A DNA stretch of 64,000 bases from Gluconacetobacter azotocaptans (lineage in GTDB: Bacteria; Pseudomonadota; Alphaproteobacteria; Acetobacterales; Acetobacteraceae). The stretch spans positions 248,001 through 312,000 of the forward strand of contig NZ_JABEQF010000004.1 of NCBI RefSeq assembly GCF_014174355.1, in the 5' to 3' direction. Position 1 is the stretch's first letter. Each line of letters begins with the position of its first letter. The notes beneath the pieces are model-generated. The model was not told the DNA's origin and did not search any database. It was given only the letters and a program-made list of their open reading frames with translations. This document shows positions 1-64,000 of the stretch, piece after piece. Position numbers and translations under genes: made by a program.

Positions 1-274
1 TATGGAAATTCAGCGCATCGCGAACGACGGAGGCGTTCAGCCTCACCTCGGGCGGAAAATCCAGGTGTGCGACCTGGCCGGTGGCATGCACGCCGGCATC
101 GGTCCGGCCGGCGGTGATGCTGGCGACCATGCGGCCGGATGCCAGGCGGGATGCGGCCTCTTCCAGCACCTGCTGGACCGACAGGCCGGTCGTCTGGCGC
201 TGCCAGCCGACGAAGTCCCGCCCGTCATATTCGATGCGTACGGCCCAGCGCTGGATGGGAGCGGGATCGGTCAC
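1..274 (-). CDS. truA: tRNA pseudouridine(38-40) synthase TruA, N-terminal part
   Basis: Converts uridines 38-40 in the anticodon arm of many tRNAs to pseudouridine. Only the first 91 codons lie in the window. They read from a GTG whose bases overlap the fmt stop codon (GTGA), so the two genes are probably translationally coupled. The visible part carries the family hallmarks: IEYDG near residue 14, WQRQ, and the catalytic block AGRTDAGVHA with its nucleophilic Asp. Order def-fmt-truA on one strand is a common alphaproteobacterial operon. The gene is cut by the window edge, not broken. Confidence 0.95.
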   Translation of the reverse strand, partial: MTDPAPIQRWAVRIEYDGRDFVGWQRQTTGLSVQQVLEEAASRLASGRMVASITAGRTDAGVHATGQVAHLDFPPEVRLNASVVRDALNFH

Positions 275-1203
275 GTGCCCAGCCGCGTGCCGGCGGAAAC
301 GGGCTGGCCGCGCAGGAAGGCGTCCGCGTTCATCATGCCGCGGCCGGGGCGTTGGATGCGCGTGATCCGCAGCGTGCCGTGCCCGCAGGCGATCGTCAGT
401 TCGGTATCGAGGACGACGCCGGGGTGGCTGCCTGACGGGGCCTGGGCGGCGCCGATCTCGGCGGCGCCGATCTTCAGGATTACGCCGTCCAGCGTCGTGA
501 AGGTGCCAGGCCATGGGGTCATGGCGCGGATCTGGCGGTCGATCGCGGCGGCGTCATGCCGCCAGTCGATGCGGCCGTCCTCGCGCGTCAGGCGGGCGGC
601 GTAGGTCACGCCGCCTTCGGGCTGGGGGCGGGGGACGATCGACGGATCGGCCAGCGTCGATACCACCAGCCTGGCCCCCATCGCTGCCAGGTCGTCATGC
701 AGGCTGGTGGCGGTCGTCCGGCCGGTCAGGGCGATGCGGTCGGACAGCAGCATGGCGCCGGTATCCAGGCCCTCGTCCATCTGCATGATGGTCACGCCGC
801 TTTCGCCGTCTCCGGCCAGGATGGCGGCCTGGATCGGCGCGGCCCCGCGCCAGCGCGGCAACAGGCTGGCGTGAATGTTGAGGCATCCGCGACGGGGGGT
901 GTGCAGCATCGCGGCGGGGAGGATCAGCCCATAGGCCGCGACGATCGCCGCATCCAGGTCCAGCGACCGGAAGACGTCATGTTCGGCGACATTGGTGCGC
1001 AGGCGGGTGGGGGTGCGCACCGGCAGGCCCAGCGCCTCGGCCGCCGTCTGGACCGGCGAGGGCCGCAGCGCCTGGCCACGCCCGGCCGGCCGGGGCGGCT
1101 GGCTGTAGACGGCCGCGATCTCGTGCCCAGCCGCGTGCAGGGCCTGCAGGGCGGGAACGGCGAAATCGGGGGTGCCCATGAAGGCCAGACGCATGCGCCG
1201 CAC
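271..1203 (-). CDS. fmt: methionyl-tRNA formyltransferase
   Basis: Formylates Met-tRNAfMet with N10-formyltetrahydrofolate to make initiator tRNA. The 310-residue protein has the usual length. The catalytic residues are visible as Asn109 and His111 in CLNIHASLLPRWRG and Asp147 in MDEGLDTG; the C-terminal part is the tRNA-binding domain. It lies 7 bp after def and overlaps truA. Two nearby starts are possible, ATG at 1203 or ATG at 1194 (MRLAFMG); the second matches the usual N-terminus slightly better. Confidence 0.97.
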   Translation of the reverse strand: MRRMRLAFMGTPDFAVPALQALHAAGHEIAAVYSQPPRPAGRGQALRPSPVQTAAEALGLPVRTPTRLRTNVAEHDVFRSLDLDAAIVAAYGLILPAAMLHTPRRGCLNIHASLLPRWRGAAPIQAAILAGDGESGVTIMQMDEGLDTGAMLLSDRIALTGRTTATSLHDDLAAMGARLVVSTLADPSIVPRPQPEGGVTYAARLTREDGRIDWRHDAAAIDRQIRAMTPWPGTFTTLDGVILKIGAAEIGAAQAPSGSHPGVVLDTELTIACGHGTLRITRIQRPGRGMMNADAFLRGQPVSAGTRLGT

Positions 1204-1210
1204 TCCTGCT

Positions 1211-1750
1211 TCAGCGCTTCTGCCGCTGTTCCTTGGCCAGGCGCCGCATGATCATGTTGCGCTTGAGGGTGGAGAGGTGATCGACGAAGAGGATACCGTC
1301 CAGATGGTCGATTTCGTGCTGGATGCAGGTGGCCAGCAACCCGTCCGCCTCGATCTCCTGCTCGGCGCCGTCGAGGGCGCGAAAGCGCACGCGCACCTTT
1401 TCGGGCCGGATGACGTCTGCGTACTGGTTCGGCAGCGACAGGCACCCTTCCTCGCGCGAGGACAGGCTCTCGGACTCTTCGATGACCTCGGGGTTGATCA
1501 GCACCATCGGGTCGCGTTGCTCGTCCTCGCCCAGATCAACGATGGCGAAGCGCAGCCCCAGGCCGACCTGCGGCGCGGCCAGGCCGATGCCCGGCGCCTG
1601 GTACATGGCGGAGAACATACGCGGCAGGATGTCGCGCAGGCTGGCGGTATCCTCGGGACGGACCAGGCGCGCCGTCTGGCGCAGGATCGCCTGGGGCGCG
1701 ACGAGGATGGGCATCGGAATGGCGGCGGCGATGGCATCACGATCAATCAT
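1211..1750 (-). CDS. def: peptide deformylase
   Basis: Metalloenzyme that removes the N-formyl group from nascent proteins, acting opposite to Fmt encoded just downstream. The 179-residue protein shows all three family motifs: GIGLAAPQVG at 54-63, EGCLSLP with metal-ligand Cys103, and QHEIDHLDG with His145, catalytic Glu146 and His149. It is the first gene of the def-fmt-truA unit and is divergent from the heat-shock unit to its right. Confidence 0.97.
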   Translation of the reverse strand: MIDRDAIAAAIPMPILVAPQAILRQTARLVRPEDTASLRDILPRMFSAMYQAPGIGLAAPQVGLGLRFAIVDLGEDEQRDPMVLINPEVIEESESLSSREEGCLSLPNQYADVIRPEKVRVRFRALDGAEQEIEADGLLATCIQHEIDHLDGILFVDHLSTLKRNMIMRRLAKEQRQKR

Positions 1751-1824
1751 GCAGGCGATGTAGCGAGAGCATCACGCCTGCGCCAGTCCGTAGACGTGGG
1801 AAAATGGCGCGGCGGGCGCCATCC

Positions 1825-1852
1825 CTTGCGAAAACGGCATGGCCTCCCATAT
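1825..1852 (+). promoter_or_regulatory. sigma32-like heat-shock promoter
   Basis: CTTGCGAAA at 1825-1833 and CCCATAT at 1846-1852 are separated by 12 bp. This is close to the RpoH consensus CTTGAAA, 11-16 bp, CCCATNT. The site lies upstream of an Hsp20 gene, where such a promoter is expected. The predicted transcript would have a leader of roughly 55-60 nt containing the thermometer-like hairpin. Confidence 0.65.
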
Positions 1853-1890
1853 CATCGTGCATGCGGGCGCCATGACGGGTCCGCATGATT

Positions 1891-1911
1891 GTCTCGCTCG
1901 GTTGAGGAGGC
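1891..1911 (+). promoter_or_regulatory. ROSE-like RNA thermometer over the hsp20 ribosome binding site
   Basis: The leader can fold so that 1891-1899 pairs with 1904-1911: G-C, U-G, C-G, U-A, C-G, a bulged G at 1896, then C-G, U-A, C-G closed by a GGUU loop. The whole Shine-Dalgarno GAGGAGG (1904-1910) is in the stem. A UCGCU strand with a bulged G opposite the Shine-Dalgarno is the signature of ROSE thermometers, which melt at heat-shock temperature. The pairing is seen directly; thermosensing is inferred. Confidence 0.6.
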
Positions 1912-1915
1912 CTGC

Positions 1916-2401
1916 GTGTCGGGAAGACTTTTTACATCTCCCATGTTTCTTGGTTTCGACCATCTGGAACAAATGTTGGAACGTGCATCCAAAGGGACAT
2001 CTGACGGCTATCCGCCCTATAATATCGAACAGATCAGCCCGACGGCGCTGCGGATCACGCTGGCGGTGGCGGGCTTCGTGATGGACGATCTGCAGATCAC
2101 CCAGGAAGACAACCAGTTGGTGATCCGGGGACGGCAGACCGACGATTCCCAGGGGCGGATCTTTCTGCATCGCGGCATCGCCGCCCGTCAGTTCCAGAAG
2201 GCGTTCGTGCTGGCCGAGGGAATCGAGGTCGGCGGAGCGTGGCTTGATAACGGGCTGCTGCATATCGATCTTCTGCGTCCCGCGCCCGAAGTGCGGGTCC
2301 GGCGGATCGAGATCACGCAGGGGCGGGGCGGGGGCGCCAATGAAATCGACGTTCCCAAGCCGCGTGCCCCGCGTGTCGTGCGCGTGATCGAGGAAGAATG
2401 A
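1916..2401 (+). CDS. small heat-shock protein, Hsp20/IbpA type
   Basis: ATP-independent holdase that binds unfolding proteins. The GTG at 1916 is chosen because GAGGAGG ends 5 nt upstream; an in-frame TTG at 1889 would put the ribosome site inside the gene. The 161-residue product has a short N-arm (FLGFDHLEQMLERA), an alpha-crystallin domain from about residue 30 to 135 with the beta-strand block QLVIRGRQ, and an IEI motif (RRIEIT) like the IxI oligomerisation motif of IbpA. An acidic, proline-containing tail follows. Probably regulated by sigma32 and by the leader hairpin. The DUF1150 gene follows after 97 bp. Confidence 0.93.
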   Translation: MSGRLFTSPMFLGFDHLEQMLERASKGTSDGYPPYNIEQISPTALRITLAVAGFVMDDLQITQEDNQLVIRGRQTDDSQGRIFLHRGIAARQFQKAFVLAEGIEVGGAWLDNGLLHIDLLRPAPEVRVRRIEITQGRGGGANEIDVPKPRAPRVVRVIEEE

Positions 2402-2498
2402 CCGAGCGGAATGACCGACCGGCCGCGCGGTGTCGCGGCCACAACGGGACAGGGGCATCGCCTCATGGCGGGATGGTCCGGTCCGGAGGTTCCTAATC

Positions 2499-2762
2499 AT
2501 GAGAATTACGACCCAGAACGGCCGGGTGGTGCTTCAGCCGGACCAGGCGCAGCTTCCCGGTGACGTCCGCCACCTGACGGACACCCAGCTTCTGTCCCTT
2601 GGCGTGTCGCGGGTGGCCTATATCAAGGCCGTGGTGATCGAAGGCCAGGATGTCTTCGCCATCCATGCCGCGGACGGCACGCCGATGGCCCTGACCGACG
2701 ATCAGGACACGGCGATCGAAGCCATTCTGCAACATGAAATGGTGCCGGCCCTGGTACACTGA
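2499..2762 (+). CDS. DUF1150 family protein
   Basis: An 87-residue protein of unknown function in a family usually found next to hsp20 in Alphaproteobacteria, as here. The ATG at 2499 is preceded by GGAGG at 2485-2489. The conserved core includes LTDTQLLSLGVSRVAYIKAV followed by a predicted beta-rich segment and an alanine/aspartate-rich C-terminal helix. No signal peptide or membrane segment. Its position suggests a role linked to heat stress, but this is only inferred from neighbourhood. Confidence 0.8.
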   Translation: MRITTQNGRVVLQPDQAQLPGDVRHLTDTQLLSLGVSRVAYIKAVVIEGQDVFAIHAADGTPMALTDDQDTAIEAILQHEMVPALVH

Positions 2763-2781
2763 CGGGTGCACTGACCGGCTT

Positions 2782-2810
2782 GGCACCCCCGGGTGATCCT
2801 CGGGGGTGCC
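2782..2810. terminator. hairpin between convergent DUF1150 and hpf genes
   Basis: GGCACCCCCG (2782-2791) pairs perfectly with CGGGGGTGCC (2801-2810) around a 9-nt loop. It sits between two convergent stop codons and could end transcription from both sides, although there is no clear T-run on either strand. Confidence 0.55.
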
Positions 2811-2823
2811 GGCATGACGGGTT

Positions 2824-3411
2824 TCAGGCGGGGCTGGGGTCCAGCCACCCGATATTGCCGTCTTCACGTCGATAGATGACGTTGATCTGGTCGCTGGTGC
2901 TGTTGCGGAACATCAGCAGCGTGCAGGCGGCCAGATCCAGCCGCATGACGGCCTCGCTGACGCTCAGCGTCGCGATTTCGGCGACACGCTCCGCCACGAT
3001 GGTGGCGTGGGGGCCGGTTTCCTCGGCCGCCGCGCCGTCCTGCACACGTCCGGTATCGGAGGGACGCAGGATGTAGTTGCGTCCGACCTCGGGCGATTTT
3101 CGCCGGGGAAGCGCGCGCAGATGGTCGTTCACCCGGCCGCGATAGCGCCGCAGCCGGCGCGCCATGTGCTCGGCGGCGTCATCGAATGCGCCATGGGCAT
3201 CGTTGGCCTCGCCTTCGCCGCGCAGGGTCAGCCCCGGGGCAGCATGAAGATTGATGTCGCAGGTGAAAAACGACCGGGCGCGGCTGAACGTGACCTGGGC
3301 ATCCAGCGCCCGGCCGAAATACTTGTCGGCAAGATGGTCGAGATGGGCAGTGACCCTGTGCTTCAAGGCGTCGGAGAGGTCGATCTGCTTTCCAGCGACA
3401 CTGATCTGCAT
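2824..3411 (-). CDS. hpf: ribosome hibernation promoting factor, long form
   Basis: Binds the 30S decoding site and dimerises 70S ribosomes into inactive 100S particles in starvation. The 195-residue protein has the N-terminal HPF/RaiA fold (MQISVAGKQIDLSDALKHRV..., about 1-105) and a C-terminal dimerisation domain (about 140-195, with RLDLAACTLLMFRNS and NVIYRREDGNIGWL), so it is the long form. It is the last gene of the rpoN operon; a ptsN gene, common at this place in other bacteria, is absent. Confidence 0.93.
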   Translation of the reverse strand: MQISVAGKQIDLSDALKHRVTAHLDHLADKYFGRALDAQVTFSRARSFFTCDINLHAAPGLTLRGEGEANDAHGAFDDAAEHMARRLRRYRGRVNDHLRALPRRKSPEVGRNYILRPSDTGRVQDGAAAEETGPHATIVAERVAEIATLSVSEAVMRLDLAACTLLMFRNSTSDQINVIYRREDGNIGWLDPSPA

Positions 3412-3499
3412 AGTGACGTCACTCCTTGCATGGAGGATGCCTCCAGAGCCGGGGGAGCCGGGCCGGCGGCCTGTTCCGCCGAGGCCGTCCGTCGGGGCG

Positions 3500-4891
3500 T
3501 CAGGCTCTGAAAGCCTTTTCCCGTTTTCTCTGCACCGAGCTGGGTATCTTCAGTGCATCCCGGTATTTGGCCACGGTTCGCCGGGCGATGTCTATTCCTT
3601 CCTCGCGCAGCAGGGTCACGATTGCATCGTCGGACAGGATGGCATGCCCCGGCTCGGCGGCGACCAGCGCACGGATGCGATGACGGATGGCCTCGGCGCT
3701 GTGGCTGTCGCCGGACAGGCCGGGCACGGCGGTGGTGAAGAAATATTTCAGTTCGAAGATTCCGCGCGGCGTCGCGATGTATTTGTTGGCGGTCACACGG
3801 CTGACGGTGCTCTCGTGCAGGGCCACGTCGTCCGCGATATCGCGCAGCACCAGCGGGCGCAGATGCCCGACGCCCCGGTCCAGAAACCCGTCCTGCCGCC
3901 GCATGATCGCCGTCGCCACCCGGATGATCGTATCCGCCCGCTGTTGCAGGGCGCGCACCAGCCAGGTGGCATTGGCCAGCCGTTCGCTGAGGAACCTGCG
4001 CTCGTCCTGGCGCCCCGCGCGCAGGGTCATGCGGGTGTCCAGCGTTGAATTGACCACCACGCGCGGCGTCGTCGCGGGATTGAGCTCCAAGACCCAGCCC
4101 CCGTCCGGTGCGGGATGCATCAGCACGTCGGGGACGATCGGCACGGCGGGGGGATGATCGGCATCGCGTCCGGGGTAGGGCGACAGCGTCCGCAATTCCG
4201 CGATCATGTCGGCCAGATCCTCGGTATCGACCCCGCAGATCGCCTGCAACTGGCGCATGTCGCGGCGTGCCAACAGGTCCAGATGCTTCAGCAGCGCGGC
4301 CATGGCGGGGTCCAGGCGATTGCGTTCGCGCAGTTGCGCGCCGAAACACTCGCCCAGATCGTAAGCGAACAGGCCCGTCGGTTCGAACCGCATCATGGCC
4401 TGGCGAACGCGCTCCACCCGTTCGGGGGGCGTTCCCAGCATCAGGGCCGTCGCCGCGCTGGTGGCGGGCAGGCGCCCCGCATGGTCCAGCAACGTGATGA
4501 GATGGGTGCCGATCAGCCGGTCTCCGGCATCGAACGACGACAGGCGCACCTGCTCGGCCAGCCGGTCGGCCAGGGAAGGGGGCGGGCAGACCAGCATCTG
4601 CGCCTGGTGGTCGGACAGCGTACCGTCATACGGGCGGCGGGCATGTGTCTGCCAGGGCGGGGAGAACGCGCCGCCTTCGCTCGCGCGGGACGCCTGGAGC
4701 GTGTCGGCCGGCCCCGGCAGGTCGTCCGTGCGATCGCCGGGCTCCAGTAGCGGATTGCGCTCCACCTCGGTCTCGATGAAGGCGCAGGCGTCAAGGTTGG
4801 ACAGTTGCAGAAGCAGGATGGCCTGCCGCAATTGCGGCGTCATGAGCAGGGATTGGGCCTGCCGTAGCGCCAGCTTGGGGCCGATCGCCAT
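3500..4891 (-). CDS. rpoN: RNA polymerase sigma-54 factor
   Basis: Sigma factor for -24/-12 promoters that need an AAA+ activator, typically for nitrogen metabolism. The 463-residue protein has the Gln/Leu-rich region I (LRQAQSLLMTPQLRQAI at about 9-25), a core-binding region, a helix-turn-helix (LHESTVSRVTANKYI) and the RpoN box ARRTVAKYRD at 436-445. Its place after lptB and before hpf is the standard proteobacterial arrangement. The nitrogen genes glnD and gltBD elsewhere in the window fit a sigma-54 network, but no -24/-12 promoter was identified for them. Confidence 0.96.
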   Translation of the reverse strand: MAIGPKLALRQAQSLLMTPQLRQAILLLQLSNLDACAFIETEVERNPLLEPGDRTDDLPGPADTLQASRASEGGAFSPPWQTHARRPYDGTLSDHQAQMLVCPPPSLADRLAEQVRLSSFDAGDRLIGTHLITLLDHAGRLPATSAATALMLGTPPERVERVRQAMMRFEPTGLFAYDLGECFGAQLRERNRLDPAMAALLKHLDLLARRDMRQLQAICGVDTEDLADMIAELRTLSPYPGRDADHPPAVPIVPDVLMHPAPDGGWVLELNPATTPRVVVNSTLDTRMTLRAGRQDERRFLSERLANATWLVRALQQRADTIIRVATAIMRRQDGFLDRGVGHLRPLVLRDIADDVALHESTVSRVTANKYIATPRGIFELKYFFTTAVPGLSGDSHSAEAIRHRIRALVAAEPGHAILSDDAIVTLLREEGIDIARRTVAKYRDALKIPSSVQRKREKAFRA

Positions 4892-4902
4892 GGCGCCCGG
4901 AA

Positions 4903-5700
4903 TCAGAGAGAGAAATTTTCCCCGAGGTACACCCGCCGAACGTCCTCGTTGGCGACGATTTCCTCGGGCCGGCCCTCCATCAGGACCTGGCCGCTGTGCA
5001 TGATATAGGCCCGGTCGATGACTTCCAGGGTCTCGCGCACGTTATGGTCGGTGATCAGGACGCCGATCCCACGATCCTTGAGGTGCGACACCAAGTCGCG
5101 GATTTCGCCCACCGCGATCGGGTCGATGCCCGCCAGCGGTTCATCGAGCAGGATGTAGTGCGGCTGGCTGGCCAGCGCGCGGGCGATTTCCAGCCGCCGC
5201 CGTTCGCCGCCCGACAGGGCCAGCGACGGGGCGCGCCGCAGGTGCGAGATGCCGAATTCCCCCAGCAGCCCGTCCAGCAGCGCCTCGCGCCGGTCGGGAT
5301 CGGATTCCACGACCTCCAGGGCGGCCATGATGTTCTGCTCGACGTTCAGGCCGCGAAAGATGCTGGCTTCCTGCGGCAGATAGCCGATGCCCAGGCGGGC
5401 GCGGCGATACATCGGCAGTTGCGTGATGTCGGCGCCATCCAGAGTGATTGTGCCGGTGTCCGGCTGCACCAGCCCGACGATCATGTAGAAGCTGGTGGTC
5501 TTGCCTGCGCCGTTGGGGCCAAGCAGGCCGACGGCTTCGCCCCGGTGGACCTGGATCGACACGTTCCGGACCACCGGACGTTTCTTGTATGTCTTGCCGA
5601 TTCCGCTGGCGATCAGGCCGGGCAGGGCCGGGGCCGTGCCATCGGCCTGGGTGGACAGCATGTGCGCGTCGCCGACCAGGTCGTAGGGAATGTCGTTCAT
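4903..5700 (-). CDS. lptB: LPS export ABC transporter ATP-binding protein
   Basis: Cytoplasmic ATPase of the LptB2FGC machine that extracts lipopolysaccharide from the inner membrane. The 265-residue protein has Walker A GPNGAGKT at 61-68, signature LSGGE at 162-166, Walker B YILLDE at 182-187 and the switch His219. It is about 25 residues longer at the N-terminus than typical LptB, so translation might start at an internal Met such as Met14. Overlaps lptA by four bases (ATGA). Confidence 0.96.
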   Translation of the reverse strand: MNDIPYDLVGDAHMLSTQADGTAPALPGLIASGIGKTYKKRPVVRNVSIQVHRGEAVGLLGPNGAGKTTSFYMIVGLVQPDTGTITLDGADITQLPMYRRARLGIGYLPQEASIFRGLNVEQNIMAALEVVESDPDRREALLDGLLGEFGISHLRRAPSLALSGGERRRLEIARALASQPHYILLDEPLAGIDPIAVGEIRDLVSHLKDRGIGVLITDHNVRETLEVIDRAYIMHSGQVLMEGRPEEIVANEDVRRVYLGENFSL

Positions 5701-6659
5701 CGGCCCGGCCCCTTGGTGTTGCCGGCCTCGTTGGGGACGACCAGCCCGCTGACGCGCCCACCCGGCCGTTCGGTCATCGTGGCGATTCCGGTGTGCATGT
5801 TCACGATTGCCGCGGCTCCGTTGATCTGGTTCTGGCCCCGTGTGATGTGGACATTGCCGACGATCCGCGCAATCCCGGTGTCGGGGACGTAGACACCCCG
5901 GTCCCCGGTCACCGTCTCGGTCTGGGTGCGGACGAAGACGTGGCCGAACGCGTTTACTTTTTCCAGCTTGCCCGAACTGGTCAATGGGTCCGCCCCGGGT
6001 TTCGCGGGGATGGGGGCCGGCGTAGCCGGCGCCTTCGGTTGGGACGGCGCGCTGTAGCCGACCAGCACGTCCGCCCGGATCTGGCGTCCGTCATTGGTGG
6101 TAACCAGGGCATCGCCCCGCCCGACCGACATGCGGGTCTGGGAATAATATTCCATTGAATCCCGCGCGGTCAGCACATCCTGGGGCGTCGTCAGTTTCAG
6201 GGCCTTCCCCGTCATGACAAGGACCGCCTGGTCGATGTCATAGATCGCCTTGTCGCCCCAGGCCTGGTCGGTGTCGGTGAAGACGTGGACATGGCCGACG
6301 GCCATCAGCCGATAGACTTCGTTCGATCCGGAATCGGCGCTGCCCGGTCCCTGTGTGCCTGATGCCTGGACGGCCGGTGCCGGGGGCGTCGCGGCACCGG
6401 CAGCAGCGGCCTTCTTGCGGTAGAAGGCAATCAGCCGGTCCCCTGTCACGGTAACATTGCCACGGACGGCCTGCGCCCGATCGTAGGCCGTCACGGTCTG
6501 GGCCTTCTGGTCCCAGTCGAATCCTCCGGCGGCGGTCACCGTGATCTGCCCGCCATGCGACAGGTCGATCGCCTGGGCCCGCGCCGGACCGGCCGGCAGG
6601 GCGCAGGCCACGAGGCCGCCGAGCACGAACGCGGCGGCGACCTTGAGGTGGGCGGTCAT
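5697..6659 (-). CDS. lptA: LPS transport periplasmic protein LptA (long form)
   Basis: Forms the periplasmic bridge for lipopolysaccharide between LptC and LptD. A signal peptide is clear (Leu/Ala-rich core, cleavage after ARA near residue 28). OstA-type beta-strand repeats follow, for example VTAYDRAQAVRGNVTVTGDRL and VFVRTQTETVTGDRGVYV. At 320 residues it is far longer than the E. coli protein (about 185). Much of the excess is two Pro/Ala/Gly-rich inserts near residues 84-113 and 208-234. Coupled by four-base overlaps to lptC upstream and lptB downstream. Confidence 0.9.
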   Translation of the reverse strand: MTAHLKVAAAFVLGGLVACALPAGPARAQAIDLSHGGQITVTAAGGFDWDQKAQTVTAYDRAQAVRGNVTVTGDRLIAFYRKKAAAAGAATPPAPAVQASGTQGPGSADSGSNEVYRLMAVGHVHVFTDTDQAWGDKAIYDIDQAVLVMTGKALKLTTPQDVLTARDSMEYYSQTRMSVGRGDALVTTNDGRQIRADVLVGYSAPSQPKAPATPAPIPAKPGADPLTSSGKLEKVNAFGHVFVRTQTETVTGDRGVYVPDTGIARIVGNVHITRGQNQINGAAAIVNMHTGIATMTERPGGRVSGLVVPNEAGNTKGPGR

Positions 6660-7426
6660 CGGGGGGGCTCCGTCGTGGGGGGGTGAGCATGGGCGTCGTC
6701 ATTCAGGATCAGCCGTCCGGGACCGCGGAACTGGCCGATCCCTTCATGCTGGGACAGCAGGAAGCCCTGGGCGTCCAGCACGCCGAAAGGTCCTTCGGCA
6801 TGGACCCATTGGTCGGACGCGACAATGCCCTCTTTCAAGTTCATGTCGGCGATGGGACCGTTCAGGATCGCGCCGTCCGCGCGGTAGAGCACCACGTCAT
6901 GCGTCAGGTCCAGCAATTGTTCACGCTGCATGTACACGCCGTCGTCCGCGCCGATCATGATCCAGTCGCTGCCCGACATCAGGCTGTCGGCGGTCGGCCT
7001 GGTCAGGTTGATCCGATCGGGCGAGACCTGCTGGGCTTGTTCGGCAGTGATCATGTAGGGCCGCCCATGGTCGTCCAGGCCGCGATAGGTCGCGCCGAGC
7101 ATGTTGCCGCTTTCGACATGCAGGCTTTCCATTTCCTGGAGCGCGCTGCGCTGGGCGTTCATCAGCCGGTCGATGGCCGGCCATGCGGCAATGGACCCCA
7201 GCAGCGCCAACGCCGTCGCCGGCAACGCCCATTTCGCCCATCGCACCAGCTTGCGCCGCCGGGCGAGAGTGGCCGGATCGGGCATGTGCCGGGCCTTGGC
7301 CGGCTGTCGATGCAGGGCGCTGCGCTGGCGCGCCATGTCGGCTGCCGACCGAGCGAAATCGCTGCGTTGCGGCGCGATGCGCTCGTCGTCCGGGGGCTGG
7401 GTATCCACGGGGGGGGATCCGGTCAT
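6656..7426 (-). CDS. lptC: LPS export protein LptC
   Basis: Bitopic inner-membrane protein that receives lipopolysaccharide from LptBFG and passes it to LptA. The 256-residue product has a long, charged cytoplasmic N-terminus of about 65 residues, one membrane helix (ALPATALALLGSIAAWPAI, about 68-86) and a periplasmic beta-jellyroll domain. The N-tail is longer than in enterobacteria, as often in Rhodospirillales. Four-base overlaps with kdsD and lptA point to coupled translation of the cluster. Confidence 0.87.
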   Translation of the reverse strand: MTGSPPVDTQPPDDERIAPQRSDFARSAADMARQRSALHRQPAKARHMPDPATLARRRKLVRWAKWALPATALALLGSIAAWPAIDRLMNAQRSALQEMESLHVESGNMLGATYRGLDDHGRPYMITAEQAQQVSPDRINLTRPTADSLMSGSDWIMIGADDGVYMQREQLLDLTHDVVLYRADGAILNGPIADMNLKEGIVASDQWVHAEGPFGVLDAQGFLLSQHEGIGQFRGPGRLILNDDAHAHPPTTEPPR

Positions 7427-8478
7427 GCGACGCCCGCCCGCAGCAGATCATGGATGTGCAGGATGCCGATCGGCATGCCCGACTGGTCCAAGACAAACAG
7501 GCTGGTGATGGGGCGCGCCCGCGCATTCATCAGGCGCAGCGCGTCGGCAGCCAGCGCATCGGGGCCGGTCGTCAGGGGCGACAGATTCATGATGTCGGCC
7601 GCGTAGGTGCGTTCCAGATTCCGGTCCAGCGCGCGGCGCAGGTCGCCGTCGGTGATCAGGCCGCATAGCTGGCCATCCGGCCCGACCACGCCCATGCAGC
7701 CGAACGCCTTGCGCGTCATCTCCATGATAACCTGGCGCAGCGTGATATCCGGCGTCCCGATCGGCATGGCGGCACCCCGGTGCATCAGGTCGCCCACCCG
7801 GCGCAGCCGGGCGCCCAGGCGGCCCCCCGGATGGAAGATCCCGAAATCGGTGGCGGTGAAGCGCCGCCGTTCCAGCAGCACCACCGCCAGTGCGTCGCCC
7901 AGCGCCATCTGCATCGTCGAACTGGTGGTGGGCGCCAGGCCCATGGGGCAGGCCTCGGGCGCCTGGGGCATGACCAGCGCGATATCGGCCGCCAGGGCCA
8001 GGGTCGAATCGGCCTGGGCCGTTATCGCCGTCAGCAGCAGGCCGAAACGACGGGCGTGGGCCACGACGTCGGCCAGTTCCGGCGTTTCGCCCGAATTGGA
8101 CAGCGCCAGGATGGCGTCGCCCGGCTGGATCATGCCCAGGTCGCCGTGCGACGCCTCGGATGGATGAACGAAGACCGACGGTGTGCCCGTCGATGCCAGG
8201 GTGGACTGGATCTTTCGCCCTACATGGCCGGACTTGCCGATCCCGGTGACGACGACGCGCCCGGTCAGCGCCGAAAACGCCTCGACGACGCGCAGGAAGG
8301 CGGTGCCCAGTGCCGGCCTGTTCCCTTCGGCCCCGGCCGCGCGCAGCGCCGCGGCCATGCGGGACAGGCCGTCGCTTTCGCTGGCCAGCACCCGGCATGC
8401 GGCGTCGATGTCGGACGGACTCCGGTCTCGGCCCGGGGCGGGGCCGGCGATGCCATCAGGGAAGGCGGAATGGGTCAT
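7423..8478 (-). CDS. kdsD: arabinose-5-phosphate isomerase (KpsF/GutQ family)
   Basis: Interconverts ribulose-5-phosphate and arabinose-5-phosphate, the first step toward KDO for lipopolysaccharide. The 351-residue protein has a sugar isomerase (SIS) domain at about 50-190, including VVVTGIGKSGHVGRKI and the SNSGETPE loop, followed by two CBS domains (about 220-350). It starts the envelope run kdsD-lptC-lptA-lptB, which agrees with the KDO role. Confidence 0.95.
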   Translation of the reverse strand: MTHSAFPDGIAGPAPGRDRSPSDIDAACRVLASESDGLSRMAAALRAAGAEGNRPALGTAFLRVVEAFSALTGRVVVTGIGKSGHVGRKIQSTLASTGTPSVFVHPSEASHGDLGMIQPGDAILALSNSGETPELADVVAHARRFGLLLTAITAQADSTLALAADIALVMPQAPEACPMGLAPTTSSTMQMALGDALAVVLLERRRFTATDFGIFHPGGRLGARLRRVGDLMHRGAAMPIGTPDITLRQVIMEMTRKAFGCMGVVGPDGQLCGLITDGDLRRALDRNLERTYAADIMNLSPLTTGPDALAADALRLMNARARPITSLFVLDQSGMPIGILHIHDLLRAGVA

Positions 8479-8548
8479 GCCGCGTGTGTATCGCCATGAA
8501 GGTGCCTACCGTCAAATGGAACCGGACGGCACGGCTGAGCGCGTCGCG

Positions 8549-9181
8549 TCATGCACGGTGGGCGAAGATGTCCGGCTCTTCGTAGCCCAGCAGGTCCAGC
8601 CGCGCCCGCGCGGGCAGGAAATCGTAGCATGCCTGCGCCAGTTCGCGGCGTCCCTCGCGGTGCAGCAGGGCTTCCAGCTTCTCCCACAGGGCGTGCAGGT
8701 GCAGGACGTCGGAGGCAGCATAGGCCTGTTGTTCCGGCGTCAGCTCGGGCGCGCCCCAGTCGGACGTCTGCTGCTGCTTGCTGAGGTCGACGCCCAGCAA
8801 TTCGCGGCATAGATGCGCCAGGCCGTGGCGGTCGGTGAAGGTGCGCACCAGCTTGGACGCGATCTTGGTGCAGATGACCGGCGCCACGGTGATGCCCAGC
8901 GTATGCTGAAGGAGCGCCACGTCGAAGCGCGCGAAATGCATCAGCTTGGTGACCGACGGGTCCGACATCAGTCGCGCCAGGTTGGGGCTGGCCGTGCCCG
9001 GCAGGATCTGCACCAGATGGGCCTGCCTGTCGCCGGCCGAGATCTGGACCAGGCACAGCCGGTCGCGATGGGGGTTGAGGCCCATGGCCTCGGTATCCAC
9101 GGCGATTGATCCACCGAACGTCACATTGTCCGGCAGGTCGCCCCGGTGGAACAGGATGGAGGCGGATGTCGCGGCGCTCAT
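8549..9181 (-). CDS. ribonuclease D-like 3'-5' exonuclease, catalytic domain only
   Basis: DEDDy-type exonuclease, probably acting in RNA maturation or turnover. All ligands are visible in the 210-residue product: Asp29 and Glu31 (VDTEAMGL), Asp87 (FARFDVALL), Tyr154 and Asp158 (YAASDVLHL). It lacks the C-terminal HRDC domains of E. coli RNase D, like many short alphaproteobacterial homologues. The ATG at 9181 is preferred over the one at 9187 because GGGGGA stands 7 nt upstream of it. Located 70 bp before kdsD. Confidence 0.88.
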   Translation of the reverse strand: MSAATSASILFHRGDLPDNVTFGGSIAVDTEAMGLNPHRDRLCLVQISAGDRQAHLVQILPGTASPNLARLMSDPSVTKLMHFARFDVALLQHTLGITVAPVICTKIASKLVRTFTDRHGLAHLCRELLGVDLSKQQQTSDWGAPELTPEQQAYAASDVLHLHALWEKLEALLHREGRRELAQACYDFLPARARLDLLGYEEPDIFAHRA

Positions 9182-9250
9182 GCCCATATCCCCCGGGTGC
9201 GGACTGCCGGGGGATGGGCGGGGCGACGATATGAAACGGGGAGGAAGACC

Positions 9251-9394
9251 ATGAACCTCATCCAGATACGCGACGGCGGTTCCGCGAAAAAAGGGCGGCG
9301 GAACCTGTCTGTCGTCGTGTACACCAAATCGTACCGGGGCGCACACGCTGTTGTGCGACCACCAACAGTCCGCCGCGCCGCACGGGACGCATGA
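9251..9394 (+). CDS. possible short basic peptide
   Basis: A 47-codon open frame (MNLIQIRDGGSAKK...) begins at an ATG preceded by a very strong ribosome site, GGGGAGGAAG, 3-4 nt upstream. The product is basic and resembles nothing I recognise. It fills most of the gap between rnd and the first tRNA. Coding is doubtful: the frame is short and the C-terminal half (PPTVRRAARDA) looks like translated GC-rich spacer. Confidence 0.25.
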   Translation: MNLIQIRDGGSAKKGRRNLSVVVYTKSYRGAHAVVRPPTVRRAARDA

Positions 9395-9448
9395 TCGCGC
9401 CGTCCGGCCGGACCTGGCCATGCAGGCCGTATCATGCTGTCGGAAAAC

Positions 9449-9577
9449 GATGGTGCCCAGAAGAAGACTCGAACTTCCACGACCTTTCGGCCACAGGTAC
9501 CTGAAACCTGCGCGTCTACCAATTCCGCCATCTGGGCACAGAGGCTCCCCGTTTCCGGGGTGGTGAGGGGCGTTTAC
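9449..9577. repeat. tRNA-Leu direct repeat, unit 1
   Basis: A 129-bp unit containing the tRNA and about 40 bp of its 5' leader. It matches 9751-9879 at 128 of 129 positions; the single difference is A at 9538 against T at 9840, the base just before the tRNA 5' end. Confidence 0.95.
9451..9537 (-). tRNA. tRNA-Leu (CAG), copy 1
   Basis: An 87-nt tRNA with encoded CCA. The acceptor arm pairs GCCCAGA with TCTGGGC, the anticodon stem CAGGT/ACCTG holds the loop TTCAGGT (anticodon CAG), and a long variable arm marks it as class II. The T-arm carries GTTCGAGTC. The 5' leader contains a CCCCG-GAAA-CGGGG hairpin. The sequence is identical to the copy 302 bp to the right. Confidence 0.96.
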
Positions 9578-9750
9578 TCCGGAACGGCAGGGGGGTCAAC
9601 AGGGCCTGCCGGATCGTTCCGCATCCGATCCATCATCCTCCGGACAGGCATCGGAAATGCGTCCCGGGCGCATGCCTGCGGCGTCGGACATGCCAACGCC
9701 GACGAGCCGCCTGGGAGGCGGTCGCCGGTCGGCGTGCTATGCTTTTTTAG

Positions 9751-9879
9751 GATGGTGCCCAGAAGAAGACTCGAACTTCCACGACCTTTCGGCCACAGGT
9801 ACCTGAAACCTGCGCGTCTACCAATTCCGCCATCTGGGCTCAGAGGCTCCCCGTTTCCGGGGTGGTGAGGGGCGTTTAC
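9751..9879. repeat. tRNA-Leu direct repeat, unit 2
   Basis: Second unit of the 129-bp direct repeat, 302 bp from the first. The sequence outside the units on either side is unrelated, so the duplication ends sharply. The 173-bp spacer between the units contains no recognisable gene. Confidence 0.95.
9753..9839 (-). tRNA. tRNA-Leu (CAG), copy 2
   Basis: Identical in all 87 nt to the copy at 9451-9537, including the encoded CCA and the CAG anticodon. Its leader has the same CCCCG-GAAA-CGGGG hairpin at 9849-9862. As the upstream member on the minus strand it may be co-transcribed with copy 1; no terminator is visible between them on that strand. Confidence 0.96.
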
Positions 9880-10048
9880 CCCGCCGCATGGGGGTGGTCA
9901 ACACGGCTTCGACGATTCGTGTCGTTTTTGTTGCGACGCCGCCGCGCACGCCGGATGGCCGGCAGAGCTGTGTGGCGGGCGTGTCCGATGACGTGGACAG
10001 GCGTTATGCTGTCCCGCCCATCCTGACGGGCGATTGGGGGGACAAAAA

Positions 10049-10972
10049 ATGGCGACGCGAAAAGTGGCCGCAATTGTCGGCGGAACCGGATTCCTGGGAC
10101 GTCATGTGGTCCGGCGACTGGCCGACGACGGATATATCGTCCGTGTGGCCGCCCGCCGGGCCGACCGGGCGGCGTCGCTGCGCCCGCTGGGCGATGTCGG
10201 GCAGATCGTCCCGCTGGGCGCCTCGATCCTGGATGAGGAGTCGCTGGTCCCGGTGGTCGAGGGGGCACACGTGATCGTCAATCTGGTCGGGATCCTGGCG
10301 GAGCGCGGGCGGGCGACATTCCAGGCGGTGCATGTCGACGGCGCGGGGCGCATTGCCCGGCTGGCCGCCTCCGCCGGGGTCGAGCGGCTGGTGCATGTCT
10401 CGGCCATCGGAGCGTCGCCCGACAGTCCGTCCGCCTACGGCCGCAGCAAGGCGGCGGGCGAGGTCGCCGTGCTGCGCAACATGCCCGAGGCGACGATCAT
10501 TCGTCCTTCCATCCTGTTCGGGGCCGAGGACCGGTTCACCAACCTGTTCGCCACGCTGGCGCGCTACAGCCCCATCCTGCCGGTCTATGGCGCGGCCACG
10601 CGGGTCCAGCCCGTCTATGTGTGTGACGTCGCCGAAGGGATCCGCCGGGTGCTGGCGTCCGGCGGCCATGCCGGCGAAATCTACGAATTCGGCGGCCCGG
10701 CGGTGTGGACGATGGAGGAGGTCGCCCGCTGGGTGATGGCGGCGATCGGGCGCCGCCGGCCGGTGTTCCGGGTGCCGGACCTTCTGGCCCGGTGGCAGGC
10801 GATGTGGCTGGAGCATCTGCCCGGCCGGCTGCTGACGCGCGACCAGCTGGCCATGCTGTCGGTGGACAATGTGATCGCCGAAGGCACGCGGGGGCTCGGC
10901 CTGCTGGGGATCGAGGCGCTTCCGATTGAATTGATTGCGCCTTCGTACTTGCAAAGATATAAAATTATATAA
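10049..10972 (+). CDS. complex I NDUFA9-like NAD(P)-binding protein
   Basis: Atypical short-chain dehydrogenase related to the NDUFA9 accessory subunit of complex I; the bacterial members are of uncertain role (quinone biosynthesis or complex I stability have been proposed). The 307-residue protein has the dinucleotide-binding motif GGTGFLG at about 11-17, the YGRSK active-site-like block, and a C-terminal substrate domain. ATG 10049 follows GGGGGGA. It ends at a clear terminator and is separate from gltD. Confidence 0.82.
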   Translation: MATRKVAAIVGGTGFLGRHVVRRLADDGYIVRVAARRADRAASLRPLGDVGQIVPLGASILDEESLVPVVEGAHVIVNLVGILAERGRATFQAVHVDGAGRIARLAASAGVERLVHVSAIGASPDSPSAYGRSKAAGEVAVLRNMPEATIIRPSILFGAEDRFTNLFATLARYSPILPVYGAATRVQPVYVCDVAEGIRRVLASGGHAGEIYEFGGPAVWTMEEVARWVMAAIGRRRPVFRVPDLLARWQAMWLEHLPGRLLTRDQLAMLSVDNVIAEGTRGLGLLGIEALPIELIAPSYLQRYKII

Positions 10973-11006
10973 GGGCGCCAGAACAGGGCATTAAAATGAT
11001 ATTTGT

Positions 11007-11050
11007 CCCGAACCGGACCTTTATCGAAGGGATGTTCGGGCTTTGATTTT
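11007..11050 (+). terminator. rho-independent terminator after the NDUFA9-like gene
   Basis: CCCGAAC (11007-11013) pairs with GTTCGGG (11034-11040); an inner CCTT/AAGG pairing shortens the loop, and CTTTGATTTTT follows. It lies 35 bp after the stop codon. Confidence 0.75.
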
Positions 11051-11179
11051 TCCGTCGCCGACCGTTTTTTCATAAAAGGACAGCACTACTGTCTTTAATG
11101 GATCGGTCGCCTGTCGTAGGTGTTCCGCCCAATGGGCGCCGGCCGTATCGAGCGCCTGCCGTTTGCCGGGGGAAAGCCG

Positions 11180-12634
11180 ATGGCCGAGCGCATGCTGAAA
11201 TTCGTCTCTGTGGCGCAGGGCCAGCCGGACAAACGTCCAGCCGCCGAGCGCAGCACCGATTTCGACGAGATCTACCGATCCTTCGCCGTGGCGCAGGCCG
11301 AACAGCAATCCAGCCGCTGTTCGCAGTGCGGGGTGCCGTTCTGCTCGATTCACTGCCCCCTGGGCAACAACATCCCGGACTGGCTGAAGATGACGGCCGA
11401 GGGGCGGCTGGAGGAAGCCTACGCCCTGTCGTCGGCGACCAACAATTTCCCCGAGATCTGCGGCCGCATCTGCCCGCAGGACCGCCTGTGCGAAGGCAAT
11501 TGCGTGATCGAGAAAGGGTTCGAGAGCGTCACCATCGGCGCGGTCGAACGCTTCATCACCGACACCGCGTTCGCCAGCGGCTGGGTCGAGCCGATCCGCC
11601 CGCCGGTGGAACGCGCCCTGTCGATCGGCATCGTCGGCGCGGGGCCGGGCGGTCTGGCCGCCGCGATGCAGCTCCGCGAACAGGGATATCAGGTCCATGT
11701 CTACGACCGGTACGACCGGGTGGGCGGGCTGATGGTCTACGGCATTCCGGGCTTCAAGCTGGAAAAGGACATCGTTGCCCGTCGTCATCTGTACCTGGAG
11801 GAATCCGGGGTGAAGTTCCATCTGGGTCTTGGTGTCGGCGACCGGGACGAGGACGGACAGATCGCCTTCGCCACCCTGCGCGACCGCCATGATGCGGTAC
11901 TGATCGCGACGGGCGTCTACAAATCGCGCGATATCGGCGGCCCCGGTGCCGGCCTGGGCGGCATCGTCAAGGCGCTGGACTACCTGACCGTGTCGAACCG
12001 CCTGTCGCTGGGCGACACGGTCGAATCGTTCGAGAATGGCGAGCTGAATGCGGCAGGCAAGTCGGTGGTCGTGATCGGCGGCGGCGACACCGCCATGGAC
12101 TGCGTCCGCACCGCCATCCGCCAGGGTGCGAAATCGGTGAAGTGCCTGTACCGGCGCGACCGCGCCAACATGCCCGGCTCGATCCGCGAGGTGAAGAACG
12201 CCGAGGAAGAGGGGGTGGAGTTCGTGTGGCTGGCGGCCCCCGAGGCGTTCCGGGGCGAGGGCACCGTCAGCGGCGTGCGCGCGTCACGGATGAAGCTGGG
12301 CCTGCCGGACGCGACGGGACGCCAGTCGGTCGAACCGGTCGAAGAAAGTTCGTTCACGCTGGAGGCCGACCTGGTGATCAAGGCGCTGGGCTTCGACCCC
12401 GAGCCGCTGCCCACCCTGTGGGGCCAGCCGGACCTGGCGGTGTCACGCTGGGGGACGCTGCGCGTCGACCACGAGACTTTCATGACCAGCCTGCCGGGGG
12501 TTTTTGCCGCGGGCGATATCGTGCGGGGGGCCAGCCTGGTGGTCTGGGCCATCCGTGATGGACGGGATGCCGCGGCGCAGATGCATCGTTGGCTGAAAAA
12601 CACGGCGCCGGCGCGCGCCCAGGCGGCGGAGTGA
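11180..12634 (+). CDS. gltD: glutamate synthase (NADPH) small subunit
   Basis: Takes electrons from NADPH through FAD and 4Fe-4S clusters to the large subunit for glutamate synthesis. The 484-residue protein has the N-terminal cysteine-rich motif CSQCGVPFCSIHCPLGNNIPDW, a second cluster block (CGRICPQDRLCEGNC), the FAD-binding GAGPGGL motif and the NADPH-binding GGGDTAMD motif. ATG 11180 is preceded by GGGGGAAAG; an in-frame GTG 60 bp upstream lacks a good site. Its stop overlaps the gltB start (TGATG). Confidence 0.96.
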   Translation: MAERMLKFVSVAQGQPDKRPAAERSTDFDEIYRSFAVAQAEQQSSRCSQCGVPFCSIHCPLGNNIPDWLKMTAEGRLEEAYALSSATNNFPEICGRICPQDRLCEGNCVIEKGFESVTIGAVERFITDTAFASGWVEPIRPPVERALSIGIVGAGPGGLAAAMQLREQGYQVHVYDRYDRVGGLMVYGIPGFKLEKDIVARRHLYLEESGVKFHLGLGVGDRDEDGQIAFATLRDRHDAVLIATGVYKSRDIGGPGAGLGGIVKALDYLTVSNRLSLGDTVESFENGELNAAGKSVVVIGGGDTAMDCVRTAIRQGAKSVKCLYRRDRANMPGSIREVKNAEEEGVEFVWLAAPEAFRGEGTVSGVRASRMKLGLPDATGRQSVEPVEESSFTLEADLVIKALGFDPEPLPTLWGQPDLAVSRWGTLRVDHETFMTSLPGVFAAGDIVRGASLVVWAIRDGRDAAAQMHRWLKNTAPARAQAAE

Positions 12635-15600
12635 TGGACATGGATCGATTCAGCGGGGATCGGAACGACGCATTCGTCGCCGACTGGCACGACAACGCAC
12701 GGGCGATCAGCGGCCTGTATGACCCGTCGCAGGAGCACGATGCCTGCGGCGTCGGCCTGGTGGCGTCGCTGGACGGCACCAAGCGGCGCGACGTGGTCGA
12801 GGCCGGCATCGCGGCCCTGAAGGCGGTGTGGCATCGCGGCGCGGTCGACGCCGACGGCAAGACCGGCGACGGCGCGGGCATCCATGTCGAAATCCCGCAG
12901 GATTTCTTCGTCGATGCCATCCATAGCGGCGGCGAGGGATGCGTCGACAGCCAGATCGCGGTCGGCATGGTCTTCCTGCCCAAGACCGACCTTGCGGCGC
13001 AGGAGCGCTGCCGCCAGATCATCGAGACCGAGATCCTGGCATTCGGCTACGGCATCTACGGCTGGCGGCAGGTGCCCATCGACACCGCCTGCATCGGCGA
13101 GAAGGCGAACGCTACCCGGCCCGAGATCGAACAGATCATGATCCGCAACCTCCTCGGCACCGACGAGGAGACGTTCGAGCGCGACCTGTACGTCATCCGC
13201 CGCCGGATCGAGAAAAGCGCGATCGCCCATCAGGTCGATCTGTACATCTGTTCGATGTCCTGCCGATCGATGATCTACAAGGGCATGTTCCTGGCGGAGA
13301 ACCTGACGGATTTCTATCCGGACCTGCTGGATGCGCGGTTCGTCAGCCGGTTCGCGATCTATCATCAGCGTTATTCGACCAACACCTTCCCGACCTGGAA
13401 GCTGGCGCAGCCGTTCCGCCGCCTGGCGCATAACGGCGAAATCAACACCATCTCGGGCAACATCAACTGGATGAAGAGCCACGAGACCCGGCTGGCCGAC
13501 CCGGCGCTGGATCCGTACATGGAGGATCTGAAGCCGGTGGTGCAGGCCAGCGGGTCCGACACGGCGACGCTGGACAACGTGTTCGAACTGCTGACCTTCG
13601 CGGGGCGGGACGCGCCGATGGTCAAGGCGCTGATGGTGCCGGCCAGCGTGGGCGAAAACTCGGCCATGCCGCAGAAGCACAAGGACATGTACGCGTACTG
13701 CAACGCGGTGATGGAACCGTGGGATGGCCCCGCCGCCCTGTGCGCGACCGACGGCCGCTGGATCGTCGCCGGGCTGGACCGCAGCGGCCTGCGCCCGCTG
13801 CGCTACACCCTGACGTCGGACGGCCTGCTGATCGTGGGTTCGGAAACCGGCATGGTGAAGGTGCCCGAGGCCGAGATCGTCCGGCGCGGGCGCCTGGGGC
13901 CGGGGCAGATGATCGGCCTCGATATGCACGAGGCCCGCCTCTACGGCCACGAGGCGCTGCTGGACCAGATCTGCGCGCGGCAGGATTTCGGCGCCTGGGT
14001 CAAGCACATCCAGAAGATCGGGTCGGTGGTGCGCGCCGACGTGCAGGAACCCGTGCTGTACGGCCGCGACGAACTGCGTCGCCGCCAGATGGCGGTCGGC
14101 ACCACGCTGGAGGAACTGGAAACCATCCTGCATCCGATGGTCGAGACCGCGGCCGAGGCGATCGGGTCGATGGGCGACGACGCGCCGCTGGCCGTCCTGT
14201 CGGCGCGCTATCGGGGGCTTGCGCATTATTTCCGCCAGGCGTTCAGCCAGGTCACCAATCCGCCGATCGACAGCCTGCGCGAAACCCGGGTCATGAGCCT
14301 GGTCACGCGGCTGGGGAACCTGGGCAATATCCTCGACGAATCCGAGAGCCAGTGCGACCTGCTGCAACTGCCCAGCCCGGTTCTGACGACGGGTGAGTTC
14401 AAGGCCCTGCTGGCCTTCTGCGGCGACAGCGCGTGCGTCGTCGACTGCACCTTCCCCGCGGCCGACGGCGAGGCCGGGCTGCGTGACGCGATCACCCGGA
14501 TCCGGCAGGAGGCCGAGGATCGCGTGCGCGAAGGCTGCACCCACCTGTTCCTGACGGAAGAGGCGCAGTCGGCCGAGCGCGCCTACATCCCGATGATCCT
14601 GGCGACGGCGGCGGTGCATACCCATCTGGTGCGCCAGTCGCTGCGGACCTTTACCTCGCTGAACGTGCGTTCGGCCGAGGCGCTGGACGTGCATGCCATC
14701 GCGGTGACGATCGGTGTCGGCGCGACGTCGGTCAATCCGTACCTGGCGCAGGAAAGCATCGCGGACCGCCAGCGGCGCGGCTTGTTCGGCGATATCTCGC
14801 TGCGCGAGGCGGTGGAACGCTACCGCAAGGCGGTGGACAAGGGCCTGCTGAAGGTCATGTCCAAGATGGGCATCTCGATCGCCGCGTCGTATCGGGGCGG
14901 CTATAATTTCGAGGCGATCGGCCTGTCGCGCGCCCTGGCGGCGGAGTTCTTCCCCGGCATGCCGTCGCGCATTTCTGGCATCGGCCTGTCCGGTATCGCC
15001 ACCAACGTGCTCAGTTTCCACGAAACGGCGTGGAACCGGACGGTCACTGCCCTGCCGGTCGGCGGGCAGTACAAGCTGCGGCGCAGCGGCGAGGTGCATG
15101 CCTTCGACGGCAATCTGATCCACATGCTGCAGACGGCGGTGGCGACGGACAGTTTCTCGATCTACCGGCGCTATGCCGACGCGGTCCGGCGCATGCCGCC
15201 GGTGGCGTTGCGCGACCTGCTGGATTTCCGGGGTGGCCGGACGCCGATTCCCGTCGAGTCGGTCGAAAGCATCACGCAACTGCGCAAGCGGCTGATCGCG
15301 CCGGGTATTTCGCTGGGCGCACTCAGCCCCGAAGCGCATGAAACCCTGTCGATCGCCATGAACCGGATCGGCGCCAAATCCGATTCCGGCGAGGGGGGCG
15401 AGGACCCGTCGCGGGCGCGTCCGCGCGCCAACGGCGACAACGCATCCTCGGCCATCAAGCAGATCGCCTCGGGCCGGTTCGGCGTGACGGCGCAGTACCT
15501 GAACGACTGCCGCGAGATCGAAATCAAGATGGCGCAGGGCGCCAAGCCGGGCGAGGGCGGGCAGTTGCCCGGCTTCAAGGTCACCGGCCTGATCGCCAAG

Positions 15601-17172
15601 CTGCGCCACGCGACGCCGGGGGTGACGCTGATTTCGCCGCCGCCGCATCACGACATCTATTCGATCGAGGATCTGGCCCAGCTCATCTACGACCTGAAGC
15701 AGATCAACCCCGAGGCGACGGTGACGGTGAAGCTGGTCGCCCGGTCGGGGATCGGGACGATCGCGGCGGGCGTGGCCAAGGCTAAGGCCGATGCGATCCT
15801 GATTTCGGGCCACAGCGGCGGCACCGGCGCCAGCCCGCAAAGCTCGGTCAAATATGCCGGCCTGCCGTGGGAGCTGGGCCTGGCGGAGGCGCATCAGGTG
15901 CTGATGCTGAACCGCCTGCGCCACCGGGTGAAGCTGCGCACCGACGGCGGGCTGAAGACCGGCCGCGACGTGGTGATCGCGGCGATGCTGGGGGCCGAGG
16001 AATTCGGCATCGGCACCGCCAGCCTGGTCGCCATGGGCTGCATCATGGTCCGGCAGTGCCATTCCAACACCTGCCCGGTGGGGGTCTGCACCCAGGACGA
16101 CGATCTGCGCGCCAAGTTCGAGGGAACGCCGGAAAAGGTCATCAACCTGTTTTCGTTCATCGCCGAGGATGTGCGCAACATCCTGGCGTCGCTGGGTTTC
16201 TCCAGCCTGAACGAGATCATCGGCCGCACCGACCTGCTGCGGCAGGTTTCGCGCGGCGCGGACTACCTGGACGATCTGGACCTCAACTCGCTGCTGGCGC
16301 AGGCCGATCCGGGGCCGCATGCCCGCTATTGCACCCGCGAGGGCCGCAACGAGGTGCCCGAGACGCTGGACGCCCAGATGATCGCCGACGCGCGGCCGCT
16401 GTTCGACCATGGCGAGAAGATGCAGCTGCATTACAACGTACAGAACACGCACCGGGCGATCGGCACGCGCATTTCCTCGCTGATCGTGCGGCAGTTCGGC
16501 ATGGAGCGGCTGGCGCCGGGACACCTGACGGTGCGCCTGCGCGGTTCGGCCGGCCAGTCGCTGGGTGCCTTCGCGGTGCGGGGGCTGAAGCTGGAGGTCC
16601 TGGGCGACGCCAACGACTATGTCGGCAAGGGCCTGTCGGGCGCGACCATCGTGGTGCGGCAATCCCCGTCCTCGAACCTCGTGTCGAACGAGAACGCCAT
16701 CATCGGTAATACGGTGCTGTATGGGGCCACGGCCGGGGCGCTGTATGCGGCCGGCCAGGCGGGCGAGCGGTTCGCGGTGCGGAATTCCGGCGCCGTCGCG
16801 GTGGTCGAGGGCTGCGGGTCGAACGGCTGCGAATACATGACCGGTGGCACGGTCGTGATCCTGGGCGAGGCCGGCGACAATTTCGGCGCGGGATTCACCG
16901 GCGGCATGGCCTTCGTCTATGACGAGCACGATACGTTCGAGCAGCGGATCAACCCCGACACCCTGCTGTGGAGCCGCGTCACCGACCCGAAGTGGGAGGC
17001 GACGCTGCGCGAACTGGTGGAAACCCACGCGCGCGAGACGCACAGCCGCTATGCGGCGCTGCTGCTGCACAAGTGGGACCAGATCCTGCCGCGCTTCTGG
17101 CATGTCGTGCCGCGGGAATATGCCGGGATCGTCGGCTACAGCCCGGCGGTCGAGGCCGCGCGCAGCGCCTGA
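12634..17172 (+). CDS. gltB: glutamate synthase (NADPH) large subunit
   Basis: Makes two glutamates from glutamine and 2-oxoglutarate. The ATG at 12634 overlaps the gltD stop. A 36-residue propeptide precedes Cys37 (EHDACGVG), which becomes the N-terminal nucleophile of the class II amidotransferase domain (about 37-430). FMN-binding synthase domains follow, with the 3Fe-4S ligands in CHSNTCPVGVCTQ near residue 1145, and then the glutamine-rich beta-helix GXGXG domain. Its 1512 residues match the family. Gene order gltD-gltB is reversed compared with E. coli. Confidence 0.97.
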   Translation: MDMDRFSGDRNDAFVADWHDNARAISGLYDPSQEHDACGVGLVASLDGTKRRDVVEAGIAALKAVWHRGAVDADGKTGDGAGIHVEIPQDFFVDAIHSGGEGCVDSQIAVGMVFLPKTDLAAQERCRQIIETEILAFGYGIYGWRQVPIDTACIGEKANATRPEIEQIMIRNLLGTDEETFERDLYVIRRRIEKSAIAHQVDLYICSMSCRSMIYKGMFLAENLTDFYPDLLDARFVSRFAIYHQRYSTNTFPTWKLAQPFRRLAHNGEINTISGNINWMKSHETRLADPALDPYMEDLKPVVQASGSDTATLDNVFELLTFAGRDAPMVKALMVPASVGENSAMPQKHKDMYAYCNAVMEPWDGPAALCATDGRWIVAGLDRSGLRPLRYTLTSDGLLIVGSETGMVKVPEAEIVRRGRLGPGQMIGLDMHEARLYGHEALLDQICARQDFGAWVKHIQKIGSVVRADVQEPVLYGRDELRRRQMAVGTTLEELETILHPMVETAAEAIGSMGDDAPLAVLSARYRGLAHYFRQAFSQVTNPPIDSLRETRVMSLVTRLGNLGNILDESESQCDLLQLPSPVLTTGEFKALLAFCGDSACVVDCTFPAADGEAGLRDAITRIRQEAEDRVREGCTHLFLTEEAQSAERAYIPMILATAAVHTHLVRQSLRTFTSLNVRSAEALDVHAIAVTIGVGATSVNPYLAQESIADRQRRGLFGDISLREAVERYRKAVDKGLLKVMSKMGISIAASYRGGYNFEAIGLSRALAAEFFPGMPSRISGIGLSGIATNVLSFHETAWNRTVTALPVGGQYKLRRSGEVHAFDGNLIHMLQTAVATDSFSIYRRYADAVRRMPPVALRDLLDFRGGRTPIPVESVESITQLRKRLIAPGISLGALSPEAHETLSIAMNRIGAKSDSGEGGEDPSRARPRANGDNASSAIKQIASGRFGVTAQYLNDCREIEIKMAQGAKPGEGGQLPGFKVTGLIAKLRHATPGVTLISPPPHHDIYSIEDLAQLIYDLKQINPEATVTVKLVARSGIGTIAAGVAKAKADAILISGHSGGTGASPQSSVKYAGLPWELGLAEAHQVLMLNRLRHRVKLRTDGGLKTGRDVVIAAMLGAEEFGIGTASLVAMGCIMVRQCHSNTCPVGVCTQDDDLRAKFEGTPEKVINLFSFIAEDVRNILASLGFSSLNEIIGRTDLLRQVSRGADYLDDLDLNSLLAQADPGPHARYCTREGRNEVPETLDAQMIADARPLFDHGEKMQLHYNVQNTHRAIGTRISSLIVRQFGMERLAPGHLTVRLRGSAGQSLGAFAVRGLKLEVLGDANDYVGKGLSGATIVVRQSPSSNLVSNENAIIGNTVLYGATAGALYAAGQAGERFAVRNSGAVAVVEGCGSNGCEYMTGGTVVILGEAGDNFGAGFTGGMAFVYDEHDTFEQRINPDTLLWSRVTDPKWEATLRELVETHARETHSRYAALLLHKWDQILPRFWHVVPREYAGIVGYSPAVEAARSA

Positions 17173-17178
17173 TCCGGC

Positions 17179-17209
17179 GGCCGGGGAAGGGACCTTCCCC
17201 GGCCGTTTT
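17179..17209 (+). terminator. rho-independent terminator after gltB
   Basis: GGCCGGGGAAGG (17179-17190) pairs perfectly with CCTTCCCCGGCC (17193-17204), followed by GTTTT. It begins seven bases after the gltB stop codon. Confidence 0.85.
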
Positions 17210-17319
17210 CACGCACCCCGCGCGGCGGGGTCGCGCCGGACGGGATTAGGCATTAGATTCCCCCCATCATGATGGTCGCCGCATGCCGATGCGCGACGCT
17301 TGCAAGGTTGGGGGCTCCG

Positions 17320-19188
17320 ATGCCTGAACAGACGCTTCTTTCACCGTGGGTCGAGGGTTTCCCGATGCGTGCGGCTCCGGTTCGCATGGCCCCGGTTCGC
17401 GATGGTGGGGATGGGGGCGCGGCCGCCACGGTCGGCGACCTGCCGCGCTGGGACTTGTCCGACCTGTATGACAGCCCTGATTCCGACAGGCTGCGCACCG
17501 ACCTGGCCCAGGCCGCGTCGGATTCCGAGGCGTTTTCCTCTGCCTGGCGGGGGCGCCTGGCAGGGGCGTCGGCGGCCGCGCTGGCCGAGTCGATCGCCGA
17601 ATACCAGCGAATCGACGAAATCCTGGGGCGGGCGGCGTCCTATGCCCAGTTGCTGTTCTCGGGCGATTCGTCCGATCCGGCGATCGGCCGGTTCTCGCAG
17701 TCGATCAACGAACGGCTGACCGAGATTTCCACGCACCTGCTGTTCTTCACGCTGGAACTGAACCGCATCGGGGACGACGATCTGGCGGCGCGGCTGGCCG
17801 ACCCGGCGCTTGCGGCCTGGGCGCCGTTCCTGCGTGACCTGCGCGTCTTCCGTCCGCATCAATTGTCCGACGAGGTCGAACAGGTCCTGCACGAGAAATC
17901 GGTGACCGGGGCCACCGCCTGGTGCCGCCTGTTCGACGAGACGATGGCCGCGCTGCGCATTCCGCTGGATGGGCGCGACCTGACAGTGGGCGAGGCGCTG
18001 AACCGCCTGTCCGACTCCGACCGTGCGGTGCGCGAGCGCGCGGCAAAGGCGATCGGCACGGTCTTCGGCGACAATATCCGCCTGTTCTCGCTGATCACCA
18101 ACACGCTGGCCAAGGACAAGGCGATTTCCGACTCGCTGCGCCACTATCCGCGCCCCGGGTCCTACCGCAACCGCAGCAACATGGTGGAGGATGAGGTCGT
18201 CGACGCGCTGGTACAGGCGGTCACCACCGATTATCCGCGCCTGTCGCATCGCTATTATCTGCTAAAGGCGAAATGGCTGGGGCTTGAAAAGCTGGAGCAC
18301 TGGGACCGCAACGCCCCGCTGCCGGCGGCCGACGACCGCGTCATTCCGTGGGACGAGGCCACACGCCAGGTTCTGTCGGCGTACGAGGGCTTCGACCCCC
18401 GCATGGGCGAGATCGCGCGCCGGTTCTTCGACCGTCCCTGGATCGACGCGGTGCCGTCGCCGGGCAAGGCATCGGGGGCCTTCGCCCATCCGACCGTGCC
18501 GTCGGCCCATCCATACCTGCTGCTGAACTATCACGGGCGCACGCGCGACGTGATGACCCTGGCGCACGAACTGGGTCACGGCGTTCATCAGGTCCTGGCC
18601 GCGCCGCAGGGCTACCTGATGTCGGGCACCCCGCTGACCCTGGCCGAGACCGCCAGCGTGTTCGGCGAGATGCTGACCTTCCGGGCCCTGCTGGACGCCG
18701 AAACCGATCCGGTCCGCCGCCGCCTGATGCTGGCGGGCAAGGTCGAGGACATGCTCAACACCGTCGTGCGGCAGATCGCCTTCTACCGGTTCGAGACCCT
18801 GGTGCACGACGAACGGCGCTCGGGCGAGCTGCTGCCCGAACGTCTCGGCGCCCTGTGGCGGCAGGTCCAGACCGAAAGCCTGGGGCCGGCGTTCACCTTT
18901 ACGCCGGAATATGACGTGTACTGGACCTATGTCCCGCATTTCGTCCATTCTCCGTTCTACGTCTACGCGTATGCGTTCGGGGATTGCCTGGTGAACGCGC
19001 TGTACGGTGTGTTCCGGTCCGGACATCCGGATTTCCAGGACAAGTACATGGACATGCTGCGCGCGGGCGGAACGAAGCGGCATCGCGACCTGCTGGCCCC
19101 CTTCGGGCTGGATGCGGCCGACCCCGGGTTCTGGCGCAAGGGGCTGGACGTGATTGCCGGATTTATCGACGAGCTGGAGCGTGCCTGA
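17320..19188 (+). CDS. pepF: oligoendopeptidase F family metallopeptidase (M3B)
   Basis: Cytoplasmic zinc peptidase that cleaves short peptides. The zinc site is visible as HELGHGVHQ in the C-terminal third, with a downstream Glu in LAETASVFGE. The N-terminal PepF domain contains WDLSDLYDSPDS. The start is uncertain: ATG 17320 (MPEQTLL) has GGGGG 5 nt upstream, and ATG 17269 or 17365 are also in frame. The following ABC1 kinase gene begins within two bases of its stop. Confidence 0.9.
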   Translation: MPEQTLLSPWVEGFPMRAAPVRMAPVRDGGDGGAAATVGDLPRWDLSDLYDSPDSDRLRTDLAQAASDSEAFSSAWRGRLAGASAAALAESIAEYQRIDEILGRAASYAQLLFSGDSSDPAIGRFSQSINERLTEISTHLLFFTLELNRIGDDDLAARLADPALAAWAPFLRDLRVFRPHQLSDEVEQVLHEKSVTGATAWCRLFDETMAALRIPLDGRDLTVGEALNRLSDSDRAVRERAAKAIGTVFGDNIRLFSLITNTLAKDKAISDSLRHYPRPGSYRNRSNMVEDEVVDALVQAVTTDYPRLSHRYYLLKAKWLGLEKLEHWDRNAPLPAADDRVIPWDEATRQVLSAYEGFDPRMGEIARRFFDRPWIDAVPSPGKASGAFAHPTVPSAHPYLLLNYHGRTRDVMTLAHELGHGVHQVLAAPQGYLMSGTPLTLAETASVFGEMLTFRALLDAETDPVRRRLMLAGKVEDMLNTVVRQIAFYRFETLVHDERRSGELLPERLGALWRQVQTESLGPAFTFTPEYDVYWTYVPHFVHSPFYVYAYAFGDCLVNALYGVFRSGHPDFQDKYMDMLRAGGTKRHRDLLAPFGLDAADPGFWRKGLDVIAGFIDELERA

Positions 19189-19189
19189 C

Positions 19190-20554
19190 GTGGCGGAAGA
19201 ACGGGATCTCGACAACACTGGCCTGTTCGGGGAAATCCGCCGGATGGTGCGCACGTCCGGCGCGGTCGGCGGCATCGCGGCGCGGATCGCCGGGCACAAG
19301 ATGGGGCTTCGCTCGGACCACAGCGCGCATGCCGGCGACCTGAAATCCATCCTCGGCGGTCTGAAAGGCCCGCTGATGAAGGGCGCGCAGCTGCTGTCCA
19401 CCATTCCCGGCGCGCTGCCCGAGGAATACGCCATCGAACTGGCGCAGCTTCAGGCCAACGCGCCCCCGATGGGATGGAGCTTTGTGCGCCGCCGCATGGC
19501 CACCGAACTCGGTCCCGACTGGGAACGCCGGTTCCGCTCGTTCGAGCGGGACGCGGCGGCGGCGGCCAGCCTGGGGCAGGTGCATCGCGCCGTCCTGCCC
19601 GACGGGCGGCGGGTGGCGTGCAAGCTGCAATATCCGGACATGCAGGCCACGGTCGATTCCGACCTGCGGCAGTTCCGCATGGCCGTCGGCCTCTATTACC
19701 GGATCGACAGCACCATCCAGCAGGACGACGTGCTGGTGGAACTGACGGCCCGCCTGCGCGAGGAACTGGACTATACGCGCGAGGCCGCGAATTTGCGCCT
19801 CTACGGGCTCATGCTCGCCGACCAGCCGGATGTCAGCGTGCCCGCGCCGGTCGAGGAACTATCGACGCGGCGGTTGTTGACGATGGACTGGCTGGATGGT
19901 CGGGGCGTGCAGTCGGTCCTGGACACCGGCCCGTCGCAGGATCAGCGCAATGCCATGGCGCGCGCGCTGTTCCATGGCTGGTACGTGCCGCTCTACCGTT
20001 ACGGCGTCATTCATGGCGACCCGCACATGGGCAATTTCACCGTGCGGGACGATTACGGGCTGAATTTGCTGGATCTGGGCGCGATCCGGATCTTCCAGCC
20101 GCGCTTCGTGCAGGGGATCATCGACCTCTATCGCGCGCTGGAGCGGAATGACGAGGATCTGGCCTATCACGCCTACCAGGCCTGGGGCTTCGTCAACATG
20201 TCGCGCGAGACGATGCGGGTGCTGAACGAGTGGGCGCGCTTCATCTACGAACCGCTGATGCAGGATCGTGTCCGCCCCATCCAGGAAGACGACGATCCGC
20301 AATTCGGCCGCGCCGTGGCGGAACGGGTCTACGCCGGCCTGAAGCGTACGGGCGGCGTGCGGCCGCCGCGGGAATTCGTTCTGGTCGACCGGTCCGCGAT
20401 CGGGCTGGGCAGCGTCTTCCTGCGATTGGGCGCGCGGCTGAACTGGTACCGCATGTTCCAGGAGCTGATCGCCGATTTCGACGCCGCGCAGCTTGCCGCC
20501 CGGCAGCAGGACGCCATGCGTGCGGCCCGGGTGCCGACCCCTATCGAATCCTGA
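19190..20554 (+). CDS. ABC1/AarF/UbiB family kinase-like protein
   Basis: Atypical kinase or ATPase of the family that supports ubiquinone biosynthesis. Family features are present: the KGAQL block in LKGPLMKGAQLLS, the Ala-rich nucleotide loop AAAASLGQVHRA with Lys in VACKLQYP, EELDYTREAAN, the catalytic HGDPHMGNF and a DLG in place of the metal-binding DFG. There is no C-terminal membrane helix as in E. coli UbiB. GTG 19190 has GGAG 10 nt upstream; GTG 19181 is too close. Probably co-transcribed with pepF. Confidence 0.87.
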   Translation: MAEERDLDNTGLFGEIRRMVRTSGAVGGIAARIAGHKMGLRSDHSAHAGDLKSILGGLKGPLMKGAQLLSTIPGALPEEYAIELAQLQANAPPMGWSFVRRRMATELGPDWERRFRSFERDAAAAASLGQVHRAVLPDGRRVACKLQYPDMQATVDSDLRQFRMAVGLYYRIDSTIQQDDVLVELTARLREELDYTREAANLRLYGLMLADQPDVSVPAPVEELSTRRLLTMDWLDGRGVQSVLDTGPSQDQRNAMARALFHGWYVPLYRYGVIHGDPHMGNFTVRDDYGLNLLDLGAIRIFQPRFVQGIIDLYRALERNDEDLAYHAYQAWGFVNMSRETMRVLNEWARFIYEPLMQDRVRPIQEDDDPQFGRAVAERVYAGLKRTGGVRPPREFVLVDRSAIGLGSVFLRLGARLNWYRMFQELIADFDAAQLAARQQDAMRAARVPTPIES

Positions 20555-20572
20555 CCCTCGCCCGCAGGTCCG

Positions 20573-21385
20573 TCACAGCGGCAGGCAGGGCTGGGTCGGT
20601 CGGTCCGGCGCCCCGGCGTGCGCCGTGCCGCGCCGGCGGGCCTGTTCGGTCCGCACGGTGAAGGCCAGGTCGGGGCTGCGTCCCCGGTCCGCCATGACGA
20701 GGCGGTCCAGATCCTCCGCCTCCAGATGCCGGATCCGTCGCCCGCGCAACGGGCCGTGCGGTACTTTCGCCAGCAGGGCGGGTTCGCGCGACCAGCGCAG
20801 CAATGTCTCGACCGGGGCCAGGGCCAGCATGTCGCGCAGATGATGGGCGGTGACATAGGCGTCCGGCCCGGCACGGTGCGCCGGATGGCCCAGCGCGCGG
20901 TCCAGCCCGGTGGGGCGGCGGGAATAGCGCAGGCCCTGGTTCGAATGTCCCGGCTCGTCCGGCCACAGCCGCAGCGCGCATTTATAGGTGCAGATCCAAC
21001 GCGGCCCCGTGCCTCGCACGACGGGCAGGCTGCCGTGGATCCATCGTTGCTCGAACGCCGCGCGATGGGCGGCGAAGGCGACAAGCGGTGCCTGCGGACG
21101 CAGGATCGCGGGTGCGACAGTGGTGAAGGGCGGGGCGTCGCGCACATCGTCGTCAGTGATGTGATGGATCGCCGACGTCGCCGGCGTGATCGGGCCGCCC
21201 GGATGGGTCAGGCAGGCCAGGGGCGGACCTGAGAGGGTCCACGTCCCGTCGGCCGTGCACCGCAGGTCCTGCCAGCCGATTTCCACGATGCCGCCATCGG
21301 ACACGTCGCGCCCGCTGGTTTCCAGGTCGATGACACGGATGATGGGGCCTCCCGGCCCGCCGGCATCTGGGGAAAAGGCTCTCAT
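20573..21385 (-). CDS. exodeoxyribonuclease X-like DnaQ-fold 3'-5' exonuclease
   Basis: DEDDh exonuclease, probably acting in DNA repair. The N-terminal domain shows Asp20 and Glu22 (VIDLETSG), IHHITDDDV, an [11 protein letters not shown] block and a final His-rich [13 protein letters not shown]. Similarity to E. coli ExoX goes beyond the fold: [13 protein letters not shown] corresponds to WICTMKLARRLWP there, and the C-terminal segment ([21 protein letters not shown]) resembles the ExoX tail. It is divergent from uvrB, another repair gene. Confidence 0.82.
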
Positions 21386-21504
21386 TTTTTCAGTGTAGGA
21401 GGACCAGCCGGCATGCCAAGGCCGAATCGGCGGGCGGCGGCGGGGAGGGGCATGCGTGCGATGGCCCTTGCGCCCGGTCGCGGCAGTCGCCAGATTCCAT
21501 ATCC

Positions 21505-23760
<2,256 letters not shown>

Positions 23761-23802
23761 GGTCACGGCGCGGCGGCCGAGGGAAAAGAAGGTAGGGATG
23801 GA

Positions 23803-24690
23803 ATGATCGAACTGGCTGCCGGCAATGCCCGGCTGGGATTGCTGCCCGACCTGGGCGGAGCGATCGCCCACTGGACCAGCGGCGGGACCCAGTTGCTGCA
23901 TCCCGTCCGCGACATGAACCTGCTGGCCCAGAAGGGGCGGCGTGTCGCGGGCTATCCCCTGCTGCCGTTTTCCAATCGCGTGGCCGACGGCCGGTTTCAT
24001 TTCGAGGGGGAGGATTACCAGCTCTCGCCCAATTTCGGGGGCGAGAGCCACGCCATCCACGGCAACGGGTGGGAACATGCCTGGGAGCTGGAACTGCTGT
24101 CCGATGCCAGCGCGACCCTGGTGCTGTCCTGGCATCCGCCGCACGGCGCGTCGATGGTGGAATGGCCGTTCGCCTATTACGCGCAACTGCGCTTCGACCT
24201 GCGGGAAGACAGCCTGTCGATCGGCATGCTGATCGAAAATACCGACAGCCGGCCGCAACCCGTGGGGATGGGATTCCACCCCTATTTCCCTCGCCGCAGC
24301 GGCCTGCGTCTTGGGTTCTGCGCCGACACCGTCTGGACCAGCGACGAGCGGAACCTGCCGTCGCTGCGCGTGCCGGCGACGGGCGACTGGTCGTTCGAGC
24401 ATATGCGCGAGGTCGACGGGCAGGCGATCGACAATTGCTATGCCGAATGGCCGGGCGCCGCCTTCCTGCGCTGGCCCAACGAGGGGCTGGCCCTGACGGT
24501 CGAGGCCGGCGAACCCTTCCGCCACCTTGTGCTGTTCACCCCGCCGGACAAACCCTACATCGCGGTCGAACCGGTCTCGAACATGAATGACGGGCTGAAC
24601 CATCCTGGCGTCGTCGATCGCGGCGTGCGGGTGCTGGCGCCCGGCGAGAAGCTGGAGGGACATATCCGCTTTGTGCTGACGGCGTGCTGA
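23803..24690 (+). CDS. aldose 1-epimerase family protein
   Basis: Beta-sandwich mutarotase that interconverts anomers of aldoses. The 295-residue protein has the family landmarks: NRVADGRFHFEG (binding-loop Arg), HGNGWEHAW with the first catalytic His, GFHPYF with the second, and the catalytic Glu in YIAVEPVSNMNDG. Follows uvrB by 42 bp and precedes greB by 16 bp. The exact sugar cannot be read from the sequence. Confidence 0.87.
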   Translation: MIELAAGNARLGLLPDLGGAIAHWTSGGTQLLHPVRDMNLLAQKGRRVAGYPLLPFSNRVADGRFHFEGEDYQLSPNFGGESHAIHGNGWEHAWELELLSDASATLVLSWHPPHGASMVEWPFAYYAQLRFDLREDSLSIGMLIENTDSRPQPVGMGFHPYFPRRSGLRLGFCADTVWTSDERNLPSLRVPATGDWSFEHMREVDGQAIDNCYAEWPGAAFLRWPNEGLALTVEAGEPFRHLVLFTPPDKPYIAVEPVSNMNDGLNHPGVVDRGVRVLAPGEKLEGHIRFVLTAC

Positions 24691-24706
24691 GGCAGAATGC
24701 CGCCCC

Positions 24707-25282
24707 ATGACGCATGACGATATGGACGACGCGAACGACGAAGACGATGTCCCGCGCCGGCTGGCCGGCGTGTCGCGCTACGTCACCCCGGCGGGCATGG
24801 CGGCGATGCGCGCGGAACTTGCTTCGCTGATGCGCGAGGAACGGCCCCGGATCGTGGATATCGTGTCGTGGGCGGCCGGCAATGGCGATCGTTCGGAAAA
24901 CGGCGACTATCTTTACGGCAAGAAGCGCCTGCGCGAGATCGATCGCCGGGTGCGTTTCCTGACCCGACGGATCGAGAAGGCCATCGTGGTCGATCCGGCG
25001 GCCCAGACGCAGCGCGACCGGGTGTTCTTCGGCGCCACCGTGTCCTACGTGACCGAAGCGGACGAGGAACGGACCGTGGCCATCGTCGGCGTGGACGAGG
25101 CCGATCTGGCCGCGGGCCAGGTCAGCCTGGCATCGCCGGTGGCCCATGCGCTGCTGGGCGGACGGGTGGGCGACGAAGTCCGGCTGCTGACCCCGTCCGG
25201 CCCGGAAATGATCGAAATCCTGCGGATTGCCTACCCGGCGTGCGATGTGCCGGACCGATGCGCATCGGCCCCGGCGGTATGA
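24707..25282 (+). CDS. greB: transcription elongation factor GreB
   Basis: Enters the RNA polymerase secondary channel and stimulates cleavage of backtracked RNA. The 191-residue protein has the N-terminal coiled coil with the acidic tip NGDRSENGDYLYGKKRLREID and a C-terminal FKBP-like domain. YLYGKKRLREIDRR is typical of GreB rather than GreA. An acidic N-terminal extension of about 20 residues (DDMDDANDEDD) is added in front. Confidence 0.93.
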   Translation: MTHDDMDDANDEDDVPRRLAGVSRYVTPAGMAAMRAELASLMREERPRIVDIVSWAAGNGDRSENGDYLYGKKRLREIDRRVRFLTRRIEKAIVVDPAAQTQRDRVFFGATVSYVTEADEERTVAIVGVDEADLAAGQVSLASPVAHALLGGRVGDEVRLLTPSGPEMIEILRIAYPACDVPDRCASAPAV

Positions 25283-25374
25283 GGTTTCTCAGTGTCCCGA
25301 AACTCGACTAAAAGGCAGGGGCGGATGGCGATTGCCGTCATCCCAAGCCCGAATCGCGTCCGGAGGTTTCGTCC

Positions 25375-26373
25375 ATGTCCCGCCCGTTGAAGGTTGCCGT
25401 TCAGATGGACCCGCTTGGCGGGATCGACATCAACGGTGATTCGACCTTCGCCCTGATGCTGGAGGCACAGGCGCGGGGCTATGAACTGTTCGTCTACCAG
25501 GTCCAGGGCCTGAGCCTGCGCGAGGGACAGACGCGGCTGGGCGGCGCGCGCGCCGAACGCCTGACGGCCCGGGCGCGTCCCGCACGCGTGCAGCGCGTGG
25601 CCGGCGACCATGCCGTCCTGGGCGAGGAACGGATCCTGGACCTGTCGGACATGGACGTGATCCTGATGCGGCAGGATCCGCCGTTCGACATGGCCTACAT
25701 CACCGCGACGCATATGCTGGAGCATGTGCATGGCACAGGCCCCGGCCGCGCGCTGGTGGTGAATGACCCGGAATCGGTCCGCAATGCGCCCGAAAAGCTG
25801 CTGGTCACGCATTATCCGGACCTGATGCCGCCCACCCTGGTGACATGGGATGTCCAGGCGATCCGCGATTTCAGGGCCGAATGGCGCGACATCATCGTCA
25901 AGCCGCTGTTCGGCAATGGCGGGGCCGGCGTATTCCGCCTGCGCGAGGACGACGAAAACCTGAATTCCCTGCTGGAGATGCATTTCGCCCGCTCGCGCGA
26001 GCCGCTGATGATCCAGCGCTACGAATCCGCCGTCCGGCGCGGCGACAAACGGATCATCCTGGCCGACGGCGAGCCGATCGGCGCGATCAACCGGGTGCCG
26101 GCCGAGGGCGAAGCCCGGTCGAACATGCATGTGGGCGGCCGCGCGGTGAAGGTCGAACTGACCGCCCGCGATCGCGAGATCTGCGCCGCCATCGGCCCGA
26201 TGCTGCGCGAACGCGGCCTGATCTTCGTGGGGATCGACGTCATCGGCGACTGGTTGACGGAAATCAATGTGACCTCGCCCACCGGCCTTCAGGAAATCGA
26301 CCGGTTCGACGGCATCAGTTCGGCCGGTCTGATCTGGGATTGCATCCTGCGCCGTCTGGCGGGTCAGGTCTGA
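25375..26373 (+). CDS. gshB: glutathione synthetase
   Basis: ATP-grasp enzyme that joins gamma-glutamylcysteine and glycine. The 332-residue protein has the GshB N-domain ([26 protein letters not shown]), the ATP-grasp core ([17 protein letters not shown]) and the C-terminal ligands in [18 protein letters not shown] lies 8 nt before ATG 25375. The last ten bases overlap a small gene on the opposite strand. Confidence 0.97.
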
Positions 26374-26528
26374 TCCCGTGAGGACGGGCGCGTTTTTTCT
26401 GGGACGGGATCTTCGCGGATGAAGCGGTTGTCGAACCATTCCCATAACGCCTTGCGCCAATGGAAAATGATGAGTCCGCACCACAGGATGCTGCTCAGGA
26501 CGATCAGAAACGATCTTAGCGACGGCAT
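26364..26528 (-). CDS. small single-pass membrane protein, unknown function
   Basis: A 54-codon gene reading [18 protein letters not shown]... An N-terminal membrane helix (about residues 5-24) is followed by an aromatic/basic stretch ([14 protein letters not shown]) and a charged tail. GGGGA stands 7 nt upstream of the ATG, which supports translation. It is convergent with gshB and overlaps its last ten bases. It fills a gap of about 280 bp that otherwise has no gene. Family not recognised. Confidence 0.5.
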
Positions 26529-26651
26529 GCGCGATATTCCCCGTGGTCTTCACCCTGACAGGCGGGAGGGCAGGTAATTTCCGTGCGCAAGCGTACATTG
26601 GATCGACTGCCACTTGAAGAGAGCCGCCCGGCAGGGCAGAGAGGAAGCCTG

Positions 26652-27383
26652 ATGAGCGAAGTTCTTCAAGAAGCACCCGCCGAGACGGGGACCGGGGTCG
26701 CAGGCGGTTGCGTGCCGACCCCGCGTGCCGCACTGGATGCCGAGGCGGTCAAGGCCGCCTATCGCCGCTGGGCGGGCGTCTACGATACCCTGTTCGGCGG
26801 TGTTTCTGCCTTCGGACGCAAGCGCGCGGTTGCGGCGGTCAACGCCCTGCCGGGGACGGCGGTGCTGGAAGTCGGGGTGGGCACTGGCTTGGCCCTGCCG
26901 CACTACCGGTCCGACAAGCGCATTACCGGCATCGACCTGTCGGGCGATATGCTGGATCGCGCGCGCCAGCGCGTCGCGCGGCTGAACCTGCGCAATGTCG
27001 ACGCCCTGCTGGAAATGGATGCCGAGGAAACGCGCTTCGCCGACGGGTCGTTCGACATCGCCGTGGCGATGTTCGTGGCCTCGGTGGTGCCCCATCCCCG
27101 TCGCCTGTTGTGCGAACTGAAGCGGGTGGTCCGTCCGGGCGGGCATATCCTGTTCGTAAACCATTTCCTGGCGACCGGCGGTGTACGCCTGGCGGTGGAA
27201 CGCGGCATGGCGCGGGCGTCGCGCTCGCTGGGCTGGCATCCCGATTTCGCCATCGAATCGCTGTTGCCGCCGGCCGATCTGGCACAGGCCACCATCCGGC
27301 CGGTGCCGCCCGCCGGCCTATTCACGCTGGTGTCGCTGCGCCGCGACGGCGAACTGCAGCCGGTCGAGGCGCTGGTCGCCTGA
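26652..27383 (+). CDS. pmtA: phosphatidylethanolamine N-methyltransferase PmtA type
   Basis: SAM-dependent enzyme that methylates phosphatidylethanolamine toward phosphatidylcholine at the inner membrane. The start at 26652 follows GAGGAAG. The 243-residue protein has the family N-terminus AYRRWAGVYDTLFG, motif I VLEVGVGTGLALP and ITGIDLSGDML, and post-I and motif III blocks of class I methyltransferases. The N-terminal YDTLFG block matches Rhodobacter-type PmtA. Acetic acid bacteria are known to make phosphatidylcholine by this route. Confidence 0.86.
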   Translation: MSEVLQEAPAETGTGVAGGCVPTPRAALDAEAVKAAYRRWAGVYDTLFGGVSAFGRKRAVAAVNALPGTAVLEVGVGTGLALPHYRSDKRITGIDLSGDMLDRARQRVARLNLRNVDALLEMDAEETRFADGSFDIAVAMFVASVVPHPRRLLCELKRVVRPGGHILFVNHFLATGGVRLAVERGMARASRSLGWHPDFAIESLLPPADLAQATIRPVPPAGLFTLVSLRRDGELQPVEALVA

Positions 27384-27534
27384 TCCCCGCGCCTGCCGCC
27401 CGGCACGACCCGAATAATGGTCATGCCTGATGCGACGGCGGTCGGGGGTCGTCATTCCCTGATCGTGGGAGTAAAGTATCCGCGATTTCAGGAAGACCGC
27501 CCCGGGCGGTCCGCTATCGCAGGAGAACAGGCGA

Positions 27535-28911
27535 ATGCCGACAGAAGGGCAGGTTCGGATGGAGATCGGAACCGGCGGCTTTCTGGCGCGATGTGTCCGC
27601 GCATCCGGCCATAAGGACATCGGCACGCTGTATCTGGCGCTGGCCGTCCTTGCCGGGCTTGTGGGCGGCGGGTTGGCGCTGATGCTGCAACTGGGCCAGG
27701 CCCGGCCGATGTCGGGCCCATGGGATCGCGTCGCCATCGACCACGGCGCGATGATGGTCATGTTCTGCGCCCTGCCGGCGCTGGTCGGCGGTTTCGGAAG
27801 CTGGTTCGTGCCGCTGCTGCTGGGGGCGCCCTCTATGGCGTTCCCCCGGTTGAACCTGCTGTGCTGGGCCGGCGTCACCGCCAGTTTCCTGATGCTGCTG
27901 TCCGGCGTGCCGTCGGGGGCGGGGTCGTCGCTGCCGCAATGGGCGACCCTGCTGTGGTGTGCCGCGATGCTAGGCCTGTCGATCAATATGGTGGCCACGG
28001 TTTTGAACATGCGTCGCGCCGGGCTGTCGCTGAGCGGCATGCCGCTGTTCGTCTGGGCGCAGGCGCTGACGGCGATGATGATGGTCATCGTCCTGCCCGT
28101 CCTGGCTGCCGCCCTGACCAAGGGGCTGCTGTCGGGCGCCGGCCTGCGGGATGTCGACCTGGCGCTGCGGGCCTTTTCGGGCCCCGAGGTCGCGCTGCTG
28201 CTGTTGCCGGCATCGGGTATCGTCTGCCAGGTCATCGAGACGTTTTCGGGCGTTCCCCTGCGCCTGCGGTGGGTTGCCCTGGGCGCGATGGCGGTCATGT
28301 CCGTGGGGGGCGCCACCGTCTGGACGCATGATATGTTCGCGGCCGGTCTGGCGGCGGCGGCCGGAACACGCCCGATGGTCGAACAGGCGGCCGTCATGGT
28401 GCCGATGCTGGCCCTGCTGATGGCCTGGGGCAGCACCATCGCCGGTGGGCGACTGGCCCTGCGGGTGCCGATGCTGTGGGCCTGCGCCTTCGTCGGGCTG
28501 CTTGTGGTGGGGCCGGTGCTGTCGGCCCTGTCGGGTGCGGCCGATGGGCACGCGGTGGCGCTGCCGGCGGCGCTGTTCGCGACTTTCGCGGGTTTCTATT
28601 ACTGGATCGGCAAGATGTCGGGTCATGCCTGCCCCGAGGCGGGCGGGCGGCTGCACATCGCCCTGGCGGCGACGGGCACGCTGCTGTGCCTTGTGCCCCA
28701 TCAGCCGGTCTTCGCACTGCTGGGGGCGGCATTGCTGGGCCTGTCCATGCTGACCTTCGTTGCCGTGGTCGTCGTGACCCTGCGGCGTGGCACTCAGGCG
28801 ATGGGGGGCAACTACTGGGGCGCCGGCGCACGGACGCTGGAATGGTCCCTGCCGTCGCCCGCGCCACGCCACTCCTTCACCGATTTCCCTGCCTATGAGG
28901 TGCGGGCATGA
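27535..28911 (+). CDS. cytochrome c oxidase subunit I homologue lacking the CuB/haem a3 site
   Basis: A 458-residue polytopic protein clearly related to A-type COX1: GHKDIGTLYL, GAPSMAFPRLN, FAGFYYWIGKMSG and TLEWSLPSP are retained. By hand alignment to the Paracoccus subunit, both low-spin haem ligands remain (His70, His339). The oxygen-reducing site is gone: CuB His276 is Gly216, cross-link Tyr280 is Ala220, CuB His326 is Asp266 and haem a3 His411 is Asp337; only His325 persists as His265. D-channel Asp124 is Ser100. It cannot act as an oxidase. The frame is intact, AGGAGA precedes the ATG, and its stop overlaps ctaB (ATGA), so it is probably expressed. Confidence 0.88.
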   Translation: MPTEGQVRMEIGTGGFLARCVRASGHKDIGTLYLALAVLAGLVGGGLALMLQLGQARPMSGPWDRVAIDHGAMMVMFCALPALVGGFGSWFVPLLLGAPSMAFPRLNLLCWAGVTASFLMLLSGVPSGAGSSLPQWATLLWCAAMLGLSINMVATVLNMRRAGLSLSGMPLFVWAQALTAMMMVIVLPVLAAALTKGLLSGAGLRDVDLALRAFSGPEVALLLLPASGIVCQVIETFSGVPLRLRWVALGAMAVMSVGGATVWTHDMFAAGLAAAAGTRPMVEQAAVMVPMLALLMAWGSTIAGGRLALRVPMLWACAFVGLLVVGPVLSALSGAADGHAVALPAALFATFAGFYYWIGKMSGHACPEAGGRLHIALAATGTLLCLVPHQPVFALLGAALLGLSMLTFVAVVVVTLRRGTQAMGGNYWGAGARTLEWSLPSPAPRHSFTDFPAYEVRA

Positions 28912-29852
28912 GCACCGGACTGTCCGTAGCCGACACCGACGCGCGGTTCAGCGCGGCGGTGGTGGGGACCGAGGCAAGGGACTGGTTCGCCCTGTTGAAG
29001 CCGCGCGTCATCTCGCTGGTCGTGTTCACCGGCGCGGCGGGGCTGGCCATGGCCCCGGGCGGGATGAACCCGCTGGTCGCGACCGTCAGCATCCTGTGCA
29101 TCTGCATGGCCTCGGGCGCTGCTGGCGCCATTAACATGTGGTACGACCGCGATATCGACGCGGTGATGACGCGCACCGCGACCCGCCCGATCCCGGATGG
29201 TCGCATCAGGGCGGAAGAGGCGCTGGGCTTCGGGATCGGCCTGTCGGTGGCGTCGGTGCTGCTGATGTGGCTGGCGACCAATGCGCTGGCCGCGTTCGTG
29301 CTGGCGTTCTCGATCTTCTTCTACGCCGTGATCTATACGATGTGGCTCAAGCGCTCGACGCCGCAGAACATCGTGATCGGCGGCGCTGCCGGGGCTTTCC
29401 CGCCGATGATCGGCTGGGCTGCCGCGACCGGGTCGATCGACGTGCTGCCGGTGGTGATGTTCGCCATCGTCTTCCTCTGGACGCCGCCCCATTTCTGGTC
29501 GCTGTCGCTGTATGCCTGCAAGGATTACGGCCGCGCGGGCATTCCCATGCTGCCGGTCGTCCGGGGCGCGCGGCACACGCGCTGGCAGATCCTGTGGTAT
29601 ACGCTGATCCTGTCGGCGGTCTCGCTGGTTCCGTCGGTCATGCATCTGTCGGGCTGGCTCTATACCGCGACGGCGTCGCTGCTGGATGCCGGGTTCGTCT
29701 ACAGCGCCATCCGGGTGCTGCTGGACCGTCAGGACGACAAGGGGGTAAGCCTGACCGGGGACGGTCCCGCGCGTCGCGCGTTCCGTTACTCGCTGGCCTA
29801 TCTGTTCCTGCTGTTCTGCGGCCTGCTGGCCGATCATTTCCTGATAGGTTAA
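28908..29852 (+). CDS. ctaB: protohaem IX farnesyltransferase (haem O synthase)
   Basis: Transfers a farnesyl group to haem b to form haem O in the membrane. The 314-residue protein has the UbiA-family diphosphate-binding motif NMWYDRDIDAVMTRT (Asp80, Asp82, Asp84) and the second motif around LPVVRGARHTRW, within multiple membrane helices. Start ATG overlaps the COX1-like stop. Acetic acid bacteria respire mainly with haem-O-containing ubiquinol oxidases, so this gene probably serves a bo-type oxidase encoded elsewhere. No ctaC, ctaG or ctaE lies in this locus. Confidence 0.96.
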   Translation: MSTGLSVADTDARFSAAVVGTEARDWFALLKPRVISLVVFTGAAGLAMAPGGMNPLVATVSILCICMASGAAGAINMWYDRDIDAVMTRTATRPIPDGRIRAEEALGFGIGLSVASVLLMWLATNALAAFVLAFSIFFYAVIYTMWLKRSTPQNIVIGGAAGAFPPMIGWAAATGSIDVLPVVMFAIVFLWTPPHFWSLSLYACKDYGRAGIPMLPVVRGARHTRWQILWYTLILSAVSLVPSVMHLSGWLYTATASLLDAGFVYSAIRVLLDRQDDKGVSLTGDGPARRAFRYSLAYLFLLFCGLLADHFLIG

Positions 29853-29858
29853 TCAAGT

Positions 29859-29967
29859 CGGGCGTTGCCCGCCCCCCCGGGGCCTGAGGGCCTGGACCCC
29901 GATCATGGATCGACAGATTGGTTTCCAAAGGCCGGTGGCCTTTGGCGGGTTTCAGGGCAGGGCCCTG
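29859..29967 (+). repeat. modular palindromic intergenic repeat, copy A
   Basis: Four short hairpins in series between ctaB and the CoxF-like gene: CGGGC-GTT-GCCCG (29859-29871), GGCC-TGAG-GGCC (29881-29892), CCAAAGGCC-GGT-GGCCTTTGG (29925-29945) and CAGGGC-AGG-GCCCTG (29953-29967). The same four modules occur in the same order, inverted, at 30174-30290, with the shared linker ACCCCGATCA. Confidence 0.75.
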
Positions 29968-29992
29968 ATCCTGGAAGACGGAGACGAAGACG

Positions 29993-30133
29993 ATGACGCG
30001 CCAGCCCGCTACCCTGTCGCCCGGTGAAACGGCGGAATATGCCCGCCGCCACAAGGGACGCATCTATGGCGTCGCGATCACGCTGATCGCCCTGGCCGCG
30101 GTTTTCTACGGGTTGGCCCTGGTCCGGATGTAA
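29993..30133 (+). CDS. CoxF-like small membrane protein
   Basis: A 46-residue peptide beginning MTRQPATLSPGETAEYARRH, with a basic segment (RRHKGR) followed by one membrane helix (VAITLIALAAVFYGLALV). It resembles the CoxF-type peptides encoded after ctaB in cytochrome oxidase operons of Alphaproteobacteria; that family has no firmly known activity. Its stop codon TAA runs directly into the outer end of repeat copy B, so the original C-terminus may have been altered. A GACGGAGACGAAGACG stretch precedes the ATG, with only a weak ribosome site. Confidence 0.65.
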   Translation: MTRQPATLSPGETAEYARRHKGRIYGVAITLIALAAVFYGLALVRM

Positions 30134-30320
30134 TACCGACTTTCTGCAAGACTGACGCATGAGATGTCCCCGCCAAGGGCGTTGCCCTTGACCCACCAAA
30201 GGGCAGTCGCCCTTTGGAAACCCATTCGTTATCAAAATGTGATCGGGGTGCAGGGCCTCAGGCCCTGTCGGGTCCAGGGCAGAGCCCTGGTTATACGTCA
30301 ATCTCAAGGCAGGTTGGTAT
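30133..30320 (-). repeat. modular palindromic intergenic repeat, copy B, with imperfect terminal inverted repeats
   Basis: Contains perfect hairpins CAAGGGC-GTT-GCCCTTG (30174-30190), CCAAAGGGC-AGTC-GCCCTTTGG (30196-30217), CAGGGCC-TCA-GGCCCTG (30251-30267) and CCAGGGC-AGA-GCCCTGG (30274-30290). The ends form imperfect inverted repeats: 30133-30157 and the complement of 30296-30320 agree at 17 of 25 positions, both starting ATACC and ending TGACG. It could be a small non-autonomous mobile element. No clear target duplication was found. Confidence 0.65.
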
Positions 30321-30353
30321 AAGGGCCGGTTTCACACCGGCCCCGGCTTGTGG

Positions 30354-31340
30354 TCAGCGGGCCTGCTGGATGGCCGACAGTAGCCATGCGCCGCCGCCTG
30401 ACGGCCGTACGAAGGTCCACAGTTCCGTCGCCGTGACCCGTTCGGTCGAACTGCCGTCGATGACACGTCCGGTCATGTCGGTGGTGATGTCCACCATGGA
30501 ATAGCGGATGGCGACGGTGGCGTAGTCGGCCCCGTTTTCGCTCCAGGCTTCGGACAGGTCGCCCTGTTCGAACCGGACGTCCGAGACGACGTTGCGTGCG
30601 CCCCGGCTGGCCAGGTCCGAAAGCTGGGCATTGAAATATCCCACCATTTCGGGCGTGGCCATGTGCTGCAGGGCCGGCAGGTTCTGCTGGCTCCATGCTG
30701 CCTGGATATCCAGCAGCAGCCTCTGGAACGCACGATAATCGTCGGGCGTGATCGTGACCTGCGCCGCGGCCGGGCCGGGCATGCCCTGACCGTACGCGCC
30801 CTGGCCATACGCACCCGCCGGCATCGGCGTGGCGGCGCGCCTGCCGCCGCCGAACCGGCGGATCAGCCAGGTGATCAACAGGCCCAGCAACAGGATCTGG
30901 ATCAGGAAGCCCAGGAAGCTGCCGCCTCCATGCAGGCCGCCCGCGATCCCGTGGCCGAACAGCACGCCGAACAGCCCGGCGCCCAGCATGCCGCCCAGGA
31001 AGCCGTTGGCGAACGGATGCGGCCGGCTCATCGCGGCATAGGGGGTGCCGTAGGGCGAGCGCGGAAAGGCCGAGGGCGCAGCCGCGCCGTAGCCCGGTCC
31101 GGGCGACTGCGGCATGATGGAACGCTGCATCGGCGTGCCGCCATAGGGCGAGGTCGCCGTCGGCGGCGGCGCGCTGTAGGTGCGCGACCCACGGCTGCCG
31201 AACGACGAACCACCGCCCGGGCGGGCGTCGGCGTGATGCGGCATGCCCGTCAATGGCAGTAGGGCAAGGGCCGCCCCCAGCAGCAGGACGGACGTCCGGC
31301 GCGCCGGGCGGGAAACGACGGTCTTGGTCGTTCTGGTCAT
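30354..31340 (-). CDS. exported or membrane-anchored Tim44-domain protein
   Basis: A 328-residue protein with an N-terminal signal sequence (TSVLLLGAALALLPLTG), a long Gly/Pro/Ser/Tyr-rich linker, a Gly-rich hydrophobic stretch and a membrane helix (FLGFLIQILLLGLLITWLI, about 142-160). A C-terminal Tim44-like domain (about 195-328) includes DYRAFQRLLLDIQAAWSQQN and ELWTFVRP. Bacterial members of this type are of unknown function. A second Tim44 protein is encoded at 55963. GC-rich repeats of Tyr-Gly-Gln occur in the linker (AYGQGAYGQG). Confidence 0.8.
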   Translation of the reverse strand: MTRTTKTVVSRPARRTSVLLLGAALALLPLTGMPHHADARPGGGSSFGSRGSRTYSAPPPTATSPYGGTPMQRSIMPQSPGPGYGAAAPSAFPRSPYGTPYAAMSRPHPFANGFLGGMLGAGLFGVLFGHGIAGGLHGGGSFLGFLIQILLLGLLITWLIRRFGGGRRAATPMPAGAYGQGAYGQGMPGPAAAQVTITPDDYRAFQRLLLDIQAAWSQQNLPALQHMATPEMVGYFNAQLSDLASRGARNVVSDVRFEQGDLSEAWSENGADYATVAIRYSMVDITTDMTGRVIDGSSTERVTATELWTFVRPSGGGAWLLSAIQQAR

Positions 31341-31369
31341 GGGTGTCAGCTTATTCCTGTGCTTGCCGA

Positions 31370-32710
31370 TCAGGAACCGGCGATCATCATGTCGTCGATC
31401 CGGATGGTGGGGGCGTTGATGCCCCGCCGGAATTCCAGATCGCTGGCCAGGATCAGACGGGCGAACATGTCGTTCAGGTTCCCCGCGGCGGTCAGTTCGG
31501 CGACCGGTTCCGCAAGGACGCCGTTGCGGATCATGAAACCCGCCGCCCCGCGACTGTAATCGCCTGTCAGACCATTAATGGCCGATCCCATCATCTCGGT
31601 AATATACAGCCCCTCGGTAATATCCGCCATCAGTTCCTCGGGGGTCGGGGCGCCGGGGCGGGCGTACAGGCTGCCCAGGGACGGCGAGGGCGGGGCCGAG
31701 GCGCCACGGCTGGCGCGGCCGTTGCCGGGCAGTCCGATCTGCCGCGCGCTGCGGGAATCGAGTGCCCAGTTCCGCAGGATGCCGTCCTCGACGATGACCA
31801 GTTCGCCCGTGCGCGCGCCCTCGCCGTCGAACGGATGGGCGGTCAGGCCGCGCGGCCGGGTGGGGTCGTCCAGGATATGGACCCCGGCGGGCATGATCCG
31901 CTGGCCCATGCGGTCCTTCAGGAAGGACGTGCCCCGCGCGATGGCGCTGCCGTTCACCGCGCCCGCCAGATGCCCCAGCAGGCTGGAGGACACGCGCGGA
32001 TCGAAGACGACCGGCAGGGTGCCCGTCCGGGGCCGGGTCGGGTTCAGGCGGGCCACCGCACGTTCGCCGGCGCTGCGCCCGATGACGGCCGGGTCGTCCA
32101 GGTCATGAAGATGCACGGTGGCGTGGAAATCGTAATCGCGCTGCATGCCGGTGCCCTGGCCCGCCAGCACGCTGGCCGACACCGAATGGCTGCTGCGCGC
32201 GTAGCGCCCGGAAAATCCGGCCGATGTCATCAGCACGATTTCCGAAAGGCCGGCCGACGCCGACCCGCCATTGCTGTTGGTGACGCCCGTAACGGCCATC
32301 GCCGCGTCCTCGGCCGCGCGGGCGCGGCCCAGCAACTCGGCGGTTCCGGGCTGTGCCGGATCCAGAAGATCGAGCCCCGCGGCATCGAGGAATCCGGATT
32401 CGGCCTGGGGCGACAGGCCGGAATGCGGGTCTTCCGGCACCACGCGCGCCATGGCCAGCCCCTGTTCGACCAGCTGGTCGAACCGCTCGGGGTCCAGCCC
32501 GGTGGCCGAGACGATCGCCGAGCGCCGGCCGACGAAGACCCGCAGGCCCAGGTCGGTGGTTTCGGACCGTTCCAGATCCTCGGTCCTGCCGTTGCGGACC
32601 TGCACGGCATGGGACGTGCGGGCCATGTAGACCGCGTCCGCCGCGTCCGCTCCGGCGGCCCGGGCCTTGCCGATCAGGGTGCCGATGAGGTCGAGCGGAT
32701 CGTGGGTCAT
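31370..32710 (-). CDS. pmbA: TldE/PmbA family metalloprotease subunit
   Basis: Partner of TldD in the metalloprotease that cleaves unfolded peptides and matures some modified peptides. The 446-residue protein shows the PmbA pattern, with SRSARQIGLPGNGRASRG and ITEMMGSAINGLTGDYSRGAAGFMI near the C-terminus. PmbA lacks the zinc site itself, which lies in TldD; no tldD is present here. ATG 32710 overlaps the stop of the M16 peptidase gene upstream (ATGA), so the two are coupled. Confidence 0.91.
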   Translation of the reverse strand: MTHDPLDLIGTLIGKARAAGADAADAVYMARTSHAVQVRNGRTEDLERSETTDLGLRVFVGRRSAIVSATGLDPERFDQLVEQGLAMARVVPEDPHSGLSPQAESGFLDAAGLDLLDPAQPGTAELLGRARAAEDAAMAVTGVTNSNGGSASAGLSEIVLMTSAGFSGRYARSSHSVSASVLAGQGTGMQRDYDFHATVHLHDLDDPAVIGRSAGERAVARLNPTRPRTGTLPVVFDPRVSSSLLGHLAGAVNGSAIARGTSFLKDRMGQRIMPAGVHILDDPTRPRGLTAHPFDGEGARTGELVIVEDGILRNWALDSRSARQIGLPGNGRASRGASAPPSPSLGSLYARPGAPTPEELMADITEGLYITEMMGSAINGLTGDYSRGAAGFMIRNGVLAEPVAELTAAGNLNDMFARLILASDLEFRRGINAPTIRIDDMMIAGS

Positions 32711-33972
32711 GCCGCAAGGATCTCCGCGATCGTGGCGACCGAGGGAATGTTCCGGATCGGGCCGAGCGAGGCCAGGGTCGGCGTTCCACGGAACAGGCGG
32801 GTCGCGACGCGCTGTACATCGGCGATGGTCACGGCGTTGATCTTCGCCACGGTCTCGGCCGTGGGGATCAGGCGGCCGAAGACCTGAAGCTGCCGGGCCA
32901 GTTGCTCGCACCGGCTGCCGGTGCTTTCCAGGGACATCAGCAACGAGGATTTCAGCTGCGCGCGCGCCCGGTCCAGCTCATCCTGCCCCACCTGAAGCTG
33001 CACCTTGCGCAGTTCCTCCAGCGTCACGGGGATCAGTTCCTCGACCTGGTCTTCGCCGGTGCCGGCATAGATGCCGAACAGCCCGCCGTCGCGGAACGGG
33101 GCGTTGAACGAATAGACCGAATAGACCAGCCCCCGCTTTTCGCGGATTTCCTGGAACAGCCGGGACGACATGCCCCCGCCCAGCAGGGTCGAGAGCAGCA
33201 GAACGGGATAATAATCCGGGTCCCCATATCCGACCGAGGGGAAGCCCAGCACGACATGGGCCTGGTCCAGTTCCTTTTCCTTGCGGTATTCGCCGCCCAG
33301 ATAGCGGGATTCGAACCGGGCGGTGGTTCCGGGCGCGGGCAGGTCGCGGAAATGCCGTTCGACCAGCGCCACCACATCGGCATGATGCAGGTTGCCCGCC
33401 GCCGCGATGACCGTATTCGCCGTGGTGTAGTGGGTGCGCATGTAGCGCATCAGGGTGTCGCGGCTCATCTCGCGGATCAGCGCTTCGGTGCCCAGGGTGG
33501 GGCGGCCCATTGCCTGGCCGGGGAATGCCGTTTCCTGGAAATGGTCGAAGATGATGTCGTCCGGCGTGTCGTTCGCCTGGCCGATTTCCTGCAGGATGAC
33601 ACCGCGCTCGCGCTCGACTTCGTCGGGGGCGAAGCTGCTGTGCGTCAGGATGTCGCCGATGATGTCGACGCCCAGCGCCAGGTCTTCCTTCAGCAGCTTG
33701 ACGTAGTAGGCCGTGTGCTCGCGCGCCGTGTAGGCGTTGATATGGCCGCCGACATTCTCGATTTCCTCGGCGATTCCGGCGGCGGTGCGGCTGTCCGTCC
33801 CCTTGAAGGCCATGTGTTCGAGAAAGTGCGAAACCCCGTTTTCCTCGGCATGCTCGTTGCACGTGCCCGCGGCGACATAGGCCCCGAAGGATATCGTTTC
33901 CACGCGGTCCATGCGTTCGGTGACGACCGTGAGGCCGGAGGGAAGGCGGGTGACGTTGATCTGCTCGGTCAT
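32707..33972 (-). CDS. M16 family zinc peptidase (processing-peptidase like)
   Basis: A 421-residue peptidase of the mitochondrial-processing-peptidase type. The inverted zinc motif HFLEH is at His49-His53, with the conserved NAYTAREHTAYY substrate strand and a Glu in VERERGVILQEI. The C-terminal half is the second M16 domain (GGGMSSRLFQEIREKRGLVYSV). It lies between thrC and pmbA on one strand, an arrangement common in Alphaproteobacteria. Natural substrates are not known. Confidence 0.93.
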   Translation of the reverse strand: MTEQINVTRLPSGLTVVTERMDRVETISFGAYVAAGTCNEHAEENGVSHFLEHMAFKGTDSRTAAGIAEEIENVGGHINAYTAREHTAYYVKLLKEDLALGVDIIGDILTHSSFAPDEVERERGVILQEIGQANDTPDDIIFDHFQETAFPGQAMGRPTLGTEALIREMSRDTLMRYMRTHYTTANTVIAAAGNLHHADVVALVERHFRDLPAPGTTARFESRYLGGEYRKEKELDQAHVVLGFPSVGYGDPDYYPVLLLSTLLGGGMSSRLFQEIREKRGLVYSVYSFNAPFRDGGLFGIYAGTGEDQVEELIPVTLEELRKVQLQVGQDELDRARAQLKSSLLMSLESTGSRCEQLARQLQVFGRLIPTAETVAKINAVTIADVQRVATRLFRGTPTLASLGPIRNIPSVATIAEILAA

Positions 33973-34033
33973 TACGATCCTGCGTGACGGTCCGGCCGGC
34001 GGCGGCCGGGCGTCGGGAGAGTGAGAGTCGGGG

Positions 34034-35434
34034 TCAGGCGAAGTTCTTCAGCACGGCCGCGCGGACTTTGTCCTCGACGGCCTCGAGGCGCGCGGAGACA
34101 ACGTCGTAACGCTCCGGACGGTCGAACAGATCCCCTAGCCGCTTCGGCAGGGCCGGGCGAATGCCGGTGGCCTGTTCCATTGCATCGGGGAACTTGGCCG
34201 GATGCGCGGTCGCCATCGCCACCATCGGGATTCCGGGTTCGCGGAACATCCGGCCGGCCGCGATGCCGATGGCGCTGTGCGGATCGGCCAGATAGAGGCT
34301 GGCGTCGTTCAGATGCTGGATTTCGGTCTTCGTCGCCGCATCGTCAAGGGCCAGGCCGTGGAACAGGCCGGCCGCCTGGCGCCAGACGGCGTCCGGGACC
34401 TCCATCCGTCCGGTCTGGCGGAATCCGGTCATGATCCGCGCGCAGGCCGCCGCGTCACGGTTCAGCAGTTCGAACAGCAGGCGCTCGAAATTCGACGAAA
34501 CCTGGATGTCCATCGACGGCGACAGGCTGGGCACCACGCCGTGCACGCTCATGTCGTTATCGTGCAGGAAGCGCGTCAGGATGTCGTTACGGTTCGACCC
34601 CACGCACAGCGCGCGGATGGGCAGGCCCATGCGCCGGGCCGCCCAGGCGGCCAGGACATTGCCGAAATTGCCGGTCGGCACCGCGAACGAAACCTCGTGG
34701 TCGGGCGCGCCCAGCGCCAGGGCAGCATAGACGTAATAGGGGATCTGGGCCGCGATCCTGGCCCAGTTGATGGAATTGACCGCCGACAGGCGCATGTCCT
34801 GCCGGAAGGGTGCGTCGGCGAACATCGCCTTCACCAGATCCTGACAGTCGTCGAAGGTGCCCTGGACCGCCAGATTGGTCACGTTGGGTTCCAGCACGGT
34901 CGTCATCTGCCGCCGCTGCACGTCCGACGTGCGGCCTTCGGGGTGCAGGATCACGATTTTCAGCCGCGCGCGACCGCGACAGGCCTCGATCGCCGCCGAT
35001 CCGGTGTCGCCCGACGTCGCGCCGACGATGGTCACATGTTCGTCGCGCTGTTCCAGCACATGGTCGAACAGGCGGCCCAGAAGCTGCATCGCCATGTCCT
35101 TGAACGCCAGCGTCGGACCATGGAACAGTTCCTGGACGAACAAACCGTCCTCGACCTGCGTCAGGGGGACGATGGCGGCATGGTCGAACGACGCATAGGC
35201 CTCGCGGCACAGGTGCCGCAGGACATCGAACGGAATGGAGCCTTCGGCGTAGGGCGCGATGATGCGGGCGGCCAGCTCGGGGTAGGGCAGGCCGCGCAGG
35301 GCCCGCCAGTCGCCGGCGGTCAGGACCGGCCAGGTTTCCGGCAGGTACAGGCCGCCATCCTCGGCAAGCCCGGCCAGCAGGACGGAGGAAAAATCACGGA
35401 CGGGGGCCTGTCCCCGGGTAGAAACGTAGCGCAT
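34034..35434 (-). CDS. thrC: threonine synthase
   Basis: PLP enzyme that makes threonine from O-phosphohomoserine. The 466-residue protein has the usual N-terminus MRYVSTRGQAP, the PLP-lysine block GPTLAFKDMAMQLLG, and the phosphate-binding loop GATSGDTGSAA. The start is either ATG 35434 or ATG 35446 (adding MIAA); neither has an ideal ribosome site, and the shorter form fits the family. First gene of the thrC-M16-pmbA run. Confidence 0.96.
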   Translation of the reverse strand: MRYVSTRGQAPVRDFSSVLLAGLAEDGGLYLPETWPVLTAGDWRALRGLPYPELAARIIAPYAEGSIPFDVLRHLCREAYASFDHAAIVPLTQVEDGLFVQELFHGPTLAFKDMAMQLLGRLFDHVLEQRDEHVTIVGATSGDTGSAAIEACRGRARLKIVILHPEGRTSDVQRRQMTTVLEPNVTNLAVQGTFDDCQDLVKAMFADAPFRQDMRLSAVNSINWARIAAQIPYYVYAALALGAPDHEVSFAVPTGNFGNVLAAWAARRMGLPIRALCVGSNRNDILTRFLHDNDMSVHGVVPSLSPSMDIQVSSNFERLLFELLNRDAAACARIMTGFRQTGRMEVPDAVWRQAAGLFHGLALDDAATKTEIQHLNDASLYLADPHSAIGIAAGRMFREPGIPMVAMATAHPAKFPDAMEQATGIRPALPKRLGDLFDRPERYDVVSARLEAVEDKVRAAVLKNFA

Positions 35435-35493
35435 GGCGGCGATCATAGTCCCAAGCGGCTCCGGCGCGAAGGGGGCGCGTGCCGTAAGCGCGC

Positions 35494-36657
35494 CTAGCGT
35501 TCGGGCGGGGGCAGGGCGCCGACATCGACCCGGTACAGCGACAGGGGCCACTGGACGTCCAGCCGCCCCTGGTTGAAGGGCGGCGTGCGGTCCAGTTGGG
35601 CGACGGGGACATACAGCTTGCCGTCGGCCGTCACGTACGGGTTGGCGGGCCAGCGCAGGCGCGGATCGACGACGATGCGCTGGTACACCCGCCCGGCGGT
35701 GAAGCGGAAGATGCTGCCGGTCGACACATCGTCGAAATAGAGCGTGCCGTCGCGCGCCACCGTCATGCCGCCCAGCGGCGGTGTCTTGTACCAGAGGGTC
35801 GTTCCGTCATCCAGTTCGACATCGGTGATGCTGGTGTCGGTCAGCAGTTCGGTGCCGATCCGGTACAGCGGGCCGCTGGCCGCCTGGTAGTACAGCCATT
35901 GGCTGTCCGGGCTGATTTCGATCTGGTTGACGTTGATGACGGCGGTGTGCCCGGTCCGGTCATGCAGCACCTGGCCGCCGACCGTGATCGGCTGCTGCGC
36001 GGTCAGCGACGGTTGCCGATCCAGCAGCCGCCGCTGGGTCACCGGCCCGGCGCCATCGTGGCCCAGGTCCATGACGATCAGGCCTGCCACGCCGGAATCG
36101 CCGATGAAGGCATGGCCGCGGCCGACCCGCACGCCCGACAGGCGGCTGTCGGGATGCAGCACGGCGGGGTCGATCGGATAGGTTCGGACGACCCCGCCGG
36201 TCCGCGTGTCGATCCGCACCAGCTTCGTGCCCCCCGGCACGGCCGGCTGGCCGTCGGTGGCGATGCCGCTGTCCAGAACCCACAGGGTGCCGTCGTCGGT
36301 CAGGTGCATTCCCTCGACCGCGATGAGGCGATGGGCCGCGTCCGCCGTGGCGTCATCGTTCCAGCCCGCGTCGGGGTAGGGGTGCTGCGTGCCGTCCGCC
36401 TCGCGCAGCGTAAGGGCGGGGCCGGGCGTGCCCGCCCAGGCGGGATATTGCAGGATCATCCGCCCGTCCGGCAGGGCCACGACGCCGTTCCAGACGCGGG
36501 AGGGCGAGCGGGCGACTTCGGTCAACGGCGCGGATGGGTCCAGCGGCGGCGCCGGTTTGGCGGCCAGCGCCGGTCCGGCGAACAGGAGGAACGAGGCAGC
36601 CAGCGCGCCGGGCGCGAGAAGGGGCGGGATCGAGCGAACGTGAGACATCGGCGTCAT
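35494..36657 (-). CDS. exported Yellow/major-royal-jelly-like beta-propeller protein
   Basis: A 387-residue secreted protein with a signal peptide (PLLAPGALAASFLLFAGPALA, cleavage after ALA near residue 28). Propeller-like blades follow: VEGMHLTDDGTLWVLDSG, SGVRVGRGHAFIGDSGVAGLIVMDLG, INQ-type NVNQIEISPDSQWLYYQA and YFDDVSTGSIFRF. These resemble bacterial members of the Yellow/MRJP family, which are close in fold to SMP-30 lactonases. No metal-site set of a lactonase could be assigned. Starts at 36657 or 36648. Substrate unknown. Confidence 0.72.
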   Translation of the reverse strand: MTPMSHVRSIPPLLAPGALAASFLLFAGPALAAKPAPPLDPSAPLTEVARSPSRVWNGVVALPDGRMILQYPAWAGTPGPALTLREADGTQHPYPDAGWNDDATADAAHRLIAVEGMHLTDDGTLWVLDSGIATDGQPAVPGGTKLVRIDTRTGGVVRTYPIDPAVLHPDSRLSGVRVGRGHAFIGDSGVAGLIVMDLGHDGAGPVTQRRLLDRQPSLTAQQPITVGGQVLHDRTGHTAVINVNQIEISPDSQWLYYQAASGPLYRIGTELLTDTSITDVELDDGTTLWYKTPPLGGMTVARDGTLYFDDVSTGSIFRFTAGRVYQRIVVDPRLRWPANPYVTADGKLYVPVAQLDRTPPFNQGRLDVQWPLSLYRVDVGALPPPER

Positions 36658-36711
36658 GTCGCCATGTTCCGTCGCCGAAGGCAACATCCGGCCGGCGAAT
36701 GGCCGCCATCC

Positions 36712-38211
36712 CTATTCCGGGCCGCAATAGCGGTCGCGCAGATGCGCGCGGTAGGCGTCGGTCGAAGGCGGCGCCCCCGTCGCGGCACGGATGATGTCGG
36801 GGGTGGACAAGCGGCTGCCCTGCGCGTGGATGCGCGGGCGCAGCCAGGCCAGCAGCGGGGCGAAATCGCCCCGGCCGATCGCATCGGGGATCGCCGGATC
36901 GTCGCGGAACGCCGCCGCACGCAGTTGCGCGGCCTGGATCGCGCCCATGGTGTAGGTCGGAAAATACCCCCACGACCCCGACGGCCAGTGGATATCCTGC
37001 AGGCAGCCCAGCCGGTCGCTGGGCACCGTCAGGCCCAGCAGCGCCTTGATCCCGGCGTTGAAGGCATCCGGCAGGTCGCGCAGCGCCAGGCGTCCGTCGA
37101 TCAGCGCCGTTTCCAGATCGTACCGGACCAGGACGTGGGCGGGGTATGTGACCTCGTCCGCGTCGACGCGGATGAAGCCGGGGCGGACGCGGGTGACGGT
37201 GCGATAGAAATTTTCGGCGCTCCAGGCCGGGTCGTCGTCCGCCACATCGAATGTCCGGCGCAACAGGGGCGCCGCCCAGTTCATGAAGGGGCGCGAGCGG
37301 GCGACCTGCATTTCCATCAGCAGAGACTGGCTTTCATGCAGGCTCATGCCACGGGCCTGTCCCACCGGCTGCGCCCGCCACTCCGGCGGCAGGCCCTGCT
37401 CGTACAGCGCATGGCCGGTTTCGTGCACGACCCCCATGACAGCGTTGAGAAAATCGCCCTGTTCATATCGGGTGGTGATGCGCACATCGTCCTCGGCCCC
37501 GCCGCAGAACGGATGGATGCTGACATCCAGCCGCCCGCGCGACATGTCGAATCCCAGCGCCGTCATCATTGTCCGGCCCAATCCCTCCTGCCGGGCCACG
37601 GGGAACGACCCCGCCAGCGGCAAGGGGGCAGGCCGGCGGTCCTGATGCGCCAGGGCCGCGTCGATCAGGCCGGGCAGGTCGCGCCGCAGTTCGGCGAAGA
37701 CCGGGTCGATGTCGGTGCGGCGCGTGCCCGGGTCGAACTGGTCCAGCAGCGCGTCATAGGCCGAGAGGCCCAGGGCAGCGCCCTTTGCCGCCGCGATGTC
37801 GCGGGTGCGTTCCAGCACCTCGGTCAGCAGGGGCAGCAGGCTTGCGAAATCGCTGTCCCGCCGCGCGGTCCGCCACGCCATCTCGCAGCGCGAGGTGGCC
37901 CGGGACGAGGCCTCGACCAGGTCGGATGGCACGGCAGTCGCATGGATGTAGGCTCGCTGCATTTCCCGCAGATTGGCCTCCTGCCACGACCCGGCCGGGG
38001 CTTCGGCACGGGCCAGCAGGTCGCCCATGACCGGTGAGGTCATCAATTCGTGGCACAGGACGCTGAGGGTTGCGATGCTTTCGGCCCGGCCGTCGGCGGC
38101 CCCGGACGGCATCATCACGTCCTTGTCCCAGCCGAGGATGCCCAGTGCGTTGCGGATTCGTCCGATGCGCGCAAAATGGGTTTCGAGGTCCGTATAAGCC
38201 TGCTGGGGCAT
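36712..38211 (-). CDS. carboxypeptidase Taq family metallopeptidase (M32)
   Basis: Zinc carboxypeptidase with broad preference, probably cytoplasmic. The 499-residue protein has the metal site HETGH at 263-267, the third ligand region in MSLHESQSLL (Glu293), and the M32 signatures IHPFCGG, DVRITTRY and RPGFIRVDADEVTYPAHVLVRY. The ATG at 38211 is divergent from the TPR gene; about 100 bp between them must contain both promoters. Confidence 0.95.
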   Translation of the reverse strand: MPQQAYTDLETHFARIGRIRNALGILGWDKDVMMPSGAADGRAESIATLSVLCHELMTSPVMGDLLARAEAPAGSWQEANLREMQRAYIHATAVPSDLVEASSRATSRCEMAWRTARRDSDFASLLPLLTEVLERTRDIAAAKGAALGLSAYDALLDQFDPGTRRTDIDPVFAELRRDLPGLIDAALAHQDRRPAPLPLAGSFPVARQEGLGRTMMTALGFDMSRGRLDVSIHPFCGGAEDDVRITTRYEQGDFLNAVMGVVHETGHALYEQGLPPEWRAQPVGQARGMSLHESQSLLMEMQVARSRPFMNWAAPLLRRTFDVADDDPAWSAENFYRTVTRVRPGFIRVDADEVTYPAHVLVRYDLETALIDGRLALRDLPDAFNAGIKALLGLTVPSDRLGCLQDIHWPSGSWGYFPTYTMGAIQAAQLRAAAFRDDPAIPDAIGRGDFAPLLAWLRPRIHAQGSRLSTPDIIRAATGAPPSTDAYRAHLRDRYCGPE

Positions 38212-38310
38212 GGTCTGGTCTCCGGCGTGTTCGTCACGGCGCGGGTGGCCGTGTGGCGTGCGGCAGTCTGTGCGATGGCGCGGCAGGCGTGCAACCGGAG
38301 GAGGAGCGTC

Positions 38311-40236
38311 ATGCCGCAGGACAAGCGTCATCAGGGGGACGATCTGGTGGCCCTGGGGCTAGCCCGCCTGGAAGCGGGCGACCGGGACGGGGCGCTGGAG
38401 CATTTCCGCGACGTCCTGACGCGCACGCCCGGCGACCCCGATGCCCTGCATGGAATGGCCTGCGCCGCCCGCGCCGCCGGTCGGCCGGACCTGGCTATCG
38501 GACTGGCCGGCAAGGCGATCGCCGCGCTGCCGGCCGCGCATTTTCACATCACCCTGGGCCGCGCCCTTCATGAACAGGGCCATCTGGAGGAAGCGCGCGC
38601 GGCCCTGAGCGTCGCGACGCTGCGCGAACCCCGTGATCCGCGCGCCCATGCCGCGCTGGCCGGCGTGCTGGAAGCCCAGGGAGCGCGGGCCGAAGCCGAG
38701 GTCAGCCTGCGCCGCGCCGTCGCCCTGCGCCCGCGTGACCCCGCCCCGATGCTGGAACTGGCCCAATTGCGGACCCGGGGCGGGGACAGGCCGGGTGGCA
38801 TCGCCCTGACCCGCCAGGCCGTCGCCCTGGCGCCCGACCGGGTCGAGAGCCTGGACGCGCTGGCCGCCCTGCTGGCCGGCGCGGGGCAGGCGGAGGAGGC
38901 CGAGCCGGTCTATCGCGACATCCTGCGCCTTCGGCCGGCCGACCCGGCGGCCTGGGCCAATCACGGCGCGGCCCTGTTCGGGCTGAACCGTCATGATGCC
39001 GCCCGCGCGGCGCTGGAGCATGCCGCGCGCCTGGCGCCCGAGGTGGCGGAAACACAGAACAATCTGGGCCTGGTCCTGATGGCGCTGGGCCATCTGCCCG
39101 AAGCCCACGCGGCCCTGGCGGCGGCGCGCGCCCTGCGCCCGGAGGATTCGCGGATTGCCGTCAACGCGGCGACCGTCCTGGCCGACCTGTCCCGGACCGG
39201 GGAGGCCGAGGATTTATGCCGCGCCGTACTGGCGCGCGCGGACGCGGGGGCCGATCTGGATGCCGCACGGGCACGTTTCAATCTTGGCACGCTGTTGTTG
39301 GCCCGGGGGGCCGGGGCCGAGGGATGGCGGTGTCTGGAGGCCCGGTCGCGGTTGATCCCCATCACGGACGATCGTGGCGGGAACATCCCCGACTGGGACG
39401 GCTCGGCCATCGAATCGGGCGCGGTCCTGCTGCGCGCCGAACAGGGGTTGGGCGATACGATCCAGTTCCTGCGCTATCTACCGCAGGCCGCGCGGCGAGC
39501 GCGCCTGGTGCTCGATATTCCGGAGTCCCTGCATCGTCTTGTGCGGACCATGCCCGATCCGGACGGCACGCTATGGCCGCGCTGCCGCCTGCTGGCGCCC
39601 GGCGCGCCGCCGCCCCCTGACATCGTTGCCCGATGCGGGCTGATCAGCCTGCCGGACCGGCTGGGGATGCCCGACGTGCCGGCCTTCTCGCCCTATCTGC
39701 TGCCGACGATGGCGCGTGCGCGGCAGGCGGCCGGTGTGGTGCGGGTGGGCCTGTGCTGGGCAGGCAATCCGTCCTACCGCTTCGATCGTCGGCGCTCGGT
39801 CTCGCCGGCCATGCTGGCCCCGCTGGGCGAGGTCGCAGGCGTGTCGTTCGTGTCGCTGCAGCATGACGATTCCGGCGAGGGGGGCGCTGCGGGCCTGCCG
39901 TTTGCCCTGGAACGTCCGGCGCAGGGCGATCTGCTGGCCACCGCGCGGACTATCGCGGGGCTGGATCTGGTTATCACGGTCGATACCGCGACCGCCCATC
40001 TGGCCGGGGCGATGGGGCGGCCGGTCTGGCTGCTGAATCGCTTTGGCGGCGACTGGCGCTGGTCGGCATATTTCGACCTGTCCACGCCGTCACCCTGGGG
40101 AAACCGGGGCAGTCGCTGGTACCCGTCCCTGCATCAGTTTCGGCAGATGCGGCCTGACCCGCCGGCGCACGCGTGGGACGAACCGGTCGCCCGGATGCGC
40201 GACGCGCTTGCCCGTTGGCGCGACGGCCTCAGATGA
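38311..40236 (+). CDS. TPR protein with glycosyltransferase-like C-terminal domain
   Basis: A 641-residue protein. Residues 1-345 are tandem tetratricopeptide-like repeats rich in Ala/Leu/Arg, for example LEHFRDVLTRTPGDPDALHGMACAA-type units of about 34 residues. Residues 370-641 form a GT9/GT41-like domain with VGLCWAGNPSYRFDRRRS, a VITVDTATAHLAGAMG block and WRWSAYFDLSTPSPWGNRGSRWYPSL. GGAGGAGGAG stands before ATG 38311. Such proteins are common in Acetobacteraceae and may glycosylate protein or envelope targets; the substrate is unknown. Its 3' end overlaps glnD tail to tail by 8 bp. Confidence 0.8.
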   Translation: MPQDKRHQGDDLVALGLARLEAGDRDGALEHFRDVLTRTPGDPDALHGMACAARAAGRPDLAIGLAGKAIAALPAAHFHITLGRALHEQGHLEEARAALSVATLREPRDPRAHAALAGVLEAQGARAEAEVSLRRAVALRPRDPAPMLELAQLRTRGGDRPGGIALTRQAVALAPDRVESLDALAALLAGAGQAEEAEPVYRDILRLRPADPAAWANHGAALFGLNRHDAARAALEHAARLAPEVAETQNNLGLVLMALGHLPEAHAALAAARALRPEDSRIAVNAATVLADLSRTGEAEDLCRAVLARADAGADLDAARARFNLGTLLLARGAGAEGWRCLEARSRLIPITDDRGGNIPDWDGSAIESGAVLLRAEQGLGDTIQFLRYLPQAARRARLVLDIPESLHRLVRTMPDPDGTLWPRCRLLAPGAPPPPDIVARCGLISLPDRLGMPDVPAFSPYLLPTMARARQAAGVVRVGLCWAGNPSYRFDRRRSVSPAMLAPLGEVAGVSFVSLQHDDSGEGGAAGLPFALERPAQGDLLATARTIAGLDLVITVDTATAHLAGAMGRPVWLLNRFGGDWRWSAYFDLSTPSPWGNRGSRWYPSLHQFRQMRPDPPAHAWDEPVARMRDALARWRDGLR

Positions 40237-43147
40237 TGGTTTCCAGCGCCTGGGTCACGTCGCCCAGGGCGGCTTCCTCGGCCTGGCGCAGGCCGGCCAG
40301 CAGGGCCTCGCGGATTTCATGCAGGCGGCCCTCGTCGGTGATTTTCAGGCCGAACAGATCCTTGACGTAGAACACGTCGACCGCGCGTACGCCGTAGGTG
40401 GTGATGTGGGCCGAGGCGATCTGCAACTTCTGGTCGCTGATGGCATTGGTCACGTCGTGCAGCAGTCCGGGCCGGTCGCGGCCGTTGATCTCGATGACCG
40501 TGTAGGTATTCGACGCCCGGTTGTCGATCACCACGCGCGGCGGCACATGGATGGCGCGCATCCGCCGCCCGTAGCGCGACCGCCCGTTGCAGACGATTTC
40601 CTTGCCGATATCGACGCGGCCGGACAGCGCCTGTTCGACCAGGGTGGACAACCGGACCAGCTGATGCGGTTCCTCGAACGCCTCGCCGCCGGCATCCTGG
40701 ATCCAGAACGTGTCCAGGGCCATGCCGCTGATCAGCGTGTGAATCCGCGCATCGACGATGGACGCCCCGGCGATCGCCAGCGCGCCCGCGATGCGCGAGA
40801 ACAGGCCGGGATGGTCGGCGGTGTAGATCGTCACCTCGGTTACGCCGCGCGCGGGCAGGGGCTGGGTTTCGATCGTCAGCGGTGCGTTGCGGGCCTCGGA
40901 CTCGCGGATCAGGCGGGCATGGCGGGCGTGGGTGTCCTGATCGAAGGACAGCCAGTAGCTGCCATAGCCCAGGCCGAGGAAATGCTCGGCCTGTTCGCGG
41001 GTGAACCCGCTTTCGTCCAGCATGTCGGCGGCGGCATCCTTGGCCCGCGCCACGCGCACGTCGCGTTCGGTGGTGGCCAGGCCGCCTTCCAGGACCTCGG
41101 CCACGCGCATGTACAGTTCGTGCAGCAGGGTGGCCTTCCAGGCGTTCCACACGCGCGGGCTGACCGCGCGCATGTCCACGATGGTCAGCAGCAGCAGCAG
41201 GCGCAGCCGCTCGGGCGACTGGATGGTGTCGGCCAGGTCCAGAATGGTCTTGGGGTCGTCGATATCGCGCTGGAAGGCGGTATGGCTCAGCAGCAGGTGA
41301 TGCAGCACCAGCCACGATACGGTCTCGGTCTCCTCGCCGGTCAGGCCCAGTTCGGGGCAGACTTCCAGCGCGATTTCCGACCCCAGTTCGGAATGATCGC
41401 CGCCGCGTCCCTTGGCGATGTCGTGCAGCAGCACCGCCATGTACAGGGCGCGGCGCGATTGCAGGTTGCGCGCCAGGTCGTAGGCCTGCGGGATCTCGTC
41501 GGCCATCGCCCCGTGCTCGATCCGGCCCAGGATCCTGATGGCCTCGATCGTATGCTCGTCGACGGTGAAGACGTGATAGGTGTCGAACTGCATCTGGCCC
41601 ACGATCCGCGACCAGTCGGGCAGCAGCCGCCCCATGATCCCGGTTTCGTTCAGGATATGCAGCCAGTAGGCATTGCCCTGGCGGCGGTCCTGCGCCGTGG
41701 CGTGGAAGCTGGGGGCCTCGTCGGCCAGCGGGTGCTCGCCATCGGGCGCGTGGGCGATGCGGGGCGCGCGTTCGGGCGGGGCGCCGCACAGCAGTTCCAG
41801 GAAGATGCGCGACGCCTCGGCGTCCCCGCGCAGGCTGGCCGCACGGCGTTCCCAGCGGATCATCTGGTGCATGGCCATGGGATGGATCGGCAGCTTGCGC
41901 GTGCGTGCCCATTCCAGCAGCCGCATCATCTGGATCGGCTCGGCGTCGAAGGACGTCCCGCGTTCGGGCAGGATCTGCCCGTCCAGCACGGTGAAGCCGG
42001 CATCGCGCATCGCGCTGTCCGCCTGCGGCGCATTGGCCGACGGGCCAAGCGCCTGGCGCAGCACGGCCGGTTCCAGCACATGCGTCAGGCGCATGACCTC
42101 GCGCACCGTCAGGAAATAATGCCGCATGAACCGTTCGACGCCGACCTGTCGCCCGTGGCGGGTATAGCCCATGCGGGCGCCCACCACCGGCTGCACGTCG
42201 AAGGTCAGGCGTTCCTCGGCCCGGCCCGAGATGTAGTGAAGATGCAGCCGCACGCTCCACAGGAAATTCCACGACCGCCGGGCGCGCTTGGCTTCCTGTT
42301 CGGTCAGCAGGCCCAGCTTGCTGAAGCCGGGGGCCAGCAGGTCCGAAACATGGCGGGTGCCGAACGTATAGCGGCACATCCAGTACAGCGTCTGCAGGTC
42401 GCGCAGGCCGCCGCGGCCTTCCTTGACGTTGGGTTCGACCAGGTACGGGCTGTCGCCGAAGCGATGGTGGCGGGCCGTGCGTTCCTGGCGCTTGTCGGCG
42501 ATGAAGCGCGCGGCCCCGGCCTCGACGCAGGCGACGATGTAGCGGGCCTCGAACATCGCGAACAGCGATTTGTCGCCGGCCAGCAGGCGGGCGTCCAGCA
42601 GGGTGGTGCGGACGGTGGTGTCGGCCTCGGCCTCGGCGATGCATTGCGGGATCGACCGCGTGGCGTGGCCGACCTTCAGCCCCAGGTCCCACAGGAAATA
42701 CAGGATATATTCCACCACGCGGCTGACATCGGCCGAAGGGTCGTCGGGCGTGAGGAACAGCAGGTCGATATCGCTGAACGGCGCCAGCATGCCGCGCCCG
42801 TACCCGCCGGTCGCGGCGACCGCCAGCGTGCGGGCCGCCGGGCCGACCGAATCGGCCAGGGCGTGGTCCAGCGCGAAATCGACCAGCGTGCGGATCATGC
42901 CGTCGGTATGCAGCGCCAGTTGCTTGGCGGCGTTGGCGCCACGCAGGCGATCGGCCTCGAATTCCTCACGCACCGCGCCCTGGAAGCGGGCAAGATGACG
43001 GCGAAACAGGGCGATCGCCTCCTCGCGCGACAGGGGGGCCTGTCCATCCGCGGGGCGGAGGGCGGTCGCGAGGCTTTGGGTCAGATCCCTGACGGACAGG
43101 GACGGGGAAGACGGGATCGACATCGCGGGCTGATCGGTGTCCTGCAC
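40229..43147 (-). CDS. glnD: [protein-PII] uridylyltransferase / uridylyl-removing enzyme
   Basis: Senses glutamine and modifies PII proteins, setting nitrogen metabolism. The roughly 970-residue protein has the nucleotidyltransferase site GGYGRGMLAPFSDIDLLFL, a PII-uridylyl-transferase domain, the HD site for deuridylylation (LLHDIAKGRGGDHSELG) and two C-terminal ACT domains that bind glutamine. The start is GTG 43147 or ATG 43123; neither has a clear ribosome site. It may be the first gene after mutS on the same strand, 33 bp away. Confidence 0.96.
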   Translation of the reverse strand: MQDTDQPAMSIPSSPSLSVRDLTQSLATALRPADGQAPLSREEAIALFRRHLARFQGAVREEFEADRLRGANAAKQLALHTDGMIRTLVDFALDHALADSVGPAARTLAVAATGGYGRGMLAPFSDIDLLFLTPDDPSADVSRVVEYILYFLWDLGLKVGHATRSIPQCIAEAEADTTVRTTLLDARLLAGDKSLFAMFEARYIVACVEAGAARFIADKRQERTARHHRFGDSPYLVEPNVKEGRGGLRDLQTLYWMCRYTFGTRHVSDLLAPGFSKLGLLTEQEAKRARRSWNFLWSVRLHLHYISGRAEERLTFDVQPVVGARMGYTRHGRQVGVERFMRHYFLTVREVMRLTHVLEPAVLRQALGPSANAPQADSAMRDAGFTVLDGQILPERGTSFDAEPIQMMRLLEWARTRKLPIHPMAMHQMIRWERRAASLRGDAEASRIFLELLCGAPPERAPRIAHAPDGEHPLADEAPSFHATAQDRRQGNAYWLHILNETGIMGRLLPDWSRIVGQMQFDTYHVFTVDEHTIEAIRILGRIEHGAMADEIPQAYDLARNLQSRRALYMAVLLHDIAKGRGGDHSELGSEIALEVCPELGLTGEETETVSWLVLHHLLLSHTAFQRDIDDPKTILDLADTIQSPERLRLLLLLTIVDMRAVSPRVWNAWKATLLHELYMRVAEVLEGGLATTERDVRVARAKDAAADMLDESGFTREQAEHFLGLGYGSYWLSFDQDTHARHARLIRESEARNAPLTIETQPLPARGVTEVTIYTADHPGLFSRIAGALAIAGASIVDARIHTLISGMALDTFWIQDAGGEAFEEPHQLVRLSTLVEQALSGRVDIGKEIVCNGRSRYGRRMRAIHVPPRVVIDNRASNTYTVIEINGRDRPGLLHDVTNAISDQKLQIASAHITTYGVRAVDVFYVKDLFGLKITDEGRLHEIREALLAGLRQAEEAALGDVTQALETII

Positions 43148-43180
43148 AGGCTTGCGGTCGGACGGATGTCCGACTCTCTA

Positions 43181-45835
43181 TTATCCGTGGTCCAGATGCC
43201 CGGATTCTTCAAGCATCAGTTTCTTGAGCGCGTAGACCGCATCCAGCGCGGTGCGCGGTGTCAGCGCGTCCGGGTCCAGGCTGGCCAGCATGTCGCGAAC
43301 GGGCTGGGGCAGGTCCTGCTCGGATCCGGCAACGGCGTTCCGGCCATCGTCACCGTCCGTGGGCGCGAACAGCGGCAGGGGCCGCGCGCCGGTCGCGCGT
43401 TCCTTTTCCAGCACCGCCAGCAGCCGCGCGGCACGGCGGACAACGGGCTCGGGCACGCCGGCCAGCCGCGCGACATGCACGCCCCAGCTGCGCCGCGCCG
43501 AGCCCGGCACGACCTCGTGCTGGAAGACGACCTGGCCCTTCCATTCCCGCACGCTCATCGTATGGGGCGACAGGCGGGGCAGGCTTTCGGCCAGTTCCGC
43601 CAGTTCGTGGAAGTGCGTTGCGAAAATGGAACGGCAGCGCAATGTGGAATGCATGGCTTCCAGCACGGACCACGCGATGGCCAGGCCGTCCAGGGTTGCG
43701 GTGCCGCGCCCGATCTCGTCCACCACCACCAGGGATCGCGGGCCTGCCTGGTTCAGGATGGCGGCGGTCTCGGTCATTTCCACCATGAAGGTGGAGCGGC
43801 CCCGTGCCAGGTCGTCCGACGCGCCCACGCGCGAGAACAGGCGGTCGACGATGCCGATCCGCGCCGATTTGGCCGGCACCGGCAGACCGGCCTGCGCCAG
43901 GATGACCGCCAGCGCATTCTGGCGCAGGAAGGTCGATTTGCCGGCCATGTTGGGGCCGGTCAGCAACATCACCCGCCGCGCCGGGTCGAGCGAGCAGTTG
44001 TTGGGCGTGAAGCGCTCGCTGCGGGGCAGGGCGGCTTCGACCACCGGATGGCGGCAGGACTCCAGCACGAAGGAGGCATCGTCGCCGACCTCGGGCCGGC
44101 ACCACATCCCCCCGGCCGCCAGGTCGGCGCAGGATTGCAGGACATCGAGCAGGGCCAGGGCCTCGGCGATCGGGGGCAGGGCGGCTTCGTCCAGGATGTC
44201 GCGGACCAGGGTGGCGAACACCAGCCGTTCGCGCGCGGCGGCGCGTTCGGCGGCCTCGGCGATCCGGCGGTCCAGGCTGACCAGTTCCTCGGTGGAAAAG
44301 CGCGACGCACTTGCGGTGCCCTGGCGCAGGATCAGGTCCGTCCGTTCGCGCAGGCGGCCCGCCGCCGCCGCCGGAACCTCGACGACATAGCCCAGTTGCG
44401 CGTGATGGCGGATCTTGAGGCTGGCCAGGCCGAATTTCTGGGCATAGTCGTTCTGCAGCCCGGCGATGACCCGGCGGCTGTCGTCGCGCAAGGACCGCTC
44501 GGCGTCCAGTTCCGGGTCGAACCCGGTGGCGATGACCCCGCCGTCCTCCAGCCGGGCAGGCAGGTCGGCGGCCAGGGCCTGCGCCAGCCGGGCTTCCAGC
44601 GCCGTGGCCTCGCCCAGGTGGCGGAGCAGCCCGGCCAGCAGCGGCGGGGGCGGCGTCCGTCCGTCGGACAGCAGGCGGGCGATCCGCCGCCCGGTGGCCA
44701 GGCCGTCGCGGATCGCCGCCGCGTCGCGCGGCAGGCCGCGCCCCAGCGACAGCCGCCCCAGGGCGCGGGCGATGTCGGGCGTGCCGCGCAGGGCCTGGCG
44801 CAGGGTGGCGCGCACGCCGCCTTCCTCCAGCATCCACGACCAGCCGTCCTGCCGGGCCGCGATCGCATCGGGCCGGGTCAGCGGGGCCGCGATCCATTCG
44901 GCCAGCAGGCGGTTGCCCGGCGCGGTGACGGTACGGCCGACACTGGCGAACAACGTATGTTCGCTGCCGCCCTCGCGGGTGCGCAGCAGGTCCAGGCTGG
45001 CGCGCGTCGCCGGGTCCAGCCCCAGGGTGCCGCCGTCGTCATGGGGGCGGGGCCGCGCCAGGCGGGGCATCTGCCCGGCCTGGCTGCGCCGGATGTACTC
45101 CAGCGCCATGGACCCGGCGACCGCTTCCTCGTCGGAAAAGGTGCCGAAGGCGTCCAGGCTGGCGGCGTTGAACGTCTCGGCCATGCGGCGGCGGGCGGTG
45201 GCGGCCTGCGGCGCCAGCATGTCGGGGGCGCGGCGAGCGGCGAAGTCGCCCAGATCGACCTCGCCGCTGGTCAGGATTTCGGCCGGGTCCAGGCGGCCCA
45301 GCAGGGCCATCAACCCGTCGGGCGCGACATGCGCGGTTTCGAACGTGCCGGTGGAAATATCGATCCAGGCCACGCCCCAGCCACGCGCGGCCGTGGCGCG
45401 GCCGACCTGGGGGGCGACCGCCACCAGCAGGTTCTGCCGCCCGGCCTCCAGCAGTTCATCCTCGGTCAGGGTGCCGGGGGTGACCAGGCGCACCACCGCG
45501 CGGGCCAGCGGCCCCTTGGGCACGCCCTTGCCCGGCTTGCGCGGCGGTTCGGTCTGTTCGGCCACCGCCACGCGGAAGCCGCGCCGGATCAGCCGCGCCA
45601 GATAGGCCGACGCGGCGCCCACGGGCACGCCGCACATCGGAATCGGCATGTCGCCATGCGTGCCGCGCGTCGTCAGCGAGATGTCGAGCGCCGCCGACGC
45701 GGCCTCGGCGTCCGAGAAGAACAGCTCGTAGAAATCGCCCATGCGGAAGAACAGCAGGGCTTCGGGATGTTCGGCCTTGAGGGAAAACCATTGCGCCATT
45801 GCCGGGGTGGCGCCGTCCGGCGAGGGAAGCGTCAT
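43181..45835 (-). CDS. mutS: DNA mismatch repair protein MutS
   Basis: Recognises mismatches and starts methyl-independent or methyl-directed repair. The 884-residue protein has the mismatch-reading FYELF motif (FFRMGDFYELFF), connector, clamp and lever domains, and the ABC-type ATPase with TGPNMAGKST, the STFMVEMTE signature and the Walker B LVVVDEIGRGT. ATG 45835 is taken because homology begins at once with MAQWFSLKAEHPEALLFFRMG. Upstream glnD and mutS are often neighbours in Alphaproteobacteria. Confidence 0.97.
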   Translation of the reverse strand: MTLPSPDGATPAMAQWFSLKAEHPEALLFFRMGDFYELFFSDAEAASAALDISLTTRGTHGDMPIPMCGVPVGAASAYLARLIRRGFRVAVAEQTEPPRKPGKGVPKGPLARAVVRLVTPGTLTEDELLEAGRQNLLVAVAPQVGRATAARGWGVAWIDISTGTFETAHVAPDGLMALLGRLDPAEILTSGEVDLGDFAARRAPDMLAPQAATARRRMAETFNAASLDAFGTFSDEEAVAGSMALEYIRRSQAGQMPRLARPRPHDDGGTLGLDPATRASLDLLRTREGGSEHTLFASVGRTVTAPGNRLLAEWIAAPLTRPDAIAARQDGWSWMLEEGGVRATLRQALRGTPDIARALGRLSLGRGLPRDAAAIRDGLATGRRIARLLSDGRTPPPPLLAGLLRHLGEATALEARLAQALAADLPARLEDGGVIATGFDPELDAERSLRDDSRRVIAGLQNDYAQKFGLASLKIRHHAQLGYVVEVPAAAAGRLRERTDLILRQGTASASRFSTEELVSLDRRIAEAAERAAARERLVFATLVRDILDEAALPPIAEALALLDVLQSCADLAAGGMWCRPEVGDDASFVLESCRHPVVEAALPRSERFTPNNCSLDPARRVMLLTGPNMAGKSTFLRQNALAVILAQAGLPVPAKSARIGIVDRLFSRVGASDDLARGRSTFMVEMTETAAILNQAGPRSLVVVDEIGRGTATLDGLAIAWSVLEAMHSTLRCRSIFATHFHELAELAESLPRLSPHTMSVREWKGQVVFQHEVVPGSARRSWGVHVARLAGVPEPVVRRAARLLAVLEKERATGARPLPLFAPTDGDDGRNAVAGSEQDLPQPVRDMLASLDPDALTPRTALDAVYALKKLMLEESGHLDHG

Positions 45836-45989
45836 GAGGTTCTGTGTACAGGGCGTGCGCCCGATGTGCCAGCCACGAATCGAACCGTATCCGATCCGGA
45901 TTTCATGGGTGGCACGGCCGGCGATCCCGTGCATCCTGTGGGGCGGGCGGCCCGGGAACGGTCGGAAAACAAAAAAGGACGGTTGAGCG

Positions 45990-46820
45990 ATGACGGGATC
46001 ATGTGGCCGGCGGTCGTTACTGGGTTGGACGGCGCTGGCGGCGACGGCGCCGTCGCTGGTGGCGCGCGCCGCGTCGGGTGGCGATGCGCTGATGCTGCGT
46101 GGGATCATCGCTTCGCCGAGCCGGCCGGCAGCGGACCGGGCGCGCGACCGCTGGCGGCATCCTTATGCGTCGCTGCGATTCTGGGGGCTGCGGCCCGGAA
46201 TGACCATCATCGACCTGCAACCGGGGGCTGGATACTGGACGCGGATTCTTGCCCCCTATGCCGCACGCACCGGGGGGACGTACATCGCCGGCCTGGGCGA
46301 CATGGGGGCCGGGCGGACGCGATTCGACGGGCAGTTCGGCGATGTGGCGCGGTACGGCCATATCCGCGACGTGGCCTTCGGCCCGGATTCGGGGGCGCTG
46401 GCCGCTCCGGCCAGCGTCGATCTGATCCTGACGGCGCGGGAAATTCATAACTGGATCGGCGGCGGGTATCTGGACCATGCGATGGGCGGGGTGGCCATGG
46501 CCCTGAAGCCGGGCGGAATCCTGGCGGTGGAGGAACATCGCGCCGACCCCGTCCCGCAGGAGGCCGGGGCCGCCAGCGGCTATGTCGCCATGGCAACGGT
46601 GGTGCAGGCGGCGGCCCATGCCGGACTGCGGCTGGAGGCGTCGTCCGAGATCAACGCCAACCCGCGCGACGACAAGAAACATCCGTTCGGCGTCTGGACC
46701 CTGCCGCCGACCCGCGCCAGTTCCGCCGGCGGCCAGCCCGATCCGGCCTTCGACCACGCGAAATACGATGCGATCGGCGAAAGCGACCGGATGACCCTGC
46801 GCTTCCGCAAGCCCGCCTGA
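45990..46820 (+). CDS. Tat-exported class I methyltransferase-like protein
   Basis: A 276-residue protein with an apparent twin-arginine signal (GRRSLLGWTALAATAPSLVARA, cleavage near residue 27). The mature part has a Rossmann methyltransferase fold: MTIIDLQPGAGYWTRILAPYA (motif I), SVDLILTAREIHNW and a LKPGGILAVEEHR block. This matches a group of predicted methyltransferases (COG4798-like) that carry export signals. A SAM-dependent enzyme outside the cytoplasm would be unusual, so the fold may be used differently. Reads away from mutS and converges with murJ. Confidence 0.75.
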   Translation: MTGSCGRRSLLGWTALAATAPSLVARAASGGDALMLRGIIASPSRPAADRARDRWRHPYASLRFWGLRPGMTIIDLQPGAGYWTRILAPYAARTGGTYIAGLGDMGAGRTRFDGQFGDVARYGHIRDVAFGPDSGALAAPASVDLILTAREIHNWIGGGYLDHAMGGVAMALKPGGILAVEEHRADPVPQEAGAASGYVAMATVVQAAAHAGLRLEASSEINANPRDDKKHPFGVWTLPPTRASSAGGQPDPAFDHAKYDAIGESDRMTLRFRKPA

Positions 46821-46824
46821 TCGG

Positions 46825-48426
46825 TCAGGCCGGTCGCCGCCGGCGGGCCAGCCGTGCCCGCACGGCGGCGACGACGGCCCGGTGGTCGATGACCCCCAGG
46901 GCCTGAAGCCCCACCCCGTACGCCGCCATGCCGGCCACGACCAGAAGCCCCAGGCACGCGATGCGCTGCCCGCCCGGCTGGATGGAAAGGCGCCCCAGCG
47001 GCGTCATGTCCAGCGCCGCCAGCACCGCCACCATGCCCACTGCCGCGACGCCCATCCGCGCGACGCGGGACAGGGTGGGGCCGCCCACCCGAAGGGCACC
47101 CCGGCGCGACAGCAGCACCACCAGCAGCAGCACGTTGACGGTCGCGGCGATGCTGCTGGCCAGCGGTGGGCCCATATGGGCAAGCGGCCGCATCAGGGCC
47201 AGGTTCAGCCCGAAGTTCAGCAGCAGCGTCGCCATGCCGATCCGCACCGGCGTCGCGGTGTCGCCGCGCGCGAAAAAGCCGGGGGACAGAACCTTGACCA
47301 GCACGAAGGCCGGCAGCCCCACGGCATAGGCGCGCAGCGACTGCGCCGACAGCGCGGCATCCCGCGCCGTGAATGCGCCATGGCCGAACAGGGTGGCCAT
47401 GATCGGTTCGGCCAGCACCACCAGCGCCAGCGCCGACGGCAGGGTCAGGATCAGGGCGTATTCGATCGCGCGGTTCTGCGTCGCGTGGGCGCTGTCGGCG
47501 TCATCCGCCGTGACGTGGCGGGTCAGCACCGGCAGCAACGTGGTCCCGGCGGCGGCCCCCAGCACCCCCAGCGGAAGCTGGTTCACGCGGTCGGCGAAAT
47601 ACATCAGCGACACGCTGCCGGGGGGCAGCAGGGTGCCGATCATCGTATCGACCATCAGGTTGATCTGGGTGATTCCGCTGCCCAGGCAGCCGATGGCCAT
47701 GCGCCCGATCAGGATGCGGATACGCGCGCTGAGATGCGGGGGCACCAGCGTCAGGCGGAATCCCGCCCGGCGGGTGGCCGCCAGCAACAACCCGAACTGC
47801 ACGACGCCCGAGGCCGTGATGCCCCAGGCCGAGGCCTCGGCCACGTCCCCGGTCAGGGGCGTCAGCACGAAGATCGCGGCGATGCCGATGACGTTGAACG
47901 TCACATAGGCCGCCGCCGCGACCCCGAAACGGTGCAACCCGTTCAGCACGCCCGAGACGAGCGCCGCCCCGCAGATCAGCACCAGATAGGGAAAGGTGAT
48001 GCGGCTGAGGGTCAGGGCCATGGCATAGCGGGTGCCCTCATGCGAAAATCCCGGCGCGATGACGCGCAGGACCAGCGGCATGAAGATCTCGCCCACCACG
48101 GCGATCAGGGTCAGCCAGGCCAGAAGGACGCTGAGCGTCTCGCTGGCGAAGCGACGGGCGGGTTCCTCGCCCTCGGCGGTCAGGGTGGCCGAGAACAGCG
48201 GCACGAACGCCGCGTTCAGCGCCCCCTCGCCGAACAGGCGGCGGAACATGTTCGGCAGGCGAAAGGCGATCTGATAGGCGTCCTGCACCGGTCCGGCCCC
48301 CAGGAACGCAGCAAGAAGCTGGTCGCGCACCAGGCCCAGCACGCGGCTGAGCATCGTCCAGCCGCCGACGGTAAGAAAACCTCTGAGCAAGGGGGGGACC
48401 TCCGGGCGGCATGACGCGCCGGCCAT
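46825..48426 (-). CDS. murJ: lipid II flippase MurJ
   Basis: Inner-membrane MOP-superfamily transporter that flips the peptidoglycan precursor lipid II. The 533-residue protein has about 14 membrane helices, the N-terminal LLRGFLTVGGWTMLSRVLGLVRD block with the conserved Arg residues, and FRLPNMFRRLFGEGALNAAFVPLF, which is diagnostic. The start may be further in, near the first LLRGF. Confidence 0.95.
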   Translation of the reverse strand: MAGASCRPEVPPLLRGFLTVGGWTMLSRVLGLVRDQLLAAFLGAGPVQDAYQIAFRLPNMFRRLFGEGALNAAFVPLFSATLTAEGEEPARRFASETLSVLLAWLTLIAVVGEIFMPLVLRVIAPGFSHEGTRYAMALTLSRITFPYLVLICGAALVSGVLNGLHRFGVAAAAYVTFNVIGIAAIFVLTPLTGDVAEASAWGITASGVVQFGLLLAATRRAGFRLTLVPPHLSARIRILIGRMAIGCLGSGITQINLMVDTMIGTLLPPGSVSLMYFADRVNQLPLGVLGAAAGTTLLPVLTRHVTADDADSAHATQNRAIEYALILTLPSALALVVLAEPIMATLFGHGAFTARDAALSAQSLRAYAVGLPAFVLVKVLSPGFFARGDTATPVRIGMATLLLNFGLNLALMRPLAHMGPPLASSIAATVNVLLLVVLLSRRGALRVGGPTLSRVARMGVAAVGMVAVLAALDMTPLGRLSIQPGGQRIACLGLLVVAGMAAYGVGLQALGVIDHRAVVAAVRARLARRRRPA

Positions 48427-48520
48427 GGGTGGCCGGGCGGGCGATGCACTGTCCTATGGGCGCGGGCCGGACGCAATCGCCACGCGCGGGGCGCGGGCGT
48501 TTGGCGCGGCGATCCGGGAT

Positions 48521-49006
48521 TCAGTGATCCAGGATCGTGCGTTCGATCGCCAGCCGCATGCGGCGCGATTCGGGCGACGTCGTGCTGACGAACCAGTCGG
48601 CCAGGTGCCCGTCGCGGCCGATCAGGTATTTGTAGAAATTCCAGCGCGGCCGCGACAGGAAGCCGCCTTCCTGGGCGATCCACCGGAACAGCGGCAGGCA
48701 GCCGTCGCCTTTGACATGGCTGCGTGCCGCCATGGGAAAGGTGACGTTGTAATTGCGGCTGCAGAAGGTGGCGATCTGCTCGGCCGTGCCGGGTTCCTGC
48801 TGGCCGAAATCGTTGGACGGCACGCCCACGATGGTCAGGTCATTGCCGCGATAGAACGACCACAGCGCCTGCAGGCCCTCGAATTGCGGGGTGAAGCCGC
48901 ATTTCGACGCGGTGTTCACGATCAGGACCGGCTTGCCGCGCAGGCCGCCAAGGTCGATCGTGCCGCCATCCAGGGCCGGAAGGGTGAAGTCGTATGCGGT
49001 CGTCAT
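48521..49006 (-). CDS. glutathione peroxidase family protein
   Basis: Thiol peroxidase of the thioredoxin fold. The 161-residue protein has the catalytic Cys in NTASKCGFTPQ, Gln and Trp sites in the blocks NDFGQQEPG and RWNFYKYL, and no selenocysteine codon. The ATG at 49006 gives the usual N-terminus MTTAYDF; an in-frame ATG 24 bases upstream is possible. Lies divergently from the nucleoside transporter gene. Glutathione supply is available from gshB in this window. Confidence 0.92.
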   Translation of the reverse strand: MTTAYDFTLPALDGGTIDLGGLRGKPVLIVNTASKCGFTPQFEGLQALWSFYRGNDLTIVGVPSNDFGQQEPGTAEQIATFCSRNYNVTFPMAARSHVKGDGCLPLFRWIAQEGGFLSRPRWNFYKYLIGRDGHLADWFVSTTSPESRRMRLAIERTILDH

Positions 49007-49147
49007 GGAACCGATTCTGTCTCTCGTCATCTTTCGTAAGGAAAGCCTAGAGCAGTTTCCCCCGCGTGCCCACCTGTTCACGGACGGTCTGGACAGCGTA
49101 ATCCGCAACGCACAGTGTCGTTACGGAATTGTATTGGCAGGGGTAGA

Positions 49148-50389
49148 ATGGCCGTCCTTCGGGGAGTTCTGGGTATTGCGGTCCTGATCGGCCTGGCGTT
49201 CGCCCTGTCGACCGACCGGCGGGAGATACGTATCCGGGTGGTTGCGGCGGCGGTCGCGATGCAGGTGGCGCTGGGCGGGCTGGTGTTGTTCGTCCCGGTC
49301 GGGCGGCAGGCGCTGCACGCCGTGTCCACCCTGGTGAACACCGTGCTGGGATACGGCACGCAGGGGACGGCCTTCCTGTTCGGCGGCCTGGTCGACGACC
49401 GGATGAACACGTTGTTCCCCGGCAACGGATTCATCTTCGCGCTGCGGATCCTGCCGCAGATCATCTACATCTCGGCGCTTATCGCCATTCTGTATTACTA
49501 TCGGGTCATGCAGCGCCTGGCGGCGTTCCTGGGCGGTGTGGTGCGGCGCGTGCTGGGGACCTCGACGATCGAGTCGTTTTCCGCCGTCACGACCATCTTC
49601 CTGGGCCAGAGCGAGATGCCGGTGGCCCTGCGGCCCTATGTCCCGCTGCTGACCCGCGCCGAACTGTTCGCGGTGATGTCCAGCGGCACGGCCTCGGTCG
49701 CGGGATCGGTGCTGGCGGGCTATGCGGGGCTGGGCGTGCCGATGGACTATCTGCTGGCCGCGTCCGTCATGGCCATTCCGGGCGGCCTGCTGTTCGCCAA
49801 GATCATCATGCCCACCCGCGAGGACACGCGGGTCACGCGCCTCGACCTCGCCTTCGGTCACGAGCATCCGGTGAACGTGTTCGAGGCCATCGCCGTCGGC
49901 TCGGCCAGCGGCGTCACGGTGGCGGTGGCGGTCGGCAGCATGCTGATCGCCTTCATCGGGCTGATCGCGCTGGCCAACGGCATGATCCATGGGCTGGGCG
50001 ACTGGCTGGGGATTGCCGGACTGTCGCTGGAACGCCTGTTCGGCGTCCTGTTCGCGCCGCTGGCGTGGCTGATCGGGGTGCCGTGGCATGAATGCGGCGT
50101 CGTCGGCGCGATCATGGGCCAGAAGCTGGTCTTCAACGAATTCGTCGCCTACCTCTCGCTCGCCCCGCATTTCCACCAGGCGACGCTGGACGCGCGGTCA
50201 CTGGCGATCGCCTCGTTCGCGTTGTGCGGGTTTTCCAACCTGTCGTCGGTGGGGATCCTGATCGCGGGGTTCGGCAGCGTCGCGCCGGAACGACGGGCCG
50301 AAATCGCGTCCATGGGCCTGCGCGCGGTGCTGGCGGGGTCCCTGTCGAATTTCATGAGCGCCACCATCGCCGGCATGTTCATCCTGTAG
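49148..50389 (+). CDS. concentrative nucleoside transporter, NupC/CNT family
   Basis: Proton- or sodium-coupled nucleoside importer in the inner membrane. The 413-residue protein has about ten hydrophobic helices, the CNT core (GFIFALRILPQIIYISALIAILYY, GQSEMPVALRPYVP, MSSGTASVAGSVLAGY) and the Asn/Ser motif near the end (GFSNLSSVGILIAGFG). ATG 49148 follows AGGGGTAG. Ends 8 bp before the gpsA stop codon, so the two genes converge. Specific substrates are not readable. Confidence 0.93.
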   Translation: MAVLRGVLGIAVLIGLAFALSTDRREIRIRVVAAAVAMQVALGGLVLFVPVGRQALHAVSTLVNTVLGYGTQGTAFLFGGLVDDRMNTLFPGNGFIFALRILPQIIYISALIAILYYYRVMQRLAAFLGGVVRRVLGTSTIESFSAVTTIFLGQSEMPVALRPYVPLLTRAELFAVMSSGTASVAGSVLAGYAGLGVPMDYLLAASVMAIPGGLLFAKIIMPTREDTRVTRLDLAFGHEHPVNVFEAIAVGSASGVTVAVAVGSMLIAFIGLIALANGMIHGLGDWLGIAGLSLERLFGVLFAPLAWLIGVPWHECGVVGAIMGQKLVFNEFVAYLSLAPHFHQATLDARSLAIASFALCGFSNLSSVGILIAGFGSVAPERRAEIASMGLRAVLAGSLSNFMSATIAGMFIL

Positions 50390-50397
50390 GGACGCGC

Positions 50398-51360
50398 CTA
50401 TTCCGTTCCCACGGGCCGGTTGAGCAGCCTGTCCCGCGCCGCCGGCAGGTCGATGTCGCCCGCCAGCAGCAGGGACATCGTTTCGATCACCGGCACGGCG
50501 ATGTCATGCGCGCGGGCCAGCGCCAGGATCGCCGGTGCGGTGGCCACGCCCTCGGCCACCGTGGTGCGCTGCCCCAGGATCGAGTCCAGCGTTTCGCCGC
50601 GTCCCAGCGCCAGGCCCAGGCTGAAATTGCGCGAGGACGGGCCGGTGCACGTCAGGATCAGGTCGCCGACGCCCGCCAGCCCCGACAGCGTAGCCATGCG
50701 CCCGCCCAGCCCCTCGGCCAGGCGGCCCAGTTCCGCCAGGCCCCGGGTCATCAGCGACGCCCGCGCGTTTTCGCCCAGGCCGGCGCCGATGGTGGCGCCG
50801 GCGGCGATGGCGATCACGTTCTTGGCCGCCCCGCCGATCTGCACGCCGATCGTGTCGTCACTGGCATAGAGGCGGAAGGTCGGGGTGGTCAGATGGTCGG
50901 CCAGACGACGCGCCAGTCCCCCGTCGTCGCAGGCCAGCACGGCGGCGGTCGGCAGGCCCTGTGCGACCTCGTGCGCGAAATTGGGGCCGGACAGCACGGC
51001 GCGCGGCAGGTCGGGATGGGCGTCGGCAATGATGTCGAGCGGCAGGGCCAGGCTGTCGCGTTCCACCCCCTTGCAACAGGCGACCATCGGACCGGCCGGA
51101 GGCACGTGGGCCAGCACCGCGCGCAGGTGCTGCATCGGCACCGCCAGCAGCACGGCGTCCGCCTGGGCGGGCATGGCCGACGTCACCGTGACCGAGGCCG
51201 GCAGCACGGCCGTGGGCAGGCGCGGCAGGGTGCGTTCGGCGGTCAGGGTTTCGGGCCGCCTGGCCCACAGGTGAACCTGCGCTCCGGCGCGGGCGGCCTG
51301 CGTCGCCAGCGCGATGCCCCAGGCCCCGGCGCCGATGACGGCGATGCGCGAAACGATCAT
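50398..51360 (-). CDS. gpsA: glycerol-3-phosphate dehydrogenase [NAD(P)+]
   Basis: Reduces dihydroxyacetone phosphate to glycerol-3-phosphate for phospholipid synthesis. The 320-residue protein has the NAD(P) motif GAGAWG at 10-15, the CKGVERD block, GPNFAHEVAQ and the catalytic-lysine motif GGAAKNVIAIAAG. It is third in the tsaD-rlmJ-gpsA run with a gap of 4 bp from rlmJ. Confidence 0.97.
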   Translation of the reverse strand: MIVSRIAVIGAGAWGIALATQAARAGAQVHLWARRPETLTAERTLPRLPTAVLPASVTVTSAMPAQADAVLLAVPMQHLRAVLAHVPPAGPMVACCKGVERDSLALPLDIIADAHPDLPRAVLSGPNFAHEVAQGLPTAAVLACDDGGLARRLADHLTTPTFRLYASDDTIGVQIGGAAKNVIAIAAGATIGAGLGENARASLMTRGLAELGRLAEGLGGRMATLSGLAGVGDLILTCTGPSSRNFSLGLALGRGETLDSILGQRTTVAEGVATAPAILALARAHDIAVPVIETMSLLLAGDIDLPAARDRLLNRPVGTE

Positions 51361-51364
51361 GATC

Positions 51365-52198
51365 CTATTCCTCGACGATCCGGGTGATGGCGGCTTCGCC
51401 CGTTCCGTCAGGCGACAGGTGGGTCAGGGCACGCATGGCCGGAAGGGCCTGTTCGGCGAAGCCGAAGGGCGGGCCCGCCACCAGCATCCCGCAGCCGTTC
51501 AGGCGCGACGGGTCCAGGGGGGGGCGCAGGGTCAAATCCACCGCGATGATGTCCCGCAGCCCCGAATCGCGCAGCGAATCGTGAAACGCCCGAACCGGGG
51601 CACGGTGCTTGATCGGGTACCAGGCCGCGACGGTCCCGTTGGCGAATCGGCGGCGCGCGGTGACGATTCCCGCCGCCAGGCGCTGAAATTCGTCGGGCTG
51701 CTCGAACGGCGGGTCGATCAGCACCAGCCCGCGCCGCGCGTCGCGCGGGGGCAGAAGGGCGCCCAGCGCGGCATAACCGTCGCGGGCATGGACCGAAACC
51801 TGGCTGTTGCCTGCAAAGAGGGCGCGCAGTGTCCGGCTGTCCTCGGGGTGGAGTTCGCAGCAGACCAGACGGTCCTGCGGGCGTAGCATCATGGCGGCGA
51901 TCTGCGGCGACCCGGGATAGAACGCCGGCGCCCCGGCCTGGCGGACCAGATTCAGATAAGGCGCAAGCGGCCCATCCGGCGTCGTGGCGCTGTCCAGCAG
52001 GCGCCCGATTCCCGAGCGCCATTCGCCGGTGCGCGAGGCCGAATCGCCGCTCAGATCGTAGCGCCCGATTCCGGCATGGGTGTCCAAAATCGAAAAGGGC
52101 GCGGGCTTGCGGCGCAGGGCCTGCACCAGCAGGACCAGCAGCACATGCTTCATGCAGTCGGCGAAATTGCCGGCGTGATAGGCGTGGCGGTAGTTCAT
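51365..52198 (-). CDS. rlmJ: 23S rRNA (adenine(2030)-N6)-methyltransferase RlmJ
   Basis: Methylates A2030 of 23S rRNA. The 277-residue protein has the characteristic N-terminus MNYRHAYHAGNFADCMKH, the SAM motif DTHAGIGRYDL and the N6-adenine catalytic motif as DPPFEQPDE. It lies between tsaD (9 bp gap) and gpsA (4 bp gap) on one strand. Confidence 0.94.
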   Translation of the reverse strand: MNYRHAYHAGNFADCMKHVLLVLLVQALRRKPAPFSILDTHAGIGRYDLSGDSASRTGEWRSGIGRLLDSATTPDGPLAPYLNLVRQAGAPAFYPGSPQIAAMMLRPQDRLVCCELHPEDSRTLRALFAGNSQVSVHARDGYAALGALLPPRDARRGLVLIDPPFEQPDEFQRLAAGIVTARRRFANGTVAAWYPIKHRAPVRAFHDSLRDSGLRDIIAVDLTLRPPLDPSRLNGCGMLVAGPPFGFAEQALPAMRALTHLSPDGTGEAAITRIVEE

Positions 52199-52207
52199 GC
52201 CGTGGGT

Positions 52208-53320
52208 CTAGCCCGGCAGGGCGGTCGTGGGAAACCGTTCGGCCATCTGTTCCAATGGCCACCGGGGCCGGGGCAGAAGGTCCAGATCGTCGGCGGGGGG
52301 CAGGCCCCGGGCATGCCGTTCGTGAAGGGTCTCGATCGCCGCCCAGGCGACCATGACGGCATTGTCGGTGCACAGGCGCAGAGGCGGGGCGGCGAAGGGC
52401 AGGCCGCGCGACGCCGCAAGGTCGGTCAGGCAGGCGCGCAGTCGGGTATTGGCCGCGACGCCGCCCGCCGCGACCAGCAGCGTCGCCTGGGGCATCATGT
52501 CCAGCGCGTGGGCGACGCGGTCGGCGACGATGTCGGCCACGGCATTCTGGAAACTGGCCGCAATGCCGGCGGCGGCGGCCCGGGGCAGCGCGCCGGCCGC
52601 GAACGGCGCCAGTTTCTGCGCCACCGCCGTCTTGAGGCCCGAGAACGAAAAATCACATCCCGGCCGGCCGAACAGCGGGCGGGGCAGGGGATAGGGCGCC
52701 GGATCGCCCTCGGCCGCCAGGACCTCGACCGCCGGCCCACCCGGCCAGCCCAGGCCGAGCATCTTGGCGACCTTGTCGAAGGCCTCGCCCGCCGCGTCGT
52801 CGATCGTGCCGCCCAGCTTGCGGTAGCGGCCCACGCCTTCGACGGCGATGCACTGGCAGTGCCCGCCCGACACCAGCAACAGCAGATAAGGAAAGGGCGC
52901 GCCGCCCGGCACCAGACCCGGCAGGCGGGCGGTCAGGGCATGGGCCTCGATATGGTTGACGGCCACGAACGGCCGGTCCAGCGCGACGGCCAACCCCTTG
53001 GCGACCCCCGCGCCGACGATCAGCCCGCCGATCAGGCCCGGGCCGGTGCTGGCCGCGATGGCGCCCAACCCGGACGGCGGCAGGCCGGCGCGGTCCAGGG
53101 TATGGCGCACCAGCGCCGGAAGGGCGGCCAGATGCGCGCGGGCGGCGATTTCGGGCACCACGCCGCCGAAGGGAATATGTCCGGATTGCGACAGCACGGC
53201 CTCGGCCAGGATGGTGCCGTCGGACGCGACGATGGCGCAGGCGGTATCGTCGCAGGACGATTCGATGGCCAGTACCGGCGTCGGTACGGCGGAGGCGGCG
53301 GGCGGGGGGGACATGATCAT
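52208..53320 (-). CDS. tsaD: tRNA N6-adenosine threonylcarbamoyltransferase TsaD
   Basis: Catalytic subunit that installs t6A37 on ANN-decoding tRNAs. The 370-residue protein has the ASKHA fold with SSCDDTACAI near the N-terminus, the metal motif HIEAH (His..His) in FVAVNHIEAHALTAR, the nucleotide loop VSGGHCQC and a C-terminal metal Asp in CTDNAVMVAW. The start is at ATG 53320 or 53314. The gene is divergent from hemC; their promoters share the roughly 70 bp between 53321 and 53391. Confidence 0.95.
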   Translation of the reverse strand: MIMSPPPAASAVPTPVLAIESSCDDTACAIVASDGTILAEAVLSQSGHIPFGGVVPEIAARAHLAALPALVRHTLDRAGLPPSGLGAIAASTGPGLIGGLIVGAGVAKGLAVALDRPFVAVNHIEAHALTARLPGLVPGGAPFPYLLLLVSGGHCQCIAVEGVGRYRKLGGTIDDAAGEAFDKVAKMLGLGWPGGPAVEVLAAEGDPAPYPLPRPLFGRPGCDFSFSGLKTAVAQKLAPFAAGALPRAAAAGIAASFQNAVADIVADRVAHALDMMPQATLLVAAGGVAANTRLRACLTDLAASRGLPFAAPPLRLCTDNAVMVAWAAIETLHERHARGLPPADDLDLLPRPRWPLEQMAERFPTTALPG

Positions 53321-53391
53321 TGCATAAAATACAGTTCCGCCGGGCGTTATGTCATCTTTCCTTCGCCTCGTCGCGGTAATAGAGACAGACC

Positions 53392-54471
53392 ATGGATTTT
53401 GCCCGATCTCCCGCCCCTGGTCCGTCATCCGCCCTGCAGAAGGTGGCGGCCGAAGCCGCCGCGCGTCAGAAGCAGGGGGTACAGCGCCCTGAAAGCCATC
53501 ATCGCCGGCAGTTGCCGCTGCGGGTGGGGACGCGGGCATCCCCCCTGGCGCTGGTGCAGACGCGTGCGTTCCTGACCGTGCTGACCCGGTTCTGCCCGGT
53601 GCTGCGCGACATGGGGGCGTTCCAGGAGCACCAGATCAACACGACCGGCGACCAGGTCCAGAACCGCCGACTGGCCGAGATCGGCGGCAAGGGCCTGTTC
53701 GCCAAGGAAATTCACGACGCGCTGTCCGACGGCCGCATCGACTTCGCGGTGCACAGCCTGAAGGATCTTGAAACCACCCTGCCGCCCGGGCTGGTGCTGG
53801 CCTGCACCTTGCGGCGCGAAGACGCGCGCGACGTGCTGATCCTGGGACCGGGCCTGGAAAAAGGGACGGCGGCGGACCCGTTCGCCGCGCTGCCGAAGGG
53901 GGCGCTGGTTGGCTGTGCCTCGGTCCGGCGGCAGGCGCAGATGCTGCATGTCCGCCCCGACCTGCGCTTCGGCCTGCTGCGCGGCAATGTGCAGACGCGA
54001 CTGGACAAGCTGGCGGCCCGCCAGTGCGACGCGACGCTGCTGGCCCTGGCCGGGCTGCGTCGCCTGGGCATGGAAGACCGCGCCGACATCGTTCTGGATC
54101 CCGAGATCATGGTGCCGGCGGCGGGCCAGGGCATTGTCGGCGTCACGGTCCGCGAGAGCGATCTGGAACTGCGCGAACTGCTGGCGGCGATCGAGGATTA
54201 CGAGGCCCGCGCCGTGGCCACGGCCGAGCGCGCGCTGCTGGCCGAACTGGATGGATCCTGCCGCACGCCCATCGGTGGCTATGCCCGCCTGGTGTGGGAC
54301 GAATCCAGCCAGGACCCGACCCTGCGCCTGACGGGCCTGGTGGCGCGGGAGGACGGGTCGTTCCTGCTGCGTCGCGTGGCCACCGGCGCCCCGGCCGATG
54401 CCGAGCACCTGGGGCGTGAACTGGGGCGCAGCCTGCGGGCCGACAGCCCGTCGGATATTTTTGCCGAGTGA
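53392..54471 (+). CDS. hemC: porphobilinogen deaminase (hydroxymethylbilane synthase)
   Basis: Condenses four porphobilinogens into hydroxymethylbilane for haem. The 359-residue protein has an unusual N-terminal extension of about 42 residues (rich in Ala/Gln/Arg) before the normal start LPLRVGTRASPLAL. The rest is typical: KDLE, the GNVQTRLDKL block, and the cofactor-bearing Cys in ELDGSCRTPIGG. ATG 53392 is the only good start, with GAGACAG just upstream. The gene overlaps hemD. Confidence 0.95.
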   Translation: MDFARSPAPGPSSALQKVAAEAAARQKQGVQRPESHHRRQLPLRVGTRASPLALVQTRAFLTVLTRFCPVLRDMGAFQEHQINTTGDQVQNRRLAEIGGKGLFAKEIHDALSDGRIDFAVHSLKDLETTLPPGLVLACTLRREDARDVLILGPGLEKGTAADPFAALPKGALVGCASVRRQAQMLHVRPDLRFGLLRGNVQTRLDKLAARQCDATLLALAGLRRLGMEDRADIVLDPEIMVPAAGQGIVGVTVRESDLELRELLAAIEDYEARAVATAERALLAELDGSCRTPIGGYARLVWDESSQDPTLRLTGLVAREDGSFLLRRVATGAPADAEHLGRELGRSLRADSPSDIFAE

Positions 54472-55201
54472 CCATCCGGTCGGGTCCGGCGTTCTGGTCA
54501 CCCGCCCCGAACCCGGCCTGAGCGAGACCCTGGCCGCCGTGCGGGCCCTGGGATGGCGCCCGTACGCCGCGCCGATGCTGCGGATCGGGATCCGTCCGCT
54601 TGCCTTGCCGGGCGGCCGGATGCAGGCCGTTCTGCTGACCAGCGGTCAGGCGATCGCCGCCCTGCCGGGGCGGATACCGCCGGACATGCCGATCCTTGCG
54701 GTCGGCGAGGCGACGGCGCGGCGTGCGCGCGAAGCTGGATTTGGCGATGTCACCACGGCCGGCGGAACGGCCGAGGCGCTGCTGGGCCTGGCCCGCACGC
54801 GACTGGACCCGCGGCACGGTTCGCTGCTGCTGGCGACGGCGCGGGGATATGGCGGTGTGCTGGTCTCGGGCCTGCGGCAGGCGGGATTCCAGGTCAGTCG
54901 CCGATGTGTCTATACGGTGGAGCCGGTCGGACGGCTGGGGGGCGATATCCTCGACGCCCTGGCGCAGGGGGCGGTGGAAGCTGCCCTGTTCTATTCCGCC
55001 GAGACGGCGCGCCAGTTTCTGGCGGCCCTGCCGCCGGATGCCGCCGGAAGGCTGGGCGGGGTCAGGGCGGTTGCGATATCCGCCGCCACGGCATCGGCCC
55101 TGGGCGGGGCGAGATGGCGGGCAATCGACATCGCCGACCGTCCGGACAGTGGGTCGATGCTGTCCCGACTGGGACAGTATCGGCAGATCGTCCCGGGCTG
55201 A
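54461..55201 (+). CDS. hemD: uroporphyrinogen-III synthase
   Basis: Cyclises hydroxymethylbilane to uroporphyrinogen III. The 246-residue protein, of the usual length, begins VGSGVLVTRPEPGLSETLAAVRALG, with the TRP motif near residue 14, and has an EALLGLA/GSLLLATARG hinge and FYSAETARQFL toward the C-terminus. The family diverges strongly, so it is called partly by context. The start is inferred as TTG 54461, 11 nt inside hemC; an ATG at 54398 gives a longer overlap. Confidence 0.85.
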   Translation: MPSDHPVGSGVLVTRPEPGLSETLAAVRALGWRPYAAPMLRIGIRPLALPGGRMQAVLLTSGQAIAALPGRIPPDMPILAVGEATARRAREAGFGDVTTAGGTAEALLGLARTRLDPRHGSLLLATARGYGGVLVSGLRQAGFQVSRRCVYTVEPVGRLGGDILDALAQGAVEAALFYSAETARQFLAALPPDAAGRLGGVRAVAISAATASALGGARWRAIDIADRPDSGSMLSRLGQYRQIVPG

Positions 55202-55202
55202 C

Positions 55203-55222
55203 CCGCGGCGTGCCGGCCGCGG
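55203..55222. terminator. hairpin between convergent hemD and secB
   Basis: CCGCGGC (55203-55209) pairs with GCCGCGG (55216-55222) around a six-base loop, just after the hemD stop codon and 16 bases before the secB stop codon. No T-run; termination is inferred from location. Confidence 0.4.
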
Positions 55223-55237
55223 ATCAGTCCGGCCGGA

Positions 55238-55756
55238 TCAGGCGTTGCCGGCGGTCTGGGGGAAGCTGCTGCGCTTGGCCTGCCACAGGGCCACGAAATC
55301 AATCGGCTGCAGCACGACGGGCGGGAAGCCGCCGTCACGCGTGACTTCGCTGATGATGTTGCGGACATAGGGGAAGATCAGGCGCGGCACTTCGACCAGC
55401 AGGATCGGCTCGACCAGTTCGTCGGGCGCGTTCGTCAGCGTGACGATGGCGGCATAGGCCAGTTCCGCGATGAACACGGCGCGGCCCGGGGCGGCGCCTT
55501 CCTTCTCGGGGGCTTCCAGGGCCTCGGCCTTGATCGCCAGCACGACTTCGAAGACCGGGTGGTCCTGCTGCAGGCGGTTGGCCTGGACATCGATATTGAC
55601 GGAAATCTGGGGATTCGCGCGCAGCGTCGCGAAGATTTCGGCGCCGGCCGGGACTTCGAACGACAGGTCCTTGGTGTACTGCAGATTGATGGTCAGCGGC
55701 AACGCCGGCGGAACGCCCTGTGCGCCGTCGGTGGGGGGCTGAGTCGTGTCGGACAT
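55238..55756 (-). CDS. secB: protein-export chaperone SecB
   Basis: Tetrameric chaperone that keeps preproteins unfolded for SecA. The 172-residue protein has the SecB pattern INLQYTKDLSFEVP, the inner strand FEVVLAIKAEA, and VEVPRLIFPYVRNIISEVTRDGGFPP. ATG 55756 is preferred; an upstream extension lacks homology. It is divergent from timA, as in many Alphaproteobacteria. Confidence 0.97.
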   Translation of the reverse strand: MSDTTQPPTDGAQGVPPALPLTINLQYTKDLSFEVPAGAEIFATLRANPQISVNIDVQANRLQQDHPVFEVVLAIKAEALEAPEKEGAAPGRAVFIAELAYAAIVTLTNAPDELVEPILLVEVPRLIFPYVRNIISEVTRDGGFPPVVLQPIDFVALWQAKRSSFPQTAGNA

Positions 55757-55962
55757 GAACGAGAATTTCCTTGCACGCAAAAGACGGAAAGCAGGTTCCG
55801 GCGGTAGCATGCCCGGCGACGTTCGCCAACCTCGATGGATCACCCCCGCGGATTTTGCCGATTCCCCGTTTACGCCGGGTGCCGCATTGTGTCCGACCGG
55901 GGCGTTGCCTATGTGTAGGGGCGACTTCTGACCTGCGGGCCGGCCTGTCCGGGTCGCCTCTG

Positions 55963-56655
55963 ATGGGCTTGGTGATGGATTTCTCGTTCAATCATTTTCC
56001 GTTCGATCTGGTGCTGTTCGGCCTGATCGCCGCGTTCCTGGCACTGCGGCTGCGCAGCATCCTGGGAACGCGCGTGGGGGCCGAACCCCGGCCCCAGCCC
56101 GCGCCGGCGCCGCGTCCCGGGCCGGTGATCGAAGGACGGGCCGAAGCCCCGGCCCCGCTGACGGATTATGACGTGCCCGCGCCCGAAACCCGCGTGGGGC
56201 AGGTGCTGGGCGAGATCGCGCGGCGCGAGCGCGATTTTGTGCCGGCCCAGTTTCTCAAGGGTGTCGAGACCTCGTTCCGGCAGATCGTCCTGGCCTTCGG
56301 CGCCGGCGACGTCGCCATGCTGCGTGAGCGCCTGACCGCCAACGCGCTGGCGGCGTTCGAAGGGGCGATCCGCTCGCGCGAGCAGTTGGGCGAAACCCAG
56401 AAGGCCGAGGTCCGCGCCATTGCCAGCCTGGCGATCGTCGATGCCGCGATCGAGGAGCGCGACGGCGCCGCCCATGCGCGCATCGATGTGCGCATCGTCT
56501 CCGACCAGATCAGCCTGACCCTGGACAAGGACGGCCAACCGGTATCCGGCACCGATTCGGTGACCGAGTTCTCGGACCTGTGGACGTTCGAGCATCTGCT
56601 CGGTGCGGCGGTCAGCGGTGCGACGTGGCGCCTGGCGGCCAGCCGCAGCGCCTGA
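55963..56655 (+). CDS. Tim44-like import-motor-like protein TimA
   Basis: A 230-residue membrane-anchored protein: N-terminal helix (FPFDLVLFGLIAAFLAL, about 12-30), a Pro/Ala-rich linker, and a C-terminal Tim44 domain with FLKGVETSFRQIVLAFGAGD and FSDLWTFEHLLG. Alphaproteobacterial relatives have been called TimA. Its place divergent from secB and upstream of mltA is the conserved alphaproteobacterial arrangement. Start ATG 55963 or 55975. Confidence 0.85.
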   Translation: MGLVMDFSFNHFPFDLVLFGLIAAFLALRLRSILGTRVGAEPRPQPAPAPRPGPVIEGRAEAPAPLTDYDVPAPETRVGQVLGEIARRERDFVPAQFLKGVETSFRQIVLAFGAGDVAMLRERLTANALAAFEGAIRSREQLGETQKAEVRAIASLAIVDAAIEERDGAAHARIDVRIVSDQISLTLDKDGQPVSGTDSVTEFSDLWTFEHLLGAAVSGATWRLAASRSA

Positions 56656-56730
56656 TTCTCTTTTATTTTTCGCCTCCTGGCATTTTTCGCCCTGGCGCGC
56701 TTTCCTTTTACGAACGGTCTGGCTCTGTCG

Positions 56731-57906
56731 TTGTCCCACACCCTTATCTCTAAAATCCTGCGGGGCGCCGGTGCCGCCGCCATCGCCCTGCTGTCGGCCT
56801 GTGCCGTGCCGAACGAAGGCGGGCATCCGCCCGTCGCGTTCTCCGACCTGCAAGGATGGGGGGCGGATGCCGCCCAGCAGTCGCTTCCGGTCTTCCTGAC
56901 CGAATGCCGCCATCTGGGACGCCTGCCGGCGGATGCCACGCTGGGGTCGGACAGCGGCCCGGGCGCGCATGTCGGCGACTGGCTGCCGGCGTGCCGGGCG
57001 GCGGCCGCGCTGCCCACCGGCGATGCCCAGGCGGCGCGCGCTTTCTACGAACGCTGGTTCCAGCCGGTTCAGGTCGGCGACGGATCGACGCTGTTCACCG
57101 GCTATTACGAACCGGAAATCCGGGGTTCGCTGTCGCGCGGCGGGATCTACCAAACCCCGGTCTATCGCGTGCCGGACGATCTGGTCCGGACGCGGGCCAC
57201 CGATGGGCGCATGGTGACGGGGCGCTGGCAGGGCGGGCAGTTCGTGCCGTACTGGTCGCGGGCGCAGATTGACGCCGGCGCGCTGGCCGGCCGGAATCTG
57301 GAATTGCTGTGGGTCGCCGATCCGGCCGACCTGTTCTTCCTGCAGATCCAGGGATCGGGCCGGGTGCGGCTGCCCAGCGGGCAGGTCGCGCGCCTGGGAT
57401 TCGGCGGCAAGAACGGCCTGGACTACGTGCCGTTGGGCCGGGTCCTGGTCCGCGACGGGGCAATGGCCGAGGACGATGTCAGCATGCAGTCGATCCGTGC
57501 CTGGCTGACCGCCCATCCCGCCCAGGCCCGCACCACGATGGAGGAGAATCCGAACTACGTCTTCTTCAACATGCTGGACCATGTCTATGTCGACCAGGGC
57601 GCGCCGGGTGCGATGGGCGTGCCGCTCAGCCCCGGGCAATCGGCCGCGATCGACCGGCGGGTCATCCCGCTGGGGGCGCCGATCTGGGTCGAGACGACGT
57701 TGCCTGCTCCGTCGGCCGGCACATGGCAACGCCTGGTGTTCGCGCAGGATATCGGCACCGACATCCAGGGCGCGTCGCGGGCCGATCTTTTCCTGGGGTG
57801 GGGCGCCGACGCCGAACAGACGGCCGGCAAGATGCGCCAGCACGGGCGGATGGTGGTGTTCCTGCCGCGCCCCGTCGTGATCCAGTCCCAGGGTGGCGGA
57901 TCATGA
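56731..57906 (+). CDS. mltA: membrane-bound lytic murein transglycosylase A
   Basis: Lipoprotein that cleaves glycan strands of peptidoglycan. A lipoprotein signal ends in LLSACA with the lipidated Cys24. The 391-residue protein has the MltA barrel (GYYEPEIRGSL, the LLWVADPADLFFLQIQGSGRV block) and the 3D domain with the catalytic Asp region FAQDIGTDIQGASRADLFLGWG. It starts with TTG 56731; no ATG is in frame nearby. Follows timA as in related genomes. Confidence 0.94.
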   Translation: MSHTLISKILRGAGAAAIALLSACAVPNEGGHPPVAFSDLQGWGADAAQQSLPVFLTECRHLGRLPADATLGSDSGPGAHVGDWLPACRAAAALPTGDAQAARAFYERWFQPVQVGDGSTLFTGYYEPEIRGSLSRGGIYQTPVYRVPDDLVRTRATDGRMVTGRWQGGQFVPYWSRAQIDAGALAGRNLELLWVADPADLFFLQIQGSGRVRLPSGQVARLGFGGKNGLDYVPLGRVLVRDGAMAEDDVSMQSIRAWLTAHPAQARTTMEENPNYVFFNMLDHVYVDQGAPGAMGVPLSPGQSAAIDRRVIPLGAPIWVETTLPAPSAGTWQRLVFAQDIGTDIQGASRADLFLGWGADAEQTAGKMRQHGRMVVFLPRPVVIQSQGGGS

Positions 57907-57931
57907 CGCAGACCCTGGCGATTGGCGCGGC

Positions 57932-58795
57932 ATGACCGAACGGCCACCCAAGGCCCGGGCTGCGGCGGATGGCGCGGCCCGCGCCGCGCCGTGCCCTGTC
58001 CGCACCCAGCGCTATCCGATCGGGCCGCACCTGCTGATCCGGGGGGACTGCCTGCGGGTGCTGCGCCGCATGGAGGCGGCCTCGGTCGATGTGGTGGTGA
58101 CGTCGCCGCCCTATAATATCGGCCTGGACTATCGCACCTACAGCGATCGCCTGGCCGAGACGCAGTATCTGGACTGGATGATGGAGGTCGCGACCGAACT
58201 GCATCGCGTGCTGCGGCCGGACGGATCGTTCTTCCTGAATATCGCGGGGTCGTCCGCGCAGCCCTGGATTCCGTTCGAACTGGCGGTGCGCCTGCGCGCG
58301 ATCTTTCACCTGCAGAATCATATCAGCTGGATCAAGTCGGTCTCGGTCGAGGACGACACGTTCGGCCATTTCAAGCCGGTGAACAGCGCGCGTTACCTTC
58401 ACCGGAACCACGAGCACCTGTTTCACCTGACGCGGTCGGGCACCGTGGCGCTGCGCAGGCTGGAGATCGGCGTACCGTACAAGGACAAGTCGAACATCGC
58501 GCGCCGTGGACACGCGCAGGATCGGCGCTGCCGGGGCGATACCTGGTTCATCCCCTACGAGACGGTGCAGGGCAAGGCGCAGAAATTCAACCATCCCGGC
58601 ACCTTCCCGGTGCGCCTGCCGCAGATGTGCATCCGCCTGCATGGCCGGCCGGACGCGGTGGTGCTGGACCCGTTCATGGGTACCGGCACGACGCTGGTGG
58701 CGGCGGCCGAGGAAGGGGCGCGCGGCATCGGGATCGATCTGGACGCCGCCTATGTGAAGGTCGCACGCGAACGACTGATCCAGGCGATGAAATGA
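57932..58795 (+). CDS. solitary site-specific DNA methyltransferase (N4/N6 class, beta order)
   Basis: A 287-residue amino-methyltransferase. The catalytic motif IV is TSPPYN at 57-62 near the N-terminus, and motif I is DPFMGTGTT at about 246-254, which is the beta-class order. A variable target-recognition region lies between. SPPY is more common in N4-cytosine enzymes, but N6-adenine specificity is not excluded. No endonuclease is next to it, so it is an orphan. Start ATG 57932 or GTG 57893, the latter overlapping mltA. Not similar to CcrM beyond common motifs. Confidence 0.85.
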   Translation: MTERPPKARAAADGAARAAPCPVRTQRYPIGPHLLIRGDCLRVLRRMEAASVDVVVTSPPYNIGLDYRTYSDRLAETQYLDWMMEVATELHRVLRPDGSFFLNIAGSSAQPWIPFELAVRLRAIFHLQNHISWIKSVSVEDDTFGHFKPVNSARYLHRNHEHLFHLTRSGTVALRRLEIGVPYKDKSNIARRGHAQDRRCRGDTWFIPYETVQGKAQKFNHPGTFPVRLPQMCIRLHGRPDAVVLDPFMGTGTTLVAAAEEGARGIGIDLDAAYVKVARERLIQAMK

Positions 58796-58879
58796 CCTGT
58801 ATCGCGATGGTATCATCGAGCCATTCGATCGTTTTGATAGAAAATATTATTTTGACAGTCTAATAACCGATGGGCCAGA

Positions 58880-58907
58880 CCACTCTTCTGAGAAAAGAGG
58901 AGAGTGG
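58880..58907 (+). promoter_or_regulatory. hairpin sequestering the ribosome site of the peroxidase gene
   Basis: CCACTCTTCT (58880-58889) can pair with AGGAGAGTGG (58898-58907): ten base pairs, one of them U-G, with an 8-nt loop. The Shine-Dalgarno AGGAG lies wholly within the 3' strand, a few bases before the GTG start. The region upstream (58796-58862) is markedly AT-rich and contains TTGACA at 58852-58857, but I see no good -10 at a proper distance. Confidence 0.5.
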
Positions 58908-58909
58908 AT

Positions 58910-60331
58910 GTGTCGGTGCGCAAGGTCATTCTGTCGGTCGCGGCCCTGGGCTGCGTCGCCTATGGCGGTGTTGTTGGGTATCTGACCCATTTCGATCATG
59001 AGAGTGCCCCGAATTTGGGCGTACACTCTCCAACACTTGGCAATCCGACGGCATTGGCCGCGTTCAATGTGATCCGCGAGGCCCGCTGCGATTATTGCCA
59101 CGCGCGCAATACCGACCTGCCGTTCTATTTCCATGTGCCGGTGGCGAACCAGCTGATGCAGCGCGACCTGGACCAGGGCCTGCGTCATTTCCGGATCGAA
59201 CCGGTGATCGAGGCGTTCCAGAACGGCACGGTGCCGTCCGAGGAACAACTGGCGCGGATCGAGGAAGTCGTCCGCCAGAACCGCATGCCCCCGACATTGT
59301 ACCTGCTGATGCATTGGCACGCCCATATGTCGCAGGCGCAGCGTGACGCCCTGCTGGCGTGGATCGCCGACGAACGGCGCGCCCATTACGCCACCCCGGG
59401 TGTCAGCCCCCGGTTTTCGGCCGAACCGGTCCAGCCGATCCCGGACGCGCTGCCGGTCGACGACAGCAAGGTGGCCTTGGGCCGGCGCCTGTTCTTCGAC
59501 AAGCAATTGTCGGGCAACGGCACGCTCAGCTGCGCCAGCTGCCACGGGCTGGATCATGGCGGGGCCGACGGGCGCGTAACCGCGCTGGGCATCGACAACC
59601 AGCATGGTCCGATCAATGTGCCCACGGTCTATGACGCCGCCTTCAACCAGAGCCAGTTCTGGAACGGGCGGGCCGCGACCCTGGCCGACCAGGCCGCCGG
59701 TCCGGTGATGAACCCGCTGGAAATGGGATCGCACGACTGGGGACAGGTCGCCGGCACCCTGAAGCAGGACCCGACCTACATCGCGGCGTTCCAGGCCGCC
59801 TTCGGGTCGGACGACATCACCAAGGACACGATCACCGCCGCGATCGCCGAGTATGAAAAGACGCTGATCACGCCCGACAGCCGGTTCGACCGTTACCTGA
59901 AGGGCGACGCGCAGGCGCTGAACGCGCAGGAAAAGAACGGCTACGCCCTGTTCAAGAGCGTCGGCTGTTCCGGCTGCCACACCGGTGCGTCGATGGGCGG
60001 GCAGGCGTTCGAGGTCATGGGGCTGGAAGGCAATTATTTCGCCGACCGCGGCGGCAAGGTGACCGACGCCGACGAGGGGCGTTACATGGTGACCCATTCG
60101 GACGACGATCGCGAACGGTTCAAGGTGCCGAACCTGCGCAATATCGCCCTGACCGCCCCGTATTTCCATGACGGCAGCGTCAAGACGCTGGAACAGGCCG
60201 TGCGGGACATGGCGCGCTACCAGACGCCGGACCATGATGTGTCCGATCATGACGTCGCCGATATCGTGGCGTTCCTGCGGACCCTGACGGGCACATACCA
60301 GGGCCGGATGCTGACCGACGCGGCGCAGTAA
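58910..60331 (+). CDS. tri-haem cytochrome c peroxidase, YhjA-like quinol peroxidase
   Basis: Inner-membrane-anchored periplasmic peroxidase that would reduce H2O2 with electrons from quinol. The 473-residue protein has an N-terminal membrane helix (VILSVAALGCVAYGGVVGYL), then three haem-binding motifs: CDYCH (Cys60-His64) in an extra N-domain, CASCH (Cys208-His212) and CSGCH (Cys353-His357) in the peroxidase domains. It matches E. coli YhjA along its length, including the LPFYFHVP-like and FWNGRAATLADQAAGPVMNPLEM blocks. GTG 58910 follows GAGGAG by 7 nt. It would give a peroxide defence that needs no soluble cytochrome c. Confidence 0.92.
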   Translation: MSVRKVILSVAALGCVAYGGVVGYLTHFDHESAPNLGVHSPTLGNPTALAAFNVIREARCDYCHARNTDLPFYFHVPVANQLMQRDLDQGLRHFRIEPVIEAFQNGTVPSEEQLARIEEVVRQNRMPPTLYLLMHWHAHMSQAQRDALLAWIADERRAHYATPGVSPRFSAEPVQPIPDALPVDDSKVALGRRLFFDKQLSGNGTLSCASCHGLDHGGADGRVTALGIDNQHGPINVPTVYDAAFNQSQFWNGRAATLADQAAGPVMNPLEMGSHDWGQVAGTLKQDPTYIAAFQAAFGSDDITKDTITAAIAEYEKTLITPDSRFDRYLKGDAQALNAQEKNGYALFKSVGCSGCHTGASMGGQAFEVMGLEGNYFADRGGKVTDADEGRYMVTHSDDDRERFKVPNLRNIALTAPYFHDGSVKTLEQAVRDMARYQTPDHDVSDHDVADIVAFLRTLTGTYQGRMLTDAAQ

Positions 60332-60338
60332 CCGGGGT

Positions 60339-60360
60339 CGCCGGGGAAGGTACCCCGGCG
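60339..60360 (+). terminator. hairpin after the peroxidase gene
   Basis: CGCCGGGG (60339-60346) pairs with CCCCGGCG (60353-60360), beginning 8 bp after the stop codon. There is no T-run, so it may be a pause or end-stabilising structure. Confidence 0.45.
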
Positions 60361-60468
60361 ATATCCGCTTCGGACTTTGTCCCGACGGGGCAACCCGTTA
60401 AGAAGACATGACCCGCACGGATGTGACGGCGCCGGGGCCGCGCCGATCGGCGGGGTGGAGGGACGCGC

Positions 60469-61056
60469 GTGCGCCGTCGGCGGATTCTCAGGGAAGACGA
60501 GCAGGCGCTCTGGACGGCCTTCGTGCGGGGCATCACGCCGCTGGCCCGGCGGGACGCCGGGGCCGTACGAACGCCGGAACCGGTGGCCGCGCCGGCCCGT
60601 CCCGTGCCGGACAGCAAGGCAAAGGCCCCGGGGACCAGGGAACCCGCTTTGCCGTCAGTCTCCGTTCGGCCGCCCGTTCCGTCGCAGGCGCGGGGCCTGT
60701 CGAACGCAACCATGGAAATCGGCATCCGCCGGCCGGGGATCGACGATACCAGCTGGCGGTCCCTGGTCAGCGGCAAGCTGCGCCCCGCCCGCATGCTGGA
60801 CCTGCATGGACAGAACGCCCAGACGGCATTCCACCGGCTGCATGCCTTCCTGATCCAGGCCCGCGCCGACAATGTCAGATGCGTCGAAGTCATTACCGGC
60901 CTCGGGTCGGGCCATGGCGGCGGGGTGCTGCGGCGCGAACTGCCGCTCTGGCTGGGACGGTCCGACCTGCGCCCGCTGATCCTGGCGGTGGTTCATCCCC
61001 ATGCCGCGAACCAGGGGGCGGTTCGCATTCTGCTCCGCCGGCCCGGACGACCCTGA
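60469..61056 (+). CDS. Smr domain protein
   Basis: A 195-residue protein with a disordered basic/proline-rich N-terminus (about 1-90) and a C-terminal Smr domain: LDLHGQNAQTAFHRLHAFL, VITGLGSGHGGGVLRRELPLWL and HPHAANQGAVRILLRR. Such domains are nucleases in some families. Homologues follow mltA closely in many Alphaproteobacteria; here the methyltransferase and peroxidase genes stand between. Starts at GTG 60469. Confidence 0.87.
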   Translation: MRRRRILREDEQALWTAFVRGITPLARRDAGAVRTPEPVAAPARPVPDSKAKAPGTREPALPSVSVRPPVPSQARGLSNATMEIGIRRPGIDDTSWRSLVSGKLRPARMLDLHGQNAQTAFHRLHAFLIQARADNVRCVEVITGLGSGHGGGVLRRELPLWLGRSDLRPLILAVVHPHAANQGAVRILLRRPGRP

Positions 61057-61298
61057 GGGGGCTGCCTGGTTCCCGAAATGGCGGTGTGCCCTAGGCATAT
61101 GAGCTATGCGGGAAGGGTGATTTCCCCGCGAATGCTTCTCAGTGACTGACGATGGGGGTACAACGTCGCGAACCAGTTCACTGCCCCGACGGCGTGGCCA
61201 TGCTTGGCCATGTAAGGAAGGGCGTCAATCCGACGAGTTGAAGGCCAGCTTCCCGCAAGGCGGCCTGAATGTGGCGGCTGACAGGCGGGAGTATGTTG

Positions 61299-62450
61299 AT
61301 GGTCGTGTCCCTTCGAAAGCACCGGCGCGGTTTCCTGCGAACGATCGCCAGCCTCGCGGTCGCGATGGCGGTCTCGACCGCCGCCAGGGCGGAGACGATC
61401 ACTGATCTGACCGGCCGCAAGGTCGAGATTCCCGCCCAGGTCCACCGGATCGTGCTGGGCGAGGGGCGCCTGATCTACGCATTGGCGCCACTGGAAAAGC
61501 AGCATCTGTTCGACCGGATCGTCGGCTGGCAGGGCGAATTCCGCGAAGCCGACGTCCAGACCTACAATCGGTATGTGGCAGCGTTCCCCGCCGCGGCGAA
61601 GGTGGCGTTGATCGGCAAGACGACGGCCGATACCGTCAGCCCCGAAAAGGTGCTGGACCTGCGCCCCGACCTGGCCATCCTGTCGGTCAGCGGGCATGGC
61701 CCCGGGGCGTCCAGCGAACTGGTCGCGCAACTGGAAAGCGCGCATATTCCGGTGGTGTTCGTGGATTTCCGCGCCCATCCGCTGGATGACACGGTTCCGT
61801 CCATGCGCATCCTGGGCCAGGTCCTGGATCGACGGGCCGAGGCCGAGGCGTATATCGCGTTCTACCAGTCCCATCTGGACCGGATCCGCAGCCGTGTCGC
61901 ATCCCTGCCCGAAACGTCGCGCCCGACGGTGTTCATGGAAATGCTGGCCGGCACGCGCGAGGCCTGCTGCCATACGGCGGGCAAGGGCAACATGGGGGCG
62001 TTCATCGAGGCCGCGGGCGGGCGCAACATCGCGGCCCCGCTGCTGCCCGGCTATATCGGCGACATCGCTCTGGAACAGGTCATCGCGTCCGATCCCGACA
62101 TCTATATCGTCGACGGGACGAAGGGGCCGGCCTTCAAGGGGCTGGCCGTGCATATGGGCGCCGAGGTGGACGAGGCCATGGCCCGCGCGTCGGTGCAGGC
62201 CGTCCTGCAACGCCCGGGCATTTCCACCCTGCGCGCGGTCCATGACGGGCACGCCTACGGGCTGTGGCATTCGTTCTATGACTCGCCGTACAATATCCTC
62301 GCCGTCGAAGTCATGGCGAAATGGTTCCATCCCGACCTGTTCAAGGATGTCGATCCGCAGGCGACGCGGGCCGAACTCTATTCCCGTTTCCTGCCCGTAC
62401 CCCCCAGTGGCACGTACTGGGTCGATGGGCCGGCCATGAGCACCCGATGA
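61299..62450 (+). CDS. iron-siderophore ABC transporter periplasmic binding protein
   Basis: Captures a siderophore or related metal complex in the periplasm and hands it to the permease encoded next. The 383-residue protein has a signal peptide (FLRTIASLAVAMAVSTAARA, cleavage after ARA at about residue 31) and the two-lobed FecB/FhuD/BtuF-like fold: VHRIVLGEGRLIYALAPL, the VLDLRPDLAILS block, GNMGAFIEAAGGRN and VIASDPDIYIVDG. GCGGGAG lies 7 nt before ATG 61299. Ligand identity cannot be told from sequence; cobalamin is less likely since no riboswitch was found upstream. Confidence 0.87.
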   Translation: MVVSLRKHRRGFLRTIASLAVAMAVSTAARAETITDLTGRKVEIPAQVHRIVLGEGRLIYALAPLEKQHLFDRIVGWQGEFREADVQTYNRYVAAFPAAAKVALIGKTTADTVSPEKVLDLRPDLAILSVSGHGPGASSELVAQLESAHIPVVFVDFRAHPLDDTVPSMRILGQVLDRRAEAEAYIAFYQSHLDRIRSRVASLPETSRPTVFMEMLAGTREACCHTAGKGNMGAFIEAAGGRNIAAPLLPGYIGDIALEQVIASDPDIYIVDGTKGPAFKGLAVHMGAEVDEAMARASVQAVLQRPGISTLRAVHDGHAYGLWHSFYDSPYNILAVEVMAKWFHPDLFKDVDPQATRAELYSRFLPVPPSGTYWVDGPAMSTR

Positions 62451-63568
62451 ACGACCAGGCCACGATGCCCGACGCCCGTGCCTCGGCCGGACGGGACGCG
62501 GGGGCGCGTATGCTGCTGACGGCGGAGCGGGTCGGGCATGTCCGCGACGCCTATCGGCGGCTGCTGCGACGGCGTGTGTCGATCCTGTCGGTGCTGGGGG
62601 TTCTGATCGTGGCGTCGGTGGTGCTCGATTTCGCGCTGGGGCCATCCGGCATGTCGCCCGCGACGCTGCTGCGGATTTTGCTGCACCCGCATGACGGCCC
62701 GGCGGGGCAGAGCGTGATCGTCTGGCAGATCCGCCTGCCTTATGCCCTGATGGCGGTATGCGTCGGCGCGGCGTTGGGCCTGTCGGGGGCGGAAATGCAG
62801 ACGATCCTGAACAACCCGCTGGCCAGCCCGTTCACCCTGGGTGTGTCGGCCGCCGCCGCGTTCGGCGCATCGCTGGCCATTGTCCTGCAATGGCAGATCC
62901 CCGGCATTCCCGCGGAATGGGTGGTGTCGGCCGATGCATTCGCCTTCGCGATCGGGTCCGCCTTCCTGCTCGACCTCGTGTCGCGGTTGCGCGATGCCTC
63001 GACCAGTACGGTGGTCCTGTTCGGCATCGCGCTGGTCTTCACCTTCCATGCCCTGGTGTCCCTGGTGCAGTTCGTGGCCAGCGAGGACGCGTTGCAGGAT
63101 CTGGTCTTCTGGACCATGGGCAGCCTGACCCGGGCGAGTTGGTCCAAGGTGGGTATCCTTGCCGCGGCCTGCGCGGTCATCCTGCCGCTGTCCTTCCGTT
63201 CGTCCTGGTCGCTGACCGCGCTCCGGATGGGCGAGGAGCGGGCGGCCAGCTTCGGCATCGACGTCCGGCGCGTCCGGATCATGGCCCTGCTGCGGATCAG
63301 CGTGCTGTCGGCGCTGGCGGTGTCCTTCGTGGGCACGATCGGTTTCGTGGGGCTGGTCGCGCCGCATATCGCGCGCCGGCTGCTGGGCGAGGACCATCGG
63401 TTCTATCTGCCGGGCAGCGTCATGGTGGGGTGCCTGATCATGTCGCTGTCGGCGATCGCGGCGCGCACCGTGCTGCCGGGGGTGATCATGCCGGTGGGCA
63501 TCGTCACGGCGCTGGTGGGCATCCCGTTCTTCCTGACGATCGTACTGCGGCGGCAGGTGGCGTCGTGA
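62447..63568 (+). CDS. FecCD-family ABC transporter permease
   Basis: Inner-membrane permease of the iron-siderophore importer. The 373-residue protein has about nine to ten helices and family motifs such as RLPYALMAVCVGAALGLSGAEMQTILNNPLASPFTLGVS and FVGTIGFVGLVAPHIARRLLGEDHR (ATPase-coupling loop). A cytoplasmic N-terminus of about 45 residues is longer than usual. Overlaps the binding protein gene by four bases (ATGA) and the ATPase gene by four (GTGA). Confidence 0.93.
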   Translation: MNDQATMPDARASAGRDAGARMLLTAERVGHVRDAYRRLLRRRVSILSVLGVLIVASVVLDFALGPSGMSPATLLRILLHPHDGPAGQSVIVWQIRLPYALMAVCVGAALGLSGAEMQTILNNPLASPFTLGVSAAAAFGASLAIVLQWQIPGIPAEWVVSADAFAFAIGSAFLLDLVSRLRDASTSTVVLFGIALVFTFHALVSLVQFVASEDALQDLVFWTMGSLTRASWSKVGILAAACAVILPLSFRSSWSLTALRMGEERAASFGIDVRRVRIMALLRISVLSALAVSFVGTIGFVGLVAPHIARRLLGEDHRFYLPGSVMVGCLIMSLSAIAARTVLPGVIMPVGIVTALVGIPFFLTIVLRRQVAS

Positions 63569-64000
63569 GCGGCCTGACGGCGACGCATGTCACCGTGCGC
63601 TACGGACGCCGCACGGTGCTGGACGACCTGTCGGTCGGGCCGTTGTCGGCGGGCGCGGTGTCGGCGCTGCTGGGGCCGAACGGCAGTGGTAAATCGACGC
63701 TGCTGCGCGCCCTGGCGGGGATCGAACCGTCGGGGGCGACCGTCCGGTGCGGCGAACTGGAACTGTCGCGCATGCGCCTGGCCGCCCGCGCGCGGCATTG
63801 CGTCTATCTGCCGCAGGCCCTGCCGCCGCCGGTGCACCTCCAGGTCCTGGAATCCGTGATCGCCGCCCGGCGCGCGGCCGCGCCCGCCGGCGACTGGGAG
63901 GATGACGAGGTCAGCGAGGCGCTGGAGATCCTGGGCCGCCTGGGGGTGGACGATCTGGCACTGCGCTACATGGACGAACTGTCGGGGGGACAGAGGCAGC
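63565..64000 (+). CDS. FecE-type ABC transporter ATP-binding protein, partial
   Basis: ATPase of the same importer, cut by the window edge after 145 codons. Walker A GPNGSGKS is at 37-44, the Q-loop is YLPQ, and the signature LSGGQ at about 139-143 closes the visible sequence. GTG 63565 overlaps the permease stop codon (GTGA), so all three importer genes form one coupled operon. Confidence 0.94.
   Translation, partial: MSGLTATHVTVRYGRRTVLDDLSVGPLSAGAVSALLGPNGSGKSTLLRALAGIEPSGATVRCGELELSRMRLAARARHCVYLPQALPPPVHLQVLESVIAARRAAAPAGDWEDDEVSEALEILGRLGVDDLALRYMDELSGGQRQ

Follow-up and report, generated by a model that had tools for sequence, protein, structure and literature searches.

A putative short ROSE-type RNA thermometer and an RpoH-type promoter upstream of hsp20 in Gluconacetobacter azotocaptans and other acetic acid bacteria

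Short ROSE-like elements of two hairpins, in leaders of 61-62 nt behind a sigma32 promoter, are described upstream of Pseudomonas ibpA genes, where their function is established by experiment (PMC3669281). According to that description, a U(U/C)GCU core with G-C pairs on either side binds the Shine-Dalgarno (SD) sequence in hairpin II, which melts while hairpin I does not; single-nucleotide deletions that tighten hairpin II repress, and hairpin I can be removed without loss of temperature control, its disruption raising expression at 25 °C (PMC3669281). We find that the leader of hsp20, a small heat-shock protein (sHsp) gene of Gluconacetobacter azotocaptans, resembles these elements in having two hairpins in about 60 nt, a U(U/C)GCU-SD pairing with a bulged G, an unpaired start codon and a sigma32-type promoter, assigned here by consensus. 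The copy studied here also has its core flanked by G-C pairs, whereas relatives with a GCUUC arm differ from Pseudomonas ibpA in carrying a U-G below the core in place of the G-C pair. Pseudomonas belongs to the Gammaproteobacteria, the group in which function was shown, and the likeness is to the published description.

The Rfam ROSE model RF00435 represents a longer form: its 94 positions include a middle hairpin and a sensor stem extended over the AUG, both of which are missing from the hsp20 leader in a fold of 1859-1918. The two have in common the UYGCU/AGGA core with its bulged G, the position before an sHsp gene, and a first hairpin with a bulged G and a CC/GG tip, which in the RF00435 structure line has 6 bp and a 4-nt loop. 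An Rfam ROSE candidate, for which RNA-seq is reported to have detected no transcription start site, has been described before the Hsp20 gene GOX_RS07835 of Gluconobacter oxydans (PMC5756330). That candidate likewise precedes an sHsp gene in the Acetobacteraceae, but it is matched by RF00435, as are L172-L174, whereas the hsp20 leader is unmatched; since its 84 nt equal the length of the RF00435 matches at L172-L174, it probably belongs to another paralogue and not to the hsp20 orthologue. Among the matches listed in a search of the open-licence literature, there is no thermometer study of the hsp20 leader in Acetobacteraceae. The kind of thermometer is thus already known, and its short hsp20 version is missed by the current Rfam model.

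We analysed a 64,000-nt stretch of DNA, here called the window, to which all unlabelled coordinates refer. Comparison of sequences, together with analogy to the tested elements, makes it very probable that hsp20 is under two-layer heat control, by an RpoH-type promoter and a short two-hairpin ROSE-type RNA thermometer. The features concerned are as follows.

1825-1833, plus strand: -35 box CTTGCGAAA of an RpoH-type promoter, from sequence, conserved in orthologous leaders
1846-1852, plus strand: -10 box CCCATAT, 12 nt 3' of CTTGCGAAA, from sequence and conservation
1860-1887, plus strand: hairpin I, 9 bp with bulged G1869, CC (1870-1871)/GG (1877-1878) and a 5-nt loop, from fold and covariation
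1891-1911, plus strand: hairpin II, the presumed temperature sensor, GUCUCGCUC (1891-1899) paired with GAGGAGGC (1904-1911), G1896 bulged, 4-nt loop, from fold and comparison
1894-1898, plus strand: ROSE core UCGCU with bulged G1896, pairing with AGGA at 1905-1908, from sequence, fold and conservation
1904-1910, plus strand: SD sequence GAGGAGG, all inside hairpin II, from sequence and fold
1916-2401, plus strand: hsp20, a 161-aa small heat-shock protein with a GTG start outside hairpin II (PF00011, E 1.1e-14)
2499-2762, plus strand: DUF1150 gene, 3' of hsp20 (PF06620, E 1.5e-14)

Single-sequence folding of the leader (1859-1918) yields two hairpins, 1860-1887 and 1891-1911, in agreement with a preliminary description of this DNA that had anticipated a short leader of one or two hairpins. 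The same description had the SD entirely paired, one bulged G in a UCGCU context and the GTG directly after the stem, and each of these holds in the fold: GAGGAGG pairs with GUCUCGCUC at 1891-1899, G1896 is bulged within U1894-C-G-C-U1898 opposite A1905-G-G-A1908, and the start codon at 1916 is unpaired, 4 nt 3' of the hairpin II stem. The folding energy of the single sequence is unremarkable (z -1.5 for 1859-1918, z -1.1 for 1886-1915), so that the case for the element rests on conservation. An alternative fold of 1880-1925, with the GTG also paired (z -2.7), was rejected: it uses hairpin I bases and is absent, by eye, from L006-L008. The fourU class, defined by four consecutive U paired with AGGA, was likewise rejected, as the pairing arm reads GUCUCGCUC and contains no run of four U.

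The top NCBIfam match for Hsp20 is IbpA, at 117.5 bits and thus below the cut-off of 212, and the GTG start agrees with the starts of aligned orthologues. Its nearest named orthologues suggest kinship of the genome with Gluconacetobacter and Nguyenibacter. The peptide deformylase gene def is divergent from hsp20 and starts at 1750; on the other side, the DUF1150 gene comes next after hsp20 and is possibly co-transcribed with it. Two side observations concern the rest of the window: a sigma70-like match (10/12, second box TATAAT) lies within the hsp20 coding region at 1994-2023; and on the minus strand, at 9451-9537 and 9753-9839, two genes for tRNA-Leu (CAG) lie about 300 nt apart and score equally in Rfam.

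The promoter boxes read CTTGCGAAA-12-CCCATAT, close to the RpoH consensus CTTGAA-N13-18-CNCCATAT as quoted in PMC3669281. The pattern CTTGN16-18CCCATAT has a single match in the 4.13 Mb genome, the hsp20 promoter itself, and RpoH is encoded in the genome (TIGR02392 above cut-off). By themselves the boxes are weak evidence, since a looser pattern gives two matches in the window against 0.46 expected, and a weak sigma70-type match overlapping the promoter (TTGCGA-18-TATCAT, 9/12) counts against the assignment. Among 166 motif-bearing orthologous leaders, 148 have a CTTG box followed by a second box, CCA or CAA, with a spacer of 15-16 nt in 141 of these 148 and a median distance of 41 nt (range 34-75) from the second box to the ROSE core. 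Conserved boxes at a fixed spacing support one transcription start a few nucleotides 5' of hairpin I, which we place near 1858-1860, giving a predicted leader of about 58 nt whose 5' end is set by the promoter. The RpoH-type promoter named in the preliminary description is therefore borne out as to boxes, conservation and an encoded RpoH, and use of RpoH at this promoter is suggested by the consensus.

A strict core-plus-SD pattern precedes hsp20 in 166 of 170 orthologous leaders of Acetobacteraceae. Shuffled leaders carry it in 35 of 8500 cases, and the two strands of the 64 kb window hold a single copy. Three of the four leaders that lack it have a shifted SD (GAGGGAG) that still pairs and one, L164, has no motif; a looser pattern, CGCTC before a pairing SD, is found in 169/170. 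These 170 leaders (90 + 80 loci) come from two sets that overlap in part and so are not independent; 106 remain at no more than 85% identity. The genome's second hsp20 locus, L002, was left out of all orthologue counts except the count of protein motifs given below. With the boxes kept in 148/166 leaders and the core in 166/170, both layers of the heat control first proposed from the sequence are supported by comparative evidence.

Of 169 leaders scored pair by pair, 164 form the complete set of eight sensor pairs; four of the other five have a C.A mismatch in the core, and one lacks the outermost pair. Sequence varies within this frame while pairing is kept. The 5' arm is mainly GUCUC or GCUUC, a swap that trades the positions of G-C and G-U pairs and leaves the computed stem energy identical (-9.2 kcal/mol each); SD variants such as GAGGGAGC or GAGGGGGC keep pairing; and one sensor pair is C-G in 81, U-G in 77 and U-A in 11 of the 169 leaders. 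The computed sensor energy is narrow (-8.15, s.d. 0.92, n = 106), and deletion of G1896 would take hairpin II from -9.2 to -13.0 kcal/mol by calculation.

Hairpin I was examined in the 106 non-redundant leaders in a fixed register whose sole anchors were the sequence-aligned GCC and GGG. Of the 530 cells of outer pairs 2-6, 467 hold standard pairs, compared with 140, 241, 280 and 188 when the register is slid by -2, -1, +1 and +2. Each of pairs 2 to 7 is above the best of 500 shuffles by at least 12 cells and occurs as five or six types of standard pair; for pair 8 the margin is one cell, and pairs 1 and 9 show no excess over the best shuffle. The uninterrupted outer stem is shorter than four pairs in 28/106 leaders in the fixed register; in some of these, for example L060 and L071, the anchor appears by eye to be displaced by one base and the stem itself not to be lost. 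The computed energy of hairpin I is variable (-11.6, s.d. 3.3, n = 106), in contrast to the narrow sensor. Alignment A3, which is gapless and has 14 leaders, gives the same picture of hairpin I, with 0/500 shuffles reaching any of five measures, while hairpin II is too conserved in it for two-sided changes. Alignments A1 and A2 were discarded, their sensor arms being misplaced because loop lengths vary. In some orthologous leaders (L048, L058, L069, L072, L083 and L159) a further hairpin seems, by eye, to separate hairpin I from the sensor, a layout midway from the short element to classical ROSE.

How far the element extends was followed by way of the protein and by a covariance model, R1, built on the gapless A3 (14 of the 22 leaders of one geometry). 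The Hsp20 query finds matches in 293/299 family genomes. In its own genome R1 returns the hsp20 locus at E 5.9e-11 and the next place at E 0.57; in the family it matches 153 of 200 genomes at E ≤ 0.1, and since it is biased to the geometry of A3, the 47 misses are not evidence of absence. The ten best family loci were fetched, and an sHsp gene lies just downstream in 10/10. Across the class R1 matches 35 of 289 genomes at E ≤ 0.1, its own included, and the matches in the other 34 are mostly weak (best 3.6e-4). Six of 29 loci fetched from these 34 (L211-L239) are beside hsp20, namely L211, L214, L215, L234, L237 and L239, and the other 23 are chance matches or unexplained.

The core, T[CT]GCT...[AG]GG[AG], lies at most 75 nt upstream of the gene for 23 of 27 close homologues from the class beyond the Acetobacteraceae, compared with 4.8% by shuffling, or 9.4% with the SD kept, and was not found in the 75 nt before the other four. 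At E ≤ 1, R1 picks out 14 of the 27 loci, in 14/14 cases within about 140 nt upstream of the gene. The 27 are the best-scoring homologues with a locus among the matches listed, from 132 non-family genomes with a match, and so are not a random sample; a few share a genus, and one of them, L260, is the same place as L215. Judging from these sequences the element is probably old: it is kept at almost every orthologue examined in the Acetobacteraceae, and looser versions of it precede the closest homologues in other Alphaproteobacteria.

The relation to classical ROSE is one of resemblance without a database match. The preliminary description had called the leader ROSE-like and suggested a search with the Rfam ROSE models; the core, the SD pairing and the two-hairpin layout uphold the name, but the RF00435 match failed to appear, with no hit in the window at the gathering cut-off of 45 bits and none even at E ≤ 10 in 1800-2000. 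Nor does RF00435 match 19 orthologous loci or L002. Because RF00435 models the longer form, we set Rfam aside as a deciding test. Elsewhere in the family, RF00435 is over the cut-off in 9 of 100 genomes and reaches E ≤ 1 in 13/100; in 142 class genomes, where stricter filters applied, it is over the cut-off in none and reaches E ≤ 0.001 in three. Fifteen of 23 RF00435 loci (20 family, 3 class) encode an sHsp 33-49% identical to Hsp20, and eight have no match to the Hsp20 query. For five of the 13 family genomes at E ≤ 1 (G006, G009, G037, G042 and G085) the hsp20 orthologue is among the matches listed, and in each the ROSE match is on a different contig from it. Matches off the orthologue's contig, and at sHsp genes of such low identity, indicate that at least some relatives have a classical ROSE before a paralogue as well as the short form before hsp20.

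R1 was also run on 22 loci from the ROSE search and on L002, giving five matches at E ≤ 1 and none at the rest. At L193, L187 and L179 the match is to hairpin I at the extreme 5' end of the ROSE match (E 0.056-0.92), at L002 it covers hairpin I and the middle hairpin (E 0.015), and at L189 it is short and elsewhere. We infer from these sequences, with R1 scores that are weak, that hairpin I and the sensor core may be shared by descent with classical ROSE, the middle hairpin and the start-codon stem being absent at hsp20.

The second hsp20 of the genome, L002 (about 1972-2085 of contig C21, minus strand), has a ROSE-like leader of its own, made up of a hairpin I (GGAACGCCAAUCGGGUUCC), a middle hairpin resembling the sensor core (CCCGCUCGCCGAGGGG) and a UUGCU/AGGA sensor. 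It encodes a different paralogue, 42% identical, and its leader shares hairpin I and the UUGCU/AGGA sensor with that of hsp20 but is longer by the extra middle hairpin. Leaders of this type were seen in 14/14 genus genomes searched, 12 with UUGCU and two with UUGCC; Rfam matched none of six tried. Three of the 14 (L272, L273 and L274) have a direct repeat ending CAGACCTTGCT or TAGACCTTGCT/CAGACCTTGCT, tandem copies of the anti-SD arm that would permit two alternative sensor hairpins.

What the leader hairpins are kept for can be read differently. An alternative that we consider unlikely is that they serve mainly as an sHsp operator, with Hsp20 binding its own leader and repressing when client-free, like E. 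coli IbpA, and melting being secondary. The protein motifs GIAxR and YPPY, which we take to be the equivalents of the R93 and Y34 sites in E. coli numbering, are present at 171/171 loci, L002 included, and this leaves room for a protein-sensing role of the leader. E. coli IbpA is described as repressing its own translation via the 5' UTR, and the required residues R93 and Y34 are reported to be well conserved in alphaproteobacterial IbpAs (PMC10474464). Conservation of hairpin I here, though the described Pseudomonas hairpin I is dispensable for temperature control, points the same way. Against this, GIAxR and YPPY may be kept for chaperone function, and a thermometer directly accounts for an SD hairpin that is imperfect and of narrow energy range; both mechanisms could also operate together.

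A combination of both is a still more speculative idea, and we offer it tentatively: hairpin I would be a separate second sensor, its bulged-G, CC/GG tip conserved from classical ROSE to the short form because the sHsp binds there, so that the leader integrates temperature through hairpin II and free chaperone through hairpin I, in what would be the ancestral design of alphaproteobacterial sHsp leaders.

By nearest-neighbour folding, little of the SD would open by 42 °C. In ViennaRNA the SD is 3-5% unpaired from 25 to 50 °C in 1859-1918; in 1859-1928 the unpaired share is 9% at 25 °C, reaching 16% by 42 °C and 23% by 50 °C; and in 1859-1945, where alternative folds include coding sequence, the trend is reversed, with 45% unpaired at 20 °C but 22% at 45-50 °C. 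The same calculation gives changes of no more than 0.10 from 25 to 50 °C for six accepted Rfam ROSE hits and thus does not discriminate. It is quite improbable that hairpin II is a plain SD-sequestering hairpin with constitutively low translation, all heat control being at the promoter: its computed -9.2 kcal/mol at 37 °C does predict little opening by 42 °C, but such a hairpin would need no bulged G and UYGCU core, yet these are kept in 169/170 leaders and 23/27 class homologues, and they form the core of the thermometers described as tested. That the conservation has a cause other than RNA structure, for instance a site in the DNA or the promoter of the divergent def gene, is hardly credible, for while the intergenic region does serve two genes, hairpin I changes on both sides yet keeps its pairs, covariation that largely contradicts such a cause, and, in leaders with both boxes, the core keeps a fairly constant spacing to the promoter of hsp20.

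In the two-layer reading, which we favour, the RpoH-type promoter would give a short leader mRNA starting near 1859, in which hairpin I, with its bulged G and CC/GG tip, would be the stable and conserved module at the 5' side. Hairpin II, whose pairing is borne out by comparison, would hide the whole SD in a helix made imperfect by a single bulged G within the UCGCU/AGGA core. By analogy with the tested relatives in kind, ribosome binding would be blocked in the cool, and upon heat shock hairpin II would open and Hsp20 be made.

These results predict that the range of ROSE-type thermometers extends to one hsp20 gene conserved in the acetic acid bacteria and in their relatives. They show a short form that the current Rfam model misses, unmatched here while its core precedes 23/27 class homologues. 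The 106 non-redundant natural variants of the 50-nt sensor, including an isoenergetic arm swap, form a set for testing how the melting point of such leaders may be tuned.
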